Position numbers and translations under genes: made by a program. Shown here in pieces: positions 1 through 64,000 of a stretch of DNA of 64,000 bases. The stretch is from NCBI GenBank assembly GCA_024635755.1, contig JAGXIF010000007.1, forward strand, positions 62,001 to 126,000. Reading direction: 5' to 3'. The notes beneath the pieces were generated by a model that ran no database searches, had not been told where the DNA came from, and saw only the letters and a program-made list of their open reading frames with translations. How positions within the stretch are numbered: position 1 is the first letter of the stretch; each line of letters opens with the position of its first letter. Origin of the DNA: Halothiobacillus sp. GTDB taxonomy: Bacteria > Pseudomonadota > Gammaproteobacteria > Halothiobacillales > Halothiobacillaceae.

Positions 1-957
1 CGATCCCGGCGTGGCGACGCTGTCACCGGTGAGGAGTTGTTCGACGTCGACTCGATCGAAGCGATAGAGGCTGCCACAGAAATCGCAGCGGATCTCGAGG
101 AGACCCGGGGTTTCCTCGTTGTTCTCCAGCGAGTCCTCGAGCTCCTCGCGGCCGAGACCGGCCAGCATCGCGCCCACGCCCTCGCGCGAGCAGTCGCAGT
201 TGAACTGCACCCGCGCCACGTCGTGAATCCGCAAGGCCTCCTGGTGGAACAGGCGGTGCAGCAGCTCGGGGGCGGTGACGGCCAGCATTTCGGCCCGCCC
301 CTTCTCGCCCACAAGGGTGTCGACCAGCTTGCCGACATGCTCGAACTCGGTTGCCGACCGCCCCGCCTCGGGGACGATGCCGCCGGTCTCCGGCATTTGC
401 TGGACGAGGATACCGGCGGTGGCTTGCCCGTCGGCGGCCAGCACCAGCCGGGTGGGCAACTGCTCTGACTGCTCGAAATAACCCTCGATGGCGTTCTCCA
501 AGCCTTCGCCGGCAATCGGCACCAGAGACTGGTAGCGGGTGCCCTCGTCCGGCTCGATGGTCAGCACCAGTTGGCCCTGCCCCATCAGGTCGGGCAGCGC
601 GCCGCCACTGCCGGCCAGGCGCTCGTCGTCCCATTTGGCCATGCAGCGAAAACGCCGATCCGAGCGCACCTGTACCACCAGCAGGCTTACCGGCCCACGG
701 CCGGCAAACTGCAGCACCAGCCGCCCCTCGAACTTGAGGCTGGCGACCATAAGCACCGCGCCGGCGACCGCCTGTCCCAGTAGGCTGGCCACCGCGGGTG
801 GGTAGGCACTGTTCTCGGTCGCCGCCTGCCAGGCCGACTCCAGCCGCAGGGAGACGCCACGCACACGGCCATCCTCGAAGGAAAACCGGAACAACTCGTC
901 CCCCTGGGGCAGCGCATGCCAGTCGATCGATTCGATATGGGTCGGTTCGTCGCTCAT
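1..957 (-). CDS. hslO: Hsp33 redox-regulated chaperone (C-terminus cut by window edge)
   Basis: Holdase chaperone of the cytosol, activated when oxidants release zinc from its C-terminal cysteines. The frame runs open from an ATG at 957 to the window edge (319 codons seen; the E. coli protein has 292, so little is missing). The zinc-site cysteines are visible as CDC (residues 254 and 256) and CDFC (291 and 294), the CxC...CxxC pattern that defines the family. It lies 3 bp after gatB and is probably the last gene of the gatCAB transcript. Assignment is secure; only the extreme C-terminus and stop are unseen. Confidence 0.93.
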   Translation of the reverse strand, partial: MSDEPTHIESIDWHALPQGDELFRFSFEDGRVRGVSLRLESAWQAATENSAYPPAVASLLGQAVAGAVLMVASLKFEGRLVLQFAGRGPVSLLVVQVRSDRRFRCMAKWDDERLAGSGGALPDLMGQGQLVLTIEPDEGTRYQSLVPIAGEGLENAIEGYFEQSEQLPTRLVLAADGQATAGILVQQMPETGGIVPEAGRSATEFEHVGKLVDTLVGEKGRAEMLAVTAPELLHRLFHQEALRIHDVARVQFNCDCSREGVGAMLAGLGREELEDSLENNEETPGLLEIRCDFCGSLYRFDRVDVEQLLTGDSVATPGS

Positions 958-960
958 CGC

Positions 961-2430
961 TTACTCGCCATCCAGCCGACGCTTGAGAACGTCGTTGACC
1001 GCCTTGGGATTGGCCTTGCCCTTGGCCGCCTTCATCACCTGGCCGACGAAAAAGCCGAACAGCTTGTCCTTGCCACCCCGGTAGGCCTCGACCTGGCCGG
1101 GATTGGCCTCGATCACCTCGTCGACCATCGCCTCGATCGCACCGGTATCCGATATCTGCTTGAGACCACGCGCTTCGATGATCGCATCCACCGAGCCTCC
1201 CTCCTCGGCCAGTGCCTCGAAGACCTCGCGACCGAGCTTGTTCGACAGCGTGCCGTCACCGACCCGCTCCAGCAGAGCGGCGAGCTTGTCCGGGTCCACC
1301 GGGCAGTCGGCAATCTCGAGTTCCAGCCGGTTGAGCAACGCGGCCACTTCGCCCATCACCCAGTTGGCGGCCAGTTTGGGGTCGATACCTGAGTGGGCAA
1401 TCACCGCCTCGAAGTACTCGGCCGTTGCACGACTGGAGGTCAGCACGCCGGCATCGTAGGCGCTCAGGCCGAATGACGACTGGTAACGCTCTGCCTTAGC
1501 GTCGGGCAGTTCGGGCAGCTCCTTGCGCCAGATATCGATGGTGGCCTGGTCGAGCACCACCGGCAACAGGTCCGGATCGGGGAAGTAGCGATAGTCGTCC
1601 GCCTCTTCCTTGGTGCGCATCAGGCGGGTCTCGTCACGGTCCGGGTCGTACAGGCGCGTGGCCTGGACCACTTCGCCGCCGGATTCGAGCAAGTCGACTT
1701 GGCGCTCGATCTCGAACTCGATCGCCCGCTGCAGAAAGCGGAACGAGTTGACGTTCTTGACCTCGGTGCGCGTGCCGAAGGCCTCGTCGCCCACGGGGCG
1801 CACCGAGACGTTGGCATCGACGCGGAACGAACCTTCCTGCATGTTGCCGTCGCAGATGCCCAGGTACTGCACGATCGCGTGGATCTTGCGGGCATAGGCC
1901 ACCGCTTGCTCCGGACTGCGCATGTCCGGCTCGGAGACGATCTCGACCAGCGGGGTACCCGCCCGGTTGAGGTCGATGCCGGTCATGCCGTGGAAGTCCT
2001 CGTGCAATGACTTGCCGGCATCTTCCTCGAGGTGGGCGCGGGTGACGCGCACCGTATGTTCCTGCGCCTGCTTGCCCTCACCGGTGGTGATGGTCACCGC
2101 CCCGCCGATCACGATCGGGCGGGCCAGCTGGGTCGTCTGGTAGCCCTTGGGCAGGTCGGGATAAAAGTAGTTCTTGCGATCGAAGCTCGACACCGGGGCG
2201 ACCTGGGCATCGATCGCCAGGCCGAACAGGGCTGCCATGCGGATGGCGCCTTCGTTGAGTACCGGCAGCACGCCCGGCAGACCCAGATCGACGGCACAGG
2301 CCTGGGCATTGGGCTCGGCGCCAAAGGCAGGCGAGGCGCCGGAAAAGATCTTGGAACGGGTGGCCAACTGGGCGTGGATTTCCAGGCCGATGACCGTTTC
2401 CCAGCCCGAAGGGATTGCGTATTGACTCAT
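961..2430 (-). CDS. gatB: Asp/Glu-tRNA amidotransferase subunit B
   Basis: GatB binds misacylated Asp-tRNA(Asn) or Glu-tRNA(Gln), phosphorylates the carboxylate and amidates it with ammonia delivered from GatA. The 489-residue protein has the family length. It opens with the GatB signature around [13 protein letters not shown], contains [13 protein letters not shown] in the kinase cradle and [11 protein letters not shown], and ends in a helical YqeY-like tRNA-binding tail. Start ATG at 2430 follows an AGGGA about 8 bp upstream. gatB sits 23 bp after gatA. The presence of GatCAB implies that the host makes Asn-tRNA and/or Gln-tRNA indirectly. Confidence 0.97.
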
Positions 2431-2453
2431 GCGTGCGGTCCCTACCCTTCGCG

Positions 2454-3932
2454 TTATTGGTTGGAGGAGTCGACAGCGATCGACGGCATCCGCTCGTGCC
2501 AGTCCACCCGCTGCTGGTATTGATGAGCGACGTTGAGCAGGCGCGCCTCGTCGAAGTGCCTGCCGATCAGTTGCAGACCGACCGGGCGCCCGTCGACAAA
2601 GCCGGCCGGCACCGACATGCCCGGCAGACCGGCGAGGTTGACCGGAATGGTGAAGATGTCCTCGAGGTACATCTTTGCCGGATCGCTGCTATGGGCGCCA
2701 CGATCGAAGGCCGTCGTCGGCGTTACGGGGCCGGCGATCACGTCGCACTGCTCGAAGGCCCGGTCGAAGTGCTCGGCCACCAGGCGGCGCGCCTTCTGGG
2801 CCCGGAGATAGAATGCGTCGTAGTAGCCAGCCGATAGCGCGTAGGTGCCCACCAGGATGCGGCGCTTGACCTCCGCACCGAAGCCTTCCGAGCGGGTACG
2901 CTCGTACAGGTCCTGCAGGTCCTTGGGATCCTCGCAACGATAGCCAAAACGCACACCGTCGAATCGCGACAGGTTCGAGGAGGCCTCGGCCGGGGCGAGC
3001 AGGTAGTAGGCGGCCAGCGCCAGATCGGCATCCGGCAGGTCGATCTCCACGGGCTCGGCACCCGCGGCACGCAGCTCGTCTATCGCCGCCTGCACGGCAT
3101 CGCCCACCGCCGGGTCGAGCGCCTCGGAGAACCATTGCTTGGGAACACCCACGCGCAGCCCGGCGATCGAATCGTCGAGCGTGGTGTAATAATCCGGCAC
3201 AGGGCGGTTCACCGAGGTGGAATCGTGCGGATCGAACCCCGCCATCTCGCCTAGCACCTCGGCACAATCAGCAGCGCTCTTCGCCAGCACGCCGCCCTGA
3301 TCGAAGCTCGAGGCGTAAGCAATCATGCCGAAGCGCGATACCCGACCATAGGTGGGCTTGATGCCGGTTACGCCACAGAACGCCGCCGGTTGCCGGATCG
3401 AACCACCGGTGTCCGTGCCGGTGGCGAAGGGCACCAGACGGGCGGCGACGGCCGCTGCCGAGCCGCCGGAGGAACCGCCCGGCACCGCCTTTTCATCCCA
3501 GGGATTGGCCACCGCGCCGAAATAACTGTTTTCGTTGGACGACCCCATGGCGAACTCGTCCATATTGGCCTTGCCCAGCAGCACCGCACCCGAGCGGCTG
3601 AGCTTGTCGTGCACGGTCGCGTCGTAGGGCGCGACCCAGTCCGCCAGCATGCGCGAGCCGCAGGTGGTCCGGGTGCCGTGCGCGCAGAAGATGTCCTTGT
3701 GCACGAACGGAATGCCGGCAAGCCGACCATCGGCGTCGGCCGACCCCACGGGGTCGACCCGGCTGATCAGGCTGTTGAGTCTGGGGTCGATCGCCTCGAT
3801 GCGGGCCGCGAAGGTCGAGGCCAGCTCGGTCGCACGCAGTTCGCCGGACTCGAGACGCTGGCGCAGCTGCGCAATCGATGCATTGATCAGTTCGGAATCG
3901 CCGGAGGCGGATTGTTGCGGGTTACTGGACAC
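2454..3932 (-). CDS. gatA: Asp/Glu-tRNA amidotransferase subunit A (amidase)
   Basis: Glutaminase subunit of GatCAB, amidase-signature family, 492 residues. The Ser-cisSer-Lys triad is visible: Lys79 in FVHKD, Ser154 in the glycine/serine-rich GGSSGGS stretch (152-158) and Ser178 in [10 protein letters not shown], the same numbering as in the well-studied Staphylococcus enzyme. The most upstream plausible start is a GTG at 3932 with a weak GGGA 9 bp before it; this gives the expected N-terminus, with the helical segment preceding the catalytic Lys. It lies between gatC and gatB in one minus-strand operon. Confidence 0.97.
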
Positions 3933-4015
3933 GAAATGATTTCCCGATGTTCAGTGATGTCTTGAAATGACAGGAGTGGAGACCCCGACCTACGGCGGGC
4001 CGGCTGCCCGGTCGC

Positions 4016-4312
4016 CTATTCGATGACCTTGGGGACGAGGAACAAGCCGTTTTCCTGAGCGGGTGCGCCGGCCATCAGCGTCTCGCGCCGATCACCTTCG
4101 CTGACCACGTCGGCCCGCAGGAATTGGGTCTGGTCGAGCGGATGAGCCATCGGCTCGAGCTCGTTGAGGCGCGGATCGCCGAGCTTGTCGGCCTGCTCCA
4201 GGATCGCGTTGAGATCCGAGCGCAGGGCATCGGTCCAATCCGGTTCGATAGCGATGCGGGCCAGGTGGGCCACGGCCTGCAACTGGTCATTGGTCAACGA
4301 CATCGTCGTCAC
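4016..4312 (-). CDS. gatC: Asp/Glu-tRNA amidotransferase subunit C
   Basis: Small (98 aa) scaffold subunit that wraps around GatA and GatB. The N-terminal helix pair (LTNDQLQAVAHLARI), the central LNAILEQADKL and the proline-rich C-terminal belt (NELEPMAHPL...LRADVV) match GatC. The ATG at 4312 has a GAGGGG 8 bp upstream; a second Met at residue 4 is less well placed. First gene of the gatCAB-hslO run; 83 bp separate it from gatA, a longer spacer than elsewhere in the operon. Confidence 0.95.
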   Translation of the reverse strand: MTTMSLTNDQLQAVAHLARIAIEPDWTDALRSDLNAILEQADKLGDPRLNELEPMAHPLDQTQFLRADVVSEGDRRETLMAGAPAQENGLFLVPKVIE

Positions 4313-5713
<1,401 letters not shown>

Positions 5714-5724
5714 CGGCGCCGACC

Positions 5725-6624
5725 ATGGCGCTGTTCGACACCCATCGACCGGGGTTCAATCTGCTGCTGATTCTGGTGGTCGTCTCCATCGCGCTGATGA
5801 GCCTCGATCGCATCGGCACCCGTTGGGTGAGCGAGTTGGACAACGGCCTGGGCGGGGCCACCGATGGCGTAATCCGGGTCATCCATCAGCCGATCGAGCT
5901 TACCCAGTCCGTCTTGCAGTGGTTCGTCGACCGCGACCAGCTGCATGCCGAACTCGAACGCCTCCGGGAAGAGAACACGTTACTGCGTGGCCAGATGCAG
6001 CAGTTCGTCAGCCTCCGCCACGAGGTCGACTCGCTGCGGGAGATGCTGCACGGCCCCGCCGCCGAGATACCGGCCGTACTGCTTGCCCGCCGAGTCGGCC
6101 ATCCTCCCCGCACCCAAGGCAACCTCTTCACCATCGGCCGCGGCCTTGCCGACGACATCGAGCCGGGCAACCCGGTTGTCGATGCCCATGGTGTGGTCGG
6201 ACAGGTGCTCCGCAGCACCCGGACGGGCGCCACTGTCATCCAGCTAACCTCCCGCGATCACATGCTCTCGGTGTTACTGGGTGATACCGGGCGGACCACC
6301 CTGCTGCGCGGCACGGGCGACGACGAGCTTGTCGCCGAGCGCGTCCCCGAACGGACCCGGATCGCGCCGGGTGACCTGCTGACCACCTCGGGCATCGATG
6401 CCGCCTTCCCCCGTGGCTTTCCCGTCGCGCGGGTGACTGCCATCGAGACCGACGAGGCGCAGGGATTCGTGCGCGTACTGGCCGAACCGATCGCCGATCT
6501 CGCCCGCCTGAACCACGTCCTGGTGATCACCGCTCCACCGGATGCACCTAGTGCCCAGTCGAATGGCGAAGAGGTCGCGGCCGAGCGGCCCGATGTGAAC
6601 GGAGAGGCAGCCGATGTCGACTAG
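5725..6624 (+). CDS. mreC: Rod-shape-determining protein MreC
   Basis: Bitopic inner-membrane protein that links MreB to periplasmic wall-synthesis enzymes. The 299-residue sequence shows the canonical order: short cytoplasmic start, one membrane helix (about residues 12-30), a coiled coil (about 70-108, rich in LERLREEN-type heptads) and a beta-rich periplasmic domain with GRGLADDIEPGNPVV and an RIAPGDLLTTSG strand. It follows mreB by 11 bp and overlaps mreD by 11 bp, consistent with translational coupling. The charged tail after about residue 275 is variable in this family. Confidence 0.96.
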   Translation: MALFDTHRPGFNLLLILVVVSIALMSLDRIGTRWVSELDNGLGGATDGVIRVIHQPIELTQSVLQWFVDRDQLHAELERLREENTLLRGQMQQFVSLRHEVDSLREMLHGPAAEIPAVLLARRVGHPPRTQGNLFTIGRGLADDIEPGNPVVDAHGVVGQVLRSTRTGATVIQLTSRDHMLSVLLGDTGRTTLLRGTGDDELVAERVPERTRIAPGDLLTTSGIDAAFPRGFPVARVTAIETDEAQGFVRVLAEPIADLARLNHVLVITAPPDAPSAQSNGEEVAAERPDVNGEAADVD

Positions 6625-7087
6625 CTGGATCGCGATCGTTCTCAGCAGCCTGGTCGCGCTGGTGCTGACCATGTTGCCGCTGCCGCCGGAAGTGCAGATC
6701 CACAACCCGCAATGGTTGCTGCTGACCGTGATCTTCTGGTCGCTGTATCGCCCCGCTCAAGCGGGGCTGATATACGCCTGGTGTGCCGGCCTGCTGCTGG
6801 ACGTGGCGACCAATGGCCTGCTCGGACTCAACGCCCTGCTGTTCACCCTGACCGCCTTTTTGCTGCTCTCCCTGCGGGTTCGGCTCAGCGCCGCGCCCTT
6901 GCTTTCCCAAGCCCTGTTGATTGCCGGCTTCACGCTGGCCTATCTGGCGGTTGCGTTGTGGGTGGAAGGGATAGCCGGCGACCTGGTCTCGATGGCGACC
7001 TACCTGTCCCGGGCGATCAGCAACCTCGCCGCCTGGCCGGTGGTCTACTTCCTCCTGAGCCGACCGGGCAAAGGCGCCTCACGCTAA
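6614..7087 (+). CDS. mreD: Rod-shape-determining membrane protein MreD
   Basis: 157-residue polytopic inner-membrane partner of MreC. About five hydrophobic helices are evident, and HNPQWLLLTVIFWSLYRP followed by GLLLDVATNGLLGLNAL is the conserved MreD core. Its start lies inside the end of mreC. The usual downstream partners of the elongasome (mrdA/pbp2 and rodA) are not here; the next gene, dgkA, is on the opposite strand. No clear terminator was found in the 141 bp before dgkA. Confidence 0.95.
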   Translation: MSTSWIAIVLSSLVALVLTMLPLPPEVQIHNPQWLLLTVIFWSLYRPAQAGLIYAWCAGLLLDVATNGLLGLNALLFTLTAFLLLSLRVRLSAAPLLSQALLIAGFTLAYLAVALWVEGIAGDLVSMATYLSRAISNLAAWPVVYFLLSRPGKGASR

Positions 7088-7228
7088 GCGGGAACTTGCC
7101 CACCCAGGGTCCGTACGTCCAGGGTTCGTCAGGATCCATCTGCGGCATGGCGAGGCCCGCCCAGGGTGGCCCCAACCCAAGCAAGTTATAGGTACCGAAT
7201 GGTCAGCGGACCTGACAAATCGTGGCCG

Positions 7229-7588
7229 CTAGCCCAGCAGCAACAGCGCCCAGACCACCGCGGCCAGCACGATGGCCACCAGCACGGCCGCCGCCCCCAC
7301 ATCCTTGGCGCGGCCAGATAGCTTGTGTGGGTCGGTCCCCACCCGGTCGACGACGTTCTCGACCGCCGTGTTGAGCAACTCGATCACCAAGACGTTGATC
7401 ACCACCGCGGCCAAAAGTGCCCGCTCTACGGCCGACTCTCCCAGCAGCCAGGCCACCGGCAGAGCCACCAGGGCGACCACCACCTCCTGGCGGAACGCCT
7501 CCTCCTTGCGCCATGCCGCCCGCAGGCCTTGCATGGAATAACGGGCGGCAAACAACACCCGCTTGATACCCAGTCTTTCAGAGGCCAT
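7229..7588 (-). CDS. dgkA: Diacylglycerol kinase DgkA
   Basis: Small trimeric inner-membrane kinase that recycles diacylglycerol to phosphatidic acid. It has 119 residues (122 in E. coli), three predicted helices after an amphipathic N-terminus, GLRAAWRKEEAFRQE, the catalytic ELLNTAVENVVDR (Glu70, Asn73, Glu77) and LSGRAKDVGAAAV (Lys95-Asp96), all in the positions expected from E. coli. The ATG at 7588 has GGAG 8 bp upstream. It follows gcvH by 17 bp on the same strand, so the two are probably co-transcribed without an obvious functional link. Confidence 0.95.
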   Translation of the reverse strand: MASERLGIKRVLFAARYSMQGLRAAWRKEEAFRQEVVVALVALPVAWLLGESAVERALLAAVVINVLVIELLNTAVENVVDRVGTDPHKLSGRAKDVGAAAVLVAIVLAAVVWALLLLG

Positions 7589-7605
7589 CGGCCAATCTCC
7601 GCGCG

Positions 7606-7986
7606 TCAGTCGGTTGCTTCGAGCATGCGGCCGTATTCATCCGCACTCATCCATTCCGACAACTCGCCGATCGGCCTGATACGCAGGATCCAACCTTCAT
7701 CCAGCGGATCGTCGTTGATCAGCTCGGGGCTCTCCTCCAACGCCTCGTTGACCTCCACCACTTCACCATCCGCCGGGCAGAGCACATCGGAGGCGGCCTT
7801 GACCGACTCCAGCGTGGCGCAGGGCGCCCCTTCAGAAACCACCTGGCCGACATCGGGCAGGTCGGCGAAGACCACGTCGCCCAGCATCTCCTGGCCCTGC
7901 TCGGTCACGCCGACCGTCACCAGGCCGTCTTCCACCGTGTACCACTCATGGGTCTCCCCGTACTGCCGGTCCTGCCGAATGTCCAT
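7606..7986 (-). CDS. gcvH: Glycine cleavage system H protein (lipoyl carrier)
   Basis: Carries the aminomethyl group on lipoamide between the P, T and L proteins of glycine cleavage. The 126-residue frame from the ATG at 7986 has the family length. Lys63 in ATLESVKAASDV is the lipoylation site, followed by the GEVVEVNEALEESPELIN stretch. The open frame continues upstream as far as 8226, but that part lacks conservation and 7986 has an AGAGG upstream, so the shorter start was chosen. gcvT and gcvP are not nearby; the H protein could also serve lipoate trafficking. The sequence looks canonical, not like the divergent LbpA lipoate-binding proteins of sulfur oxidation. Confidence 0.93.
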   Translation of the reverse strand: MDIRQDRQYGETHEWYTVEDGLVTVGVTEQGQEMLGDVVFADLPDVGQVVSEGAPCATLESVKAASDVLCPADGEVVEVNEALEESPELINDDPLDEGWILRIRPIGELSEWMSADEYGRMLEATD

Positions 7987-8543
7987 GGGAATGTCTGCCT
8001 CTTTTTTGGGGGTGGAACAAGCCACGAATTTTGGCACAAAACGCTGCCCCATCACGGTCCGCTTTGGTAATCGCCTCGACCGAGGGGACATATGCCGCGG
8101 CCGCCGCTGATTCCACGCAGCCACTGGCTTCATACACACGCCACTCTCTCGGCGCTTCCCCATTCCTCTCCTGTCTAACGGAGAGACAACGGATAAACAC
8201 CACAAACAATCAAGAGAATGGATCACAAGATCATGACACCGCAGAGCCGATTACATCGGCGGCGTGGACCTGTGTTGGGCCCGATCGGCCGAAGCTTTCG
8301 GGCGCGCCTCACCGCCCGGTTCCAATTCTCCAACCGCTTTTCTCCAGACTGCCAAGCAAGAGCGTGGCCTTGCGCCAGCGCCGGGGCCGCCGTTTATTAC
8401 CTGACAAGAAACCAGGAGCCCCTTCAGGCCAATCCCGAGACAAACAGCCGGACAGCCGACATAACAACAAGGCCCCGTGACGGCAGACGCCGGCACGGGG
8501 CCTAATGAACACAACGGGCCGGCCAGGGAAGCCGACTCGGCGT
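7987..8543. other. Gene-free stretch between gcvH and the sigma-54 activator
   Basis: 557 bp without a supported gene. The minus strand next to gcvH must contain its promoter and leader; I looked for the conserved glycine-riboswitch core there and did not find it. An inverted repeat CTCTCC-N8-GGAGAG lies at 8166-8185. The right end contains the terminator of the sigma-54 activator gene (8461-8502). Short open frames here have no recognisable protein features. Confidence 0.6.
8461..8502 (-). terminator. Rho-independent terminator of the sigma-54 activator gene
   Basis: Perfect 9-bp stem GGCCCCGTG (8471-8479) / CACGGGGCC (8494-8502) with a 14-nt loop. On the minus strand it is followed by the T-rich TTGTTGTTAT. 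It starts 41 bp after the activator stop codon. Confidence 0.75.
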
Positions 8544-9515
8544 CTATTCGATGGCGAATTTCTTCAGCCGGTATAGGAAGGTGTCGCGCGAGAGGCTCAG
8601 GAGACGCGCGGCGCGCGACTTGTTGCCACCGGTCTGCGCAAGCGCCTGGCGCAACAGGTCGCTCTCCACCGCCTCGAGATCCACCCCGCCTTCGGGCAGC
8701 ACAAACCCCGGCGCGATCGCCCCGCCGCGCTCGCTCTGGACCGCCGAACGCATCGTCGGGGGCAGGGCCTCGACGCCCACCACGCTGCCGGCATGGAAGA
8801 TCACCAGTCGTTCCGCCAGTTGGCGCAATTCGCGGATGTTGCCCGGCCAGCGATAGCGCCGCAGCACCCCACTGGCACGCGCGGTCAGGCGGGGGACGGC
8901 AACGCCGCTCGCACGGGCGTTTTCCTCGAGAAACTGACCGAACAGCCATTCGATATCCCCCTGGCGATCCCGCAGGGGAATAAGCTCGACCGGCACCCCG
9001 GCGAGCCGAAAATACAGGTCGGCACGGAATTCACCGGCCTCGACCATCCCGGCGAGATCGCGGTGCGTGGCCGCCACCACGCGCAGGTTCACGCGCCGCG
9101 TACCGGTCTCGCCGACCGCACGGGCTTCGCCGTTCTCCAGCAGCCGCAGAAGCTTGGCCTGCAGGGACAATGGCAATTCACCCAGCTCGTCGAGGAACAA
9201 CGTGCCGCCATCGGCCTGGTCGACCAGGCCGGACTGGTCGGCCAGGGCGCCAGTGAAGGCACCCCGGCGATGACCGAACAGGGTCGACTCGGCCAGGTCA
9301 GCGGGGATCGTGGCACAGTTGACCGTCACCAGGGGCCGAGACGCTCGTGACGATCCGGCATGGATGGCCCGTGCCGCCAGTTCCTTGCCCGTGCCGGTCT
9401 CACCAGTGATCAGGACCGTCGCGTCGGTGGCGGCCACTAGGCCGATGCTTCTCAAAGTCGCCTCGAAACGTGGCGACTGGCTGCGTAATGCCTCAAGATA
9501 ACGATTTGTGCTCAT
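8544..9515 (-). CDS. Orphan sigma-54-dependent transcriptional activator (AAA+ plus Fis-type HTH)
   Basis: Enhancer-binding protein that remodels sigma-54 holoenzyme. The 323-residue form starting at [10 protein letters not shown] (ATG 9515) has almost no N-terminal regulatory domain, only about 20 residues before the AAA+ core. Visible are Walker A GETGTGKE (38-45), GAFTGA (85-90, the sigma-54 contact loop), Walker [13 protein letters not shown], the [10 protein letters not shown] region and a C-terminal Fis-like helix-turn-helix ([18 protein letters not shown]). PspF has the same layout and size, but the sequence is not specifically PspF and no psp genes are adjacent, so activity is presumably controlled by a partner protein. 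A longer start at 9641 is possible but unconvincing. Target unknown. Confidence 0.9.
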
Positions 9516-9664
9516 GACGTTCGTCCAGCGCAGATGACGAGTTTGAGCACATAGTTTACCGCCAGCAGACGCGGCGATAAAGCAGGCTTTTCGCCACAAA
9601 AGCCCGGCTTGGGAAGGTCTGCTCGAATCCAATACCGCCAATCGTCGACCGATCAGGAGAACGC

Positions 9665-10936
9665 ATGCCTCTTCCCGTGGACCCCGATCCCGTCACGCAG
9701 GGCCTCGAGTGCTACATCGTCGGCGGCGCCGTGCGCGATCATCTGCTCGACCGCCCCATGGTCGACCACGACTGGGTCGTGGTGGGCGCCACACCGCAAC
9801 AAATACTCGATCGCGGCTTTCGCCAGGTGGGGGCGGATTTCCCGGTTTTCCTCCACCCCCAATCCGGGGAGGAGTACGCCCTGGCGCGCACGGAACGCAA
9901 GCAGGGGCGCGGTTATCACGGCTTTGCCGTGCACGCCGACCCCAGCGTGACCCTCGACGACGACCTGGCCCGCCGTGACCTGACCATCAACGCGATGGCC
10001 ATGCGCGAAGATGGCCAGATCGTCGATCCCTTTGGCGGCCAGAAAGACCTGGCGGAGCGGCTTTTACGGCACGTCGGGCCGGCTTTCGTCGAGGACCCCC
10101 TGCGGGTGCTTCGCGTGGCGCGCTTTGCTGCGCAACTGTCAGAGCACGGTTTTACCGTGGCCCCGGACACCCAGACGCTGTTGCAGCGGATGAGCGCCTC
10201 CGGCGAGTTGGCCGACCTCACACCCGAACGCGTTTGGGCAGAAACCGCCAAGGCCCTGGCCTCCCCACGGCCTTCTCGCTACTTCCAGGTATTGCGCGAG
10301 ACGGGGGCCCTGGCCGAGGTACTCCCCGAGGTCGACGCCCTGTTCGGCGTCCCGCAACCGGAGCAATACCACCCCGAGGTGGACACCGGCATCCACACCA
10401 TGCTGGTACTGGACGCCGCGGCCGCATTGAGTACGTCGATCGCGGTGCGTTTCGCCGCCCTCTGCCACGACCTGGGCAAGGCCCTCACTCCCCCGGAGGA
10501 ATGGCCGCAACACATCGGCCATGAGCAACGCGGCGTCGCCCCCACGCGCGTCCTGTGCGAGCGACTCCGTACGCCCAAGGCGGTCAAGGAACTGGCCGTG
10601 CTCGTCACCCGCACGCATGGCCGCGTGCACCAGGCGCTGAACATGCGCGACGCCACCCTCGTCGATCTGCTCGAACAGCTCGACGCGTTGCGCCGCCCCG
10701 AACGATTCGAGGACGTCCTGACGGTCTGCCACGCCGACTCACGCGGCAAGCCGAGCTCCGAGCATGTCGATTACCCCAAGGGCGACTGGCTGCGCCGGGT
10801 GCGCGATGCCATCGCCGACATCTCGCCACGCCCGTTGGTGGAACAAGGCTACCGCGGCGCGGAAATCGGAGAGAAGCTGCACCAGGAGCGTATCCGGGCC
10901 GTGGCCCGGCTGCGGGCCGAGCGCGATCAGGACTAG
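9665..10936 (+). CDS. cca: Multifunctional CCA tRNA nucleotidyltransferase with HD domain
   Basis: Adds or repairs the 3' CCA end of tRNAs. The 423-residue protein has the class II nucleotidyltransferase core: YIVGGAVRD (about 16-24), the catalytic DHDWVVVG aspartates, [10 protein letters not shown], and the nucleotide-selecting [16 protein letters not shown]. After the tRNA-binding helices an HD phosphohydrolase domain follows (LCHDLGKA), giving the phosphatase/phosphodiesterase activities of the gammaproteobacterial form. The ATG at 9665 has AGGAG 7 bp upstream. Its TAG shares a CTAG palindrome with the stop of convergent metE. Confidence 0.97.
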
Positions 10937-13269
10937 GCCCGTCGTTCCGCCCGCAGGCGCCGGGCTGCCTCCACCATTGCCTCGAGCGCGGCACGGACCT
11001 CCGGCCAGCCGCGAGTCTTGAGACCGCAATCCGGATTGACCCACAGCCGCTCGGCCGGCACCTTTTCCAGCGCCAGGCGGATGCGTGCCTCGATCTCCCC
11101 AACGCTGGGCACCAACGGCGAATGAATGTCATACACACCCGGCCCGATCTCGTTGGGATAGTCGAAGTCGGCAAAGGCATCCAGCAACTGCATGTTCGAC
11201 CGTGTCGTCTCGATGGTGATCACATCGGCATCCAACGCGGCGATTGACTCGATGATGTCGTTGAACTCGCTGTAGCACATGTGCGTGTGGACCTGGCAGT
11301 CGTCGGGCGCCACCGCGGTGGCGTGCCGGAAGGCCCGCACCGCCCAGTCGAGGTAACCCGGCCAGTCGCGTCGGCGTAAGGGAAGCCCTTCCCGAAAGGC
11401 CGGCTCGTCGACCTGAATGGCGGGGATTCCCGCTTCCGCCAAGTCCCGCACCTCGGCACGCAGCGCCTCGGCAATCTGGTAGGCCACCTGTTCGCGGGCG
11501 ATGTCATCGCGCACGAACGACCAGAACAGCAGGGTCACCGGCCCGGTGAGCATGCCCTTCATCGGCCGCTCAGTCAGCGACTGCGCATACTCGCTCCAGC
11601 GCACGGTCATGGGACGCGGTCGCGCCACGTCTCCCCAGATGATCGGCGGCTTGACGCAGCGCGAGCCATAGGACTGCACCCAGCCCTGGGCCGTGAAGGC
11701 ATAGCCGTCGAGCTGTTCACCGAAGTACTCGACCATGTCGTTGCGCTCGGCCTCGCCGTGCACCAGCAGGTCGATCCCGATGGCTTCCTGGGCACGGACC
11801 ACCTCGCGGATCTGGGCCTGCATGCGCCGCTCGTATTCGCCAGCGCTCAACTCGCCGCGCTTGAAGGCACGCCGGGCCGCACGGATGTCGTCGGTTTGGG
11901 GAAACGATCCGATGGTGGTCGTCGGCAACAGCGGCAGATCGAGACGCTCTCGTTGCCGCTCGGCCCGCCGGGGATAGGCGCTCGACCGGCTGGGCCGCGA
12001 TTGCAGGGAGTCCCGCAGCGCCTTGCGCCGCGCCGGATCACTGCGACCGCGCAAGGCGTCCAGCCGCGCCCGTGCGTCCCGGGCCGCCCGGATCGCGTCG
12101 GCAATGGCCGCCCTGCCCTCGCCCAGTCCCCGGGCAAGCAGGGAGAGTTCGTCGAGTTTCTGCCGGGCAAAGCTCAGGTTTTCGGCCAGCGCTGCCGGCA
12201 ACCGCTGCTCGTCTCGAGACAGCTCCTCGCGGGCATCCAGTGGCAGGTGCAGCAGTGAGCAGCTGGGCGCGAGCCACAGGCGTTTGCCCAGGCGCGCGTG
12301 AATCGGCTCGAGGGTATCGAGCATCGCCTCGAGGTCGGCGCGCCACACGGAACGCCCGTCGAGCAGGCCCACCGACAAGACCTTGAAGGCCGGCAACCGG
12401 TCGATGACATCGGTCAAGTCGGTTCCGCCGGTGGCATCCACGTGCAGACCATCGACCGGCAGGCCGGTCGCCAGCGCGATCTGACCATTGAGGTCACCGA
12501 AGTACGTGGCCAGCAACAACCGCACGCCGGGCGTCTTCAACCGATGATAGGTCGGTTCGAAGGCAGCCAGCCATTCGTCGGGCAGGTCCAGCCCCAGGAT
12601 CGGCTCGTCAATCTGCACCCATTCCACGCCCAGGCGGGCCAATTCGGCCAGCAGGGCGGCATAGGCCCCAGCCAGCTCCTCTGCTCGGGAAAGGCGAACC
12701 TGGGCCGTTGCCCCGCGGCTGAGCCAGAGGAAGGTCATCGGGCCGATCAGCACCGGCGTGGCCTGCGGTTCCGAGGCCACGGCCTCGCGCACTAACGCCA
12801 AGTACCGCTCGGCATCCAGGCGGAAGGGACGGCCGGCGTCCAGTTCCGGCACCAGGTAGTGATAGTTGGTGTTGAACCACTTGGTCATCGCCAGCGGCGC
12901 GAGCTTGCTGTCGCCTTCCTCGCGGCCTCGCGCCAGGGCAAACAGGGAGGCATCGTCGTTTGGCAGATCACCGAAACGTGTCGGGGCCTGACCGAACAAC
13001 AGGGCGTGATCCGCCATGCCGTCGTAGAGGGAAAAGTCGCCGGTCGCCGGGCGATCAATGCCCGCTGCGATTTGGCGCCCCAACCCGTCGTGGCGCACCT
13101 CGCCCGCCGTCCGGGCCAGCTTTTCGGTAGAGATATCACCGCGCCAATGGCCTTCGAGCGACCATTTCAGAGCACGCCCTTCACCGATGCGGGGGAAGCC
13201 GAGCGTGTGGGTGATCGGGATAGATCCGGTCGGCTCAGCAATGTGCCGGCGTGGATGAGTGGTTGTCAT
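10933..13269 (-). CDS. metE: Cobalamin-independent methionine synthase
   Basis: Transfers a methyl group from 5-methyltetrahydropteroyltri-glutamate to homocysteine in the cytosol. The 778-residue protein has the duplicated barrel of MetE: N-terminal HTLGFPRIG and substrate-binding segments, an interdomain linker near residues 400-440, and the C-terminal catalytic barrel with TTTIGSFPQT and the zinc ligands in HMCYSEF and NPDCGLKTRGW. The ATG at 13269 has GGAGG 7 bp upstream. Only 100 bp separate it from the next minus-strand gene, too little for a cobalamin riboswitch, and no clear MetR box (TGAA-N5-TTCA) was found. The stop overlaps that of cca. Confidence 0.97.
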   Translation of the reverse strand: MTTTHPRRHIAEPTGSIPITHTLGFPRIGEGRALKWSLEGHWRGDISTEKLARTAGEVRHDGLGRQIAAGIDRPATGDFSLYDGMADHALLFGQAPTRFGDLPNDDASLFALARGREEGDSKLAPLAMTKWFNTNYHYLVPELDAGRPFRLDAERYLALVREAVASEPQATPVLIGPMTFLWLSRGATAQVRLSRAEELAGAYAALLAELARLGVEWVQIDEPILGLDLPDEWLAAFEPTYHRLKTPGVRLLLATYFGDLNGQIALATGLPVDGLHVDATGGTDLTDVIDRLPAFKVLSVGLLDGRSVWRADLEAMLDTLEPIHARLGKRLWLAPSCSLLHLPLDAREELSRDEQRLPAALAENLSFARQKLDELSLLARGLGEGRAAIADAIRAARDARARLDALRGRSDPARRKALRDSLQSRPSRSSAYPRRAERQRERLDLPLLPTTTIGSFPQTDDIRAARRAFKRGELSAGEYERRMQAQIREVVRAQEAIGIDLLVHGEAERNDMVEYFGEQLDGYAFTAQGWVQSYGSRCVKPPIIWGDVARPRPMTVRWSEYAQSLTERPMKGMLTGPVTLLFWSFVRDDIAREQVAYQIAEALRAEVRDLAEAGIPAIQVDEPAFREGLPLRRRDWPGYLDWAVRAFRHATAVAPDDCQVHTHMCYSEFNDIIESIAALDADVITIETTRSNMQLLDAFADFDYPNEIGPGVYDIHSPLVPSVGEIEARIRLALEKVPAERLWVNPDCGLKTRGWPEVRAALEAMVEAARRLRAERRA

Positions 13270-13369
13270 GTGGTGCCCTCCGTGTGTTCAAGCCAGTGAC
13301 GGCACCTTAACCAACCTCATCATTCATCACATGGATGTTTTTTCGCAAACAACATGAGATTACTTCATA

Positions 13370-15637
13370 TTACTTGCGCTTCGCCGCATCGAGCGCATCG
13401 GCTCGCACGACGGCCGAGTCCTCCCCACGGGACTTGGCCTCGTACATGGCTCGATCGGCGCGGCGCATCAGGCCATTGAGGGTGTCCGCCTCATCCGGAA
13501 AGAAAGCGAACCCGATACTCGCCTGAATACGCAGGAGTTGCATCGTCCCCGGGACTACCAAGGGCGCCTCGATCCGCTCACGCAGATTGGCACCCAGAGA
13601 CTGGATGGATTCCGCGGTGCGCACACCGTAGAACGCCACCACGAACTCGTCTCCTCCGAGACGGGCGACAATGTCCTCTCCCCGGCCCACGGACTCGAGT
13701 CGACCGGCCACCTCTCGGAGCACCTCGTCGCCGACGTGGTGGCCCAGGGTGTCGTTGATCGGCTTGAAGCCGTTGAGGTCGACGAACGCGAGGGCGATGT
13801 GCCCCCCCTGGCGCAAGGCATGCTGGCGCGCCTGCTCGAAGCGTTCCTCGAGGCCGGCCCGATTGAGAACCCCGGTGAGATTGTCGTGGTGGGCACGGTG
13901 ATACATGGCTTCAAGCTGCTGGTGCCGACTGGTCACATCGATGATGACCGCCACGTAACGACGCAGACGGCCCCGGTCGTCCCGAAGCGTGTCCATCGAC
14001 CAGTGAAGAATGCGCTCGCGGCCATCGGGGAGCTGGCAGGGCAGTTCCCCTTGCCAACGCCCGCGGCTACGCAGGCCGCGCAGACAGCTCTGCAGACGCG
14101 ATCGGGAAGGTCCCATCACGCGCGGGGTGTTCAGCCTCTCACCAACGATCTGACTCGATGGGACGCCGGTCAGGCGTTCGAATCCGGGGTTGACAGCCAG
14201 AACCCGCCGACGGCGATCGAGGATCACGATGGCATCGCCCACTCCGTCAAAGACCGCCGTCGCCAGTCCCTCGAGCTGTTCGAGCGCGTGACGATCGGAC
14301 AGGTCGGTCAGTGTTCCAACCAGCCCTGCCCGGCCACCGTCGTGATCACCCAGCCGCTCGACGCGCAGCTCGATCGACAACTCGCGGCCATCCCGGTCGC
14401 CAAGCAGGGACTTTAGAACGAGGCGGGGATTTTCCGGTGGCAGCGCGGCAAATGCCTCGCGCACTCGCCGACGCTCGCGCGCGGGAAACAGGTTGATCCA
14501 GCTGCCACCCAGCAAATCGCGGAACGAGCGCCCCACAAGGCGCTCGTAGGCGGGGCTGACGTAGACCAGTTGCCCTTGGGTATCGGCGCGAAACACGACA
14601 TCGCTGATGTTGGAGGTTACATCTCGCAAAAGATGTTCGGACTCGATCAGTCGCCGCTGTTGCATTTGCCAGCGCAGGGCGACCCACGCCACCAGCAGAC
14701 CGGATAGGACGGCAAGGAGTTTTGCCAGGCGCTCGGACCAAATCAAAAGCGGGCTGGCCGCCGAAGGAGACATCGCCAATTGCCAACGACCATCAAGGGC
14801 AATCACGGCGGTCTTGAGGGTATCCGGCGAGTCGAACAGGGCCGGAGTGCCCAGGAATATCGCGCCGTCGGCACCCAGGCCGTCCATGCCACGCGCCGCA
14901 AAATCATCTGTTTCAAGCAGGCCCCGAACACCCGCCGCATGGAACAGTTTCATTACACCGATGGGGGTGCTGACCACGCCCCAATAATCGCGCTGGCCGT
15001 CCCCATCCCGATCAAAAAAGACGGGAACGCGATGAATGACGGCGTAGCCGCCCTGAACGAGCTCGTAGGGACCACCCAGCACTGGCTGCCCAGTCTCCAT
15101 CGTCTGGAGAAGCGAGCCTCGCTGGATAGGATGCCGGCTCAGATCCAACCCGATGGCGGCGCGGTTTCCCTCCAGGGGGATGCTCATGGCGATGACGTTG
15201 TCGGGTGCGATGGCAAACGAGCGAATCACCGGAGTGCGTTCGAGCATGCGCTCTGCCATCAGGCGCAAGGCAACCTTATCCACCCCCTGATTGACCTCGA
15301 TCATCGCCGCCATGCCAACGGAGGCGTTGGCGGCCTGGTTGAGTTGCGATTCGATACCCGTACGTATCTGCGCCAGTCGATCGAGACCTTCGTGCATGCG
15401 CCGATCCATCGCCTGGCGCTCAACGACCCAGACTGCCGACAACAAAGTCGCCGCCACCAGCAGCCCGGCGACCAGGGGCGTCACGAGAAAATGTCCGCCC
15501 AGCCCAGGGGCCCGATTTTCGCGCCGGGAGGGTTTGGCCTCATCCATTTGCGTCACCGCGGCCACCCCGCGTTCCTGAAGTGCAACCAGCCAGCTGGCCC
15601 AGCCAGCCGCCGGTCTGCACTGTCTCGGCTCAAACAT
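13370..15637 (-). CDS. Membrane diguanylate cyclase: CHASE-like sensor, two PAS, GGDEF
   Basis: Predicted to make c-di-GMP in response to a periplasmic signal. Order in 755 residues: membrane helix (about 50-72), a CHASE-type extracytoplasmic domain with the family hallmark IPLEGNRAAIGLDL, second helix (about 305-325), two PAS domains (about 340-455 and 465-580), and GGDEF (about 590-745). The active site RLGGDEFVV is intact, and an inhibitory-site RGED lies exactly five residues before it, so product inhibition is likely. Another Met at residue 31 is an alternative start. A terminator separates it from the upstream small gene, so it probably has its own promoter. Confidence 0.92.
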   Translation of the reverse strand: MFEPRQCRPAAGWASWLVALQERGVAAVTQMDEAKPSRRENRAPGLGGHFLVTPLVAGLLVAATLLSAVWVVERQAMDRRMHEGLDRLAQIRTGIESQLNQAANASVGMAAMIEVNQGVDKVALRLMAERMLERTPVIRSFAIAPDNVIAMSIPLEGNRAAIGLDLSRHPIQRGSLLQTMETGQPVLGGPYELVQGGYAVIHRVPVFFDRDGDGQRDYWGVVSTPIGVMKLFHAAGVRGLLETDDFAARGMDGLGADGAIFLGTPALFDSPDTLKTAVIALDGRWQLAMSPSAASPLLIWSERLAKLLAVLSGLLVAWVALRWQMQQRRLIESEHLLRDVTSNISDVVFRADTQGQLVYVSPAYERLVGRSFRDLLGGSWINLFPARERRRVREAFAALPPENPRLVLKSLLGDRDGRELSIELRVERLGDHDGGRAGLVGTLTDLSDRHALEQLEGLATAVFDGVGDAIVILDRRRRVLAVNPGFERLTGVPSSQIVGERLNTPRVMGPSRSRLQSCLRGLRSRGRWQGELPCQLPDGRERILHWSMDTLRDDRGRLRRYVAVIIDVTSRHQQLEAMYHRAHHDNLTGVLNRAGLEERFEQARQHALRQGGHIALAFVDLNGFKPINDTLGHHVGDEVLREVAGRLESVGRGEDIVARLGGDEFVVAFYGVRTAESIQSLGANLRERIEAPLVVPGTMQLLRIQASIGFAFFPDEADTLNGLMRRADRAMYEAKSRGEDSAVVRADALDAAKRK

Positions 15638-15661
15638 CCTGCGCGCGTTGGGTCATCAAGC

Positions 15662-15690
15662 AAAAGACCGGCGAGGTCTTCGCCGGTCTT
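15662..15690 (-). terminator. Rho-independent terminator after the small membrane protein gene
   Basis: Perfect 11-bp stem AAGACCGGCGA (15664-15674) / TCGCCGGTCTT (15680-15690) with a 5-nt loop. On the minus strand it runs into TTTTGCTTG. It begins 21 bp after the stop of the 49-residue gene. Confidence 0.88.
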
Positions 15691-15710
15691 CCTGATGGTG
15701 CCGTTCTCCG

Positions 15711-15860
15711 TCAGCCGTGCTGGCGGTGATGGCCCTCTTGATGCTCGTGCTTGGCCTCTCCGGATTTCTTCCACAAGAGCCAGAACGCGATTAACGGTAT
15801 CCCGACAATGCCGACCATCGCAAGAATACTGACAAGAACGATTTGCAGCTCGATACTCAT
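15711..15860 (-). CDS. Small single-span membrane protein with histidine-rich tail
   Basis: 49-residue protein of unknown function. The ATG at 15860 is chosen over longer starts because a GGGAGG lies 9 bp upstream. It consists of one strongly hydrophobic helix (about residues 5-29), a basic WKKSGEAK boundary, and a tail with five histidines in its last dozen residues (HEHQEGHHRQHG), so N-out/C-in topology is likely and metal binding is possible. It has its own strong terminator, which argues for an independently transcribed gene. It resembles in style the small accessory subunits of membrane complexes, but no specific family was recognised. Confidence 0.7.
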   Translation of the reverse strand: MSIELQIVLVSILAMVGIVGIPLIAFWLLWKKSGEAKHEHQEGHHRQHG

Positions 15861-16056
15861 GGCAATCAACCTCCCGTTGTTCTTACCCGTGACCGCATTC
15901 GGGTCCGAACCGGTCATGGCACCAATCTAGACCGTGCTTATGCACCCAGCACCCAAGATGATTACTGCACTATTGGGGTGTTGAGTCAAGTGGCCTCCTG
16001 CCAGACTAGTCCATGTACCCGGCATCTGCCTGCTCGCCCCGCTTCCCATGCGCCAC

Positions 16057-16983
16057 TTAGAATAACTTTCTCGCCATTGACTCGTTAAGAAAGGCCGCTC
16101 CCCGCACGCCACTGGAATCCCCAAAGCGCGGCGCGACTAGGCGGGTGGCAATCGGATCGGAGAAAACGTACTCATCCCAGATTTGCGGCACGTGCTCGTA
16201 GAGCCGCTGGACATTCGACATGCCGCCCCCGAGCACGATGGCATCGGGATCGAACAGGTTGATCACGTGCGCGAGAGCGCGTGCCAACCGGTGTTCATAG
16301 CGCTTCAGCGCCTCAAGGGCCGGCGGGTCGCCTTGCTGGGCACGAGCCGCGATCTGCTCTCCGGCCAGGGACTCTCCCGCATGGGCGGCATAATCGCGTT
16401 CGAAGGCAGGACCCGAAAGCCACTGCTCGATGCAGCCGGTCAACCCGCACCAACACGCCGGCCTCGGCACTTCGTCGGGAGAGATCGCCCACGGCAAGGG
16501 GTTGTGCCCCCACTCACCGGCAATCGCGTTACGGCCGATCAGCACGCGCCCGTCGACTACCAGTCCTCCGCCGACCCCCGTGCCGAGAATCACGCCGAAT
16601 ACCAAGCCCGCCCCCGCGGCCGCGCCATCCTCGGCGGATTCGGACAGCGCCAGGCAGTTGGCGTCGTTCGCCATGACGACCTGCCGCCCCAGTCGCGCTT
16701 CTAGATCGCGTTGCAGGGGGCGGTCGTTGAGCACCACCGAATTGGCATTCTTGATCAGGCCGGTCCGCGGCGAGATGGTTCCCGGTGTCCCCACGCCAAT
16801 GCTTTCCACCGAGCCTTGTTCGACCTGGGCTCGTTCGATCAGGGCCGCCATGGTTTCCACGGTCGCCTCGTAGTCACCCTGGGGCGTCGGCTCGCGCTGG
16901 CGCCAGACAAAAGCATTGTCCGCATCGAGCACTGCCACCTCGATCTTTGTCCCGCCCAGATCCACGCCCAGTCGATTGGCCAT
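16057..16983 (-). CDS. mak: ROK-family fructokinase (Mak-like)
   Basis: Sugar kinase that phosphorylates fructose with ATP. The 308-residue frame from the ATG at 16983 (GGAGG 7 bp upstream) begins with the ATP-binding GVDLGGTKIEV. It carries the ROK signature region with GEWGHNPLPW, the zinc-binding cysteines CWCGLTGC, and the closing motifs VINLFDPDAIVLGGGMSN and GDSSGVRGAAF. These match E. coli Mak closely, much better than glucokinase Glk or NagK, hence the fructokinase call; substrate specificity remains inferred. It stands alone between terminators and is not in a sugar-uptake operon. Confidence 0.88.
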   Translation of the reverse strand: MANRLGVDLGGTKIEVAVLDADNAFVWRQREPTPQGDYEATVETMAALIERAQVEQGSVESIGVGTPGTISPRTGLIKNANSVVLNDRPLQRDLEARLGRQVVMANDANCLALSESAEDGAAAGAGLVFGVILGTGVGGGLVVDGRVLIGRNAIAGEWGHNPLPWAISPDEVPRPACWCGLTGCIEQWLSGPAFERDYAAHAGESLAGEQIAARAQQGDPPALEALKRYEHRLARALAHVINLFDPDAIVLGGGMSNVQRLYEHVPQIWDEYVFSDPIATRLVAPRFGDSSGVRGAAFLNESMARKLF

Positions 16984-17010
16984 CCCTCGTCCTCCGAAAC
17001 ACTTTGACAG

Positions 17011-17069
17011 CAAAAACAAAAAACCCGGCGATGGGCCGGATATCAGTTATATCCGCTCACGCGCCGGGT
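17011..17069 (-). terminator. Branched terminator hairpin downstream of tpx
   Basis: Outer stem ACCCGGCG (17023-17030) / CGCCGGGT (17062-17069) encloses a second perfect hairpin CGGATAT-cagtt-ATATCCG (17037-17055). On the minus strand it runs into TTTTTGTTTTTG. It ends the tpx transcript just before the fructokinase gene. Confidence 0.8.
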
Positions 17070-17089
17070 CGTCCAGCCAAAACACCGAG

Positions 17090-17587
17090 TTAAAGCGCCT
17101 TGAGAGCGGCCTCGTAATCGGGTTCGTCGGCGATCTCGCCAACCTGCTCGACGTATTGAACCGTATTGTCGGCGTCCAGAACGACCACCGTGCGTGCCGC
17201 CAGACCGGCCAGCGGGCCATCGGCAATGCGCACGCCGTAATCGTCCAGGAACTCCGGATGACGGAAGGCGGACAGGGTGACCACCTGATCAAGTCCCTCG
17301 GCACCGCAGAAACGGGCCTGGGCAAACGGCAGGTCCATGGAGATGCAGAGCACGGCCGTATCGGTCAGTTCATTGGCCCGCCGATTGAACTCGCGCACGG
17401 ACTTGGCACAGGTGCCGGTATCCAGGCTGGGAAAGATGTTGAGCACCTTCTTCTTGCCGGCAAAGGCGTCCAGCCCCTTGTCGGAAAGATCACTGGCGGT
17501 CAGCGTGAAAGCCGGTGCCGTCTCGCCGGTGGCTGGCAGTTGGCCGGTCACCTCGACCGGGCTGCCCTTGAATGTGACCTGGGACAT
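17090..17587 (-). CDS. tpx: Thiol peroxidase Tpx
   Basis: Atypical 2-Cys peroxiredoxin reducing lipid and alkyl hydroperoxides with thioredoxin. At 165 residues it is full length. The peroxidatic Cys60 is in [16 protein letters not shown] and the resolving Cys94 in ARFCGAEG; a third Cys81 is also seen in E. coli Tpx. The ATG at 17587 has a perfect AAGGAGG 6 bp upstream, suggesting strong translation. It is 60 bp downstream of the HAD gene on the same strand and ends at a terminator, so it may be expressed from both its own and the mrp promoter. Confidence 0.96.
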
Positions 17588-17647
17588 GACATGCCTCCTT
17601 AAATTAGGAAAAGCGAAGAAAACGGCCGCGCACGGCCGGCGAAAGAA

Positions 17648-18118
17648 TCAGTTGCGGAGCGTCGCGATCAGGCGCTTGGGCTGCAAGAGCAGATCGAGTG
17701 CACTGTTGATATCCGGGCAGACGACGTCGGAGGAATCCAGGGCGTGACGGGACAGCCCCTCGCCCTGGATCACGCCGATACCCAGCACCGCCTCGGCCAA
17801 CATCAGCGCGTCATTGCGACCGTTGCCGATGGTGACGCATTCGCGGGCCGAGAGCGTGCGCACGTAGCGCTGCTTGGCCTCGTCCTGAAGATGGTCGGTC
17901 AGGGTCGACAGGGTCACCGGCAGTTCGGCCAGGCGCCCCTCGACGTCGCCATAGGTATCGGCGGTAATCACGTGCACATCCAGGTGCTTGCCCAGCTCAC
18001 GGATGCGCTCGCCCACGCCTTCGATCAAGGCGCCATCCAGGGCGAGCGTCCCGTTGTAGTCGAGCACCAGGTGCGAAAGGTGCAGCACCCCGCGGCTGGG
18101 GATGGTGATTTCCAGCAT
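17648..18118 (-). CDS. HAD-fold protein, soluble P-type-ATPase-like family (COG4087 type)
   Basis: 156-residue cytosolic HAD-superfamily protein. Motif I reads LDYNGTLALDG: the nucleophile Asp is present but the usual second Asp is Asn, a pattern I associate with the stand-alone P-type-ATPase-like HAD proteins, not with phosphatases. Motif II is probably HVITADTYG, motif III a Lys in the EAKQRY region, and motif IV TIGNGRNDALML. It starts 3 bp after the mrp stop with a GAGGAG site inside the end of mrp, so the two are translationally coupled. Substrate is unknown; the loss of the acid/base Asp would favour slow phosphoenzyme turnover. Confidence 0.8.
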   Translation of the reverse strand: MLEITIPSRGVLHLSHLVLDYNGTLALDGALIEGVGERIRELGKHLDVHVITADTYGDVEGRLAELPVTLSTLTDHLQDEAKQRYVRTLSARECVTIGNGRNDALMLAEAVLGIGVIQGEGLSRHALDSSDVVCPDINSALDLLLQPKRLIATLRN

Positions 18119-18121
18119 GAA

Positions 18122-19234
18122 TTACTCCTCGATCACGATTTCAGGGCCTTGGCTCGATTCGGCGCGCACGGCCCGACCCAGCCGGGCGGCCAGACGACGT
18201 GCCGCCCGGCGATAGCTGCCGGCAATCGCCCCGTCGGGGTCGTGGACCACGGTGGGCGTGCCGGCGTCCAGATCCTCGCGGATCTGCAGGTTGAGCGGCA
18301 ACTGGCCCAACAACTCGGTGTCGTACTGCTCGGCGATCCGCTTGCCGCCGCCCTCGCCGAAGATGGCCTCCACGTGCCCGCAATGCGAGCAGACATGCGT
18401 GGCCATGTTCTCGATCACGCCCAGGATCGGGACGTTGACCTTGCTGAACATGTTGATCGCCTTGCGCGCGTCCAGCAGAGCGATGTCCTGGGGCGTGGTC
18501 ACGATCACGCTGCCGGCCACCGGCACCTTCTGCGCCAGGGTCAGTTGCACATCACCGGTGCCCGGCGGCATGTCGACGATCAGGTAATCCAGCTCACTCC
18601 AACGCGTATCGTTGAGCAACTGCATCAGTGCGGATGTCACCATGGGGCCACGCCAGACCATGGCGGCCTCCTCGTCGACCAGGTAACCGATCGACATGGT
18701 CTGCAGGCCGTGGGCCATGACCGGCGCCATGGACTTGTCATCCACCTGGCGCGGCTTCTCGCTGGTGCCAAGCATGCGCGGCTGGCTGGGACCGTAGATG
18801 TCGGCATCCAGCAGACCCACCTTGGCCCCGTCGGCCGCCAGCGCCAGGGCCAGGTTGATGCTGGTGCTGGATTTGCCCACGCCGCCCTTGCCCGAGGCAA
18901 CGGCGATGATGTTCTTCACCCCGGGCAGGGGCTTGCCCTGCTGCATCGAACCTTCGGGGGCGACGAAGGCGACGGTGACCGTCGCCTTGATGGCTTCGTC
19001 CACCGCAGCGACCGCCTCGTGGATGCGGTCGACCAACTCGGCCTCCCATGCCCCTGCAGGATAGTCGAGCACGATGTCGATCGTGCAGGCCTCAGCGTGG
19101 CATTCGATTCGCTCGACTGCGCCGGCCTCGCCCAGTGTCTGGTCGTTATTGGGATCACGAATCGCGGCCACCGCCTGCTCGATGGCAGCGTGCCGATCAT
19201 CCTTCGTGTTCCGCTTCTTGCCGAACAAGCCCAT
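18122..19234 (-). CDS. apbC: Mrp/ApbC iron-sulfur cluster carrier ATPase
   Basis: P-loop NTPase that carries [4Fe-4S] clusters to apoproteins. The 370-residue form from the ATG at 19234 has an N-terminal DUF59-like domain, the deviant Walker A ASGKGGVGKSS, DADIYGPSQPRML, DYLIVDMPPGTGD, and the cluster-binding CSHC before GHVEAIFGEGGG. Alternative starts (the TTG immediately before this ATG, or 19279) differ only in the first residues. It leads a run mrp-HAD-tpx. The fusion of a DUF59 domain to the ATPase is the common gammaproteobacterial arrangement. Confidence 0.95.
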   Translation of the reverse strand: MGLFGKKRNTKDDRHAAIEQAVAAIRDPNNDQTLGEAGAVERIECHAEACTIDIVLDYPAGAWEAELVDRIHEAVAAVDEAIKATVTVAFVAPEGSMQQGKPLPGVKNIIAVASGKGGVGKSSTSINLALALAADGAKVGLLDADIYGPSQPRMLGTSEKPRQVDDKSMAPVMAHGLQTMSIGYLVDEEAAMVWRGPMVTSALMQLLNDTRWSELDYLIVDMPPGTGDVQLTLAQKVPVAGSVIVTTPQDIALLDARKAINMFSKVNVPILGVIENMATHVCSHCGHVEAIFGEGGGKRIAEQYDTELLGQLPLNLQIREDLDAGTPTVVHDPDGAIAGSYRRAARRLAARLGRAVRAESSQGPEIVIEE

Positions 19235-19337
19235 CAATATGATCACTCCCGGTGTAACTGACTGTTCTGGAGGAGCCATCCGTCATGGCCCCTTCACATG
19301 CCCTCTAGGGTAACAAAACAGTACCAATTTGGTCGGG

Positions 19338-21752
19338 TTAAGGCTCCCTCGCGTCCGGATCCGGCAGATCCTCTTCCGCAGCCAGCACGGTCTCGTGCAT
19401 CGTCAACAGGCTGTCGGGGTTCAGCGACAGGCTGGAAATACCCTGCTCAACCAACCAGCGGGTGATCTCGGGAAAATCCGACGGCGCCTGTCCGCAGATG
19501 CCGACGTACTTGCCCCGTCGACGGCAGGCCTCGATGGCCATCGCCATGATCTTGAGCACGGCAGGGTTGCGTTCGTCCAGCCCTTCGATCACCGACGAAT
19601 CACGGTCGACCCCCAGGGTCAGCTGGGTAAGATCGTTCGAGCCGATGGAAAACCCGTCGACATGTTCGAGGAATTCGTCGGCCAACAGGGCATTGGCCGG
19701 GATTTCGCACATCAGGTAGATCCGCAGCTCGTTCTCGCCCCGGGTCAGGCCATTTTCCGCCATGAGGGCCAGCACCCGGTCGACCTCCTCCACGCTACGC
19801 ACGAAGGGCAGCATCACCTGGGCATTGGTCAGCCCCATGACCTCGCGCACCCGGCGCAGGGCCTCGCATTCGAGGGCAAAGCTCGCGGCAAACGATTCAG
19901 CGTAATAACGCGAGGCCCCGCGAAACCCCAGCATGGGGTTTTCCTCGTGGGGCTCGAAGCCCTCGCCGCCGATCATCGAAGCATACTCGTTCGACTTGAA
20001 GTCGGACATGCGCACGATCACCGGGCGGGGGTGGAAGGCCGCGGCAATGGTGGCCACGCCCTCGGCCAGTCGCTGAATATAGAACTCGCGCCGGTCGTCG
20101 TAACCGGCGGTGTGTTGGTCGATCAGCGCCTGGGCTTCGGCATCGACCTGGTCGTATTCCAGCAGCGCCCGTGGGTGAATGCCGATGCGATTGTTGATGA
20201 TGAATTCGAGACGCGCCAGCCCCACGCCGGCGGCCGGCAGGAAGGACAGCCGGAATGCCTGTTCCGGATTGCCCAAGTTGATCATCAAGTCGGTCTGCGG
20301 CTTTTCCAGCGACTCGAGATTCAGCCGCTCGACGGTGAACGGCAGTTGCCCGCGGTAGACATGGCCGGCACTGCCATCGGCGCAGGAGGCGGTGACCTCC
20401 TCGCCATCGGGCACCCGCTCGGTGGCATCACCGCAGCCAACGATCGCCGGGATGCCCAGTTCGCGGGCGATGATGGCCGCATGGCAGGTGCGCCCGCCGC
20501 GGTTGGTGACGATCGCACCGGCGCGTTTCATGATCGGCTCCCAGTCGGGGTCAGTCATGTCGGTGATCAGGATCTCGCCGTCATCCAGGCGCCCCATGTC
20601 AGCCGAAGAGTCGATGATGCGGGCCCGGCCCGCGGCAATGCGCTCGCCGACACTCTTGCCCTCCACCAGCACCTCGCCCCGCTCCTCGAGCCGATAGGTG
20701 GCGTGCGTGGCCGCCTCTCGCTGGGAATGCACCGTCTCCGGGCGGGCCTGCAGGATGAACAGCTCGCCGGTCTCGCCGTCCTTGGCCCACTCGATATCCA
20801 TGGGGCGGTCTTCGCCCGCCTGCTCGCTGTAATGCTTCTCGATCTCGACGGCATATCGCGCCAGCGTGAGTACCTCGTCATCGCTGATGGCAAAACGGCA
20901 GCGCTCGTCTTCCGGGACATCCACGTTGCGCGTCGAGGCCCCATGGCGGGCGTCCTCGGTGTAGATCATGCGGATTGCCTTCTCGCCCAGTTGGCGCGAG
21001 ACGATCGGGCGAAAATTCCCCTTGAGCGTGGGCTTGTAGACGTAGAACTCGTCGGGATTGACCGCTCCCTGGACCACGTTTTCACCCAGCCCGTAGGCGG
21101 CGGTGATGAACACCGCGTCGCGAAAGCCCGATTCGGTGTCGATGGAAAAGATCACGCCCGAGGCGGCCAGGTCGGCACGCACCATGTTCTGCACGCCCGC
21201 CGACAGCGCCACGGCCATGTGGTCAAAGCCCTGGTGGACGCGATAGGAAATCGCCCGGTCGGTGAACAACGAGGCGAAGACATGCCGCACGCTGTCGAGC
21301 AACGCCTCCTCGCCGCTGATGTTGAGATAGCTCTCCTGCTGACCGGCAAACGAGGCGGTGGGCAGATCCTCCGCGGTGGCCGAGCTGCGCACGGCGACGT
21401 CGGGGTTCTCGCCATACTCCTCGCCCAGCTCACGGTAGGCCGCCACGATTTCCTCGGCCAGGTCATCGGGCATCTCGCCGCTGGAGATCCAATCGCGGAT
21501 CTGGTGCCCGGCTTTCTCCAGGGCAGCCACGTCATTCGTATCCAACGCGCCCAAGGTCTCGCGGATACGGTCGTCGAGGTCGTTGTGGCGGATGTAATGC
21601 CGGTAGGCATCCGCCGTGGTGGCAAAGCCACCCGGAACCTTGACGCCGCGATCGCCCAGCTTGGTCACCATCTCACCCAGTGAGGCGTTCTTGCCACCGA
21701 CGGTGGCGACATCATCCATCCCTAGTTCCGAAAACCGCCTGACAAAGCGCAT
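19338..21752 (-). CDS. ppsA: Phosphoenolpyruvate synthase
   Basis: Converts pyruvate, ATP and water to PEP, AMP and phosphate, for gluconeogenesis or carbon assimilation. The 804-residue form from MRFVRRFSEL (ATG 21752, AGGGAG upstream) shows the N-terminal ATP-binding domain (GGKNASLGEM; AVRSSATAEDLPTASFAGQQ), the swivelling domain with the phosphorylated His in GGRTCHAAIIARELG, and the PEP-binding barrel with SIGSNDLTQLTLG and the catalytic Cys of YVGICGQAPSD. The regulatory kinase gene ppsR is not adjacent. A longer frame to 21821 exists but lacks conservation. Confidence 0.97.
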   Translation of the reverse strand: MRFVRRFSELGMDDVATVGGKNASLGEMVTKLGDRGVKVPGGFATTADAYRHYIRHNDLDDRIRETLGALDTNDVAALEKAGHQIRDWISSGEMPDDLAEEIVAAYRELGEEYGENPDVAVRSSATAEDLPTASFAGQQESYLNISGEEALLDSVRHVFASLFTDRAISYRVHQGFDHMAVALSAGVQNMVRADLAASGVIFSIDTESGFRDAVFITAAYGLGENVVQGAVNPDEFYVYKPTLKGNFRPIVSRQLGEKAIRMIYTEDARHGASTRNVDVPEDERCRFAISDDEVLTLARYAVEIEKHYSEQAGEDRPMDIEWAKDGETGELFILQARPETVHSQREAATHATYRLEERGEVLVEGKSVGERIAAGRARIIDSSADMGRLDDGEILITDMTDPDWEPIMKRAGAIVTNRGGRTCHAAIIARELGIPAIVGCGDATERVPDGEEVTASCADGSAGHVYRGQLPFTVERLNLESLEKPQTDLMINLGNPEQAFRLSFLPAAGVGLARLEFIINNRIGIHPRALLEYDQVDAEAQALIDQHTAGYDDRREFYIQRLAEGVATIAAAFHPRPVIVRMSDFKSNEYASMIGGEGFEPHEENPMLGFRGASRYYAESFAASFALECEALRRVREVMGLTNAQVMLPFVRSVEEVDRVLALMAENGLTRGENELRIYLMCEIPANALLADEFLEHVDGFSIGSNDLTQLTLGVDRDSSVIEGLDERNPAVLKIMAMAIEACRRRGKYVGICGQAPSDFPEITRWLVEQGISSLSLNPDSLLTMHETVLAAEEDLPDPDAREP

Positions 21753-21871
21753 CGCTGGACTCTCCCTAATTGCTGCAAAACCGCTACTCGCTTGCCCGAG
21801 CTTAGCACCCCACTTGGCCACCGGTGGCTATGATCACTGCACGGCAATCTCACCGGGCCCGCCGGGCCGGC

Positions 21872-21899
21872 ATAACATTCGTCACGGCGAATGTATAAT
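21872..21899 (+). promoter_or_regulatory. Promoter with SqrR/BigR-like operator in front of the MBL gene
   Basis: A perfect -10 TATAAT (21894-21899) lies 16 bp after ATAACA (21872-21877). The spacer contains a perfect inverted repeat ACATTCG-N6-CGAATGT (21875-21894), whose core is ATTC-N8-GAAT (21877-21892), the pattern described for the persulfide-sensing ArsR-family repressors SqrR/BigR. The repeat touches both promoter elements, as a repressor site would. The regulator gene is not in this window. Confidence 0.6.
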
Positions 21900-21929
21900 G
21901 TTCGACAAACATCCCAACGGAGGGTCAAC

Positions 21930-22874
21930 ATGCGTTTACTCAACACCATGAGCGGTCTGGCCGCCGCCCTGCTTGCCCCCCTGGCAATGGCAGGTGCGGG
22001 TGACGATACCTATGAGCCCAAGGCCCAGCAGGTCAACGACAACGTCTATGCCATCATCGGTCCCACCGATGCGCGTACCTACAAGAACCACGGCATGAAC
22101 GCCAACTACGGCGTCATTACAACCGACGAGGGCGTGATCCTGATCGACGCCGGCCCCGGCGCATTCAGCGGCCCCTACATCGAACGCGCCGTGGCCGAGG
22201 TCAGCGACGAGCCTGTTCGCTGGGTGGTCAACATCGGGGTGCAGGATCATCGCTGGTTGGGCAACGACTACTTCAAGCGGCAGGGGGCGGAAATCATCGC
22301 CTTCGAGCAGACGGTCGCATCGCAGAAGGCATTCGCCGATCGGCACATGAGCGGCCGACTGCCCGACGCCCTGGGTGATCGCTTCGAGGGCACCGAGCCG
22401 GCCTATGCCGCTCAACAGCTGGAGGGCGAAACCGCGGCGATCACGCTGGGTGGCACCGCCATCGAGCTGTCATTGACCAATGCCCACTTCCCGGGCGACG
22501 CCATGGCCTACCTGCCCGAACAGGACGTGGTCTTTACCGGCGACCTGGTGTACGTGGACCGTATGCTGGGCATCCATCCCTGGTCGAATCCGCAAAACGG
22601 TCTAGAGGCATTCAAGCGGCTCGAGGGGATCGATCCGGAGTATGTCGTTCCGGGCCATGGCCGGGTCAGCGACATGGAGCGCGCGCGACGCGACACGGGT
22701 GACTACTACGACTTCCTAGTGAACACCATCGGCCAGGCGGCACGCAACTTCGAGCCCATGAGCGATGTATTGAGCGCCCATGAGGACATGGAACAATTCA
22801 AGCACCTCGAGCACTACGACAGCTGGCACGGCACCAACATGAACCGCACCTTCGTTCTGTTCGAAGGCATGTAA
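21930..22874 (+). CDS. Secreted metallo-beta-lactamase-fold protein with degenerate metal site
   Basis: 314 residues from the ATG at 21930 (GGAGGG 5 bp upstream). Residues 1-21 form a signal peptide (hydrophobic core then AMAGAG), so the protein is periplasmic. MBL motifs are recognisable: LIDAGPG (72-77), AHFPGD (185-190), FTGDLVY with Asp205, and VPGHG with His243. The metal-binding HxHxDH loop instead reads I102-G-V104-Q-D106-H107, so two of the usual zinc-1 histidines are missing. Overall it resembles SoxH/quinoprotein-relay type MBL proteins of sulfur bacteria; the substrate is unknown. A sulfide-type operator in its promoter supports a sulfur-related role. It is followed by a strong terminator. 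Confidence 0.85.
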   Translation: MRLLNTMSGLAAALLAPLAMAGAGDDTYEPKAQQVNDNVYAIIGPTDARTYKNHGMNANYGVITTDEGVILIDAGPGAFSGPYIERAVAEVSDEPVRWVVNIGVQDHRWLGNDYFKRQGAEIIAFEQTVASQKAFADRHMSGRLPDALGDRFEGTEPAYAAQQLEGETAAITLGGTAIELSLTNAHFPGDAMAYLPEQDVVFTGDLVYVDRMLGIHPWSNPQNGLEAFKRLEGIDPEYVVPGHGRVSDMERARRDTGDYYDFLVNTIGQAARNFEPMSDVLSAHEDMEQFKHLEHYDSWHGTNMNRTFVLFEGM

Positions 22875-22922
22875 GGCCGGTTCCATATCTCTGCCCAGAG
22901 CGGGGCGGAACGACTAACGGAA

Positions 22923-22949
22923 AACGGGGCACCCTGCCCCGTTTTTTTT
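22923..22949 (+). terminator. Rho-independent terminator of the MBL-fold gene
   Basis: Stem AACGGGGC (22923-22930) / GCCCCGTT (22936-22943) with a 5-nt loop, followed by a run of T to 22949. On the other strand it would be preceded by T-free DNA, so it acts mainly on + strand transcripts. Confidence 0.92.
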
Positions 22950-22975
22950 CGTTCTCTCGATTCGTCCCGCCGGCT

Positions 22976-23198
22976 TCAGCCCGGTACGGGACGCGCCATC
23001 TTGATGACCTCCACGGCGATCCGCTGGCCATCCGCGGTTATCCAACCAGTCCCCGCCGCGCTCGCCCACCACGTCGACCACAGGGACGCGTTGCCAGCGC
23101 CCATCAAGACGAATCTCGGCAAGATCGCCGTGCAGGGCCGCGGCCTCTAGCACGTCGAGGATGCCGCAGCACCAGTCAACCGCGTCAGGCTCGCGCAT
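22976..23198 (-). pseudogene. Rof-like (Rho-binding antiterminator) gene with a -1/+1 frameshift
   Basis: From the ATG at 23198 the product begins MREPDAVDWCCGILDVLEAA and resembles the Sm-fold Rof/YaeO family: a Cys-containing start, LE-rich helix, and strand pairs ending in VVDVV. After GGDWL (near 23045) the frame turns into unrelated sequence that reads straight through the neighbouring terminator to 22914. One base away, the expected last strand is intact: ITADGQRIAVEVIKMARP, stopping at 22976. Removing one C around 23042-23043 restores a 73-residue protein. Either a real inactivating frameshift or a sequencing error. It overlaps the upstream membrane-protein gene by 14 bp. Confidence 0.6.
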
Positions 23199-23397
23199 CG
23201 CGAGAGCGGCGGTCGGCGAGGAACAGGATCACCCCCAGCAGGAACCACAAAAAGGCGCTCAAGTCCTCGAACCAGCCGGTTTCGCTGAACAGGGCCTCGG
23301 CACGCTCGGGGGTGAGGGTCGCGCCTAGATAGACGAGAAAGGCGCAATAGACGAGCAGGGCCAGCGCGCTCCAGAGTACGATCGTCCGCTGGTTCAT
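23185..23397 (-). CDS. Small two-helix membrane protein
   Basis: 70 residues from the ATG at 23397. Two hydrophobic helices (about residues 6-26 and 46-63) flank a short acidic loop TPERAEALFSETGWFEDLS; the C-terminus is Arg-rich. No family is recognised. The ETGWFEDLSAFLWF segment looks like the first part of larger polytopic proteins, so it could be a truncated remnant, but the short form is also translationally linked to the Rof-like frame that starts inside its end. Longer upstream starts add only unconserved sequence. Confidence 0.55.
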   Translation of the reverse strand: MNQRTIVLWSALALLVYCAFLVYLGATLTPERAEALFSETGWFEDLSAFLWFLLGVILFLADRRSRDARA

Positions 23398-23482
23398 GGC
23401 ATCCGCTTCCCAAAGACAGGCATGTCTAGCGGCTTGCTCCCCACCCCACAATCCCGGGCTGCACCCCCGTTTCGAGCGCGCA

Positions 23483-24211
23483 TCAGTCGACATACGGACC
23501 CCGCTGCCGGATCGACTCGCCATGTGGTCGCCCGGCCGCGAGCATCAGCTCGCTGCCGGCATCCGCCTCGATACGGATCGTCGCCTCCTGCTCGACAAAG
23601 GCCGCCTGGGGCGGCTCCAACCGCTGGCCGTTGACGTTCGCTGCCCCCAGTCGCAGGTAGACAATCGCGCGCCAGCCGTCGGGGAGATCGATCGAGAAAT
23701 CGCTGCCCGTCTCCATCAGCAAGTGCCGGTAAAGTGCCGGCGTCTGTAGGCTCACGCGCCCCTGTTCGCCGGCGATGCGTCGCTCGCGCCCGCCGGCGAA
23801 CCCGATCTCCGGAATCACGTCGGCCGGCGCCTCCTCATAGGACGGCTCGATACCCTTCAGCCGTCGAGGCAGGTTCACCCATAGCTGGATGCCGGCGGTC
23901 TGCGAATCCACCGACGGCATTTCCGAGTGCGCCAGTCCGGATCCAGCGGTAAAGCGTTGCGCGCCACCCGGCCCCACACGGGAGACATTGCCTAGGTTGT
24001 CACGGTGCTCGATCTCCCCCTCGAACAGATAGGTCACCGCCTCGAAACCGCGGTGTGGATGTTCGGGAAAGCCGGTGCCAGGGGCGAGCTCGAAGTGGTC
24101 GAACATCACGAACGGATCAAAGTTCATGAATTCCGGCAGGGGCATCAGCCGCTTGACCCGGGCACCCGCCCCTTCCTGCATGACGGTCGCACTTCGGATG
24201 ACGATGCTCAT
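23483..24211 (-). CDS. Pirin-family bicupin
   Basis: 242-residue pirin-like protein; some members oxidise flavonols such as quercetin, others act as redox cofactors, and the physiological role here is not known. The N-terminal cupin has the metal-ligand motif FPEHPHRGFEAVTYLFEGEI, followed by GGAQRFTAGSGLAHSEMP and the pirin-specific QLWVNLPRRLKGIEPSY. The start ATG at 24211 overlaps the stop of the preceding glutathionyl-hydroquinone reductase gene as ATGA, so the two are coupled. This pairing with a quinone-reducing enzyme fits detoxification of quinones or phenolics. Confidence 0.9.
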   Translation of the reverse strand: MSIVIRSATVMQEGAGARVKRLMPLPEFMNFDPFVMFDHFELAPGTGFPEHPHRGFEAVTYLFEGEIEHRDNLGNVSRVGPGGAQRFTAGSGLAHSEMPSVDSQTAGIQLWVNLPRRLKGIEPSYEEAPADVIPEIGFAGGRERRIAGEQGRVSLQTPALYRHLLMETGSDFSIDLPDGWRAIVYLRLGAANVNGQRLEPPQAAFVEQEATIRIEADAGSELMLAAGRPHGESIRQRGPYVD

Positions 24212-25188
24212 CGGCTCATGTCCCGGTCGTGCGGTGCGAGAAAATCGATCTCGGGCCCCTTGGGCACGATGCCGGTCGGGTTGATCCAGTCGTGGCTGCG
24301 GTAATAGTGGTGCTTGATGTGCATCAGGTTGACTGTCTCGGCCACGCCCGGCCACTGATACAACTTCCGGGTAAAGGCCCAGAGGTTGGGGAAATCGACC
24401 AGCCGGTGGCGATTGCACTTGAAGTGGCCGAAGTAGACGGAATCGAAGCGCACCAGCGTGGTGAACAGCCGCCAGTCGGCCTCCGTGATTCGTTTGCCGG
24501 TCAGATAGCGTTGCGAAGCCAGCCTTGTCTCCAGGTCGTCGAGGGTTTTGAACAGGCAATCGAACGAGGCCTCGTAGGCATCCTGTGTCGTGGCAAACCC
24601 GCTGCGATAGACGCCGTTGTTAACGTTGTCGTAGACCTCGGCGTTGATCGCATCGATCTGGTCGCGCAGCTCAGCCGGGTAGTAATCGTCCCGATTGCCA
24701 GTCAACCCATCGAAGGCCGAGTTGAACATGCGGATGATCTCGGACGACTCGTTGTTGACGATGGTCTCGCGCTGCTTGTCCCAGAGTACCGGCACCGTGA
24801 CGATGCCGGTCACGGCCGGATCGGCCCGCGTGTAGAGCTCGTGCATGTACTGCGCCCCGTACTGGCTCTCCGCGGTCGCGCCGGGGAAGTCACCAAAGTG
24901 CCAGCCCTTCGGCCCCATATAGGGGTGGACCACATCGACCGTGACGATGTCGGTCAGGTCCTTGAGCGCGCGGAAGATCAGCGTGCGGTGTGCCCAGGGG
25001 CAGGCATAGGACACGTACAAGTGGTAGCGACCGGCTTCGGCGGGAAAGCCGCCCTCGCCGCTCGGACCCGGCGAACCGTCCGGTGTAATCCAGTGGCGAA
25101 ACATCGAGTCCTTACGGACGAACTCGCCGCCCTCGGACTCCGACTCGAACCAGTTGGTATGCAACGCGCCATCGATCAGCAGGCTCAT
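24208..25188 (-). CDS. yqjG: Glutathionyl-hydroquinone reductase (Xi-class GST)
   Basis: Reduces glutathionyl-hydroquinones back to hydroquinone using glutathione. The 326-residue form from the ATG at 25188 (GGAGGA 4 bp upstream) is nearly identical in length to E. coli YqjG, and the catalytic Cys63 sits in the class hallmark SYACPWAHRT. The family-specific MGPKGWHF, VPVLWDKQRETIVNNESSEI and the C-terminal helical domain with GVAETVNLMHIKHHYYRSH are all present. First gene of a two-gene unit with pirin. No regulator is adjacent. Confidence 0.94.
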   Translation of the reverse strand: MSLLIDGALHTNWFESESEGGEFVRKDSMFRHWITPDGSPGPSGEGGFPAEAGRYHLYVSYACPWAHRTLIFRALKDLTDIVTVDVVHPYMGPKGWHFGDFPGATAESQYGAQYMHELYTRADPAVTGIVTVPVLWDKQRETIVNNESSEIIRMFNSAFDGLTGNRDDYYPAELRDQIDAINAEVYDNVNNGVYRSGFATTQDAYEASFDCLFKTLDDLETRLASQRYLTGKRITEADWRLFTTLVRFDSVYFGHFKCNRHRLVDFPNLWAFTRKLYQWPGVAETVNLMHIKHHYYRSHDWINPTGIVPKGPEIDFLAPHDRDMSR

Positions 25189-25496
25189 TCGCTCCTCCAG
25201 AAACAGAACAGAAAGCCGGGGTATCCCGAAAACGAAGCGGAGTATGGACCAGTTGGACAATCAGGAAATCGAATAATGCCAGACCATTGCTTTGACATGA
25301 TCGGAGCATGACCGGATCCCCACGCCCCGCAAAGCCACGGTCGATCTAATGATCGGTGCGCGAGACGCCGGTTCCAACCGCCGACGCTTATGGCCCGATC
25401 ACAAGGTTTTGGGCCCGAAAACACGGCGGGAGCGGGCCTTTGCCCTTACCATGAAGCACCCCTCATCCTGCCCAGCCGGAGCACGCCCCAGACCTA
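25189..25496. other. Divergent intergenic region between yqjG and the YeeE gene
   Basis: 308 bp with no supported gene; it must hold both promoters. A GC-rich hairpin GGCCCG (25412-25417) / CGGGCC (25433-25438) followed by TTTGCCCTT precedes the YeeE gene on the + strand and could be a weak terminator or leader structure. A lone consensus TTGACA at 25292-25297 on the + strand has no matching -10. No ATTC-N8-GAAT element was found here. Confidence 0.55.
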
Positions 25497-26750
25497 ATGA
25501 GCATCGAGTTCACCAACACTCCGTGGCTGCTGATTCTCGCCGGTGCGGCGGGGATCGGCCTGCCGTTCGGACTGATCGCAGCGGCCACGCGCTACTGCAA
25601 TATGGGCGCGGTGTCCGACTGGGTGCTAACCGGCGATCCGGGGCGCATGCGGGCCTGGCTGCTGTCGATCGCGGTGGCGGTCGCCGCCGTGGCCCTGCTC
25701 GAGGCCGGGGGGGTGTTCGACCTAGACCAGACCCGGGTCAACTACCGTGCTGCCGAGTTCCCGTGGCTACGCTATCTGCTGGGCGGAGTGTTGTTCGGCA
25801 TGGGCATGGTGCTCGCCGGCGGCTGCACCACGAAAACACTGGTCAATATTGGTCAGGGCGACATGAAATCGCTGTGGGCCTACGTCGTGGTGGGTCTGAC
25901 TGCCGCCGTGCTGCTCTACTGGCCCGAGGCGCGCTGGTTCGTCGACCAGACGCTGGCCTGGCCGCATTTTAACTTCGAGGCCGTATCCATCGGGCACCAG
26001 GACATCGGCACCCTGATCGCCGGCATCGTTCCGGCCGGCACCCTGGAGCACTGGCGCCTGGGAACGGCGCTGGCGGTGTCCACGGGGCTGGTGGTCTGGC
26101 TCTGGCGCCTCGACGGCGGGCGGCAGATGCGCCGAGCCGACGTGATCGGCGGGCTCGGCATCGGCCTGGTGATCACGGCCGGTTGGTTGTGGACCGGCTC
26201 GCCGACCGGGCAGCACCTGATGGGCGAGGCGGCACTGGCATTCGACCCGCCGATGGGCACGGGCACCCAGTCGTTGAGCTTCGTCGCCCCGGCCGCCGAG
26301 GTGCTGCGCCTGGCCGAGGATCCCGCCATCGGCCTGGTCACATTCGGCATCGTGGCGATGCTCGGGGTAATCGTCGGCGCGGGCGTCTGGGCGGTAATGC
26401 GGGGCCATTTCCGGCTCCAGGGCTTCCGTGCCTGGACGCAGTTCGTCTCCTACTCCGTCGGCGGCCTGTTGATGGGCGCTGGCGGCATCATCGCCATGGG
26501 CTGCTCGGTCGGCCAGGGGCTCTCCGGCAGTTCAACGCTGGCACTGGGCAGCCTAATCGCGCTGGGCGGCATCGTCCTGGGCGCGTTCGTCACCCTCAAA
26601 ATCATGCTCTACCGGGCGCTCTACCCGGAAAGCCGGCGACGCTCGTTCGTCTGTGCCCTGATGGCCGACATGCGGTTAATCCCGCGACGCTGCCACCCCT
26701 TCCGCGACGAGGCCCCTAGCGGCGCACCGCCCAACGGCTGTTCCCGCTAG
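25497..26750 (+). CDS. YeeE/YedE-family sulfur-compound transporter
   Basis: Polytopic inner-membrane protein of the family that includes the thiosulfate channel TsuA/YeeE. It has 417 residues with about nine or ten hydrophobic helices. The conserved transport cysteines are visible: Cys34 in ATRYCNMGA, Cys110 in LAGGCTTKTL and Cys336 in AMGCSVGQGLSG, each in the short pseudo-repeats that line the pore in the known structure. A soluble TusA/YeeD partner is not adjacent. The ribosome-binding site is weak. The C-terminal 30 residues are hydrophilic and Arg-rich. Its stop shares a CTAG with that of the convergent lipoprotein gene. Substrate (thiosulfate or another reduced sulfur species) is inferred. 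Confidence 0.9.
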   Translation: MSIEFTNTPWLLILAGAAGIGLPFGLIAAATRYCNMGAVSDWVLTGDPGRMRAWLLSIAVAVAAVALLEAGGVFDLDQTRVNYRAAEFPWLRYLLGGVLFGMGMVLAGGCTTKTLVNIGQGDMKSLWAYVVVGLTAAVLLYWPEARWFVDQTLAWPHFNFEAVSIGHQDIGTLIAGIVPAGTLEHWRLGTALAVSTGLVVWLWRLDGGRQMRRADVIGGLGIGLVITAGWLWTGSPTGQHLMGEAALAFDPPMGTGTQSLSFVAPAAEVLRLAEDPAIGLVTFGIVAMLGVIVGAGVWAVMRGHFRLQGFRAWTQFVSYSVGGLLMGAGGIIAMGCSVGQGLSGSSTLALGSLIALGGIVLGAFVTLKIMLYRALYPESRRRSFVCALMADMRLIPRRCHPFRDEAPSGAPPNGCSR

Positions 26751-27436
26751 GAAGCGTCCAAACCATAACGGAGCATCGGGGCGCGGCCATCCTCCAGCAC
26801 CCGCTCGCCCATCGGGGGGGGAAACGTCAACCTCGCCCGCCCCTGGGGAGGCACTTCCTGCCGATCGCCCCAGTCGATCGAGCCCGATGCGTCATACCGG
26901 GCTACCCGATAGGCAAATGCAGTGTCGCTGTTGTTGACCAACACCAGGTGACTGGTGATTTCCGGCCCCGACGCGATACCCACCTGGCCGCGCACCCGCT
27001 CGATGTTTTCCTGCACGTAAGGCGGCACGCCGACATAGAGCGTGTGCTGGTGGAGCTTGAGATTCACGTGGGACAAGCCGCTCATGGATGCCCCCGACTG
27101 GGCATCGAGCACGATCATGTTGCCGAAGGTCGCCTCGCTCTTCTCCCCGGCGGGGGCACAGGCGCGATAGCGGGTGTCCGGAAAGACACCAGAAAGCACC
27201 CAGTTCGTCCAGCCGAGGCTGCCTTCGCGCTGGGCCGTGCGCGCACCACGGTCACAGTCGTCGGTGAGCACGCGCGCGGCGGCGAACAGCCCACGTGTCT
27301 CCGGCGTGCGGAAGTCACTGACATCCAGCTCGGCCTCCACATCGGCCTGGCAGCCGGCCAGCCCCAAGGACAGGCCGGCCAGGAACAAAAACGCCAACGG
27401 TGAAGAGGCGCGTGACGAGAAACATGTGGAACGCAT
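26747..27436 (-). CDS. Predicted lipoprotein of unknown function
   Basis: 229 residues from the ATG at 27436 (GAGGG 5 bp upstream). A lipoprotein signal peptide ends in the lipobox LAGC with acceptor Cys29, followed by QADVEAELDVSDFRT. The mature part has a cysteine pair and predicted beta-rich segments but no motif I recognise. The gene contains a run of eight C on its coding strand (26814-26821) that encodes Pro residues close to the C-terminus, and a run of nine G lies 51 bp upstream of its start codon; both are potential slippage sites. Lipid-anchored to the inner face of the outer membrane is the likely location. Confidence 0.72.
   Translation of the reverse strand: MRSTCFSSRASSPLAFLFLAGLSLGLAGCQADVEAELDVSDFRTPETRGLFAAARVLTDDCDRGARTAQREGSLGWTNWVLSGVFPDTRYRACAPAGEKSEATFGNMIVLDAQSGASMSGLSHVNLKLHQHTLYVGVPPYVQENIERVRGQVGIASGPEITSHLVLVNNSDTAFAYRVARYDASGSIDWGDRQEVPPQGRARLTFPPPMGERVLEDGRAPMLRYGLDAS
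26814..26821. repeat. G8/C8 homopolymer inside the lipoprotein gene
   Basis: Eight consecutive G on the + strand, read as eight C in the coding strand, within codons for consecutive prolines about 25 codons before the stop. Gain or loss of one base would change the C-terminus and abolish the overlap with the YeeE stop. Confidence 0.9.
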
Positions 27437-27486
27437 GATGGCCCTCGCAGGCTGTGCATCGGCCGGCGATTCTAGCATTCGGCCGA

Positions 27487-27495
27487 CCCCCCCCC
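27487..27495. repeat. C9 homopolymer in the divergent promoter region
   Basis: Nine consecutive C between the start of the lipoprotein gene (27436, leftward) and the Na/Pi transporter gene (27564, rightward), where a length change could alter promoter spacing. Confidence 0.9.
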
Positions 27496-27563
27496 GACAT
27501 CTGCACCGCGGGCCAAAGCTCGGGTGGCTCGCATCCCGGCGCGGACCTGCCTAGAATTGCCCT

Positions 27564-29309
27564 ATGAATATCGGGCTGACATTGACCTTCCTCGGTGGCG
27601 TGGGCCTCTTTCTGCTCGGCATGCGCCTGATGACCGACGGACTCAAGGTGGCCGCCGGCGACGCCCTGCGCGAAATCCTCGCCCGCGGGACGGCCACGAC
27701 CGGGCGCGGCATCCTGTCCGGCATCGCCATCACCGCGGTGGTGCAGTCCTCCTCGGCGGTGATCTTCGCCACCGTGGGCTTCGTCAATGCCGGTCTGCTG
27801 ACGCTGTACCAGGCGGTCGGCGTGATCATCGGCAGCAACATCGGCACCACCGCCACCTCGTGGCTGGTGGCACTGGTAGGCTTCAAGGTCGACCTTCAGG
27901 CCCTCGCCCTGCCGGCGGTGGCCATCGGCATGCTGCTGCGGGTCACCGGCCAGGGTAAGCGGCGCGCCTATCTCGGCGATGCGCTGACCGGCTTCGGCAT
28001 CTTCTTCCTGGGACTGGACGTGCTCAAGACGGCATTCGGCGATTTCGGTCAGGGTTACGATCTCGCCGAGCATACCGGCGACGGCATCCTCAGCCTGCTG
28101 ATGTTCGTCGCAATCGGCGTGGTCATGACCGTGGTGATGAATTCCTCGAGCGCCTCGCTCGCGCTCACGCTGACTGCCGCCGGCACCGGCCTGATCCCGC
28201 TGACCGCCGGCGCGGCGATGGTGATCGGCGCGAACGTCGGCACCACGTCCACGGCGCTGTTCGCCGTAATCGGGGCAACCTCGGCGGCCCGGCGGGCGGC
28301 AATGGTCCACGTGGTGTTCAACATCGTGGTGGGCGTGGTCGCCTTTACCATCCTCCCCGTCCTGCTATGGCTGGTCTCCCACGCGGCCGCCCTGCTCCGT
28401 CTGGCACCCGGCCCGGCCACTTCGCTGGCGATCTTCCACACCGCCACCAAGCTGCTGGGCATGGCGATCTTCTGGCCGTTGACACCGCGACTGGTCACCT
28501 TTCTCAAGGCACGCTTTCGCACCGCCGAGGAAGACGAGGGCAAGCCACGTCACCTCGACCGGCACATCGCCTCCACGCCCGACCTGGCCCTGGACGCCCT
28601 GAACATGGAACTCCAGCGCATCGGCCAGATCGCCCGCCGGGGGGCGCGCGACGTGACCAGCGCCGAAGGAGCCGCCCCGCTCGATCGTCTACAGCGTGAT
28701 CAACAAGTAGTCGAACGCCTCAACCTGGCGACCGCCGAGTTCAGCAACCGCGCCCAATACGGCGAGATCCCGCAGTCGATCGCCGAAGGATTCCCGCTGG
28801 CCATGCGCATCAGCCGGTATTACGGCGACATGGCCGAGCAGGCCGTCGAGATCGCCAAGCTCGAAGCCACCCTGCCCTCGCCCACCGACCCGGCGATCAC
28901 CGAGGCGATCACCGAATTCCGGCGCGAGACCTCCAACGTGCTCGACCTGTCCGACCCGGACGACGAAGAATTCGCCATGAAGCGCCTCAAGCACGCGATC
29001 AAGGACTTCGCCGACGACTACCAGGCACTCAAATCACTGCTGCTGCGTGCCGGGGCCGACGACCGCATGCCGGTGCGCCAGATGGTGGCCCGGCTCGACG
29101 AGATGAGCCACGTCCGGCGCCTGATCGACCAGTCCTACAAGGCCGCCAAATACACCCGCCGCCTACGCAAGCAACTACACCACTACCACGCTGGCGATGA
29201 AGGCGACTCCGGGGCACGCCAAGCCGACCGCCGTGACGTCGATACCTACGACGACGATGCCGTCATGCAGATGACCGATGGCAACAAGCCTGCTGGAGAG
29301 ACGGCATAA
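27564..29309 (+). CDS. Na+/phosphate cotransporter with PhoU-like tail
   Basis: Sodium-coupled phosphate transporter of the PNaS/NptA family, 581 residues. The inverted-repeat transport core is seen twice: AVVQSSSAVIFATVGFVNAG (residues about 58-77) with IIGSNIGTTAT, and VVMNSSSASLALTLT with VIGANVGTTSTA; these QSSSA/NSSSA stretches bind the substrate ions. After eight or so membrane helices (to about residue 310) a helical cytoplasmic PhoU-like domain follows. It is transcribed away from the lipoprotein gene and ends before a GC-rich hairpin. No pho genes are adjacent, and direction of transport is not evident from sequence. Confidence 0.92.
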   Translation: MNIGLTLTFLGGVGLFLLGMRLMTDGLKVAAGDALREILARGTATTGRGILSGIAITAVVQSSSAVIFATVGFVNAGLLTLYQAVGVIIGSNIGTTATSWLVALVGFKVDLQALALPAVAIGMLLRVTGQGKRRAYLGDALTGFGIFFLGLDVLKTAFGDFGQGYDLAEHTGDGILSLLMFVAIGVVMTVVMNSSSASLALTLTAAGTGLIPLTAGAAMVIGANVGTTSTALFAVIGATSAARRAAMVHVVFNIVVGVVAFTILPVLLWLVSHAAALLRLAPGPATSLAIFHTATKLLGMAIFWPLTPRLVTFLKARFRTAEEDEGKPRHLDRHIASTPDLALDALNMELQRIGQIARRGARDVTSAEGAAPLDRLQRDQQVVERLNLATAEFSNRAQYGEIPQSIAEGFPLAMRISRYYGDMAEQAVEIAKLEATLPSPTDPAITEAITEFRRETSNVLDLSDPDDEEFAMKRLKHAIKDFADDYQALKSLLLRAGADDRMPVRQMVARLDEMSHVRRLIDQSYKAAKYTRRLRKQLHHYHAGDEGDSGARQADRRDVDTYDDDAVMQMTDGNKPAGETA

Positions 29310-29380
29310 CAGTAGGGTGACACGGGTGAGATGGGACGGTGACACTTTGCTGAGTGAATCGTAGCGAGCGCCGGAGGAAC

Positions 29381-29404
29381 GGCCGCCGAGCGGCGGCCAT
29401 TTTG
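29381..29404 (+). terminator. Probable terminator between the Na/Pi transporter gene and katG
   Basis: Perfect stem GGCCGCC (29381-29387) / GGCGGCC (29392-29398) with a GAGC loop, then ATTTTGC on the + strand. It is the only strong hairpin between the convergent genes and may also slow the katG transcript, although the minus strand lacks a T run. Confidence 0.5.
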
Positions 29405-29412
29405 CGAGGGTA

Positions 29413-31728
<2,316 letters not shown>

Positions 31729-31805
31729 TCAGGCCGGACGGCGGTATTTATCGCCATCGGCTACCAAGCGATGTGCCGAGGTGGAAAGGTGCCACTTGCC
31801 ACAAC

Positions 31806-31834
31806 AGTAAAGCCGCCACCCGTCATTAACACAA
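31806..31834 (-). promoter_or_regulatory. Candidate sigma-70 promoter of katG
   Basis: Reading leftward: TTGTGT (31834-31829), a 17-bp spacer, TTTACT (31811-31806; four of six -10 bases). It directly abuts the OxyR-like element, the arrangement expected for an activator that contacts RNA polymerase. Confidence 0.4.
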
Positions 31835-31871
31835 ATTGCTTTTTGCAACCCCAGCCATAGGCATTAGCTAT
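31835..31871 (-). promoter_or_regulatory. Candidate OxyR-binding site upstream of katG
   Basis: Leftward sequence contains ATAG-N7-CTAT (31871-31857), then exactly 7 bp, then the weaker GTTG-N7-CAAT, which ends at the proposed -35. The OxyR consensus is two ATAGnTnnnAnCTAT units separated by 7 bp; the first unit matches all eight outer bases, the second five of eight. No oxyR gene is in the window. Confidence 0.45.
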
Positions 31872-32109
31872 CACGCCGGGCCCATGCCACCGCGGTGAAG
31901 GAGCAACGCCTGCCAACCGTGATCTCGCGTGGCATCGCGAACAAAGCGTGCAACAATCGCTCGGTACGACCTGCAGGTGGCGGCTGACCTGACAGAGGGC
32001 ACAAGACCGGGGCGCCGGGTGGGGGCTCGCCCCTCCACGTCTCGGGTCACTGGCGACAGCGTCTGTCACGTCGTAGCATCCAATCATCCGCCGCCCCACC
32101 GAGTCACCG

Positions 32110-33552
32110 ATGAACCTACGTCGAAATCCCATGTTTATCATCCTGTTGTCGATCGGCCTGTTCGCGTGGCTTTGCGTAGGCGCTTGGCATGTCTACAAGC
32201 CCCTCCCCGGCGGCCTGGACGTGGCCACTCCCTGGACGCCGGCCGACGATGTCGTCTTTCTCAGCGACACGACCTACACCAACCCAGCCGGCGAGCGACA
32301 GACGAACCAGGCGATCTTCGAACAGATCCTGCGACTGGTGCAGGGGGCCGAACGGCTGCTGGTGCTGGACATGTTCCTGTTCAATGACTTTGCCGGCGAG
32401 GCGGGCGACGGCCATCGGCCCCTGTCTCGCCAGCTAACCCGGGCACTGATCGACCAAAAACGCGCCCAACCGGACCTGCAGGTGGTCGTGATCACCGACC
32501 CGGTCAATACTGTCTACGGCAGTCGGCCCCCAGAGCACTTCGAGCGTCTGGAGGCGGCCGGCATCCGGGTGATAGTCACCGATCTCGAGCGCCTGCGTGA
32601 CCCCAATCCGCTCTGGTCCGGCCTCTGGCGGATCTGCTGCCAGTGGATCACCCCCCGACCAGGCAGCGGTTGGCTACCCAACCCGCTGGGCGATGGCCGC
32701 ATCGCCGCGTCGAGTTGGATGCGGCTGCTGAATTTCAAGGCCAACCACCGCAAGACCGTGGTGGCCGACGCCGGCAAACGGTGGGTGGGCCTGATCACCT
32801 CCGCCAATCCGCACGATGCCAGCAGCCGCCACGGTAACGTCGCCCTGCGATTCGCGGGCCAAGCGGCCGTGGACCTGCTGGCCACCGAGCAAGCGGCGGC
32901 GGCCCTATCGGGCCTTGAACTGGCCTTTTCCCTACCTCGCGACCCGGAGCTGCCCGCGGACGACGAGGGTCGCCTGCGCATTCTCACGGAAGGCCGCGTG
33001 CGCGCCGCGACCATACAATTGATCGACGCGGCCCAACGGGGTGACCGCCTGGACTTGGCGATGTTTTATCTGTCACACCGGGAGGTGATCGATGCACTCA
33101 AGCGCGCGCAGGTTCGCGGCGTGACCTTGCGCGTACTGCTCGACCCCAACCACGCGGCGTTCGGCCGGCAGAAAAACGGCATTCCCAATCGCCCGGTGGG
33201 CAGTGAGCTGCATCGTGCCGGCATCCCGGTGCGCTGGTGCCTGACCTCGGGCGAACAGTGCCACAGCAAGTTCCTGCTGCACCGGGACCAGGCGGGACAG
33301 GGCACCCTGCTGCTGGGCTCATCCAATTTCACGCGACGCAATCTCGACAACTTCAATCTCGAAACCAACGTCGAGTGGCAAGCGGCCATACACCACCCGG
33401 CGATGCGCGACGCCCAGGGCTATTTCGATGCGCGCTGGGGCAATGACCGCGACAATCGCTACAGCCTGCCCTTCAGCGCCTTTGCCGATGACTCGACCTG
33501 GCGCTACTGGCGTTACCGGCTCATGGAGGCCAGCGGGCTTTCCACGTTCTAG
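32110..33552 (+). CDS. Phospholipase D-family (cardiolipin-synthase-like) membrane-anchored protein
   Basis: 480 residues. An N-terminal membrane helix (about residues 8-27) anchors the enzyme; the rest lies in the periplasm or at the membrane surface. Two PLD catalytic modules are visible: NHRKTVVAD with the following LITSANPHDASSRHGN, and CHSKFLLHRD with LLLGSSNFTRRNLDN, each giving the His-x-Lys plus Asn/Ser elements. The protein could be a cardiolipin or other phosphatidyl-transferase, a phospholipase, or a nuclease of the same fold; the N-terminal anchor favours lipids. The spacing in the second motif is one residue longer than the HxKx4D consensus. No partner gene is adjacent. Confidence 0.85.
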   Translation: MNLRRNPMFIILLSIGLFAWLCVGAWHVYKPLPGGLDVATPWTPADDVVFLSDTTYTNPAGERQTNQAIFEQILRLVQGAERLLVLDMFLFNDFAGEAGDGHRPLSRQLTRALIDQKRAQPDLQVVVITDPVNTVYGSRPPEHFERLEAAGIRVIVTDLERLRDPNPLWSGLWRICCQWITPRPGSGWLPNPLGDGRIAASSWMRLLNFKANHRKTVVADAGKRWVGLITSANPHDASSRHGNVALRFAGQAAVDLLATEQAAAALSGLELAFSLPRDPELPADDEGRLRILTEGRVRAATIQLIDAAQRGDRLDLAMFYLSHREVIDALKRAQVRGVTLRVLLDPNHAAFGRQKNGIPNRPVGSELHRAGIPVRWCLTSGEQCHSKFLLHRDQAGQGTLLLGSSNFTRRNLDNFNLETNVEWQAAIHHPAMRDAQGYFDARWGNDRDNRYSLPFSAFADDSTWRYWRYRLMEASGLSTF

Positions 33553-33605
33553 GCGCACCACCGCACGGAGCGGACTTGGGTGTCCCAGCCGATAATGGAG
33601 GCGGC

Positions 33606-34487
33606 TTACGGCGAGTACAGCGCCTCGTAGCCGGCCTGATCGACCTGCGAGAGACCCATGCGGTCGAACTGGCGCCACATCTCCCACCAGCGATCGCCAT
33701 CGCGCATGACCGGCGACACCAGCCGGAGACAGGTGTCCCGCACAATGGCGTCCATCAGTTCGCTGCGCGACTCGCCCGTGTGGCGATACCACATCCCAAT
33801 CGCCTCGTCGGGGTACTCAATGCACAGTCGTCCTGCCTCGGACAGCAGGTGCATGAAGTCATTCACCAGTTCGCCGTGCTGCTCGAGAAACGCTTTCCCG
33901 GTGAACAGTTCCAGAGCGGAGAAGTTGGGCAGCCCCACCTCGGCGGTCGTGATCAGGGTCGCCTCCACGTCGAGATAGCGCGCTTCGACCCCCTCGAAAT
34001 TGGCAAAGCACAGCCACGCACCGTCAAAACCGGCCTGCAGGTTTTCCAGGTGCTCGAATCCCGCCGCCTCGATTTGCACCAGCGCGGGGTCGAAAACGAT
34101 CTCGCGCTCCTCGCACCAGCGCTGGAGTATCAGTCGAGCCAGGTCATCGGTGACTTCGCCCGCGACCGGCGAGGCGATCCGGATGGACTCCCCTGCCGCC
34201 AGAGCCGACTCGCCGGCAGGGGTCAACATCACACCGCCGTCGGTCACGAAGAAACAGCCCAGCGCCTTGAGGCCCGGGCGGGGTGCGTCGACCATGTGCA
34301 GCGGCTCGTTGCAGGCAAACGCCAGGCTCCCCTCGATGACGGCCGAAAGGCTGTCGTAATGCCCTTCGGGCTCAATCAGGCGCACATCGAGACCCTTTTC
34401 CCGAAACCACCCCTTCTCCAGTGCCACGATGAATGGCAAGTGATCGGGGTTGAGAAACCATTCCAGACCGACATCAATCTGCTTCAT
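33606..34487 (-). CDS. NMT1/Thi5-like solute-binding-fold protein without signal peptide
   Basis: 293 residues from the ATG at 34487 (GGAG 6 bp upstream). It begins directly with IDVGLEWFLNPDHLPFIVAL, the start of the NMT1/Thi5 domain, with no secretion signal, so it is cytosolic. No ABC permease or ATPase gene is nearby, which makes an ordinary transport role unlikely. A His lies in ACNEPLHMVDAPR near the position of the suicide-donor His of yeast Thi5, but the cysteine-rich CCCFC motif of true HMP-P synthases is absent. It follows the PCMT-Ere gene by 47 bp. Possible roles are a ligand-binding regulator or a thiamine-pyrimidine-related enzyme; function is not established. Confidence 0.75.
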   Translation of the reverse strand: MKQIDVGLEWFLNPDHLPFIVALEKGWFREKGLDVRLIEPEGHYDSLSAVIEGSLAFACNEPLHMVDAPRPGLKALGCFFVTDGGVMLTPAGESALAAGESIRIASPVAGEVTDDLARLILQRWCEEREIVFDPALVQIEAAGFEHLENLQAGFDGAWLCFANFEGVEARYLDVEATLITTAEVGLPNFSALELFTGKAFLEQHGELVNDFMHLLSEAGRLCIEYPDEAIGMWYRHTGESRSELMDAIVRDTCLRLVSPVMRDGDRWWEMWRQFDRMGLSQVDQAGYEALYSP

Positions 34488-34534
34488 TGCTTGCTCCTTC
34501 TGCTGACCCTTGACCGGCGCGGCGCAATAGCGGG

Positions 34535-36538
34535 TCACAGGCCGAATGGGTAGGTATCGGGTGTGCCCTTCAGGGCCGCCGTGCTCAAGGGGGTCACCGC
34601 CCGACTGCGCTCGACCCAGATATATTCGTCAAACTGTGCCGGGAGATTGGCCTCGAAGTAGTGGCTCTGACGCTCGGTCTCAGGGCGATAGATCACACCG
34701 ATGGCCCGTTCCAACCGCGGAAGGGTCAAGCCGCGCACCACGCGCGGGTCCGACCCGGTCGCAAGCGGCAACAGAAAACCCGTCTGGCCGGTCTGGTGAC
34801 AGAGGTTCTCGTAACTCTTCTCCAGTGACGGGCGGACCTGCTTGACCTCCATCTCCGAGTCCCAGTTGGAGGCGGCAGCCACGGTGCCCGTGTGGGTGCC
34901 AAAACCGATCGAATAAACCGTGTCGTCGAAACGCGCCCGGCAGAGCTGACCGATATTGAACTCCCCGCGGCGCGACATGTCGGTGGCCCGTGCATCGCCC
35001 ACGTGGGAGTTGTGCGCCCAGACCACGGCCCGGCTGCCCTCGCCGTGATGCGCCAACAGGGCCTCGAGCGTCTCGAACATGTGGGTGTCGCGCAGGTTCC
35101 AGGCACTGCGGGATCCATAGAACATCGAGCGATAGTATTCCTCGGCACTGGCAACCAGCCGGGCGTTCTGCAGCGCGTCGAGGAACCGCTCGCCGTCATG
35201 CAGGGCATAGTCCCGGTGACGGCCCTGCAGGTCTTGCAGCATTTGCAGCACCGGCACCTCGCAGGTGGCGTAGCCCGGATTGAGCGCCGCGCGCGCATAG
35301 GTGGCCGGGTCGGACTGGTACGGCGTCAGGCAACCGTATCGCTCGCGGGCCACCGCCGCTGTCTGTGGGTCGACCTCGTCGAGGTAATCGAGGATTTCCC
35401 GGATGGAGTTGTACAGGCTGTAAAGATCCAGCCCGTGGAAGGCGACGCGTTCATCGGGGCGGCGGCCGGCATTGTGCACGCGTAGCCAGTCGACGAAGTC
35501 ACGCACCTCTTCGTTGCGCCACATCCACACCGGGAAACGCGAGAAGGCCTGCCATTCCGACGGCGGATACTCGGCGTGGCGGACGTAGTGGTCGATGCGC
35601 GCCGCATCCGGCCAGTCGCCCTCGATGGCGACAAAGTCGAAGCCCTTTTCCTCGATCAGGGCCCGGGTGATGCGCTGACGGGCCCGATAGAACTCCGAGG
35701 TCCCGTGCGAGGCCTCGCCGATCAGCAGGATGCGCCGGTCGCCGATGCGCTCGAGCAGTCCGTCGAGCGGCAGCTCATCAACCGAGTCGAACGATTCGGC
35801 CACCTGGGCAATCCGCTCGGCCAGCTCCGCATCCTCGTCGACATCCCTTCGACGGCCAAAGGCGCGTTGCGGTCGGGGCGAGGCCGTCTTCCAGCCGCCT
35901 TCGCCGATCAGGGGCACGAAACGCACGTCCGCCAGGTCCTGGGAGTCGTATTCGTCTTCGGAGACGCGGGTAATCCGCACCAGTTCCTGCACCGCCTTGT
36001 CCGAGCCGATCGGCATCACCAGCCGTCCGCCCACCTTGAGTTGCTCCTTGAGGGCCGGTGGGACGCACGGCGCACCGGCCGCCACCATGATGGCGTCGAA
36101 CGGCGCACGCTCCGGCCAGCCCCGACTGCCATCACCCACCTTCACCTCGACGTTGGCAATACCCTCCGCCGCCAGGCGCCGCTGGGCAAAATCGGCCAGC
36201 TCGCCAATGCGTTCGATCGAATAGACCTCGCCGGCCATGCAGGCGAGCACCGCGGCGGCATAGCCGGAGCCCGTACCGACATCCAGCACCCGCTCACCGC
36301 CCGAGAGGTTCAGGGCCTCCACCATCATGGCAACGAAATAGGGCTGGGTAATCGTCTGACCCGCGGCGATCGGCAGGGCCGTGTCGTCATAGGCAAATTC
36401 ACGCAGCTCGATCGGCACGTACCTCTCGCGGGGAACACGACGCATCGCCTCGAGCACGGCGGGCGTGGTGACGCCCCTGGCATGCACCTGATAATCCACC
36501 ATGGCCTCGCGCCGAGCCGAATAGTCTGTCGCTTCCAT
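34535..36538 (-). CDS. Fusion: protein-L-isoaspartate O-methyltransferase + erythromycin-esterase-like domain
   Basis: 667 residues from the ATG at 36538 (chosen for the conserved start MEATDYSARREAMVDYQ; ribosome-binding site poor, an ATG at 36502 is an alternative). Residues about 1-215 are a PCMT-type methyltransferase: AGQTITQPYFVAMM, SAM motif ERVLDVGTGSGYAAAVLA, and VGGRLVMPIGS. After a linker, residues about 260-667 match the Ere/succinoglycan-biosynthesis esterase family: LIGEASHGTSEFYRAR, FVAIEGDWPDA, FHGLDLYSLYNSI and AVVWAHNSHVGDA, including the conserved Glu and His residues of the metal-independent esterase site. PCMT repairs isoaspartyl damage; the esterase half may act on a linked substrate. 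It is divergent from amt. Confidence 0.9.
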   Translation of the reverse strand: MEATDYSARREAMVDYQVHARGVTTPAVLEAMRRVPRERYVPIELREFAYDDTALPIAAGQTITQPYFVAMMVEALNLSGGERVLDVGTGSGYAAAVLACMAGEVYSIERIGELADFAQRRLAAEGIANVEVKVGDGSRGWPERAPFDAIMVAAGAPCVPPALKEQLKVGGRLVMPIGSDKAVQELVRITRVSEDEYDSQDLADVRFVPLIGEGGWKTASPRPQRAFGRRRDVDEDAELAERIAQVAESFDSVDELPLDGLLERIGDRRILLIGEASHGTSEFYRARQRITRALIEEKGFDFVAIEGDWPDAARIDHYVRHAEYPPSEWQAFSRFPVWMWRNEEVRDFVDWLRVHNAGRRPDERVAFHGLDLYSLYNSIREILDYLDEVDPQTAAVARERYGCLTPYQSDPATYARAALNPGYATCEVPVLQMLQDLQGRHRDYALHDGERFLDALQNARLVASAEEYYRSMFYGSRSAWNLRDTHMFETLEALLAHHGEGSRAVVWAHNSHVGDARATDMSRRGEFNIGQLCRARFDDTVYSIGFGTHTGTVAAASNWDSEMEVKQVRPSLEKSYENLCHQTGQTGFLLPLATGSDPRVVRGLTLPRLERAIGVIYRPETERQSHYFEANLPAQFDEYIWVERSRAVTPLSTAALKGTPDTYPFGL

Positions 36539-36710
36539 GGGCCGCAGCCATCCGCACAGGCCGCCAGATGCACTGCGCTGGTGCGGCGGGCGTGACCCAT
36601 GCACCATGTGAATGCAGGGTCGACCTCGTTTTTGCCCGATAAAGCAGCACAGGGGCATGGAATGGTTCCTGCTTATGGTGCAAGCGAATCACACTTCCGG
36701 AGAGCATTTG

Positions 36711-37904
36711 ATGGAAACGTTTCAGGACGGCGCGAATACCTTTTTCCTCTTGATCGGCGCAGCCATGGTGCTGGCAATGCATGCCGGCTTCGCCTTCCTC
36801 GAGGTGGGCACGGTGCGCGAGAAAAACCAGGTCAACGCCCTAGTCAAGATCATCGGCGACTTCGCGGTAGCCGCGATCGCCTACTTTTTCATTGGCTACA
36901 CCATTGCCTACGGCATGGACTTCTTTGCCTCGGCCGCCGAACTGAGCATCGGCAACGGCTATGAACTGGTGAAATTCTTCTTCCTGCTGACCTTCGCCGC
37001 CGCCATTCCCGCGATCGTTTCCGGCGGCATCGCCGAGCGGGCCAAGTTCTACCCGGTATTGGCGGCGACGTTCCTGATCGTGGCCTTCATCTACCCCTTC
37101 TACGAGGGCATGGTCTGGAATGGCCGCTTCGGCCTTCAGGGTTGGCTGGAATCCTGGCTGGGGACCGGCTTTCACGACTTCGCGGGATCGATGGTGGTCC
37201 ACGGCATGGGCGGTTGGATCGCCTTGGCCGCGGTGCTACTGCTGGGGGCACGTCGCGGGCGCTACGGCAAGAACGGCATGTCGGCCCATCCGCCCTCGAG
37301 CATCCCGTTTCTCGCCCTGGGCGCATGGATTCTGACGGTGGGCTGGTTCGGCTTCAACGTAATGTCGGCCCAGTCGGTCGAGGGGGTCTCGGGTCTGGTG
37401 GCGCTCAACTCGCTTATGGCCATGGTCGGGGGCGTGCTCGCCGCCCTGTTCGTCGGCCGCAATGACCCGGGCTTCGTCCACAACGGCCCGCTGGCCGGCC
37501 TGGTGGCCGTCTGCGCCGGATCGGACATCATGCATCCGCTGGGTGCATTGGCGACCGGCGCCATCGGCGGGGCGCTGTTCGTGGTCACCTTCATCCTGAC
37601 GCAGAACCGCTGGAAGATCGACGACGTGCTGGGGGTGTGGCCGCTGCACGGCCTGTGTGGCGCCTGGGGCGCGATTGCCGCCGGCATCTTCGGCCTGGAG
37701 GCCCTCGGCGGCTTGGGCGGGGTGAGCCTGATCGCGCAATTGATCGGCACGGCCGTGGGTATCGTCATCGCCCTAGGCGGCGGATTTTTGGTCTACTGGG
37801 CGCTCAAGCGCAGTGTAGGCATTCGCCTGAGCGACGAAGAGGAATTCGAGGGCGCGGACCTGGCCATCCACCGCATCAGCGCGACGCCCAAGGCCGGCAA
37901 TTGA
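36711..37904 (+). CDS. amt: Ammonium transporter
   Basis: Amt/Mep/Rh-family ammonia channel in the inner membrane, 397 residues from the ATG at 36711 (GGAGAG 7 bp upstream; a longer frame to 36612 is unconserved). About eleven helices are present, with the family landmarks FAFLEVGTVREKNQVNAL, the twin pore histidines (GSMVVHGMGGW and GVWPLHGLCGAWGAIAAG) and GWFGFNVMSAQSV. The C-terminal cytoplasmic tail is short. glnK, usually co-transcribed with amt, is not next to it, so its control by PII would be in trans. Confidence 0.96.
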   Translation: METFQDGANTFFLLIGAAMVLAMHAGFAFLEVGTVREKNQVNALVKIIGDFAVAAIAYFFIGYTIAYGMDFFASAAELSIGNGYELVKFFFLLTFAAAIPAIVSGGIAERAKFYPVLAATFLIVAFIYPFYEGMVWNGRFGLQGWLESWLGTGFHDFAGSMVVHGMGGWIALAAVLLLGARRGRYGKNGMSAHPPSSIPFLALGAWILTVGWFGFNVMSAQSVEGVSGLVALNSLMAMVGGVLAALFVGRNDPGFVHNGPLAGLVAVCAGSDIMHPLGALATGAIGGALFVVTFILTQNRWKIDDVLGVWPLHGLCGAWGAIAAGIFGLEALGGLGGVSLIAQLIGTAVGIVIALGGGFLVYWALKRSVGIRLSDEEEFEGADLAIHRISATPKAGN

Positions 37905-37931
37905 GGCGCAGCCGGCCGGACAGCGCCACGA

Positions 37932-40310
37932 TCAGGTCGTGGTCGCCTCGCCCGATTGCCGATCCTGCCGAAATCGTTTTTCCTCGTACATCCGGGCATC
38001 GGCCGCCGACATGAGCGCTTCAGCCGTCTTGCCGTCCTCCGGAAAGATGGCCATCCCGATGCTGGCGGCCGGCTGCAGCACCAGTCCCTGCACTTCCAGC
38101 GGACGTGACAGCTCTGCTTGCAGCTTGTCGATCACTAGCAGCACATCCACGATCTCCTGAGGGCGCGCCACCAACACGGCAAACTGATCGCCGCCCAACC
38201 GGGCGACGATGTCCGTTTCCCGGATCACGGCCAGCATGCGGGCGGCCAGCTCGGCCAGCAGTGCATCGCCCACCGCATGACCATGGGCATCGTTTATCGG
38301 CTTGAACTCGTCCAGATCGACATAGATCAGGCCAACGTGATCGCCATACCGCCTGGCCAGGGACAACTCCCGCTCGAAGTGCTCGCGGAACAGCGTTCGG
38401 TTGGCCAGGCCGGTCAACGGATCATGATGGGCCTGGTGCCACATGGCCCGCTCGCGGGACTTGGAATCCGAGATATCCGACAACATCGCCACATACCGCC
38501 GCTCGTCCAGTTCGGTCGTGATCGAGGTGAGCGAGGCGCGGGTAGGCACCCCGGCCCCCTCGTCCTGGCATTGGTGCAGCCAGAGCTCGCCATCCCAGGC
38601 CCCGTCTTGCTCGAGCGTCGCGATCACCGACCCGAGCCCCCCGCTATCGCCCGGCCGGGAGATCAGCCCCCCGAGGTACCGACCCAGCAGGTCGCCCTCC
38701 GGGCAGCGACTGACCCGTTCCATCGCCGGGTTGGCCGACAGCACCTGCAAGTCCTGATCGACGATCAGCACGGCCTCGCTGGTGGCCTCCAGGATGGCCG
38801 CCGCCTGGCGCATCTCCCGACCGGCCCACACGCGCTCGGTTATGTCCTGCACGATGCCCAGTAATCGACGCGGCGCCCCGTTTGTTCCGCCGGAGAGCAT
38901 GCCCCGCTCGTGGACATAGCGAATCTCGCCATCCGGAAACCGGACGCGGTGCTCGATGTCGTAAGACTCGGCCCGCGCCAGCGTGCGCCCCAACTGGCGC
39001 TCGATGTCAGCCCGATCGGCAGGATGTACCGCCTCGATAAACCGTGCGTAGGTGGGCTCGAATGCGCCCGGTCGATAGCCGAAGATCCGATACACCTCGT
39101 CTGACCACTCGATCCGTCCGCTGTCGATATCCAGTGCCCAGTTCCCCAAGCGGGCTAGTCGCTGGGCCTCCTCGAGGATTTCCTCCCGCGCGCGCAGCGA
39201 GCGAACGAACTGTTCGCGCTCCCGGGCGCGAGAAATCTCGCGGCGATTGAGCAGGACAACGGTCACGATCACGAGCAACACCAGCACAGCGCTCAAGGCG
39301 ATCTTCAGCCACAGGCTAACCCAGCCCGCTGCCACCTCGGGCGCCTCGGAATAGCGAACCAGGTAGGCACCCGGTTGACCGTTCGTCGCCTCGACCGGAA
39401 TGAATGACGCGACGATCGGCGAGGGCTGCCGGATCGTGGTGGAAAAAGTCTCCCAGTTCCTCATGGGGGACTCCACGAGCGCGGCCAGGACGGTATCGAT
39501 TTTCTGCAGGCGGCCCTCATCAGTCCAGGAACGCGCCACGGCGGCCAGCTCCGGCATTTGCAGGACATCCGCGTGCCGGTCAAGTACGAAGCGTGGATTC
39601 AGGGAAGAGGCCGCGTAGTTCTCTTCTTGCTCGGCATCCCATACCTTGTCGACGACCAGGTCGCGCCGCACGAGCAAGCGATAGACAGATTGCCCCAGAT
39701 CAGGGTTATTGAGCAGGAACGAGCGAAACGAAAACGAGGTCTCGACCGAGCCGATGAACTCGCCCTGATAGAACAGCGGGAAGATGTGGCGAAAGCCGTT
39801 GAATACCCGCCCTTCCTCGAACCCGGATAGCGGCTCGCGGGTGGTATTGACCAGCCGCAGCCCCATGCGGACCGGCCAGAGGTCATCCCCGAACCGCTCC
39901 GGCCGGTGGAAGCGGGCAAAGCTGATGGCCCCGGGAAGATGGAAATGCAGTTGCCGCACGCCCCTGGTCTTCAGACGTGCGTAGAGCGGGCCGAGGCGCT
40001 CGAACAAGTCCTGCCGCAGCCTTGCGCGAGTCGCCATATCCTCTGTGTTGGCCGCCTGATGCACCAGGAACAGGATTTCCGGCTGATCGAGATTGTCCTC
40101 GAAGACCTGCCGGGCGAACTGCGCCTGGAACTCCGTCAGCGACTTGGCCTCGACCTGAAGGTGGTTGAGGGCCCGCTCGCCCACCGTCTTCTCGAGCGAT
40201 GCATAGGTATTCAGGTGGACCCAGATGAGAAGCGCGAAGACGAAAATCCCCAGCAGCATGGCGGCGAGGTTCCTCAAGCGAAAATGCCGCGATGCTTCCG
40301 TGGTGAACAT
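37932..40310 (-). CDS. Membrane PAS/GGDEF protein with large periplasmic sensor (GGDQF variant)
   Basis: 792 residues. A membrane helix (about 14-33) precedes a roughly 290-residue periplasmic Cache-like region (LHFHLPGAISFARFHRPERFGDD; LVNTTREPLSGFEEGRVFNGFRH), then a second helix (about 333-356), two PAS domains (about 375-500 and 505-620) and a GGDEF domain (about 630-785). The active site reads RLGGDQFAV, with Gln in place of the usual Glu, and an inhibitory-site RETD sits five residues before it. Whether the domain still makes c-di-GMP cannot be told from sequence. It is convergent with amt and stands upstream of no obvious partner. Confidence 0.9.
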   Translation of the reverse strand: MFTTEASRHFRLRNLAAMLLGIFVFALLIWVHLNTYASLEKTVGERALNHLQVEAKSLTEFQAQFARQVFEDNLDQPEILFLVHQAANTEDMATRARLRQDLFERLGPLYARLKTRGVRQLHFHLPGAISFARFHRPERFGDDLWPVRMGLRLVNTTREPLSGFEEGRVFNGFRHIFPLFYQGEFIGSVETSFSFRSFLLNNPDLGQSVYRLLVRRDLVVDKVWDAEQEENYAASSLNPRFVLDRHADVLQMPELAAVARSWTDEGRLQKIDTVLAALVESPMRNWETFSTTIRQPSPIVASFIPVEATNGQPGAYLVRYSEAPEVAAGWVSLWLKIALSAVLVLLVIVTVVLLNRREISRAREREQFVRSLRAREEILEEAQRLARLGNWALDIDSGRIEWSDEVYRIFGYRPGAFEPTYARFIEAVHPADRADIERQLGRTLARAESYDIEHRVRFPDGEIRYVHERGMLSGGTNGAPRRLLGIVQDITERVWAGREMRQAAAILEATSEAVLIVDQDLQVLSANPAMERVSRCPEGDLLGRYLGGLISRPGDSGGLGSVIATLEQDGAWDGELWLHQCQDEGAGVPTRASLTSITTELDERRYVAMLSDISDSKSRERAMWHQAHHDPLTGLANRTLFREHFERELSLARRYGDHVGLIYVDLDEFKPINDAHGHAVGDALLAELAARMLAVIRETDIVARLGGDQFAVLVARPQEIVDVLLVIDKLQAELSRPLEVQGLVLQPAASIGMAIFPEDGKTAEALMSAADARMYEEKRFRQDRQSGEATTT

Positions 40311-40435
40311 TCAAAAAACCCTTGCGTTGGCCGGAACTTGCGACCCGTCGGGGCCGGCAAGGAAAACAACGGCGCATTTTACTGTTGCAGAGTCCCGATG
40401 GACAGGGGCCACTGACCCAGCCAGCACGAGCACGG

Positions 40436-42460
40436 CTAGTTCAGGTCGCGCGGGATCTCCACATCCCAGTTGTCCGAGTGGACACGCTTCTCGCCCTCGT
40501 AGGCATCGAGCTCGGCGTGCAGGTGGAAATGGGTGGAGTTGGCGGTCAACACGGTTCGGGTCACGGTGTGCACGGACCAGTCCCCGCGCCGATAACCGCG
40601 TTCCCACAGCGCCTCGCCGCGCGGCGACTGGTAGTCGTAGCCATGGTAGCTGTACCACTCGAGGGCCTTGCGCTGCATTTCCAGGTCAGCCGGCTCGATA
40701 TAGACGGTGCCGTCGTCGTTGATGACCTCCAGGGTGGATTCGTCCGTCTCCAGATCGCGCAATACGCGCCACTTGTGCTGCCCGGCCTCGAGCAGTTCCA
40801 TATGAGGTGGACGCGCGCCCTCGGGCTCGAGGAACCGGATCGCGGCATCCTCCTCGTCACGACGCGGGCGTTCGGGGAGCACCAACTCGCTCGCTCCGGT
40901 ATAGATGGTCAGCCGAGCCGGCTGCGGCGCGGGCCATGCCAACGGCCAATACGAGGTGGAGATCGACAGCCGCAGGCGGCTGCCGGCGGGGAAGACGTGG
41001 CCGATATGGTTCAGATTCACGCGCACCCGGTAGCGCTCGCCGCGTTTGAGGGGTTCGGGATGCTCCGAGCCGTTACGGTGCGTGAGATTGAGCAGCCCGT
41101 AGGTGACCCGCGTGGCCTTGTCGTCCGGGGCCACGTCGGAAATGCGCACGGCCACCATCGCGACCGGCTCGTCGGCAGACACCTCAAGATCCAGGTGGGC
41201 CGCGCCGAGGATCTCCAACGGGGATTCCAGTCGAGTGGTATCGAACACCAGTGCGCCGCCGTCCTCCTCACGCTGGTCATGGGGCAGGTCCGGGGTGGCG
41301 GCATAGGAGCACCATTTGCCGGCGAACTGCCCCACCGCCAGTGGTGACTGGATGGACATGATCTCCTCGTCCACCGGCACACCGGCCTCTTCCAGAGTGC
41401 CCGGCCGAGCGAGCGTCAGGCGGTGGTCACGCATATTGGAGGAAGGCCATTGCTGCTCGCCAATCCAGCGCCCCGGCCGGCTCTGGTAGAAGGTGGTCGG
41501 TGGGGCATATTCCTGCATCCAGGCGCGCAACATGGGCTCTTCCATGATGCCGGTCTCCTGCCCCTTGAGCCACTTGTCCCACCAGCGCAGGCACTCCTGC
41601 AAAAAGCCGATCGCCGGACCCGGCACGCCCTGGTGGGGATACTTGTGGCTCCAGGGCCCCACCAAGCCCAGACGCGGCACCTTGAGGTTCTTCAACAGAC
41701 GGAAGACCGAGTTGGTGTAACCATCCGCCCAGCCGGACACCGCCATCACCGGACACTGGATGGCGTTCCAGTCCTCGCAGACCGAACCGTGACGCCAATA
41801 GGCATCACGGCGCTGATGACGCAGCCATTTTTCCAGCCACAACCCGCTGCCGCGCAAGCGTTCGAACCACATGTCCCGCCAGCGATCGCCGACAATTTCC
41901 GGGTCCGGCGGCAGCGAGTTGAAGGCGAACATGGTGGAGGCCCAGGAAAGGTTGTCACCCAGCAGGCAGCCGCCCATGTGATGCACATCGTCACCATACC
42001 GATCATCGGTCGAGGCGACAGACACCACCGCCTTGAGCTCGGGCGGCCGCAGGGCTGCGATCTGCAGGCCATTAAATCCGCCCCAGGAAATCCCGATCAT
42101 CCCCACCGGCCCCGCGCACCAGGGTTGGGCAGCGATCCAGCGGAGGATCTCCAGCCCGTCATCGAGTTCCTGTTGCAGGTACTCGTCCCGCAGGATGCCC
42201 TCGGAGTCACCACTGCCCCGCAAGTCCACCCGAACGCAGGCATAGCCATGGCCGGCGAAGTACGCGTGCATGACGTCATCACGGGCACGAGTGTTGTCCC
42301 GGCGGCGATACGGAATGTATTCGAGGATGGCGGGTACAGGATGAGCCTCGGCATCCTGCGGCATCCAGATCCGAGCGGCCAGGCGCACCCCGTCACTCAT
42401 CGGAATCCAGCAGTGCTCGACTTCGTGAACCGGGCGCGGCAAGGAATCAACGATATTCAA
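40436..42460 (-). CDS. CocE/NonD-family alpha/beta hydrolase (X-Pro dipeptidyl-peptidase-like)
   Basis: 674 residues from a TTG start at 42460, chosen because a GGAGGT lies 5 bp upstream and the TTG overlaps the stop of the small CxxC gene as TTGA. Order: alpha/beta-hydrolase domain with VRVDLRGSGDSEG, the nucleophile elbow GMIGISWGGFNG and ASTDDRYGDD; a cap with LVGPWSHKYPHQG (catalytic His); and a C-terminal jelly-roll lectin-like domain with HIGHVFPAGSRLRLSISTS, the standard CocE/PepX layout. Family members cleave esters, amides or X-Pro peptides, or acylate. No signal peptide. It is the last gene of an operon with an ATP-grasp enzyme, suggesting a specific amide or peptide substrate; identity unknown. 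Confidence 0.88.
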   Translation of the reverse strand: MNIVDSLPRPVHEVEHCWIPMSDGVRLAARIWMPQDAEAHPVPAILEYIPYRRRDNTRARDDVMHAYFAGHGYACVRVDLRGSGDSEGILRDEYLQQELDDGLEILRWIAAQPWCAGPVGMIGISWGGFNGLQIAALRPPELKAVVSVASTDDRYGDDVHHMGGCLLGDNLSWASTMFAFNSLPPDPEIVGDRWRDMWFERLRGSGLWLEKWLRHQRRDAYWRHGSVCEDWNAIQCPVMAVSGWADGYTNSVFRLLKNLKVPRLGLVGPWSHKYPHQGVPGPAIGFLQECLRWWDKWLKGQETGIMEEPMLRAWMQEYAPPTTFYQSRPGRWIGEQQWPSSNMRDHRLTLARPGTLEEAGVPVDEEIMSIQSPLAVGQFAGKWCSYAATPDLPHDQREEDGGALVFDTTRLESPLEILGAAHLDLEVSADEPVAMVAVRISDVAPDDKATRVTYGLLNLTHRNGSEHPEPLKRGERYRVRVNLNHIGHVFPAGSRLRLSISTSYWPLAWPAPQPARLTIYTGASELVLPERPRRDEEDAAIRFLEPEGARPPHMELLEAGQHKWRVLRDLETDESTLEVINDDGTVYIEPADLEMQRKALEWYSYHGYDYQSPRGEALWERGYRRGDWSVHTVTRTVLTANSTHFHLHAELDAYEGEKRVHSDNWDVEIPRDLN

Positions 42461-42685
42461 GGGACACCTCCATTCCGTTGCAATGCATTCAACTCCAACT
42501 CTCCACCGGCAGTGGCACCTCGGACCCCGGCGCCAGTGGCCCATCGCTTTTCCCGGCCCGTCCGGCACACGATCAGGGCGCCAGACTCACCCACACTGAC
42601 CTTCCTCGGATAACGCCGGAAGCAGTGCAGACACTTGGCCTGCAGCTCGGCGGCATCGCCCCACCACCAACACCTGCTTCGTCAT
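42457..42685 (-). pseudogene. Small CxxC protein gene with a frameshift at a G4 run
   Basis: The ATG at 42685 overlaps the ATP-grasp stop as ATGA and opens MTKQVLVVG. The frame then breaks at a run of four G on the coding strand (42662-42659). Reading with one G fewer gives a continuous 75-residue protein whose middle contains AELQAKCLHCFRRYPRKVSV and a later Cys, and whose TGA overlaps the TTG start of the CocE gene. Both junctions are therefore of the translational-coupling type, which is strong evidence that a gene exists here. CxxC suggests a small zinc or redox protein; the family is unknown. Real frameshift, programmed slippage and sequencing error are all possible. Confidence 0.55.
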
Positions 42686-43995
42686 TCGGCCTCCCCGGCG
42701 TCTCTCGAGGGAATCGCCCGAAACTCAAGCGGCAGGCATTCGACAAGTTCGCGGTAACGCCGCTCGAGCTCGAGGCGATCCTGCCCCCCCATGAAGATCA
42801 CTGCGACTTCATAGCTGTAGACCTCGTTGCCCGGCAACTCGGAGAGGCGATCGCCTTTCTCGACCTCGATCTGGATACGGGTGCCGGGGAAATCCCGCTC
42901 GAGTTGCTCGATTTCCGCCTGCGTCGGCACGCGGATAACGACCCCGTCCTCGAGTCGTCGCAACATGAACTTGATCGACACGTTGTACGGCCCCTCCCAG
43001 CGCGGGAAGTCCGGGCGGCGCCCCAACGCGACGTCCACGGCCACCTCGTGGTGAGAGGCCCCGGTGACATCGGCGAACAGCGGCGAGTGCGACTTGGAGA
43101 GACGGGTATTGATCTCCAGGAGCCAGATCCGGTCGGCCGCCTCGTCCCAGAAGTACTCGATATTGAACGGCGTATCGTCCAGCCCCAGCGCGGTAATCGC
43201 CTGTTCGCTGAGCCGATCCAGTTTCGCCTTGATCGGCTCGGGCAGTTGAGATGGGAACTCGTAGCGTGCAAACGAAGACCGAAACTCACCCTCGCGGATC
43301 GAATCCACGGTGCCGTAGATCACTACCTCACCGTTCTGCACGTAGCCCTCCTGCGTGCATTGCCAGCCGTCGATGGGCTTTTCCAGCACACAATGATGGG
43401 CATCGATTTCGGCGGGGATGTCAGGCGGCAGATCTGCCCGACGCATCAGTTGCTCGAAGGGGTGGCCGAAACGGGCGATGCCGTCACGCAGTGCGGCCAA
43501 CGCGTCGTGGAATTCCGAGGAATCGCTGACGTAATAAACCATCTGCGAGGAAAAGCCGATCACCGGTTTCATCCAGAACGGGAACGTCAGCTCCACCGCT
43601 TCTTCCGCTGCCGGGTCGAAGGGATCGAGGCTCTGAAAATCGGGAATGCTCTCCGGGATCACCTTGGCATGTCGCAACCGACTCCAGTACTTGTGGTCGG
43701 AGATGAGGATCGATTCCAGGGTGGGGCCAGGCAGGTCGAACTTTTCACGGAACAGCGCCAGCAAGGCGGTGGTCGGGAAGTCCCAGTGACCGATGATCGC
43801 ATCCGGTGTGACGCCGGACTCCTCGATGTCCCGCAGTCCGACCTCGACCATCTCGTCGATGCAGTAGCTCGCCGGGTTGACCACCAACTTGTAGGGCACC
43901 AGGCCATGGAAAACGTAATCCTCCGCGCGACGAATGCCCTGTAACAGATTGAGATTGAAGTCATCCAGGCCGACGACGAATACGTGCTTCTTCAT
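42682..43995 (-). CDS. ATP-grasp ligase of unknown specificity
   Basis: 437 residues, ATG at 43995 with GGGAGAGG upstream. An N-terminal pre-ATP-grasp Rossmann half (HVFVVGLDDFNLNLL...DAIIGHWDFPTTALL) is followed by the ATP-grasp core: a Lys in FPFWMKPV, a glutamate in HHCVLEKPIDG, and the metal ligands in FNIEYFWDEAADRIWLLEINTRLS. The residues around 340-430 form an extra C-terminal domain. It looks like a carboxylate-amine or carboxylate-thiol ligase (as in carnosine-synthase or biotin-carboxylase-like groups), with no specific match. It heads an operon with a small CxxC protein and a CocE hydrolase, all joined by overlapping start/stop codons. Confidence 0.87.
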   Translation of the reverse strand: MKKHVFVVGLDDFNLNLLQGIRRAEDYVFHGLVPYKLVVNPASYCIDEMVEVGLRDIEESGVTPDAIIGHWDFPTTALLALFREKFDLPGPTLESILISDHKYWSRLRHAKVIPESIPDFQSLDPFDPAAEEAVELTFPFWMKPVIGFSSQMVYYVSDSSEFHDALAALRDGIARFGHPFEQLMRRADLPPDIPAEIDAHHCVLEKPIDGWQCTQEGYVQNGEVVIYGTVDSIREGEFRSSFARYEFPSQLPEPIKAKLDRLSEQAITALGLDDTPFNIEYFWDEAADRIWLLEINTRLSKSHSPLFADVTGASHHEVAVDVALGRRPDFPRWEGPYNVSIKFMLRRLEDGVVIRVPTQAEIEQLERDFPGTRIQIEVEKGDRLSELPGNEVYSYEVAVIFMGGQDRLELERRYRELVECLPLEFRAIPSRDAGEAE

Positions 43996-44144
43996 GGAAC
44001 CTCTCCCAACACTCGCGCGACAACGTCATTCCGTACTCAAGGGAGCAAGGCACTCCATTGAAGGTAGCAGCGCACGATTGCTCATGCTTAGGGTAGAGGG
44101 GCCTGAAAGGGGAATGAGAATCCCGGGGCCGCGGAGGGCTGCCG

Positions 44145-44176
44145 GGCACGCCGGCACGCCGGCACGCCGGCACGCC
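44145..44176. repeat. Tandem repeat, 4 x 8 bp (GGCACGCC)
   Basis: Four perfect head-to-tail copies of GGCACGCC in the 202-bp gap between the ATP-grasp gene start and the end of the PAS-PAS-MCP gene. Repeat junctions form GCCGGC palindromes. The repeat is 21 bp downstream of the MCP stop. Confidence 0.9.
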
Positions 44177-44197
44177 TTTGGCAATCACGCCGGGCAA

Positions 44198-45499
44198 TCA
44201 ACCTCGGGGAATAGAGGACACCGAATCGACCACGTGCGTCGCCCCTTCGCGAATCTCGTCGACGATTGCCTCGACCGAGCGCACCTGCTCGCGCCCGAGG
44301 TCGGCCACCCGGCTGGCGTTCTCGATGCGCTGGACGATGTCGCTGGTGTGCTCGAGGTTGCCGTTGATCACCGTGGCGATCTCCGAGGTGGCCGCACTGG
44401 TTCGCGCGGCCAGCTGGCGCACCTCATCGGCCACCACGGCGAAGCCCCGCCCCTGCTCACCGGCGCGGGCCGCCTCGATCGCAGCGTTCAGTGCCAGCAG
44501 GTTGGTCTGATCGGCCACCGCACTGATGGTGGCGACGATGGTCTCGATGTTCTTGGATTCGTTGTCGAGGTTGCCGATCACCGACTTGGCCTCGGCGATC
44601 AGCTCGCGGATCTGCTCGGACGTCTCGATCGAGGTGCGCAGGGAATCCGCCCCACGGGCGGCGATGTCGGCCGTCTGCTGCGCGGTCGAATAGGCCAGCG
44701 ACGAGGCATCGCGAGTCTTTTCCGCCGCCGCTACCGACTCGCTGATATCCGTGGCGAACTTGATCACCTTCTCCACTCGCCCGTTCTCGTCGAAGATCGG
44801 ATTGTAGGTGGCCTCCAGCCAGACCTCCTGGCCGTTGGAGCGAAACCGACGGAACTTGCCCGACCGGAACGCCCCCGCGGCCAGTTCCGACCAGAAATCG
44901 GGATACTCGCGATAGAAGGCGTCGTCACAGAACAATCGGTGGTGCTTGCCGCGGACCTCGTCACGCGAGTAGCCCACCGTGTCCAGGAAATTGCGGTTGG
45001 CGTCGATGATGGTGCCATCCGGCGTGAACGAGATCACCGCCATGGAGCGATCCAGCGCCTTGAACACAGCCTCGTGGTCGCGCAGCTCCTCGGCGCGCTC
45101 CGTGACGTCCGTGGCGATCTTGACCACCCGTTCCACCCGGCCATCGTCGCCCCTGACCGGAAAATAGGTCGCCTCCAGCCAGATGCGCTCGCCCCCTGCC
45201 GTCACCCGGGGGAACGTCCCCGCGTGAGACTCGCCACTGCGCAGCGTGTCCCAGAAACGTCGATAGGCAGTCGATGCGGCGTGCTCGTCATCGCAGAACA
45301 TCCGGTGATGCGCACCGATCACCTCGTTGCGAGCGTGACCGACGGTATCCAGGAAGAGATCGTTGACGTCCAGCACGTGACCATCGGGGGCGAATTCGAT
45401 GTAGGCCACCGAATCGCGCACGGCGTTCAGCACGGCATTGCGTTGCTTGAGTTCCTGTCGGCACTCGGCCAATTCGTTATGGAGGCGGCGGTTGAACAT
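44198..45499 (-). CDS. Soluble PAS-PAS-MCP signal transducer (BdlA-like layout)
   Basis: 433 residues from the ATG at 45499 (GGGAG upstream). Two PAS domains (about 28-135 and 145-255, each with an FFDTVG-type start, HHRMFCDD / HHRLFCDD and a WLEATY strand) lead into a methyl-accepting chemotaxis signalling domain whose hairpin tip IVATISAVADQTNLLALNAAIEAARAGEQGRGFAVVADEVRQLA is canonical. There is no membrane helix, so it senses in the cytosol, perhaps through a bound flavin or haem. Pseudomonas BdlA, a biofilm-dispersal regulator, has the same order and size. The C-terminal arm is short and lacks a receptor-methylation pentapeptide. No other che genes are nearby. Confidence 0.9.
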   Translation of the reverse strand: MFNRRLHNELAECRQELKQRNAVLNAVRDSVAYIEFAPDGHVLDVNDLFLDTVGHARNEVIGAHHRMFCDDEHAASTAYRRFWDTLRSGESHAGTFPRVTAGGERIWLEATYFPVRGDDGRVERVVKIATDVTERAEELRDHEAVFKALDRSMAVISFTPDGTIIDANRNFLDTVGYSRDEVRGKHHRLFCDDAFYREYPDFWSELAAGAFRSGKFRRFRSNGQEVWLEATYNPIFDENGRVEKVIKFATDISESVAAAEKTRDASSLAYSTAQQTADIAARGADSLRTSIETSEQIRELIAEAKSVIGNLDNESKNIETIVATISAVADQTNLLALNAAIEAARAGEQGRGFAVVADEVRQLAARTSAATSEIATVINGNLEHTSDIVQRIENASRVADLGREQVRSVEAIVDEIREGATHVVDSVSSIPRG

Positions 45500-45780
45500 C
45501 CTCGGTTTCTCCCGGCCGGCAGGCGGCATCGTCCGCTGCCGACAATTGTTTTGTATCGTTAATGTAGACGTCTTGTACAACTGTTGAGCACTTTAGTGCA
45601 CCACGGCTGAAAATGCAGCCGTTATGCCTTTTATGGCCCATCAGCGGCTGCCCGACACCCCGACGGACTTGGCAAGCGACCCTAGGCGTTGGATCATGCA
45701 GGAAGTCACGGTGGTCACGTCCCAGCCAGGATCCCTGGCCGCCAACATCTCGTACCGCAATCGCCAGCCAGGGAGTTTGA

Positions 45781-46974
45781 ATGTCTTACCTCAAGGATTT
45801 TCCGAATAAAGAAGGCTACTTTGGTGAATTTGGGGGTGCTTTTCTGCCGCCAGAACTTGAGCCGCATTTCGCCGAGATCGAGAAGGCCTACCTGCGCCTG
45901 ATGCGTTCGGCGGACTTCCTCAACGAGTTGCGCTACATCCGCAAGCACTACCAGGGCCGCCCCACCCCGGTTTACTACGCGCACAATCTCAGCGCCGATG
46001 TCGGCGCCCATATCTATTTCAAGCGTGAGGACCTCAACCACTCCGGTGCCCACAAGCTCAATCACTGCATGGGCGAGGCCCTGCTGGCCAAGCACATGGG
46101 CAAGAAAAAGCTGATCGCCGAGACCGGTGCCGGCCAGCACGGCGTGGCGCTGGCCACCGCCGCGGCCTATTTCGGCATGGAGTGCGAGATCCATATGGGC
46201 GAGATCGACATCGCCAAGGAAGCGCCCAACGTCACGCGCATGAAACTGCTGGGGGCGAACGTGGTGCCGGTGGGCTTCGGCGGGCGCAGCCTCAAGGAAG
46301 CGGTGGACTCGGCCTTCGAGAGCTATCTATCGCAGGCCGACGAGGCGATCTTCGCCATCGGTTCGGTGGTCGGGCCGCATCCCTTCCCCAAGATGGTGCG
46401 CAACTTCCAGTCGGTGATGGGCACCGAGGCGCGCGAGCAGTATCTGGAGATGACCGGCGAGTTACCGGACCACGTCGCCGCCTGCGTCGGTGGCGGCTCC
46501 AACGCCCTGGGTCTGTTCGCCGGCTTCATCGACGATGACGCCGTGCAGCTCCACGGCGTCGAGCCGCTGGGCAAGGGCACCGAGCTGGGCCAGCATTCGG
46601 CCACCATGACCTACGGCAAGCCGGGCATGATCCACGGCTTCAAGTGCCTGCTGCTGAGCGACGAGGAAGGCAATCCGGCCCCGGTCCACTCGATCGCCTC
46701 GGGGCTGGACTATCCCGGCGTCGGACCGGAGCACTCGTATCTCAAGACCTCCGGGCGGGTGAACTACCACGCCATCAGCGACGACGAAACCCTGGATGCC
46801 TTCTACAAGATCTCGCGCCGCGAGGGCATCATCCCCGCGCTAGAATCGGCCCACGCGATCGCCTGGGCGATGAAGTTCGGCCGGGAGAACCCCGGCACCA
46901 CGATCCTGGCCAACCTCTCCGGGCGTGGTGACAAGGACATCGACTACGTCACGGAGCACTTCGGCCATGGTTGA
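45781..46974 (+). CDS. trpB: Divergent tryptophan synthase beta chain (TrpB)
   Basis: PLP enzyme joining serine and indole to tryptophan. At 397 residues it has all catalytic elements: Lys92 (Schiff base) in GAHKLNH, Glu114 in AETGAGQHG, the phosphate cup GGGSN (237-241), Glu355 in PALESAHA and Ser380 in NLSGRGDKD. It departs from standard TrpB around the communication domain ([20 protein letters not shown]) and at the N-terminus ([20 protein letters not shown]). trpA is absent; purT follows instead, overlapping by 8 bp. It may be the only TrpB or a paralogue using free indole. The ATG has GGGAG 5 bp upstream. Confidence 0.85.
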
Positions 46975-48178
46975 TCACAGCGACATCCACACCCGCGCGG
47001 CGAGCATCGGCCCACCCGGTTCGCCGCACGCCGCCCGGATGCTGCTCCTGGGCAGTGGCGAACTGGGCAAGGAAGTGGCCATCGAGGCGCAGCGCCTCGG
47101 GTTGGAGGTGATCGCGGTCGACCGCTATGCCAATGCACCGGCGATGCAGGTCGCGCATCGCTGGCACGTGATCGACATGCTCGACGGCGCGTCTCTGCGC
47201 AGCGTGGTTAACCAGGAAATGCCCGCCGTAATCGTCCCGGAAATCGAGGCGATCGCCACGCAGACGCTGCAGGAGCTCGAGGAACAGGGCTTTGTGGTCA
47301 CGCCCAATGCGCGGGCCGCCCGACTGACCATGGACCGCGAGGGCATTCGCCGACTGGCCGCCGAGACACTCGCCCTGCCCACCAGCCGGTTCGCCTTTGC
47401 CGAGACCGAAACCGAGTACGACGCGGCGATCGAGTCCATCGGTCTGCCCTGCGTGGTCAAGCCGGTGATGAGTTCCTCGGGCAAGGGGCAATCGCTGGTG
47501 CGTGATCCCTCGGGCGTGGCGCGGGCCTGGGAGCATGCCCAGTCCGGCGGACGGGCCGGGCGCGGGCGAGTGATCGTCGAATCGTTCATCGACTTCGACT
47601 ACGAAATCACCATGCTCACCGTTCGCCACCGCGACGGCATCACCGTCTGCCCGCCGATCGGCCACACGCAGGTCGATGGCGACTACCGCGAAAGCTGGCA
47701 GCCACACCCGATGTCACAGACCGCCCTGCGGCGGGCCGAGCAAACTGCCCGCGCCATCGTCGAGGAACTGGGCGGCTTCGGGCTGTTTGGTGTCGAGTTG
47801 TTCGTCAAGGACGACCAGGTCTGGTTCAGCGAGGTCTCGCCGCGCCCGCACGACACCGGCCTGGTTACCCTGGTCTCGCAGGACCTCTCCGAGTTTGCCC
47901 TGCACCTGCGGGCCATGCTGGGACTGCCGATTCCGGCGATCCGCCCCCTGGGGCCGTCAGCCTCCTGCGCCGTCGTGCTCGAGGGTGACCACGAGCACCC
48001 CGCCCTGACCGGCGCGGCCGCCGCCCTGGTCGAGGCGGGCACGCAGCTCCGCCTGTTCGGCAAACCCGAGGTTCACGGGGCACGGCGCCTCGGGGTGGCG
48101 TTGGCACAGGCCGACGACATCGACGCGGCGCGCCTGAAAGCGCGCAAGGCCGCCCGATCGATCCGGCTCGCCGACTGA
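46967..48178 (+). CDS. purT: Formate-dependent phosphoribosylglycinamide formyltransferase
   Basis: ATP-grasp enzyme of purine synthesis that formylates GAR with formate and ATP. The 403-residue form from the ATG at 46967, within the end of trpB, shows [43 protein letters not shown], the ATP-grasp Lys/loop [14 protein letters not shown], and the metal site [14 protein letters not shown]. An extra 15-residue start precedes the conserved region. Full length and apparently active. Why purT is coupled to trpB is not obvious; both use products of folate or chorismate-linked metabolism only distantly. Confidence 0.95.
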
Positions 48179-48240
48179 AGGCCACGCATCGGCCCGTCAA
48201 TCCATTCCACGCCCCACCGACGCAAGGCAGCGAGGTCGAC

Positions 48241-49182
48241 ATGAGCACAAGAAAGGCACTATGTCTCGACGGCGGCGGCGGACGGACCACCCCGCAGCAC
48301 CCCTCCACCGGCACGTGGATTCGAGTCAACTGGGAGGACCCGGACGACCGTCGCTGGCTGCAAGACGAGTCCGGACTCGACGAGCTGGTGGTCGACAGCT
48401 TGCTGGCCGAGGACACGCGCCCGCGGGTGGTCGAGCACGACGACGGGTTACTGATCATCCTGCGCGGCGTGAATCTCAATGCTGACCAACGCCCCGAGGA
48501 CATGATCTCGCTACGTCTCTGGTTCGACGGCCAACGGCTGATCAGCGCCAGCCGCCTTGCCCTGCAGACGGTCCACCACACGGCCAGGCGACTGGAGGAT
48601 GGCGCCGGCCCCCACGGCCTGCCCGAACTGCTACTGGCACTGATCGACGGTCTGTCAACGCGTACCGACGAACTGATCGAGTCGATCGAGGAGCAGATCG
48701 ACTCGCTCGAGGCCCGCCTGCTGGAAGAGCCGGATCGCCACCTGCGTGCGGAAATAAGCCAGGTGCGCCGCGCGATCATCGTGATCCGGCGCTATCTCGC
48801 CCCCCAGCGCGACGCCCTGCTCCGGCTGGCCTCGCTGAGAAACCACCCACTGCTCGAGGGCATGGACATGGGCGAGCTGCGCGAACAGGGCGATGCACTC
48901 ACGCGGCTGGTAGAGGATCTGGACATGGCGCGCGAACGTGGCGCCATGATTCACGAGCAGCTTCTCACCCAGCTGTCCGACCAGCTCAACACCCGCATGT
49001 ACCTGCTGTCGATCGTCGCCGCGATCTTCCTACCACTGGGATTCCTCACCGGCCTGTTCGGCATCAATGTCGGCGGCATGCCCTGGCTGGAAAGCGATCG
49101 GGGCTTCTGGTGGGTGATGCTGCTCATTGCGGCCGTCAGTGGCGGACTGGGGCTGTGGCTCAAGCGACGTCGCTGGTTCTGA
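48241..49182 (+). CDS. zntB: ZntB-type CorA-family zinc transporter
   Basis: 313 residues. A large cytosolic domain (residues about 1-250) with long coiled helices (DELIESIEEQIDSLEARLL...; ARERGAMIHEQLLTQLSDQLN) precedes two C-terminal membrane helices. The selectivity loop reads FGINVGGMPW, the GIN form of ZntB, rather than the GMN of CorA magnesium channels, hence the zinc call. The ATG at 48241 has GAGGT 4 bp upstream. It converges on a ZIP-type gene whose product also handles zinc, so the two probably balance import and export, though direction is not certain from sequence. Confidence 0.88.
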   Translation: MSTRKALCLDGGGGRTTPQHPSTGTWIRVNWEDPDDRRWLQDESGLDELVVDSLLAEDTRPRVVEHDDGLLIILRGVNLNADQRPEDMISLRLWFDGQRLISASRLALQTVHHTARRLEDGAGPHGLPELLLALIDGLSTRTDELIESIEEQIDSLEARLLEEPDRHLRAEISQVRRAIIVIRRYLAPQRDALLRLASLRNHPLLEGMDMGELREQGDALTRLVEDLDMARERGAMIHEQLLTQLSDQLNTRMYLLSIVAAIFLPLGFLTGLFGINVGGMPWLESDRGFWWVMLLIAAVSGGLGLWLKRRRWF

Positions 49183-49230
49183 ACCCGGTCCGGCGGTCGG
49201 TCGACCGCACGACCCCCGACACCGATGAAC

Positions 49231-50064
49231 TCACCCCAAGGCGACGTCCAGCACCATCATCACGACGAAGCCACCGATCACGCCCATGGTGGCCGCATCG
49301 GCATTGCCGCTGCGCTGCGCCTCGGGAACAACCTCCTCGATCACCACGAAGATCATCGCCCCGGCGGCAAACGCCAGTGCGTAGGGCAGAATCGGCTCCC
49401 AGAACAGCACGGCTGCCGCCCCGATTACCCCGGCGATCGGCTCGACTACGCCCGAGAGCTGCCCGTACCAGAAGCTCTTGAAACGGCTTAGCCCCTCCCG
49501 GCGCAGCGGCATGGCCACCGCCATGCCCTCGGGAAAGTTCTGGATGCCGATCCCAATGGCCAGTGCCACCGCCGCGCCCATGCTGGCATTGTCGAATCCA
49601 TAGGCCAGCGCCCCGAAGGCCACGCCCACCGCCAGTCCCTCGGGGATGTTGTGCAGGGTGATGGCAAGCACCAAAAGCGTCGTTCGCCGCCAGGACGTGT
49701 GCATGCCTTCGGCCTCGTCCATGGGGGCGTTCAGGTGCAGGTGCGGCAGGATGACGTCGGCAAAGCGCAGAAAGATCGCCCCGAGCAGGAACCCGGTGGC
49801 GGCGGGAAACCAGTCCGGCACATCAAGATCGGCCGCCATTTCGATCGAGGGAGCCAGCAGGGACCAGTAGCTGGCCGCAATCATCACCCCGCCGGTGAAA
49901 CCCAGCAGGATGTCGAGCAGTCGGCGATTTTCGCGGTCGGTGAAGAACACCGGCAACGCCCCGGCCGCGGTCATGCCCCAGGTGAACAGGGTGGCAATCA
50001 GCGCCTGCATAACAGGCGAAGCGTTGACGAACGCCTCTACCGGCACCATAAGGAGATCCATCAT
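49231..50064 (-). CDS. ZIP-family divalent metal transporter (GufA-like)
   Basis: 277 residues from the ATG at 50064. About eight hydrophobic helices are present; the ZIP signature pair is visible as LHNIPEGLAVGVAFG in helix IV and IQNFPEGMAVAMP in helix V, which provide the His/Asn/Glu ligands of the binuclear metal site. A His-bearing loop (LPHLHLNAPMDEAEGMH) sits before helix IV, as in GufA-type proteins. Likely a zinc (or iron/manganese) importer. The family is usually regulated by Zur; no clear Zur box was recognised. It is convergent with zntB. Confidence 0.9.
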   Translation of the reverse strand: MMDLLMVPVEAFVNASPVMQALIATLFTWGMTAAGALPVFFTDRENRRLLDILLGFTGGVMIAASYWSLLAPSIEMAADLDVPDWFPAATGFLLGAIFLRFADVILPHLHLNAPMDEAEGMHTSWRRTTLLVLAITLHNIPEGLAVGVAFGALAYGFDNASMGAAVALAIGIGIQNFPEGMAVAMPLRREGLSRFKSFWYGQLSGVVEPIAGVIGAAAVLFWEPILPYALAFAAGAMIFVVIEEVVPEAQRSGNADAATMGVIGGFVVMMVLDVALG

Positions 50065-50313
50065 GCCGCTTCCCACCGGGTCGAACCGATAACCCGTCCG
50101 GCGATCACCCGGATTTCATACATTCCAACAGCCTCCTTGCTAGCGTGATACGGCATCGGCGATGCCACATGACAACGTTCGCCAAGCCTCCGGAATGGAG
50201 CGGCAAACCCTTGCACATCAGTTTGTTGTGAGTAGATCGCTGACAGGCATTGCTGTCCATGGTCTAACCTCAAAGATGACAGCCAAGCAAACATGACTAC
50301 AAAGGAGGTACCC

Positions 50314-50520
50314 ATGAGTGAGCACATGCTAAAGGTCATCGAGGTTCTCGCCGAGTCGGAGAAATCCTGGGAAGACGCGGCCGATCAGGCCATCCAGAAT
50401 GCCAGCCGCAGCGTCCATGGCATCAAGTCGATCTATATCAAGGACTTCGAGGCCAAGGTGGAGAACAATCGAGTCGTGAAATACCGCATCAATGCCAAGA
50501 TCGCCTTCGAACTCGACTGA
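50314..50520 (+). CDS. Dodecin flavin-binding protein
   Basis: 68-residue dodecin: twelve copies form a hollow sphere that stores riboflavin or FMN. The sequence follows the family: KVIEVLAESEKSWEDAADQAIQNAS, then GIKSIYIKDFEAKVENNRVVKYRINAKIAFELD, with the conserved C-terminal FELD. The Trp of EKSW is at the dodecin flavin-stacking position. The ATG at 50314 (not the longer 50293) is preceded by a near-perfect AAGGAGGT, suggesting strong expression. A 5-bp repeat GACAG-N6-CTGTC (50242-50257) lies in its promoter region. Confidence 0.93.
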   Translation: MSEHMLKVIEVLAESEKSWEDAADQAIQNASRSVHGIKSIYIKDFEAKVENNRVVKYRINAKIAFELD

Positions 50521-50528
50521 ACCGCAGG

Positions 50529-50560
50529 CCGGCCCGTGCAGTCCCCGGGCCGGTCTTACT
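50529..50560 (+). terminator. Probable terminator of the dodecin gene
   Basis: Perfect 8-bp stem CCGGCCCG (50529-50536) / CGGGCCGG (50546-50553) with a 9-nt loop, followed by the moderately T-rich TCTTACTCTTG. It starts 8 bp after the stop. Confidence 0.55.
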
Positions 50561-50623
50561 CTTGCGACCCGATCCACTTGTCCGCGCTATTTGCCCGAAG
50601 CCGCCCCGCCCCGAGGGCACACC

Positions 50624-51277
50624 TCACCACTCGATCAGACGACTGCCGCACTCGGCCAGACCGATGATGCGGACGCCACCTGCAATCTCCGCCTCGTAAT
50701 CCTCGTGCAAATGGCCGTGCAACACCAGTGATACCCCCATGGCGCGGGCCAGATCCCCAAGTGCCCCGTGACCATGCGGATGGGATTCGGGGGCCTCGTG
50801 CAGTACCAGGATGTCCGCCTGCTGGAAGGCCAGGCGCTCCCAGTCGGCGGGGAAGATGGCCGAGCGAAGATTTCTGGGCAAGCCGCCCCGCCACCGATTG
50901 CCCTGTCCTGCCTGCGCCAGGCACGCTTCGCGGCTGACGTGCCGGGGCTGGCCCTGCCCTTGGCCCGGATACCAGACCTTTTTCTTGAACACGTCACCGA
51001 GGCCCGCCACTCGAACGCCATTCACGGTTTCCACCTGGCCATCCAGCGGCGTGTGGTCACTCTCGAACAGGTGGTCGTACCAGTCTTCCCGCTCGGTGTC
51101 GTGGTTACCGTGGATCCAGAACACCGGCCCGGCAAATCCGGCCAGTTGTTCGTCGAGTGGCCGAGCCAGTTCATAGTCCCCCAACAGGAACAAGGCCTCC
51201 GGTCGTTCCTCCTCGATCGTCTTCTGCAAGGGCTCGAAGTCGCCGTGCGAATCGGCGTGGAAAAGGAATCGTTTCAC
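50624..51277 (-). CDS. Calcineurin-like metallophosphoesterase
   Basis: 217 residues, GTG start at 51277. All metal-site blocks are visible: DSHGD (9-13), LLGDYE (31-36; the usual second-sphere GD), WIHGNHDTE (54-62), a His in LVLHEAPESH and GHLH (187-190). This is the fold of YfcE/serine-type phosphatases that cleave phosphodiesters or nucleotides; specificity is not readable. It lies 9 bp after phhB and is likely translated by coupling, since its own ribosome-binding site is weak. The second block has Tyr-Glu after GD, which is unusual but not disabling. Confidence 0.85.
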   Translation of the reverse strand: MKRFLFHADSHGDFEPLQKTIEEERPEALFLLGDYELARPLDEQLAGFAGPVFWIHGNHDTEREDWYDHLFESDHTPLDGQVETVNGVRVAGLGDVFKKKVWYPGQGQGQPRHVSREACLAQAGQGNRWRGGLPRNLRSAIFPADWERLAFQQADILVLHEAPESHPHGHGALGDLARAMGVSLVLHGHLHEDYEAEIAGGVRIIGLAECGSRLIEW

Positions 51278-51286
51278 CGTGCTTTC

Positions 51287-51634
51287 TCAGTGCTCGGCGG
51301 CGAGCTTGTCCGTGCGGGCGGCCATGACGAAATCGTTGCGATGCAGACCGCGGATCTTGTGGCTCCACCAGGTCACCGTGACACGGCCCCACTCGGTCAG
51401 GATGGCCGGGTGATGACCTTCTTCTTCGGCGATCTCCCCCACCCGGTTGGTGAAGGCCAGTGCATCGGCAAAGTTGTCGAACCGGAAAACGCGTTCGAGC
51501 TGCCGCACCCCGTCGCGGGTGATCACCTGCCACTCGTCACTCAGCTCCTTCTGCAGGAACGTGATTTCGTCATCGTCGAGGATGGGTGCGTCCGCCCGGC
51601 AGGCCTCGCAACGATCGTTAGCCAGCTCGCTCAT
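51287..51634 (-). CDS. phhB: Pterin-4a-carbinolamine dehydratase
   Basis: Regenerates dihydrobiopterin-type cofactors by dehydrating carbinolamine. The 115-residue protein has the family pattern with the His cluster and tryptophans [20 protein letters not shown] followed by [19 protein letters not shown]. Two cysteines near the N-terminus (CEAC) are an addition to the core fold. Phenylalanine hydroxylase, the usual partner, is not in the window, so it may serve another pterin enzyme or a molybdopterin-related function. First gene of a pair with the phosphoesterase. Confidence 0.92.
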
Positions 51635-51848
51635 CTCGATTGGACCTCATCGTTATCGATTCAGGGTGCCCGCCGCCATCTGCAGGGCACGCGCTTTCCA
51701 GTTTGTCTCAATCCCCTACAGGCCTTGGCAGCGGGCGGGGTGAGAACATCAGTGGAATGTAGGCAACGGATACCGCCACGTCTATCGCTGTGCATATCCG
51801 GGCCGCCATGTTAGGTTTCTTAGCCATCTAACTATTCACAGGTATACC

Positions 51849-52745
51849 ATGACCGAGAGCCAACATCATCACCGTCTGGGCCTGATCCTGATGGCTCTCG
51901 CCGTGCTGACCATCCCGATGTCCGACACCATCGCCAAGTGGCTCTCCGCCGACTTGTCCGTGGGCGAGATCGCGTGGATCCGGTTCGTGTTCCAGACACT
52001 CTTTCTGCTGCCCTTCGTCGCCATGTACTGGCGTGGCGGGCGGTTGCGACCAATCCATCTAGGCCTGGGCACCCTGATCGCCGCGTCCATCCTGTTCCTT
52101 TTCTGGGGACTGGCGCATTTGCCACTGGCCAACAACATCGCGTTGTTCTTCATCGAGCCGCTGATCCTGGTGGTTTTCTCCGCCCTGTTCCTGGGGGAGC
52201 GCATCACCGCCAGGCGTTGGATCGGCGTCATTGGCGGGCTCGTGGGTGCCGTGATCATTCTGCGGCCAAACTGGAGCGCCTACGGACTCGCCTCTCTCCT
52301 GCCGATCGCGGCGGCAACCTGCTATGCCGCCTACCTGACGGCCACACGGGCCTGGGCGAGCGCTCCCCGACCTCGGGACGCCCTGGTATTGCAGTTCTGG
52401 GTCGGGGCCGCCGCCGCGCTGATCATGCTGGGCTTTATGCTTCTGGGCCAGGGGCTCGGCTGGTCGCTCACTCGCTGGGACATGCCAGGCGCGATCGAGT
52501 GGTTCTGGCTGGCCACAGCGGGCCTACTTGCCGCCTTCGCGCACGTGCTCATCGCCATGGCATTCGCCCGCAGCGATGCGAGCCTACTCGCCCCGCTTCA
52601 ATACCTCGAGATCTTCGGCGCCACCCTGCTCGGCTGGCTGATATTCGCCGAATGGCCGGATGGATTCACCATCTTCGGTGGACTGATCATCATCGCCGCG
52701 GGACTGGTGGTAGTTCGCGAGCGGCCGGTCGAAGCCCATCCCTGA
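51849..52745 (+). CDS. EamA/DMT-family transporter
   Basis: 298-residue inner-membrane protein of the drug/metabolite transporter superfamily with ten predicted helices arranged as two EamA repeats. The first repeat includes IRFVFQTLFLLPF and EPLILVVFSALFLGERIT; the second ends ALLAPLQYLEIFGATLLGWLIFAEWPD, the family hallmark in which a Glu/Tyr-rich helix precedes the final hairpin. Probably an exporter of a metabolite; substrate unknown. It stands alone between divergent phhB and convergent fba. The ribosome-binding site (AGGT) is weak. Confidence 0.88.
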   Translation: MTESQHHHRLGLILMALAVLTIPMSDTIAKWLSADLSVGEIAWIRFVFQTLFLLPFVAMYWRGGRLRPIHLGLGTLIAASILFLFWGLAHLPLANNIALFFIEPLILVVFSALFLGERITARRWIGVIGGLVGAVIILRPNWSAYGLASLLPIAAATCYAAYLTATRAWASAPRPRDALVLQFWVGAAAALIMLGFMLLGQGLGWSLTRWDMPGAIEWFWLATAGLLAAFAHVLIAMAFARSDASLLAPLQYLEIFGATLLGWLIFAEWPDGFTIFGGLIIIAAGLVVVRERPVEAHP

Positions 52746-52813
52746 GCGCCCCCGCCCGGCAAGCGTCAAGGTGGCTCGTCGGCCGAGGCGCCTACGATGA
52801 GCCAAAAGTAATA

Positions 52814-52841
52814 TAAAAAAATCCCGCCAGATCGGCGGGAT
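52814..52841 (-). terminator. Rho-independent terminator of fba
   Basis: Perfect 8-bp stem ATCCCGCC (52821-52828) / GGCGGGAT (52834-52841) with a 5-nt loop. On the minus strand it runs into TTTTTTATATTAC, 29 bp after the aldolase stop. Confidence 0.92.
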
Positions 52842-52870
52842 GATTGTCTCGTCTTCGCTGGCTGCCTGGA

Positions 52871-53914
52871 TCAGGCGCTTTCCATATCCGGGCTGTATTT
52901 GCCCTGACTGGCCAACCCGTTGAACTTGGCCCGCTTGAGCGCTCGCTGTTGCGCTTCTTCCACATTGCCCGGCTCACCCTTCCAGTGATTGAGTGCCGGG
53001 CCCTGAATGGCGCGCGCATAGGAGAAGATCAACGGCCAGGGAAGCCGATCCCCGTGGCGCTGATGCATGGCGCTCAAGTGGGCCGAAGACTCCTCGACGC
53101 CCTGGCCACCGGAGAGGAACACCACACCGCCAAGCGCGGAGGGTACCGTGCGCAGCAGCGTCTCGACCGTGCGGTCGGCCACTTCTTCGACACCGGCACG
53201 GTTGGCCGCACCCTTGCCGGAGATGACCATGCTGGTCTTGAGGATCACGCCCTCGAGCATGACGTTCTGGTGGGACAGCTGACGGAAGACTTCGTTGAGC
53301 TCTTCCTCGGTGACCTGCTCGCAGGTGGCGATATCGTGGTCGCCGTCGATCAGCACCTCCGGCTCGATGATCGGCACCAGGCCACCTTCCTGGCACAGCG
53401 CGGCATACCGCGCCAACGCGTGGGCGTTGGCCTCGATGCAGCCCCGGGACGGTCGACCGTCCTCACCAATGGTGATCACCGCGCGCCACTTGGCGAAGCG
53501 CGCTCCCATGGCGTAGTACTCCTCGATCCGTTCGCGCAGACCGTCGAGACCCTCGGTGACCTTCTCGCCCGGGGCGGCGGCGAGCGGCTTGGCGCCCGTG
53601 TCGACCTTGATGCCAACCACCTGGCCACGGTCACGCATCACATCGATGAACGACTTGCCATCCGCGGTCGATTGACGAATGGTCTCGTCATACAAAATGG
53701 CGCCACTGACATACTCCTGCAGCCCCGGCGTGGTCAGCAACAACTCGCGATATTCGCGACGCTTGGTTTCGGTCGGCTCGATGCCCACCGCCTCGAAGCG
53801 CTTGTTGCAGGTGCCATTGCTCTCGTCGATGGCGAGGATGCCCTTGCCCGGGGCGACCATTGCCTGAGCGGTACGGATGAGCTCATCGGCTTTCTCGGGA
53901 CGATACTGCGTCAT
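52871..53914 (-). CDS. fba: Class I fructose-bisphosphate aldolase
   Basis: Schiff-base aldolase of glycolysis, gluconeogenesis and the Calvin cycle. The 347-residue form from the ATG at 53914 (AAGGAG 6 bp upstream) matches the eukaryotic-type class I enzyme: GKGILAIDESNGTCNKRF, ILYDETIRQ, the catalytic-site FAKWRAVITIG, PIIEPEVLIDGDHDI, and the Schiff-base Lys in GVILKTSMV. This type is metal-independent and occurs in a minority of proteobacteria, including many autotrophs. The C-terminal tail ends YSPDMESA, lacking the Tyr of the animal enzyme. Followed by a strong terminator. Confidence 0.95.
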   Translation of the reverse strand: MTQYRPEKADELIRTAQAMVAPGKGILAIDESNGTCNKRFEAVGIEPTETKRREYRELLLTTPGLQEYVSGAILYDETIRQSTADGKSFIDVMRDRGQVVGIKVDTGAKPLAAAPGEKVTEGLDGLRERIEEYYAMGARFAKWRAVITIGEDGRPSRGCIEANAHALARYAALCQEGGLVPIIEPEVLIDGDHDIATCEQVTEEELNEVFRQLSHQNVMLEGVILKTSMVISGKGAANRAGVEEVADRTVETLLRTVPSALGGVVFLSGGQGVEESSAHLSAMHQRHGDRLPWPLIFSYARAIQGPALNHWKGEPGNVEEAQQRALKRAKFNGLASQGKYSPDMESA

Positions 53915-54025
53915 TGAGAACTCCTTGATTTCGTATGGGAATCGTGACAATTAAAGTGCCGGAAGAACTCCCCCAACCATAGTCCCTACCCGCCCTTTTT
54001 TCCAAACGGGCCAGAACAAACCGGA

Positions 54026-54484
54026 CTAGAGATAGGCCCCGCCCCCTCCGATGACGATACTGATCATGCCCAGCCACAGGATGACGTGCACCAGCCGGCG
54101 GATACGCGGGATCATTTCGCCGGCACGCGGCCAATCCTCGGCGGCGACCGCGGCATGCAGCCGACGATATGGCCCGAACGCCAGCACGGCGAACACGACG
54201 ATGGTCAACCAGCCGAACAACTGCATGCCGTGCAGGTAACCCGGCGAGGAAAAACCACCGAAGCCCGAGAACAGCAGGCCATATCCACTGATCAGCAACA
54301 GGGCGACCAGCACCCACACCCAGCGAAAGAACCGCGTGAACACGCGATCCCATAACGTCACCCGATCCGGGCCGGAAAGGAAAGCGACCGAAGGACGCAG
54401 GATGACGTACGCGTAGTACACCCCGCCGATCCAGAGCACGGCCGAGAGTAGATGAATCACCTGGAGCAAACCGATCATGAGCAT
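54026..54484 (-). CDS. CopD-like integral membrane protein
   Basis: 152 residues with four predicted helices. Conserved features of the CopD-like family include a His in LLQVIHLLSAVLWIGGVYY (helix I), the RWVWVLVALLLISGYG helix, GMQLFGWLTIVV and a late His in RRLVHVILWLG. Members have been linked to copper handling or act as haem-binding membrane proteins; neither is proven here. The ATG at 54484 has AAGGAGAGG upstream. It is 18 bp downstream of djlA and probably co-transcribed with it. Confidence 0.78.
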   Translation of the reverse strand: MLMIGLLQVIHLLSAVLWIGGVYYAYVILRPSVAFLSGPDRVTLWDRVFTRFFRWVWVLVALLLISGYGLLFSGFGGFSSPGYLHGMQLFGWLTIVVFAVLAFGPYRRLHAAVAAEDWPRAGEMIPRIRRLVHVILWLGMISIVIGGGGAYL

Positions 54485-54502
54485 TTCCCTCTCCTTGACG
54501 AA

Positions 54503-55285
54503 TCAGCCGCTCGACTGGCGTGAGCGGCGCACGGTTTCATAAGCATTCTGGATTTCCTGGGTACGCTCCTTGGCCAGCTCGACCATGGAATCCGGCAGTC
54601 CCTTCGCGATCAGCTTGTCCGGATGATGCTCGCTCATCAGCTTGCGATAGGCCCGCTTGACCTCGGCATCGGTGGCCGAGCGCGTGACACCCAGGGCCTG
54701 GTAGGCATTCTCGAGTGACTCGGCCGTGGTCGGAGCCCCCGGGCCCCGCTGGTAATGCCCCGCCAGAAGCGCCTCCAGCCGGGCGAACTCCGCGTCCGAA
54801 AGCCCCATCGCCCCGGCTATCCGCAGCAGGGCCTCGCGCTCGGCCGGCTCGATCCGCCCGTCGGCGAACGCCGCCTGGATCTGGATCTCGAGAAAAACGC
54901 GCAACAATGTCGGCTGGCTGCCGCAGACCTGCACGAATCGGCGGATGGTCGCCTCGGGCTCGAAACCGGGCTGCTTGCCGCGATTGAAGGCCTCGATCGC
55001 CGCACCGCGACGAGACTGCGTCAGGCGCATCTGGTCCATGATCCGCTCGGTCGCCTGGATCTCTGCCGGCGTGACCTGACCATCCGCCTTGCAGACGTAA
55101 CCCAGCACGGTAAAGGTGGTCTCGAAGAAGGTCTTCTGCACTTCGAGCAACCGCCCACCGGCCTGCTTGATCCGGCCGATGAACCGATCCAAAAAGTGCC
55201 CGAGCAACAACCCGATACCCGCCCCGATCCAGCCGAAGATCCAGAAGCCGAGTCCGGCCCCTACTGCTTTTCCAATCCAGGTCAT
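54503..55285 (-). CDS. djlA: DjlA-like membrane-anchored co-chaperone
   Basis: 260 residues from the ATG at 55285 (TTG at 55297 is the only longer start and is unlikely). An N-terminal hydrophobic glycine-rich segment (about 5-29) anchors the protein, a TerB-type helical domain follows (VLGYVCKADGQVTPAEI...; AFADGRIEPAEREAL), and a C-terminal J domain (about 190-258) carries the HPD motif in MSEHHPDKL. This is the DjlA layout, which recruits DnaK at the inner membrane and influences capsule and stress signalling in E. coli. Confidence 0.92.
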   Translation of the reverse strand: MTWIGKAVGAGLGFWIFGWIGAGIGLLLGHFLDRFIGRIKQAGGRLLEVQKTFFETTFTVLGYVCKADGQVTPAEIQATERIMDQMRLTQSRRGAAIEAFNRGKQPGFEPEATIRRFVQVCGSQPTLLRVFLEIQIQAAFADGRIEPAEREALLRIAGAMGLSDAEFARLEALLAGHYQRGPGAPTTAESLENAYQALGVTRSATDAEVKRAYRKLMSEHHPDKLIAKGLPDSMVELAKERTQEIQNAYETVRRSRQSSG

Positions 55286-55352
55286 GCGCCATCCCAATAT
55301 GATCGAACCACTCGACAGTGTGCCAAAAATCGCGCGCCGACGGTCGATCGAA

Positions 55353-57113
55353 TCAACGAGAAGATCGACCGAACCTCATGACAGCCAGCATGCCTAGGAC
55401 CACCAGAAGCCAGGCTCCGTACCAAGGGTTGAGCCCCCCGACGATCAACGCCATGCCGAGCGTACCAGCCGCCAGGACGTAATAACCCATCGGGATCAGG
55501 GCCTTGCGTATCAGATCACCTTCCCGTCCGACCAGCCCCACCGTCGCCGAGGCGGCCACGACATTGTGGACGCAGATCATATTGCCCGCTGCACCGCCGA
55601 CCACCTGCAACGCGACCACCCAGGCCGCACCATCGGCACCCAGGCCGATCGACTCGGCCGAGGCAAACTGGAACAGCGAGAACATCATGTTGCTGATGGT
55701 CGCGGACCCCGCCATGAACGAGCCGATCGCACCGATCAACGGGCCGAACAACGGCCAGAACGGTCCGGCCGCCCACGAAACGCCTTCCGCAAGCACAAGC
55801 GGCATGCTGGCATAGGGCGAAGCCAGTCCGGAATGGATGAAGACCTGAACCATGGGGACGGCAAAGGCCAGCGCGAAACTTGCGGAGATCAGGACCCGAG
55901 CCGACTGGCGCCACGCCCTGACGTACGAGCCGGGACGTTGACGCATCCGGTGAAGGAAAAAGGTCAGCAGGGACACCACCACCAGGACGAAACCGGGCAG
56001 ATAGAACGGCTGGGCGGAGGTGCCGACCTCGGTGCCGAAGATGCCCGACCACTCAAGCGTCAGGGCCGGCGATTGCAACCAGTCGCGCAGGGGCGTCACG
56101 GTGCGAGTCAGCACCAGCAGACCCACTACCAGGACATACGGCAGCCATGCCTGCCAGAGAGGCATCCGTCGCCCGGTGGGCACAGCCTGCAGCTCGTCCT
56201 GCAGGACGCTGACCCAGTCCGGCTGCCATCGATCGCGCGGCTCGAAATCGAATACGCGCCGAGGCACGAACAAGCCGCGCCGAGCAGCGGTCACCACGAG
56301 CAGCAACCCGACCATCCCGCCGACCAGCGAGGGGAATTCCGGGCCCAGCCATGCGGCCACCGCCAAGTGGGGCAGCGTGAAGGCCAACCCGGCGAACAGC
56401 GCGAACGGCCAGGCGGCCAGACCGTCGCGAAACGAGCGCGACGCACCGAAGTAGCGCGTGAGTATCGCCACCATGATCAGCGGCATCAAAACACCCACCA
56501 GCGTGTTGATCACGGCCGCGTAGAGGGTGACGCGGTCGAGAAAATCCGGGGACAGGGGCACGTCGAGCAGGCCCTCGACCGCCGGATGGCCCGCAAGGCC
56601 GGCATTCACCCCGACGAGTACGGGCGTGCCCACCGCGCCGAACGAGACCGGAGTCGACTGGACGATCAGCGCCGAGAGCACCGCGGCCATGGCGGGAAAA
56701 CCGATCGCCACCAGCAATGGCGCCGCGATGGCCGCCGGCGTGCCGAACCCGGCAGCACCCTCGAGCAACCCACCGAACAGCCACGCCACGATGATCGCCT
56801 GAACCCGACGATCGGGAGAGATGGTCACGAACCCCGCCCGAATCGACTCGATCGCACCGGACTCCCGCAACGTGTAGAGCAGCAGAATCGCGCCGAAGAC
56901 GATGGTGAGGATGTTCAGCGCCGTCACCACGCCATGCACGCTCGCCGCGGCCGCGACGGCCGGCTCCGTTCGCCAGACGAAAAGCGCGAGGATCACCGTC
57001 ACCACCCAGGCCACCGGCATGGCCCGCCAGGCCGGCCACCGCAGCACGACGAGCAACACGAAGACCGTTGCCAACGGCAACAGGGCCAATGTGAACAACG
57101 CTCCCAGCGGCAT
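55353..57113 (-). CDS. lldP: L-lactate permease (LctP family)
   Basis: Proton-coupled lactate/glycolate importer with 586 residues and about fourteen helices. Family landmarks are [75 protein letters not shown] and [24 protein letters not shown]. The ATG at 57113 has GGGAGG 9 bp upstream. No lactate dehydrogenase or regulator is adjacent, so it may import lactate, glycolate or a similar acid in a separate regulon. Convergent with nothing; divergent from the APC permease. Confidence 0.93.
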
Positions 57114-57246
57114 TCCAACAAACCTCCCTGGTCATCGCCGCCTTGGCGACGACCTACGGCATTCCTGCGTCTAAAGTGTGTGTATAGCACCCGCGCCCCG
57201 TTTTACCGCGGCCGGTCGTTCATGAATGCCGTTTTTCGAGGTGGCC

Positions 57247-58563
57247 ATGGCAGTTCAAGAGGATCGAACCCCACAGTACCGCGAGAACAGTCTCAGCCTG
57301 GTGGGAGCCATCGCGCTGGGCACCGGCGTCATGATCGGGGCGGGAATATTCGCCCTGACCGGTCAGATGGCCGAGATCGCCGGGTCGTTGTTCCCGCTTG
57401 CCTTTATCGCCGCGGCGGTAATCGTCGGGTTCAGTGCTTACAGTTACGTGAAGATGTCGAACGCCTACCCCTCGGCAGGCGGGATTGCCATGTACCTGGA
57501 GAAGGCCTATGGCAAGGGCCTGTCCACCGCGTTCCACGCGCTGCTGATGTACTTCTCCATGGTAATCGCGCAGAGCTTCCTTGCCCGGACCTTCGGTTCC
57601 TATACCTTGCAGCTGTTTGACGTCGCCAACATAGACATGCTGGTCCCGACGCTCGGCGTCGGATTGCTGCTATTCGCCTTCCTGATCAACCTATCCGGCA
57701 ACCGGCTGATCGAGGAATTCGCCTCGTGGCTCGGACTGATCAAGATAGGCGGCATCGTGCTCTTTGGGGTGGTGGGGATACTCGCCGCCGACAACCTCGC
57801 TCCACCCACGGGTAGCGGCGGTGGCCCCGAGGCCAGCATCAGCGGCTTTCTAGCCGCCACCGCACTCGGCATTCTTGCCTTCAAGGGCTTTACCACCATC
57901 ACCAACAGCGGTTCGGAAATCACCGATCCCCACCGTAACGTCGGCCGGGCAATCGTGATCTCGATCCTGCTGTGCGTGGGCATTTACGCCCTGGTCGGAA
58001 CCGCCGTGGCCCTCAACCTCTCGCTGCCCGAGATCATCGAGAGCCGCGACTACTCGCTCGCGGCCGCCGCACGCCCGGTCGCCGGCGAATGGGGACTATG
58101 GTTCACCGTCATCCTCGCGGTCCTCGCCACCGCCGGCGGCATCGTCGCCAGCATCTTCGCGGTCTCACGCATGCTTGCGACGCTTACCGAGATGAATCTG
58201 GTGCCGCACAGCCACTTCGGCATGCCCGGCAGTATCCAGAAACACACCCTCGTCTACACCGTGGCACTGGGGCTGGTTCTGACGGCCTTCTTCGACCTAA
58301 CGCGGATCGCCTCACTCGGCATCATCTTCTATCTCGTGATGGACATAGCGATCCACTGGGGCGTGTTCCGCCACCTGCATCGCGAGGTCAAAGCCAACCG
58401 CGGCATCCTCACCACAGCCATCGGCCTCGATCTGCTGGCGCTGGTCGGCTTGCTTTGGGTCAAGGTCCAGAGCGATCCGCTGGTGGTCGGAATCGCCGTG
58501 GCGGGCATGCTCGCCATCCTCGCCGGCGAGGCCTGGTTTCTGCGGCGACGCACAGCCACCTGA
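57247..58563 (+). CDS. APC-superfamily amino-acid permease
   Basis: 438 residues from the ATG at 57247 (GAGGT 4 bp upstream). Twelve hydrophobic segments; the first contains the unwound substrate-binding GTGVMIGAGIFALTG, and PSAGGIAMYLEKAYG plus LAFKGFTTITNSGSEITDP are typical of the APC family. Probably imports an amino acid or polyamine; specificity cannot be read. It stands alone on the + strand and is followed by a strong hairpin. Confidence 0.88.
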   Translation: MAVQEDRTPQYRENSLSLVGAIALGTGVMIGAGIFALTGQMAEIAGSLFPLAFIAAAVIVGFSAYSYVKMSNAYPSAGGIAMYLEKAYGKGLSTAFHALLMYFSMVIAQSFLARTFGSYTLQLFDVANIDMLVPTLGVGLLLFAFLINLSGNRLIEEFASWLGLIKIGGIVLFGVVGILAADNLAPPTGSGGGPEASISGFLAATALGILAFKGFTTITNSGSEITDPHRNVGRAIVISILLCVGIYALVGTAVALNLSLPEIIESRDYSLAAAARPVAGEWGLWFTVILAVLATAGGIVASIFAVSRMLATLTEMNLVPHSHFGMPGSIQKHTLVYTVALGLVLTAFFDLTRIASLGIIFYLVMDIAIHWGVFRHLHREVKANRGILTTAIGLDLLALVGLLWVKVQSDPLVVGIAVAGMLAILAGEAWFLRRRTAT

Positions 58564-58574
58564 TCCGTCTGCTG

Positions 58575-58721
58575 TCAGTTCAAAGAAAAAGGCCCCGAGA
58601 GGGGGCCTTGTTTAGCGACGAGCGGCCAGGCCGCTCGCAGCCTCTGCACGGACAGCTTGTTGCGTTTCTGCATCGGAACGTTGTCCTTGTCTCTCGGTAT
58701 ATTCGGGGCGATGGCGACCAT
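58575..58721 (-). CDS. Doubtful 48-residue open reading frame
   Basis: ATG at 58721 with GGGGAG 7 bp upstream; product MVAIAPNIPRDKDNVPMQKR, then a basic stretch with KLSVQRLRAAWPL. The reading frame has a GC-rich third position like neighbouring genes, but it runs through the stem of a terminator before its stop, and no family is recognised. It could be a real small protein, or chance coding capacity in a small RNA. Confidence 0.25.
   Translation of the reverse strand: MVAIAPNIPRDKDNVPMQKRNKLSVQRLRAAWPLVAKQGPLSGPFSLN
58584..58609 (-). terminator. Strong terminator, possibly bidirectional
   Basis: Stem AAGGCCCC (58589-58596) / GGGGCCTT (58602-58609), 5-nt loop. On the minus strand it is followed by TTTTTCTTTG; on the + strand by GTTTAG, which may also end the APC permease transcript. 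Confidence 0.85.
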
Positions 58722-58909
58722 GACGTCGCTCCCCGGCACGTTTGGTACCAAAATAAGGCCAACCCGCCCCGGGACGAATCCGACCGCATGGATATGTTGC
58801 GTGACACCAACAATGCGTTGCTCCCGGACAACACCGGGGCGTGCCGGACACCATCGCTGGTGACCCGATGCCGCGGTCAAGCGGGATCAAGCCGAAAAAA
58901 AGTCCGGGG

Positions 58910-59215
58910 TCAGCCGCGTACCAACACGGTCCCGGGTGGCACCTGCCGCTGTAGTTCCGGGCAGCCGCCCGGCTCCGGCTGGTCGTCGAGGGTCCGGTCG
59001 GGGTACCAGATCCGGCACTCTCCGGCCGGTGGCAGATGACTCGCCGGCACGATCACCGGCTCGAGCGAGGTGTCCCCGCCGGGGTAGACGATCACGGTGC
59101 GCTGGTCGCCATTCGGCCCGTTACCGATCAGAGCGCAACCGCCCAACAGCGCGACCAATATTCCGAAGGACGCAGCTCGCAGCGTCCAGCCGACACGAGC
59201 GTGACACGGGCTCAT
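58910..59215 (-). CDS. Small lipoprotein, translationally coupled to agcS
   Basis: 101 residues; the ATG at 59215 overlaps the agcS stop as ATGA and has a GGAGGGGGG upstream. A signal peptide with a short hydrophobic core (about 12-24) ends at the lipobox LGGC with Cys27. The mature part is proline-rich with PPAGECRIWYPDRTLDDQPEPGGCPEL and a second Cys pair, a pattern seen in small periplasmic lipoproteins of unknown role that carry a CRIWYPGxxxGxQ-type motif. Membrane anchored, facing the periplasm. Confidence 0.75.
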   Translation of the reverse strand: MSPCHARVGWTLRAASFGILVALLGGCALIGNGPNGDQRTVIVYPGGDTSLEPVIVPASHLPPAGECRIWYPDRTLDDQPEPGGCPELQRQVPPGTVLVRG

Positions 59216-60573
59216 CGCCCCCCCTCCCAGTTCTCGTCCCGGGCGAAATATTCGCGCGTGATGGCGAACACGGTGCCGGACAAGGCGAGCAGTGCGATCA
59301 GGTTGGGAATGGCCATCAGGGCATTGAGGACGTCGGCGATCAGCCAGATCACCTCCAGGTTGGCGATGGCACCGACGAACAGCGCGGCCACCCAGATATA
59401 GCGGTACGGCATGATCACCTTGACGCCGAACAGGTACTCGGCGGCCCGCTCGCCGTAGTAGCTCCAGGCCACGATGGTGGTGAAGGCGAACAGCACCAGG
59501 CCGAAGGTCACCATCCAGTTGCCGCCGCCCAGGCTGGCGGCGAAGGCCGCCGAGGTCAGGGCCGCCCCGCTCTCGCCGGTGGTCCAGACGCCGGAAAGCA
59601 CGATCACCAGCGCGGTCATGGTGCAGATGATGATGGTGTCGATGAAGGTGCCGAGCATCGCGATGGTGCCCTGGCGCACGGGATCGTTGGTGCGTGCCGC
59701 CGCATGGGCGATGGGCGCCGAGCCCAGCCCCGCCTCGTTGGAAAAGATGCCGCGCGCGACACCGAAGCGGATCGCCGCCCAGATGGCCGCCCCGGCAAAC
59801 CCGCCGGTGGCCGCCGTGCCGGTGAAGGCATCGCTGACGATCTGCCCCAGCGCCGCGGGCACGTCCGTGATGTTCATCAAGATGATGATCAGTGCGAAAG
59901 CGACGTAGATCAGCGCCATCGACGGCACCAGGTACTCGGCCAGGTGGGCGATGCGCCGGATGCCGCCGATGATGACCGTGAACACCAGCACCGCGAGCAC
60001 CAGCCCGGTCGCCCACACGGGAACGGACAGGTTGGACTCGAGCACGTCGGCCACCGAATTGGCCTGCACGGTGTTGCCGATACCGAAGGCGGCGATCATG
60101 GCGAACAGGGCGAAGGCCGCGCCGAGCCACTTCCACTTCGCCCCCATGCCGTTCTTGATGTAGTACATCGGCCCGCCGACGTAGCGCCCGCGCTCGTCGA
60201 CCTCGCGGTAGCGCACCGCCAGCACCGCCTCAGCATACTTGGTCGCCATGCCCACCAGCGCGGTCAGCCACATCCAGAAGATCGCACCGGGGCCACCCAA
60301 AGCAATCGCGGTGGCCACCCCGGCGATGTTGCCCGTGCCAATGGTCGCCGACAGCGCCGTGGCCAATGCCTGGAAGGGGGTGATATCACCCTTGTCCTCC
60401 TTGCCGGCGTGACGGCCACGAAACAGCTGGCGAAAGCCGTAGCCGATCCGCCGGATGGGCATGCCGCGCAGCCCAGCCGTCAGATAGATGCCCGTCCCGA
60501 GCAGAAGCGCCAGCATCACCGGCCCCCAGACGAATCCGCTGATGCTGCCAAGAAATCCCGTCAATGCGTCCAT
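59212..60573 (-). CDS. Sodium:alanine/glycine symporter (AGCS family)
   Basis: 453 residues, about eleven helices. Family signatures are present: GTGNIAGVATAIALGGPGAIFWMW (helix III, sodium site), PMYYIKNGMG, FSNEAGLGSAPIAHAAA and NTVQANSVADVL. Imports alanine, glycine or a related amino acid with Na+, consistent with a halophilic or marine habitat. The ATG at 60573 lies divergent from the Lon-like gene. Coupled downstream to a small lipoprotein gene. Confidence 0.93.
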   Translation of the reverse strand: MDALTGFLGSISGFVWGPVMLALLLGTGIYLTAGLRGMPIRRIGYGFRQLFRGRHAGKEDKGDITPFQALATALSATIGTGNIAGVATAIALGGPGAIFWMWLTALVGMATKYAEAVLAVRYREVDERGRYVGGPMYYIKNGMGAKWKWLGAAFALFAMIAAFGIGNTVQANSVADVLESNLSVPVWATGLVLAVLVFTVIIGGIRRIAHLAEYLVPSMALIYVAFALIIILMNITDVPAALGQIVSDAFTGTAATGGFAGAAIWAAIRFGVARGIFSNEAGLGSAPIAHAAARTNDPVRQGTIAMLGTFIDTIIICTMTALVIVLSGVWTTGESGAALTSAAFAASLGGGNWMVTFGLVLFAFTTIVAWSYYGERAAEYLFGVKVIMPYRYIWVAALFVGAIANLEVIWLIADVLNALMAIPNLIALLALSGTVFAITREYFARDENWEGGR

Positions 60574-60739
60574 TGTCTGTCCCGTCTTCCTGATGCCAGA
60601 AGTGACAGACGTTACCCCGTTTGGCGGATGGAATGCCAGTCGGCCCGCGGACCATCATCTGCACTGATTGACCCGTGCCCCGCCGCCCGACAGGCTGCTA
60701 ATCTGTATCTACCGATTGCCCCAGCCAGAAGAGGATTTC

Positions 60740-63124
60740 ATGACGACGCCACCAGCCCCCCTGGACGCGGACACGCTCTACCAACGCTGTGATCCGTCGC
60801 GGCTGCCCTTTGAGACCACCGCCGAGCTCCAACCGCCCGCATTCCCGCCGGGACAGACCCGGGCGCTGGAGGCGCTCGAGTTCGGTACCGAGATAGAGGA
60901 TGGCAGCTTTAACCTGTTCGCACTGGGGGCATTCGGTACCGGCAAGTACGCCGTGGTGCGCGATTTTCTCGAACAGAGGGCCCAGCGCGACGAGCCGCCT
61001 TGGAGCTGGGGGTATGTGTACAACTTCGACGAGCCGGACAAGCCGCGCTTGCTACGCCTGCCGCCCCAGGAAGGCCGCAAGCTGGAAAAGGGCCTGGAGA
61101 ACCTTGTCGAGGAATTCCGCACCGCGATCCCCGCCGTGTTCGAGAGCGACGAGTACCACAACCGTGTTCAGGAATTGCGCGAGGCCTTCAAACGCCGCCA
61201 GCGCGAGGCCGTCGAGGCCATCAGCAAGAAGGCCAAAGAGAAAGACGTGGCGCTGGTGAACACGCCCAACGGCTTCACCCTCGGTCCGGTGCGGGACGGC
61301 GAGATTCTCGACCCGGAGGAATTCCACAAGCTGCCCGAAGAGCAGCAGGAGACTTGGCAGGCGGCCATCAACGCGCTCGAAAAGGAACTCAAGCAGTCAC
61401 TTCAACAGATCCCCAAGTGGCAGAAAGAGGCGCGGGAAAAGCTGCTGGCCCTCAACGAGGAAATGCTGCGAGTGGCTGTCGGCCAGCAATTGCAGGCCTT
61501 GGAAGACGACTGGGAGCACCTGCCCGACGTCACGGCATTCCTGGGCGGAATCCGCGACGACATCATCTCGCACGTCAACGACCTGGACGACGAAGGCAGC
61601 ACGGTACCCGAGGAGATCCTCAACCAGTACCAGCTCAACCTGCTTGTCGACAACGCCGATCTCGAGGGGGCACCGGTCGTCTACGAGGACCTGCCCACCC
61701 ATGCGCGCCTGATCGGTCGCATCGAGCACTATTTCCGCGAAGGGGCGCTATTGACCGATTTCCGGTTGATCCGGGCGGGCGCACTGCACCGGGCAAACGG
61801 CGGCTACCTGATTCTGCATGCCCGCCAGGTGCTGATGCAGCCATTTGCCTGGGATACGCTTAAGCGGGCGATTTACGGCAAACAGGTGCGTATCGAGTCC
61901 CTGGAACAGTTTTACACGGTGTTCACTCCCATCTCGCTGGACCCTGACCCCGTGCCGCTCGACATCAAGATCGTCCTGATCGGCGACCGCCTGCTCTACT
62001 ACCTGCTCTCCGAGTACGATCCCGACTTCTCCAAGCTGTTCAAGGTGCAGGCCGATTTCGAGGACACGCTCGACCGCAACCCGGAGCATGAGCTGGACTA
62101 CGCGCGCACGCTGGCTGCCCTGGCGCAATCCAACAACCTGCGCCCGCTCGACCGGTCGGCCGTGGCACGAACCATCGAACATGCCAGCCGGATGGCCGGC
62201 GACAACGAGAAGCTGGCCGCCGGTACGCGCCCGCTGGCCGACCTGCTGGCCGAGGCCAATCACATCGCGGGAAAGTCCCACAGCGACACCGTCGGCTCGA
62301 CCCATATCGAGGCGGCGATCGCCCACCAGGAAAAGCGCGCCGAGCGGCTGCGCGAACGGGCAGTCGAGGCGATCCTGCGCAATACGCTCAACATCCCTAC
62401 CAGCGGCGAAAGGATCGGGGCGATCAATGGGCTCGCGGTATCCCAACTGGGCAACTTCAGTTTTGGCCTGCCGACACGGATCACCGCCACGGCCCGTCCC
62501 GGGCGCGACCAGGTGGTGGACATCGAGCGGGAGGCGAAACTCGGCGGCAACATCCACACCAAGGCGATGATGATCCTGTCGCGCTATCTGGGCAGCCACT
62601 ACGCCCCGGATGGCGAGCTTTCGCTTTCAGCCAGCGTGGCCTTCGAACAGCTCTATGGAACCATCGAGGGGGACAGCGCCTCGGTGGCCGAGCTATGTGC
62701 GCTGATCTCGGCCATCGCGCGGATACCGATTCGCCAATCACTGGCCGTCACCGGCTCGATCAATCAGCTGGGGGAGGTTCAGGCCATTGGCGGCGTCAAC
62801 GAAAAGATCGAGGGGTTCTTCCGCATCTGCCGAGACCGCGGCCTGGATGGGACGCATGGCGTGTTGATCCCCGAGGCCAACCTGCCCCACCTGATGCTGA
62901 ATCACGAAGTGCGCAGCGCCGTAGCCGCCGGACGCTTCAAGGTGTATCCCATTGCAAAAGCGGATGACGCGCTGGAACGGCTCACCGGGCAACCGGCCGG
63001 TGAAGCGGATGCCAACGGGCGGTTTCCCGCCGGTAGCGTCAACTGGGCAGTGGCCGACCGACTGCTGCACTTCCAGACGGTGACCCGACACGATGCATCC
63101 CACGGGGAAGACGAGAATGGCTGA
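60740..63124 (+). CDS. Lon-like ATP-dependent protease (AAA_32 / YcbZ type)
   Basis: 794 residues from the ATG at 60740 (GAGGA 5 bp upstream). It has an N-terminal region with a degenerate P-loop ALGAFGTGKYAVVRDF, a long coiled helical insert (about 115-225) and a C-terminal Lon-type protease domain with the dyad Ser in TIEGDSASVAEL and Lys in GGVNEKIEGFF, plus INGLAVSQLGNFSFGLPTRITA. It lacks the substrate-recognition domain of classical LonA and resembles soluble YcbZ/LonB-like proteins. The stop overlaps the start of a universal stress protein gene by 8 bp, pointing to a shared stress-response role. Confidence 0.9.
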   Translation: MTTPPAPLDADTLYQRCDPSRLPFETTAELQPPAFPPGQTRALEALEFGTEIEDGSFNLFALGAFGTGKYAVVRDFLEQRAQRDEPPWSWGYVYNFDEPDKPRLLRLPPQEGRKLEKGLENLVEEFRTAIPAVFESDEYHNRVQELREAFKRRQREAVEAISKKAKEKDVALVNTPNGFTLGPVRDGEILDPEEFHKLPEEQQETWQAAINALEKELKQSLQQIPKWQKEAREKLLALNEEMLRVAVGQQLQALEDDWEHLPDVTAFLGGIRDDIISHVNDLDDEGSTVPEEILNQYQLNLLVDNADLEGAPVVYEDLPTHARLIGRIEHYFREGALLTDFRLIRAGALHRANGGYLILHARQVLMQPFAWDTLKRAIYGKQVRIESLEQFYTVFTPISLDPDPVPLDIKIVLIGDRLLYYLLSEYDPDFSKLFKVQADFEDTLDRNPEHELDYARTLAALAQSNNLRPLDRSAVARTIEHASRMAGDNEKLAAGTRPLADLLAEANHIAGKSHSDTVGSTHIEAAIAHQEKRAERLRERAVEAILRNTLNIPTSGERIGAINGLAVSQLGNFSFGLPTRITATARPGRDQVVDIEREAKLGGNIHTKAMMILSRYLGSHYAPDGELSLSASVAFEQLYGTIEGDSASVAELCALISAIARIPIRQSLAVTGSINQLGEVQAIGGVNEKIEGFFRICRDRGLDGTHGVLIPEANLPHLMLNHEVRSAVAAGRFKVYPIAKADDALERLTGQPAGEADANGRFPAGSVNWAVADRLLHFQTVTRHDASHGEDENG

Positions 63125-63953
63125 CCACGGCCCCATCGTGGTCCTGCTGGACAGCTCCCCGGCGAGCACGGGCGCCCTCGTCGCGGCCGCACGGCTGGCT
63201 CGACGGCAGAACCGAGACCTAGTGGCGTTGTTTGTCGAGGACAGGGATCTGTCTCGCTCGGCCGGGTACGCTTTCGCACGCGAGATCAGCGCCTTGTCCG
63301 GCAATGCCCTGCCCTTCGACACCCAGACCCTGACCGACCGGTTGCGCAACCAGCGCGAGCGCATCACGGCACTGCTGGAACACGAGGCCGGTCGAGGTGC
63401 ATTGCGATGGCGCCTGCAGGTCGCATCGGGCGGCATTTACCAGACCACCACACAGGCCGCGACCGAGACGGGCGCCGATCTGATTGTACTGGGAAAGGCG
63501 GGTTGGTCCGCCGGTCGCGGGGCAAGACTGGGCTCGACCGCCCGCCAGCTGCTGCTGGATACCGGCCGCAGCCTCATGCTATGGGAAGATCGGCGCCGGC
63601 CTGGGAAGGATCAGGAAGCGGTGTATGCACTGATCACGGACCCGACCGATGCGAGCACCATCGTTCGTGCCAGTGCGGCGCTGGCGCTCGCCAACGACCA
63701 CCCACTCCGACTACTGGTCTCGCGCGCCATCGGCCCTGCCCGGCTGCGCTCACTGCTGGCCGAACTCGAGCCGCTGGCGGTCGCTGTCAGCACGCAACCG
63801 TTGATCGAGCAATCGTTGCAGGGCGTGGCGCATGCCCTGCGTGGTCAAGCCGCCAGCGATTTGGTGATCGGCCGCCACACGGCCGAATCGCTGGGCTGCG
63901 ACTCATCGGATCTGATCACCCTCCCCACCGCGCCGGTGCTGGTTGTCTCGTGA
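63117..63953 (+). CDS. Universal stress protein-like tandem domain protein
   Basis: 278 residues from the ATG at 63117, which lies inside the end of the Lon-like gene (GGGGAAG upstream). The first domain has the Usp strand VVLLDSSPASTGALVAAARLA and DLIVLGKAGWSAGRGARLGSTARQLL, resembling the G-2X-G-9X-G(S/T) nucleotide loop; the second (about 165-278) is a weaker copy that ends DSSDLITLPTAPVLVVS. Likely a cytosolic nucleotide-binding stress protein co-translated with the protease. Whether the loop binds ATP is not certain. Confidence 0.82.
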   Translation: MADHGPIVVLLDSSPASTGALVAAARLARRQNRDLVALFVEDRDLSRSAGYAFAREISALSGNALPFDTQTLTDRLRNQRERITALLEHEAGRGALRWRLQVASGGIYQTTTQAATETGADLIVLGKAGWSAGRGARLGSTARQLLLDTGRSLMLWEDRRRPGKDQEAVYALITDPTDASTIVRASAALALANDHPLRLLVSRAIGPARLRSLLAELEPLAVAVSTQPLIEQSLQGVAHALRGQAASDLVIGRHTAESLGCDSSDLITLPTAPVLVVS

Positions 63954-64000
63954 ACCACCCCGGCACCACACGACCGCTGCGCAAAATCTCTCACTAGGGC

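Follow-up and report, generated by a model that had tools for sequence, protein, structure and literature searches.

The promoter of a metallo-beta-lactamase (MBL)-fold protein gene located in the window, as we call the whole stretch of 64,000 nucleotides analyzed here, contains a perfect inverted repeat that is, judging from its conservation, very probably an operator of the ArsR/SmtB family. We favor, with moderate confidence, the reading in which an arsenite-type (CVC) ArsR would repress the MBL gene through this dyad and be released by trivalent arsenic. Arsenic appears to be a likelier signal than sulfide because the wider relatives of the protein are mostly encoded in arsenic clusters, where a site of this type accompanies the genes of arsenic-sensing repressors. 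Since arsenite-type arsR genes have the same dyad upstream, the motif ATTC-N8-GAAT alone is not sufficient to identify a persulfide operator; the analysis also points to an MBL-fold protein that recurs in arsenic clusters and has a non-canonical metal site.

An inverted repeat within the promoter of the MBL gene

The MBL gene (21930..22874, forward strand) encodes a protein of 314 aa with a putative signal peptide and the sequence GxQxHR instead of HxHxDH. It is preceded by a Shine-Dalgarno-like GGAGGG read from the window letters (21919..21924, forward strand) and its divergent neighbor is a phosphoenolpyruvate synthase-like gene (ppsA, 19338..21752, reverse strand), assigned by its Pfam domains and with its start codon taken from the letters. 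Scanning of the interval 21720-22000 returned one sigma-70-like promoter, ATAACA-N16-TATAAT, with 10/12 matches versus a shuffle mean of 0.1; on the forward strand, its -10 element TATAAT (21894..21899) is perfect and its -35-like hexamer ATAACA (21872..21877) matches at 4/6 positions. The gap between the two hexamers is occupied by the dyad ACATTCG-N6-CGAATGT (21875..21894, forward strand), which was recognized in the window letters, by an inverted-repeat scan and through orthologue conservation, and whose last base is the first base of the -10 element. The sequence-only reading had described a TATAAT promoter holding a perfect 7-bp inverted repeat with the core ATTC-N8-GAAT, and this is what we find at the same place: the arms ACATTCG and CGAATGT flank a 6-nt spacer, and the core, spanning 21877-21892, has its single occurrence within the 64-kb window there according to a motif scan. 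Further upstream, at ~21800-21815, the sequence GAGCTTAGCACC is identical across six orthologous ppsA/MBL intergenic regions and may represent a promoter or leader element of ppsA.

By itself, in one window or one genome, ATTC-N8-GAAT is not beyond chance, because at least one copy is present in 39/100 shuffles of the window and the count in the whole assembly (13 sites versus ~17 expected by scaling the window shuffles) is close to the shuffle rate. Perfect 7-bp inverted repeats with a 6-nt spacer number 13 in the window, compared to 6.05 on average over 20 shuffles; two of the 13 lie at most 100 bp upstream of one of the 51 genes called in the window. The surroundings of ten of the 13 assembly sites were inspected: seven sites are inside called genes and two, the MBL site included, have a gene start no more than 200 bp downstream of them, according to a crude gene caller that is unreliable for starts and for some of its long antisense calls. 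This caller also missed the ArsR genes in L102 and L103, which were recovered separately. The genome scan suggested along with the sequence-only reading thus does return sites, at about chance level, and the identification of a sulfide regulon by motif count was abandoned on account of this number and of the seven sites lying inside genes. Exact copies of ATTCG-N6-CGAAT found elsewhere in the genus include the recurring sequence ATTCGAACCTGCGAAT, which looks by eye like a tRNA T-arm and was rejected as an operator copy.

Conservation was followed in a family sample of 27 genomes, 11 of which belong to the genus of the window; the window genome itself (G000) is 87.9% complete. A copy of the MBL gene with at least 77% identity is present in 6/11 genus genomes, the window's own included, and three of the five genomes that have none are 64-85% complete. 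In five of the six copies, again counting that of the window, the dyad stands directly before the -10 element, the motif ATTC-N8-GAAT being exact in three of them and carrying one mismatch in two. Invariant columns amount to 11/14 in the arms versus 0/6 in the spacer, with a Fisher p = 0.002 that is indicative only, because the species compared are related. The sixth genome, G003, has kept the MBL gene and the CVC ArsR and has lost the dyad. A different inverted repeat, GTCGGGC-N11-GCCCGAC, surrounds the -10 element upstream of its MBL gene (L092). Degenerate dyads occupy the same position in some g3 and g4 homologues (L015, L018). Because 5/6 genus copies keep the dyad in place, with arms conserved over the spacer, the earlier suggestion of an ArsR-family operator at this promoter appears very probable.

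Arsenic-resistance clusters and the dyad upstream of arsR

A scan of named genomes yielded 185 relatives of the MBL protein, and the loci of the best 80 were used to examine gene neighborhoods. Counting ArsR, ArsC, ACR3, ArsP, ArsJ and ArsE-like thioredoxin as arsenic markers, 53 of these 80 loci (best 80 of 185) contain at least one, in all 53 cases within 1.5 kb of the match; the ArsC matches lie under the NCBIfam cut-offs, and the count without ArsC is still 53/80. ACR3 or ArsJ is present in 41 of the best 80 loci of 185, and 27 of these 80 have no arsenic marker. None of the markers was found in 49 control loci, which are mostly 3-4 kb long, come all from the window's own family and exclude L099 with the C42 arsR gene described below. 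In genus g4, the MBL gene and an ArsJ-associated GAPDH gene are transcribed divergently, arsJ following the latter in three of the loci read, and the ArsJ, ArsJ-associated GAPDH and ACR3 proteins of the g4 clusters all score above curated cut-offs. Four matches are carried by plasmids, three of which were examined. On two of them the order is arsR-permease-thioredoxin-MBL-OsmC, and in one case a gene with the annotation arsenate reductase (azurin) large subunit lies nearby; on the third, the Pannonibacter plasmid (H4), no ArsR is found beside the MBL homologue. On two alphaproteobacterial plasmids a CVC ArsR gene precedes the homologue, and upstream of this ArsR gene are sites resembling ATATGCG-N6-CGCATAT, which differ from the ATTC-N8-GAAT core at two positions. 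Guyparkeria also has paralogue operons (L087, L088 and L089) in which a CVC arsR gene is followed by an MBL paralogue, L089 adding an ArsP permease and an ArsE-like thioredoxin. These three operons carry a different dyad, CATATGCA...TGCATATG, and for this reason their ArsR was dropped as a binder of the window dyad.

The accessible portions of three papers place no MBL gene in an ars operon (PMC6429310, PMC8147356, PMC7760498), one review lists, in its accessible portion, an MBL-fold hydrolase among the arsenic-stress proteins of another organism, and no description or assigned role of an MBL gene in arsenic clusters was found in the open-licence literature searched.

The regions upstream of arsR were compared in 19 MBL-bearing clusters outside Guyparkeria, namely 18 of the 20 regions that the 80 MBL loci (best 80 of 185) supplied, together with L098, the Guyparkeria paralogues L209 and L210 being dropped. 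ATTC-N8-GAAT with at most one mismatch is present in 15/19 of them, versus 2.44 on average and 8 at most over 300 shuffles; one of the fifteen, L160, is counted solely through a site 154 nt upstream. When restricted to the last 112 nt, the count is 14/19 (shuffle mean 1.63, maximum 5), and within the same 112 nt it becomes 9/14 after removal of the loci labeled Halothiobacillaceae or Halothiobacillus and of those of g4. Adding the three Guyparkeria paralogue operons with their other dyad gives 15/22. An earlier count, in which the stretch ended at the start of the protein match and all ArsR types and duplicates were retained, had given 12/36; the 15/19 count used 30 bp more downstream. Among the individual sites, that of Parasulfuritortus (L190) reads ATATTCG-N6-CGAATAT. 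In one comparison of MBL upstream regions L204 was excluded, as this locus starts inside the gene.

A matrix was built from 16 of the arsR-upstream sites (15 distinct) and ranked position 21875 first in the 64-kb window, with a score of 16.2 versus 13.2 for the next position; in an arms-only version the respective scores were 19.7 and 11.5. Orthologous sites came first in the 20-kb loci of 4/5 relatives, the exception being G003, and with the arms-only matrix they took the first four places among 315,170 positions scored in 21 genus loci. Because the training sites were chosen by the ATTC-N8-GAAT pattern, these scores test shared arms and flanks and not independence.

The claim that ATTC-N8-GAAT points to a persulfide sensor is not supported by this comparison, the same dyad being found upstream of CVC-type arsR genes in MBL-bearing arsenic clusters. 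According to the portion of PMC7994332 available, the footprint of the arsenite-responsive ArsR1 of P. putida comprises ATATTCG half-sites over the -10 element of Pars1. Nor is the dyad a general arsenic signature, because, in the accessible parts of the respective papers, the alignment-derived SmtB/ArsR consensus takes the form of a 12-2-12 repeat whose core is different (PMC6555750) and the ars sites of E. coli and C. violaceum are not conserved (PMC5116461). A further site, ATTCG-N15-CGAAT, is bound by RexT according to the available text of PMC8960804.

Candidate regulators and their signals

A PF01022 search of G000, 87.9% complete, returned four proteins, all of which could in principle bind the dyad: an SqrR/BigR/YgaV-like protein (C24), a CVC ArsR (C42) and two ArsR-rhodanese fusions (C2, C22). 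The C42 ArsR, with the motif CVCEL, exceeds the PRK10141 ArsR cut-off (109.7 versus 97). Its recognition region is identical to those of four cluster-type CVC ArsRs at 15-16/23 positions, compared to 10-12/23 for the SqrR-like protein, and the ArsR-rhodanese proteins share 9-11/23 with the compared ArsRs; at the level of sequence, this favors the CVC ArsR as the binder. The C42 arsR gene is solitary: arsenic genes were not observed next to it and the dyad was not found in its own upstream region, so that autoregulation through the same dyad was rejected. Neither ACR3 above its cut-off nor ArsB was detected in any of the 11 genus genomes, of which G000 is 87.9% complete. The solitary ArsR of G009 (L107, 2986-3330) reads CVGEL and not CVCEL, and no MBL orthologue was found in G009.

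The binding regulator and the inducer that we infer would act in the following way. The MBL gene, akin to genes of arsenic clusters and in Guyparkeria standing alone beside ppsA, would carry an arsenic-cluster-type operator between its -35 and -10 elements. The solitary C42 ArsR, encoded elsewhere in the genome, would bind this dyad in trans and thereby block RNA polymerase. Binding of As(III) or Sb(III) by the CVC cysteines would then release ArsR, and this release would allow the secreted MBL protein to be made.

Alternatively, the dyad could be bound by the SqrR/BigR/YgaV-like protein (C24), whose cysteines would be linked by sulfane sulfur upon release, making the MBL gene sulfide-induced; we regard this as unlikely. 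Both sensor cysteines of the C24 protein align with those of BigR, YgaV and SqrR (PDB 6o8l group), and the protein is present in 27/27 family genomes searched. The ArsR protein with two persulfide-sensing cysteines expected by the sequence-only reading is thus encoded, and the absence of an SqrR/BigR homologue cannot be held against sulfide. ATTC-N8-GAAT, which overlaps the MBL promoter, is moreover the deduced RcSqrR site and resembles a sequence in the YgaV footprint on ygaVP, whereas the YgaV site at katG has no such motif (PMC9774250, in the portion available). A similar site is also found at a gene for a DsrE-like secreted protein in two relatives, G001 (L131) and G002 (L127): AAATTCG-N6-CGGATAT, at ~1501-1520 of these loci and upstream of the gene, scores like the MBL sites with the matrix and fits a sulfur regulator as well. 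The same sequence occurs in G005 (L129), where no DsrE gene is called after it.

Several observations nevertheless argue against the C24 protein. Its score is under the BigR equivalog cut-off (76.9 versus 155), and the exact motif is absent upstream of the SqrR-like gene at all 27 family loci (0/27), which led us to reject autoregulation through an exact dyad; one-mismatch sites are present at 5/27, three of these among the 11 genus genomes. In 14 loci of the sulfide-dehydrogenase family (~12 genes from 6 genomes, with ~1.5 kb flanks and with the upstream region of G000 fcc cut by a contig end), no arms score exceeds 12.4, versus 19.6-23.1 at the MBL sites. Genus g2 has equally kept the SqrR-like regulator, and in 10/10 of its genomes there is no MBL match at E <= 1e-20. 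Finally, the neighbors of the MBL homologues are mostly arsenic genes, as counted above (53/80, best 80 of 185). The yeeE gene lies 2.6 kb away and has no exact site upstream, in agreement with the earlier description; a one-mismatch site, AATC-N8-GAAT, is located at 25259-25274 between a GST-like gene and yeeE. As this site is seen in the window and is gone in five relatives, yeeE was rejected as a co-regulated gene. The proposal that the MBL gene belongs to a sulfide-induced regulon therefore retains the encoded SqrR-like regulator and the DsrE-like site in two relatives, and finds no support in the sulfide-dehydrogenase loci (0/14), in the regions upstream of the SqrR-like genes (0/27, exact motif) or at yeeE, where no conserved site is seen. 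We hold the arsenite reading with no more than moderate confidence, and still leave some weight to persulfide, because the C42 arsR gene lacks the dyad, neither ACR3 above its cut-off nor ArsB was found in the 11 genus genomes, the DsrE-like gene has its site and G003 has lost the dyad.

Less likely still is another binder of the ArsR family, either an ArsR-rhodanese protein next to YeeE (C2, C22) or a regulator whose gene the assembly lacks. The assembly is 87.9% complete and two of its four PF01022 proteins are ArsR-rhodanese fusions beside YeeE, but the recognition regions of the fusions match worse (9-11/23) and near-complete genomes that keep the dyad have the same CVC and SqrR-like proteins. 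The two fusion genes (L007 and L008, on C2 and C22 of G000) are near-identical and each directly follows a YeeE-type transporter gene. That the inverted repeat is a product of chance or a by-product of the promoter sequence, with no regulator attached, is very improbable: motif counts in the window and assembly close to random expectation and the loss of the dyad in G003 speak for it, but the arms were kept while the spacer diverged across five genomes.

The MBL-fold protein and comparison with known systems

The MBL fold of the protein is indicated by a domain match and by a structure model with a pLDDT of 92.6, for which Foldseek returned 8d2z and 6uxu as the nearest solved structures. A signal peptide is probable; the model gives residues 1-24 low confidence. 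The HxHxDH motif of dinuclear zinc MBL hydrolases is absent from the window protein and from 30 aligned homologues; GxQxHR replaces it in 30/30 of these, the ungapped correspondence being our own reading of the alignments. All matches to named NCBIfam models are below cut-off. The best of them, TIGR04558 and TIGR04559, describe SoxH-related PQQ metallohydrolases and score 144.8 and 109.6 bits, far under their cut-offs of 300 and 280. As to the origin of the gene and the role of its product, we infer, tentatively and as a rather doubtful possibility, that the secreted MBL protein with its altered metal site is a widespread accessory of arsenic clusters in many sulfur-oxidizing genera, acting on thiolated or organic arsenicals in the extracytoplasmic space, and that in Guyparkeria its gene left the cluster and stayed under a trans-acting arsenite repressor. 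If this were true, arsenic and sulfur detoxification would meet in one enzyme, an extracytoplasmic MBL-fold accessory.

The system can be compared with three others. Clusters composed of arsR, an ArsP_1 permease, an ArsE-like thioredoxin and MBL (for example L089, plasmid NZ_CP054604) encode a homologous MBL protein, with ~39-49% identity, near a CVC ArsR gene, whereas the MBL gene of the window stands alone beside ppsA and its presumed repressor is unlinked. The operators of SqrR, BigR and YgaV, as far as described in the available part of PMC9774250, share with the window ATTC-N8-GAAT over promoter elements, and a homologous regulator is encoded here; the homologues of the MBL protein are in contrast mostly found in arsenic clusters, the sulfide-dehydrogenase loci are without the site and the regulator is under the BigR cut-off. 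P. putida ArsR1 at Pars1 resembles the present case by its ATATTCG half-sites and by a site overlapping the -10 element. The differences, again from the accessible portion of PMC7994332, are that the Pars1 site precedes the ars operon itself and that its half-sites are arranged otherwise, whereas here ATTCG-N6-CGAAT precedes an MBL gene and, if the arsenite reading is right, would be bound in trans.
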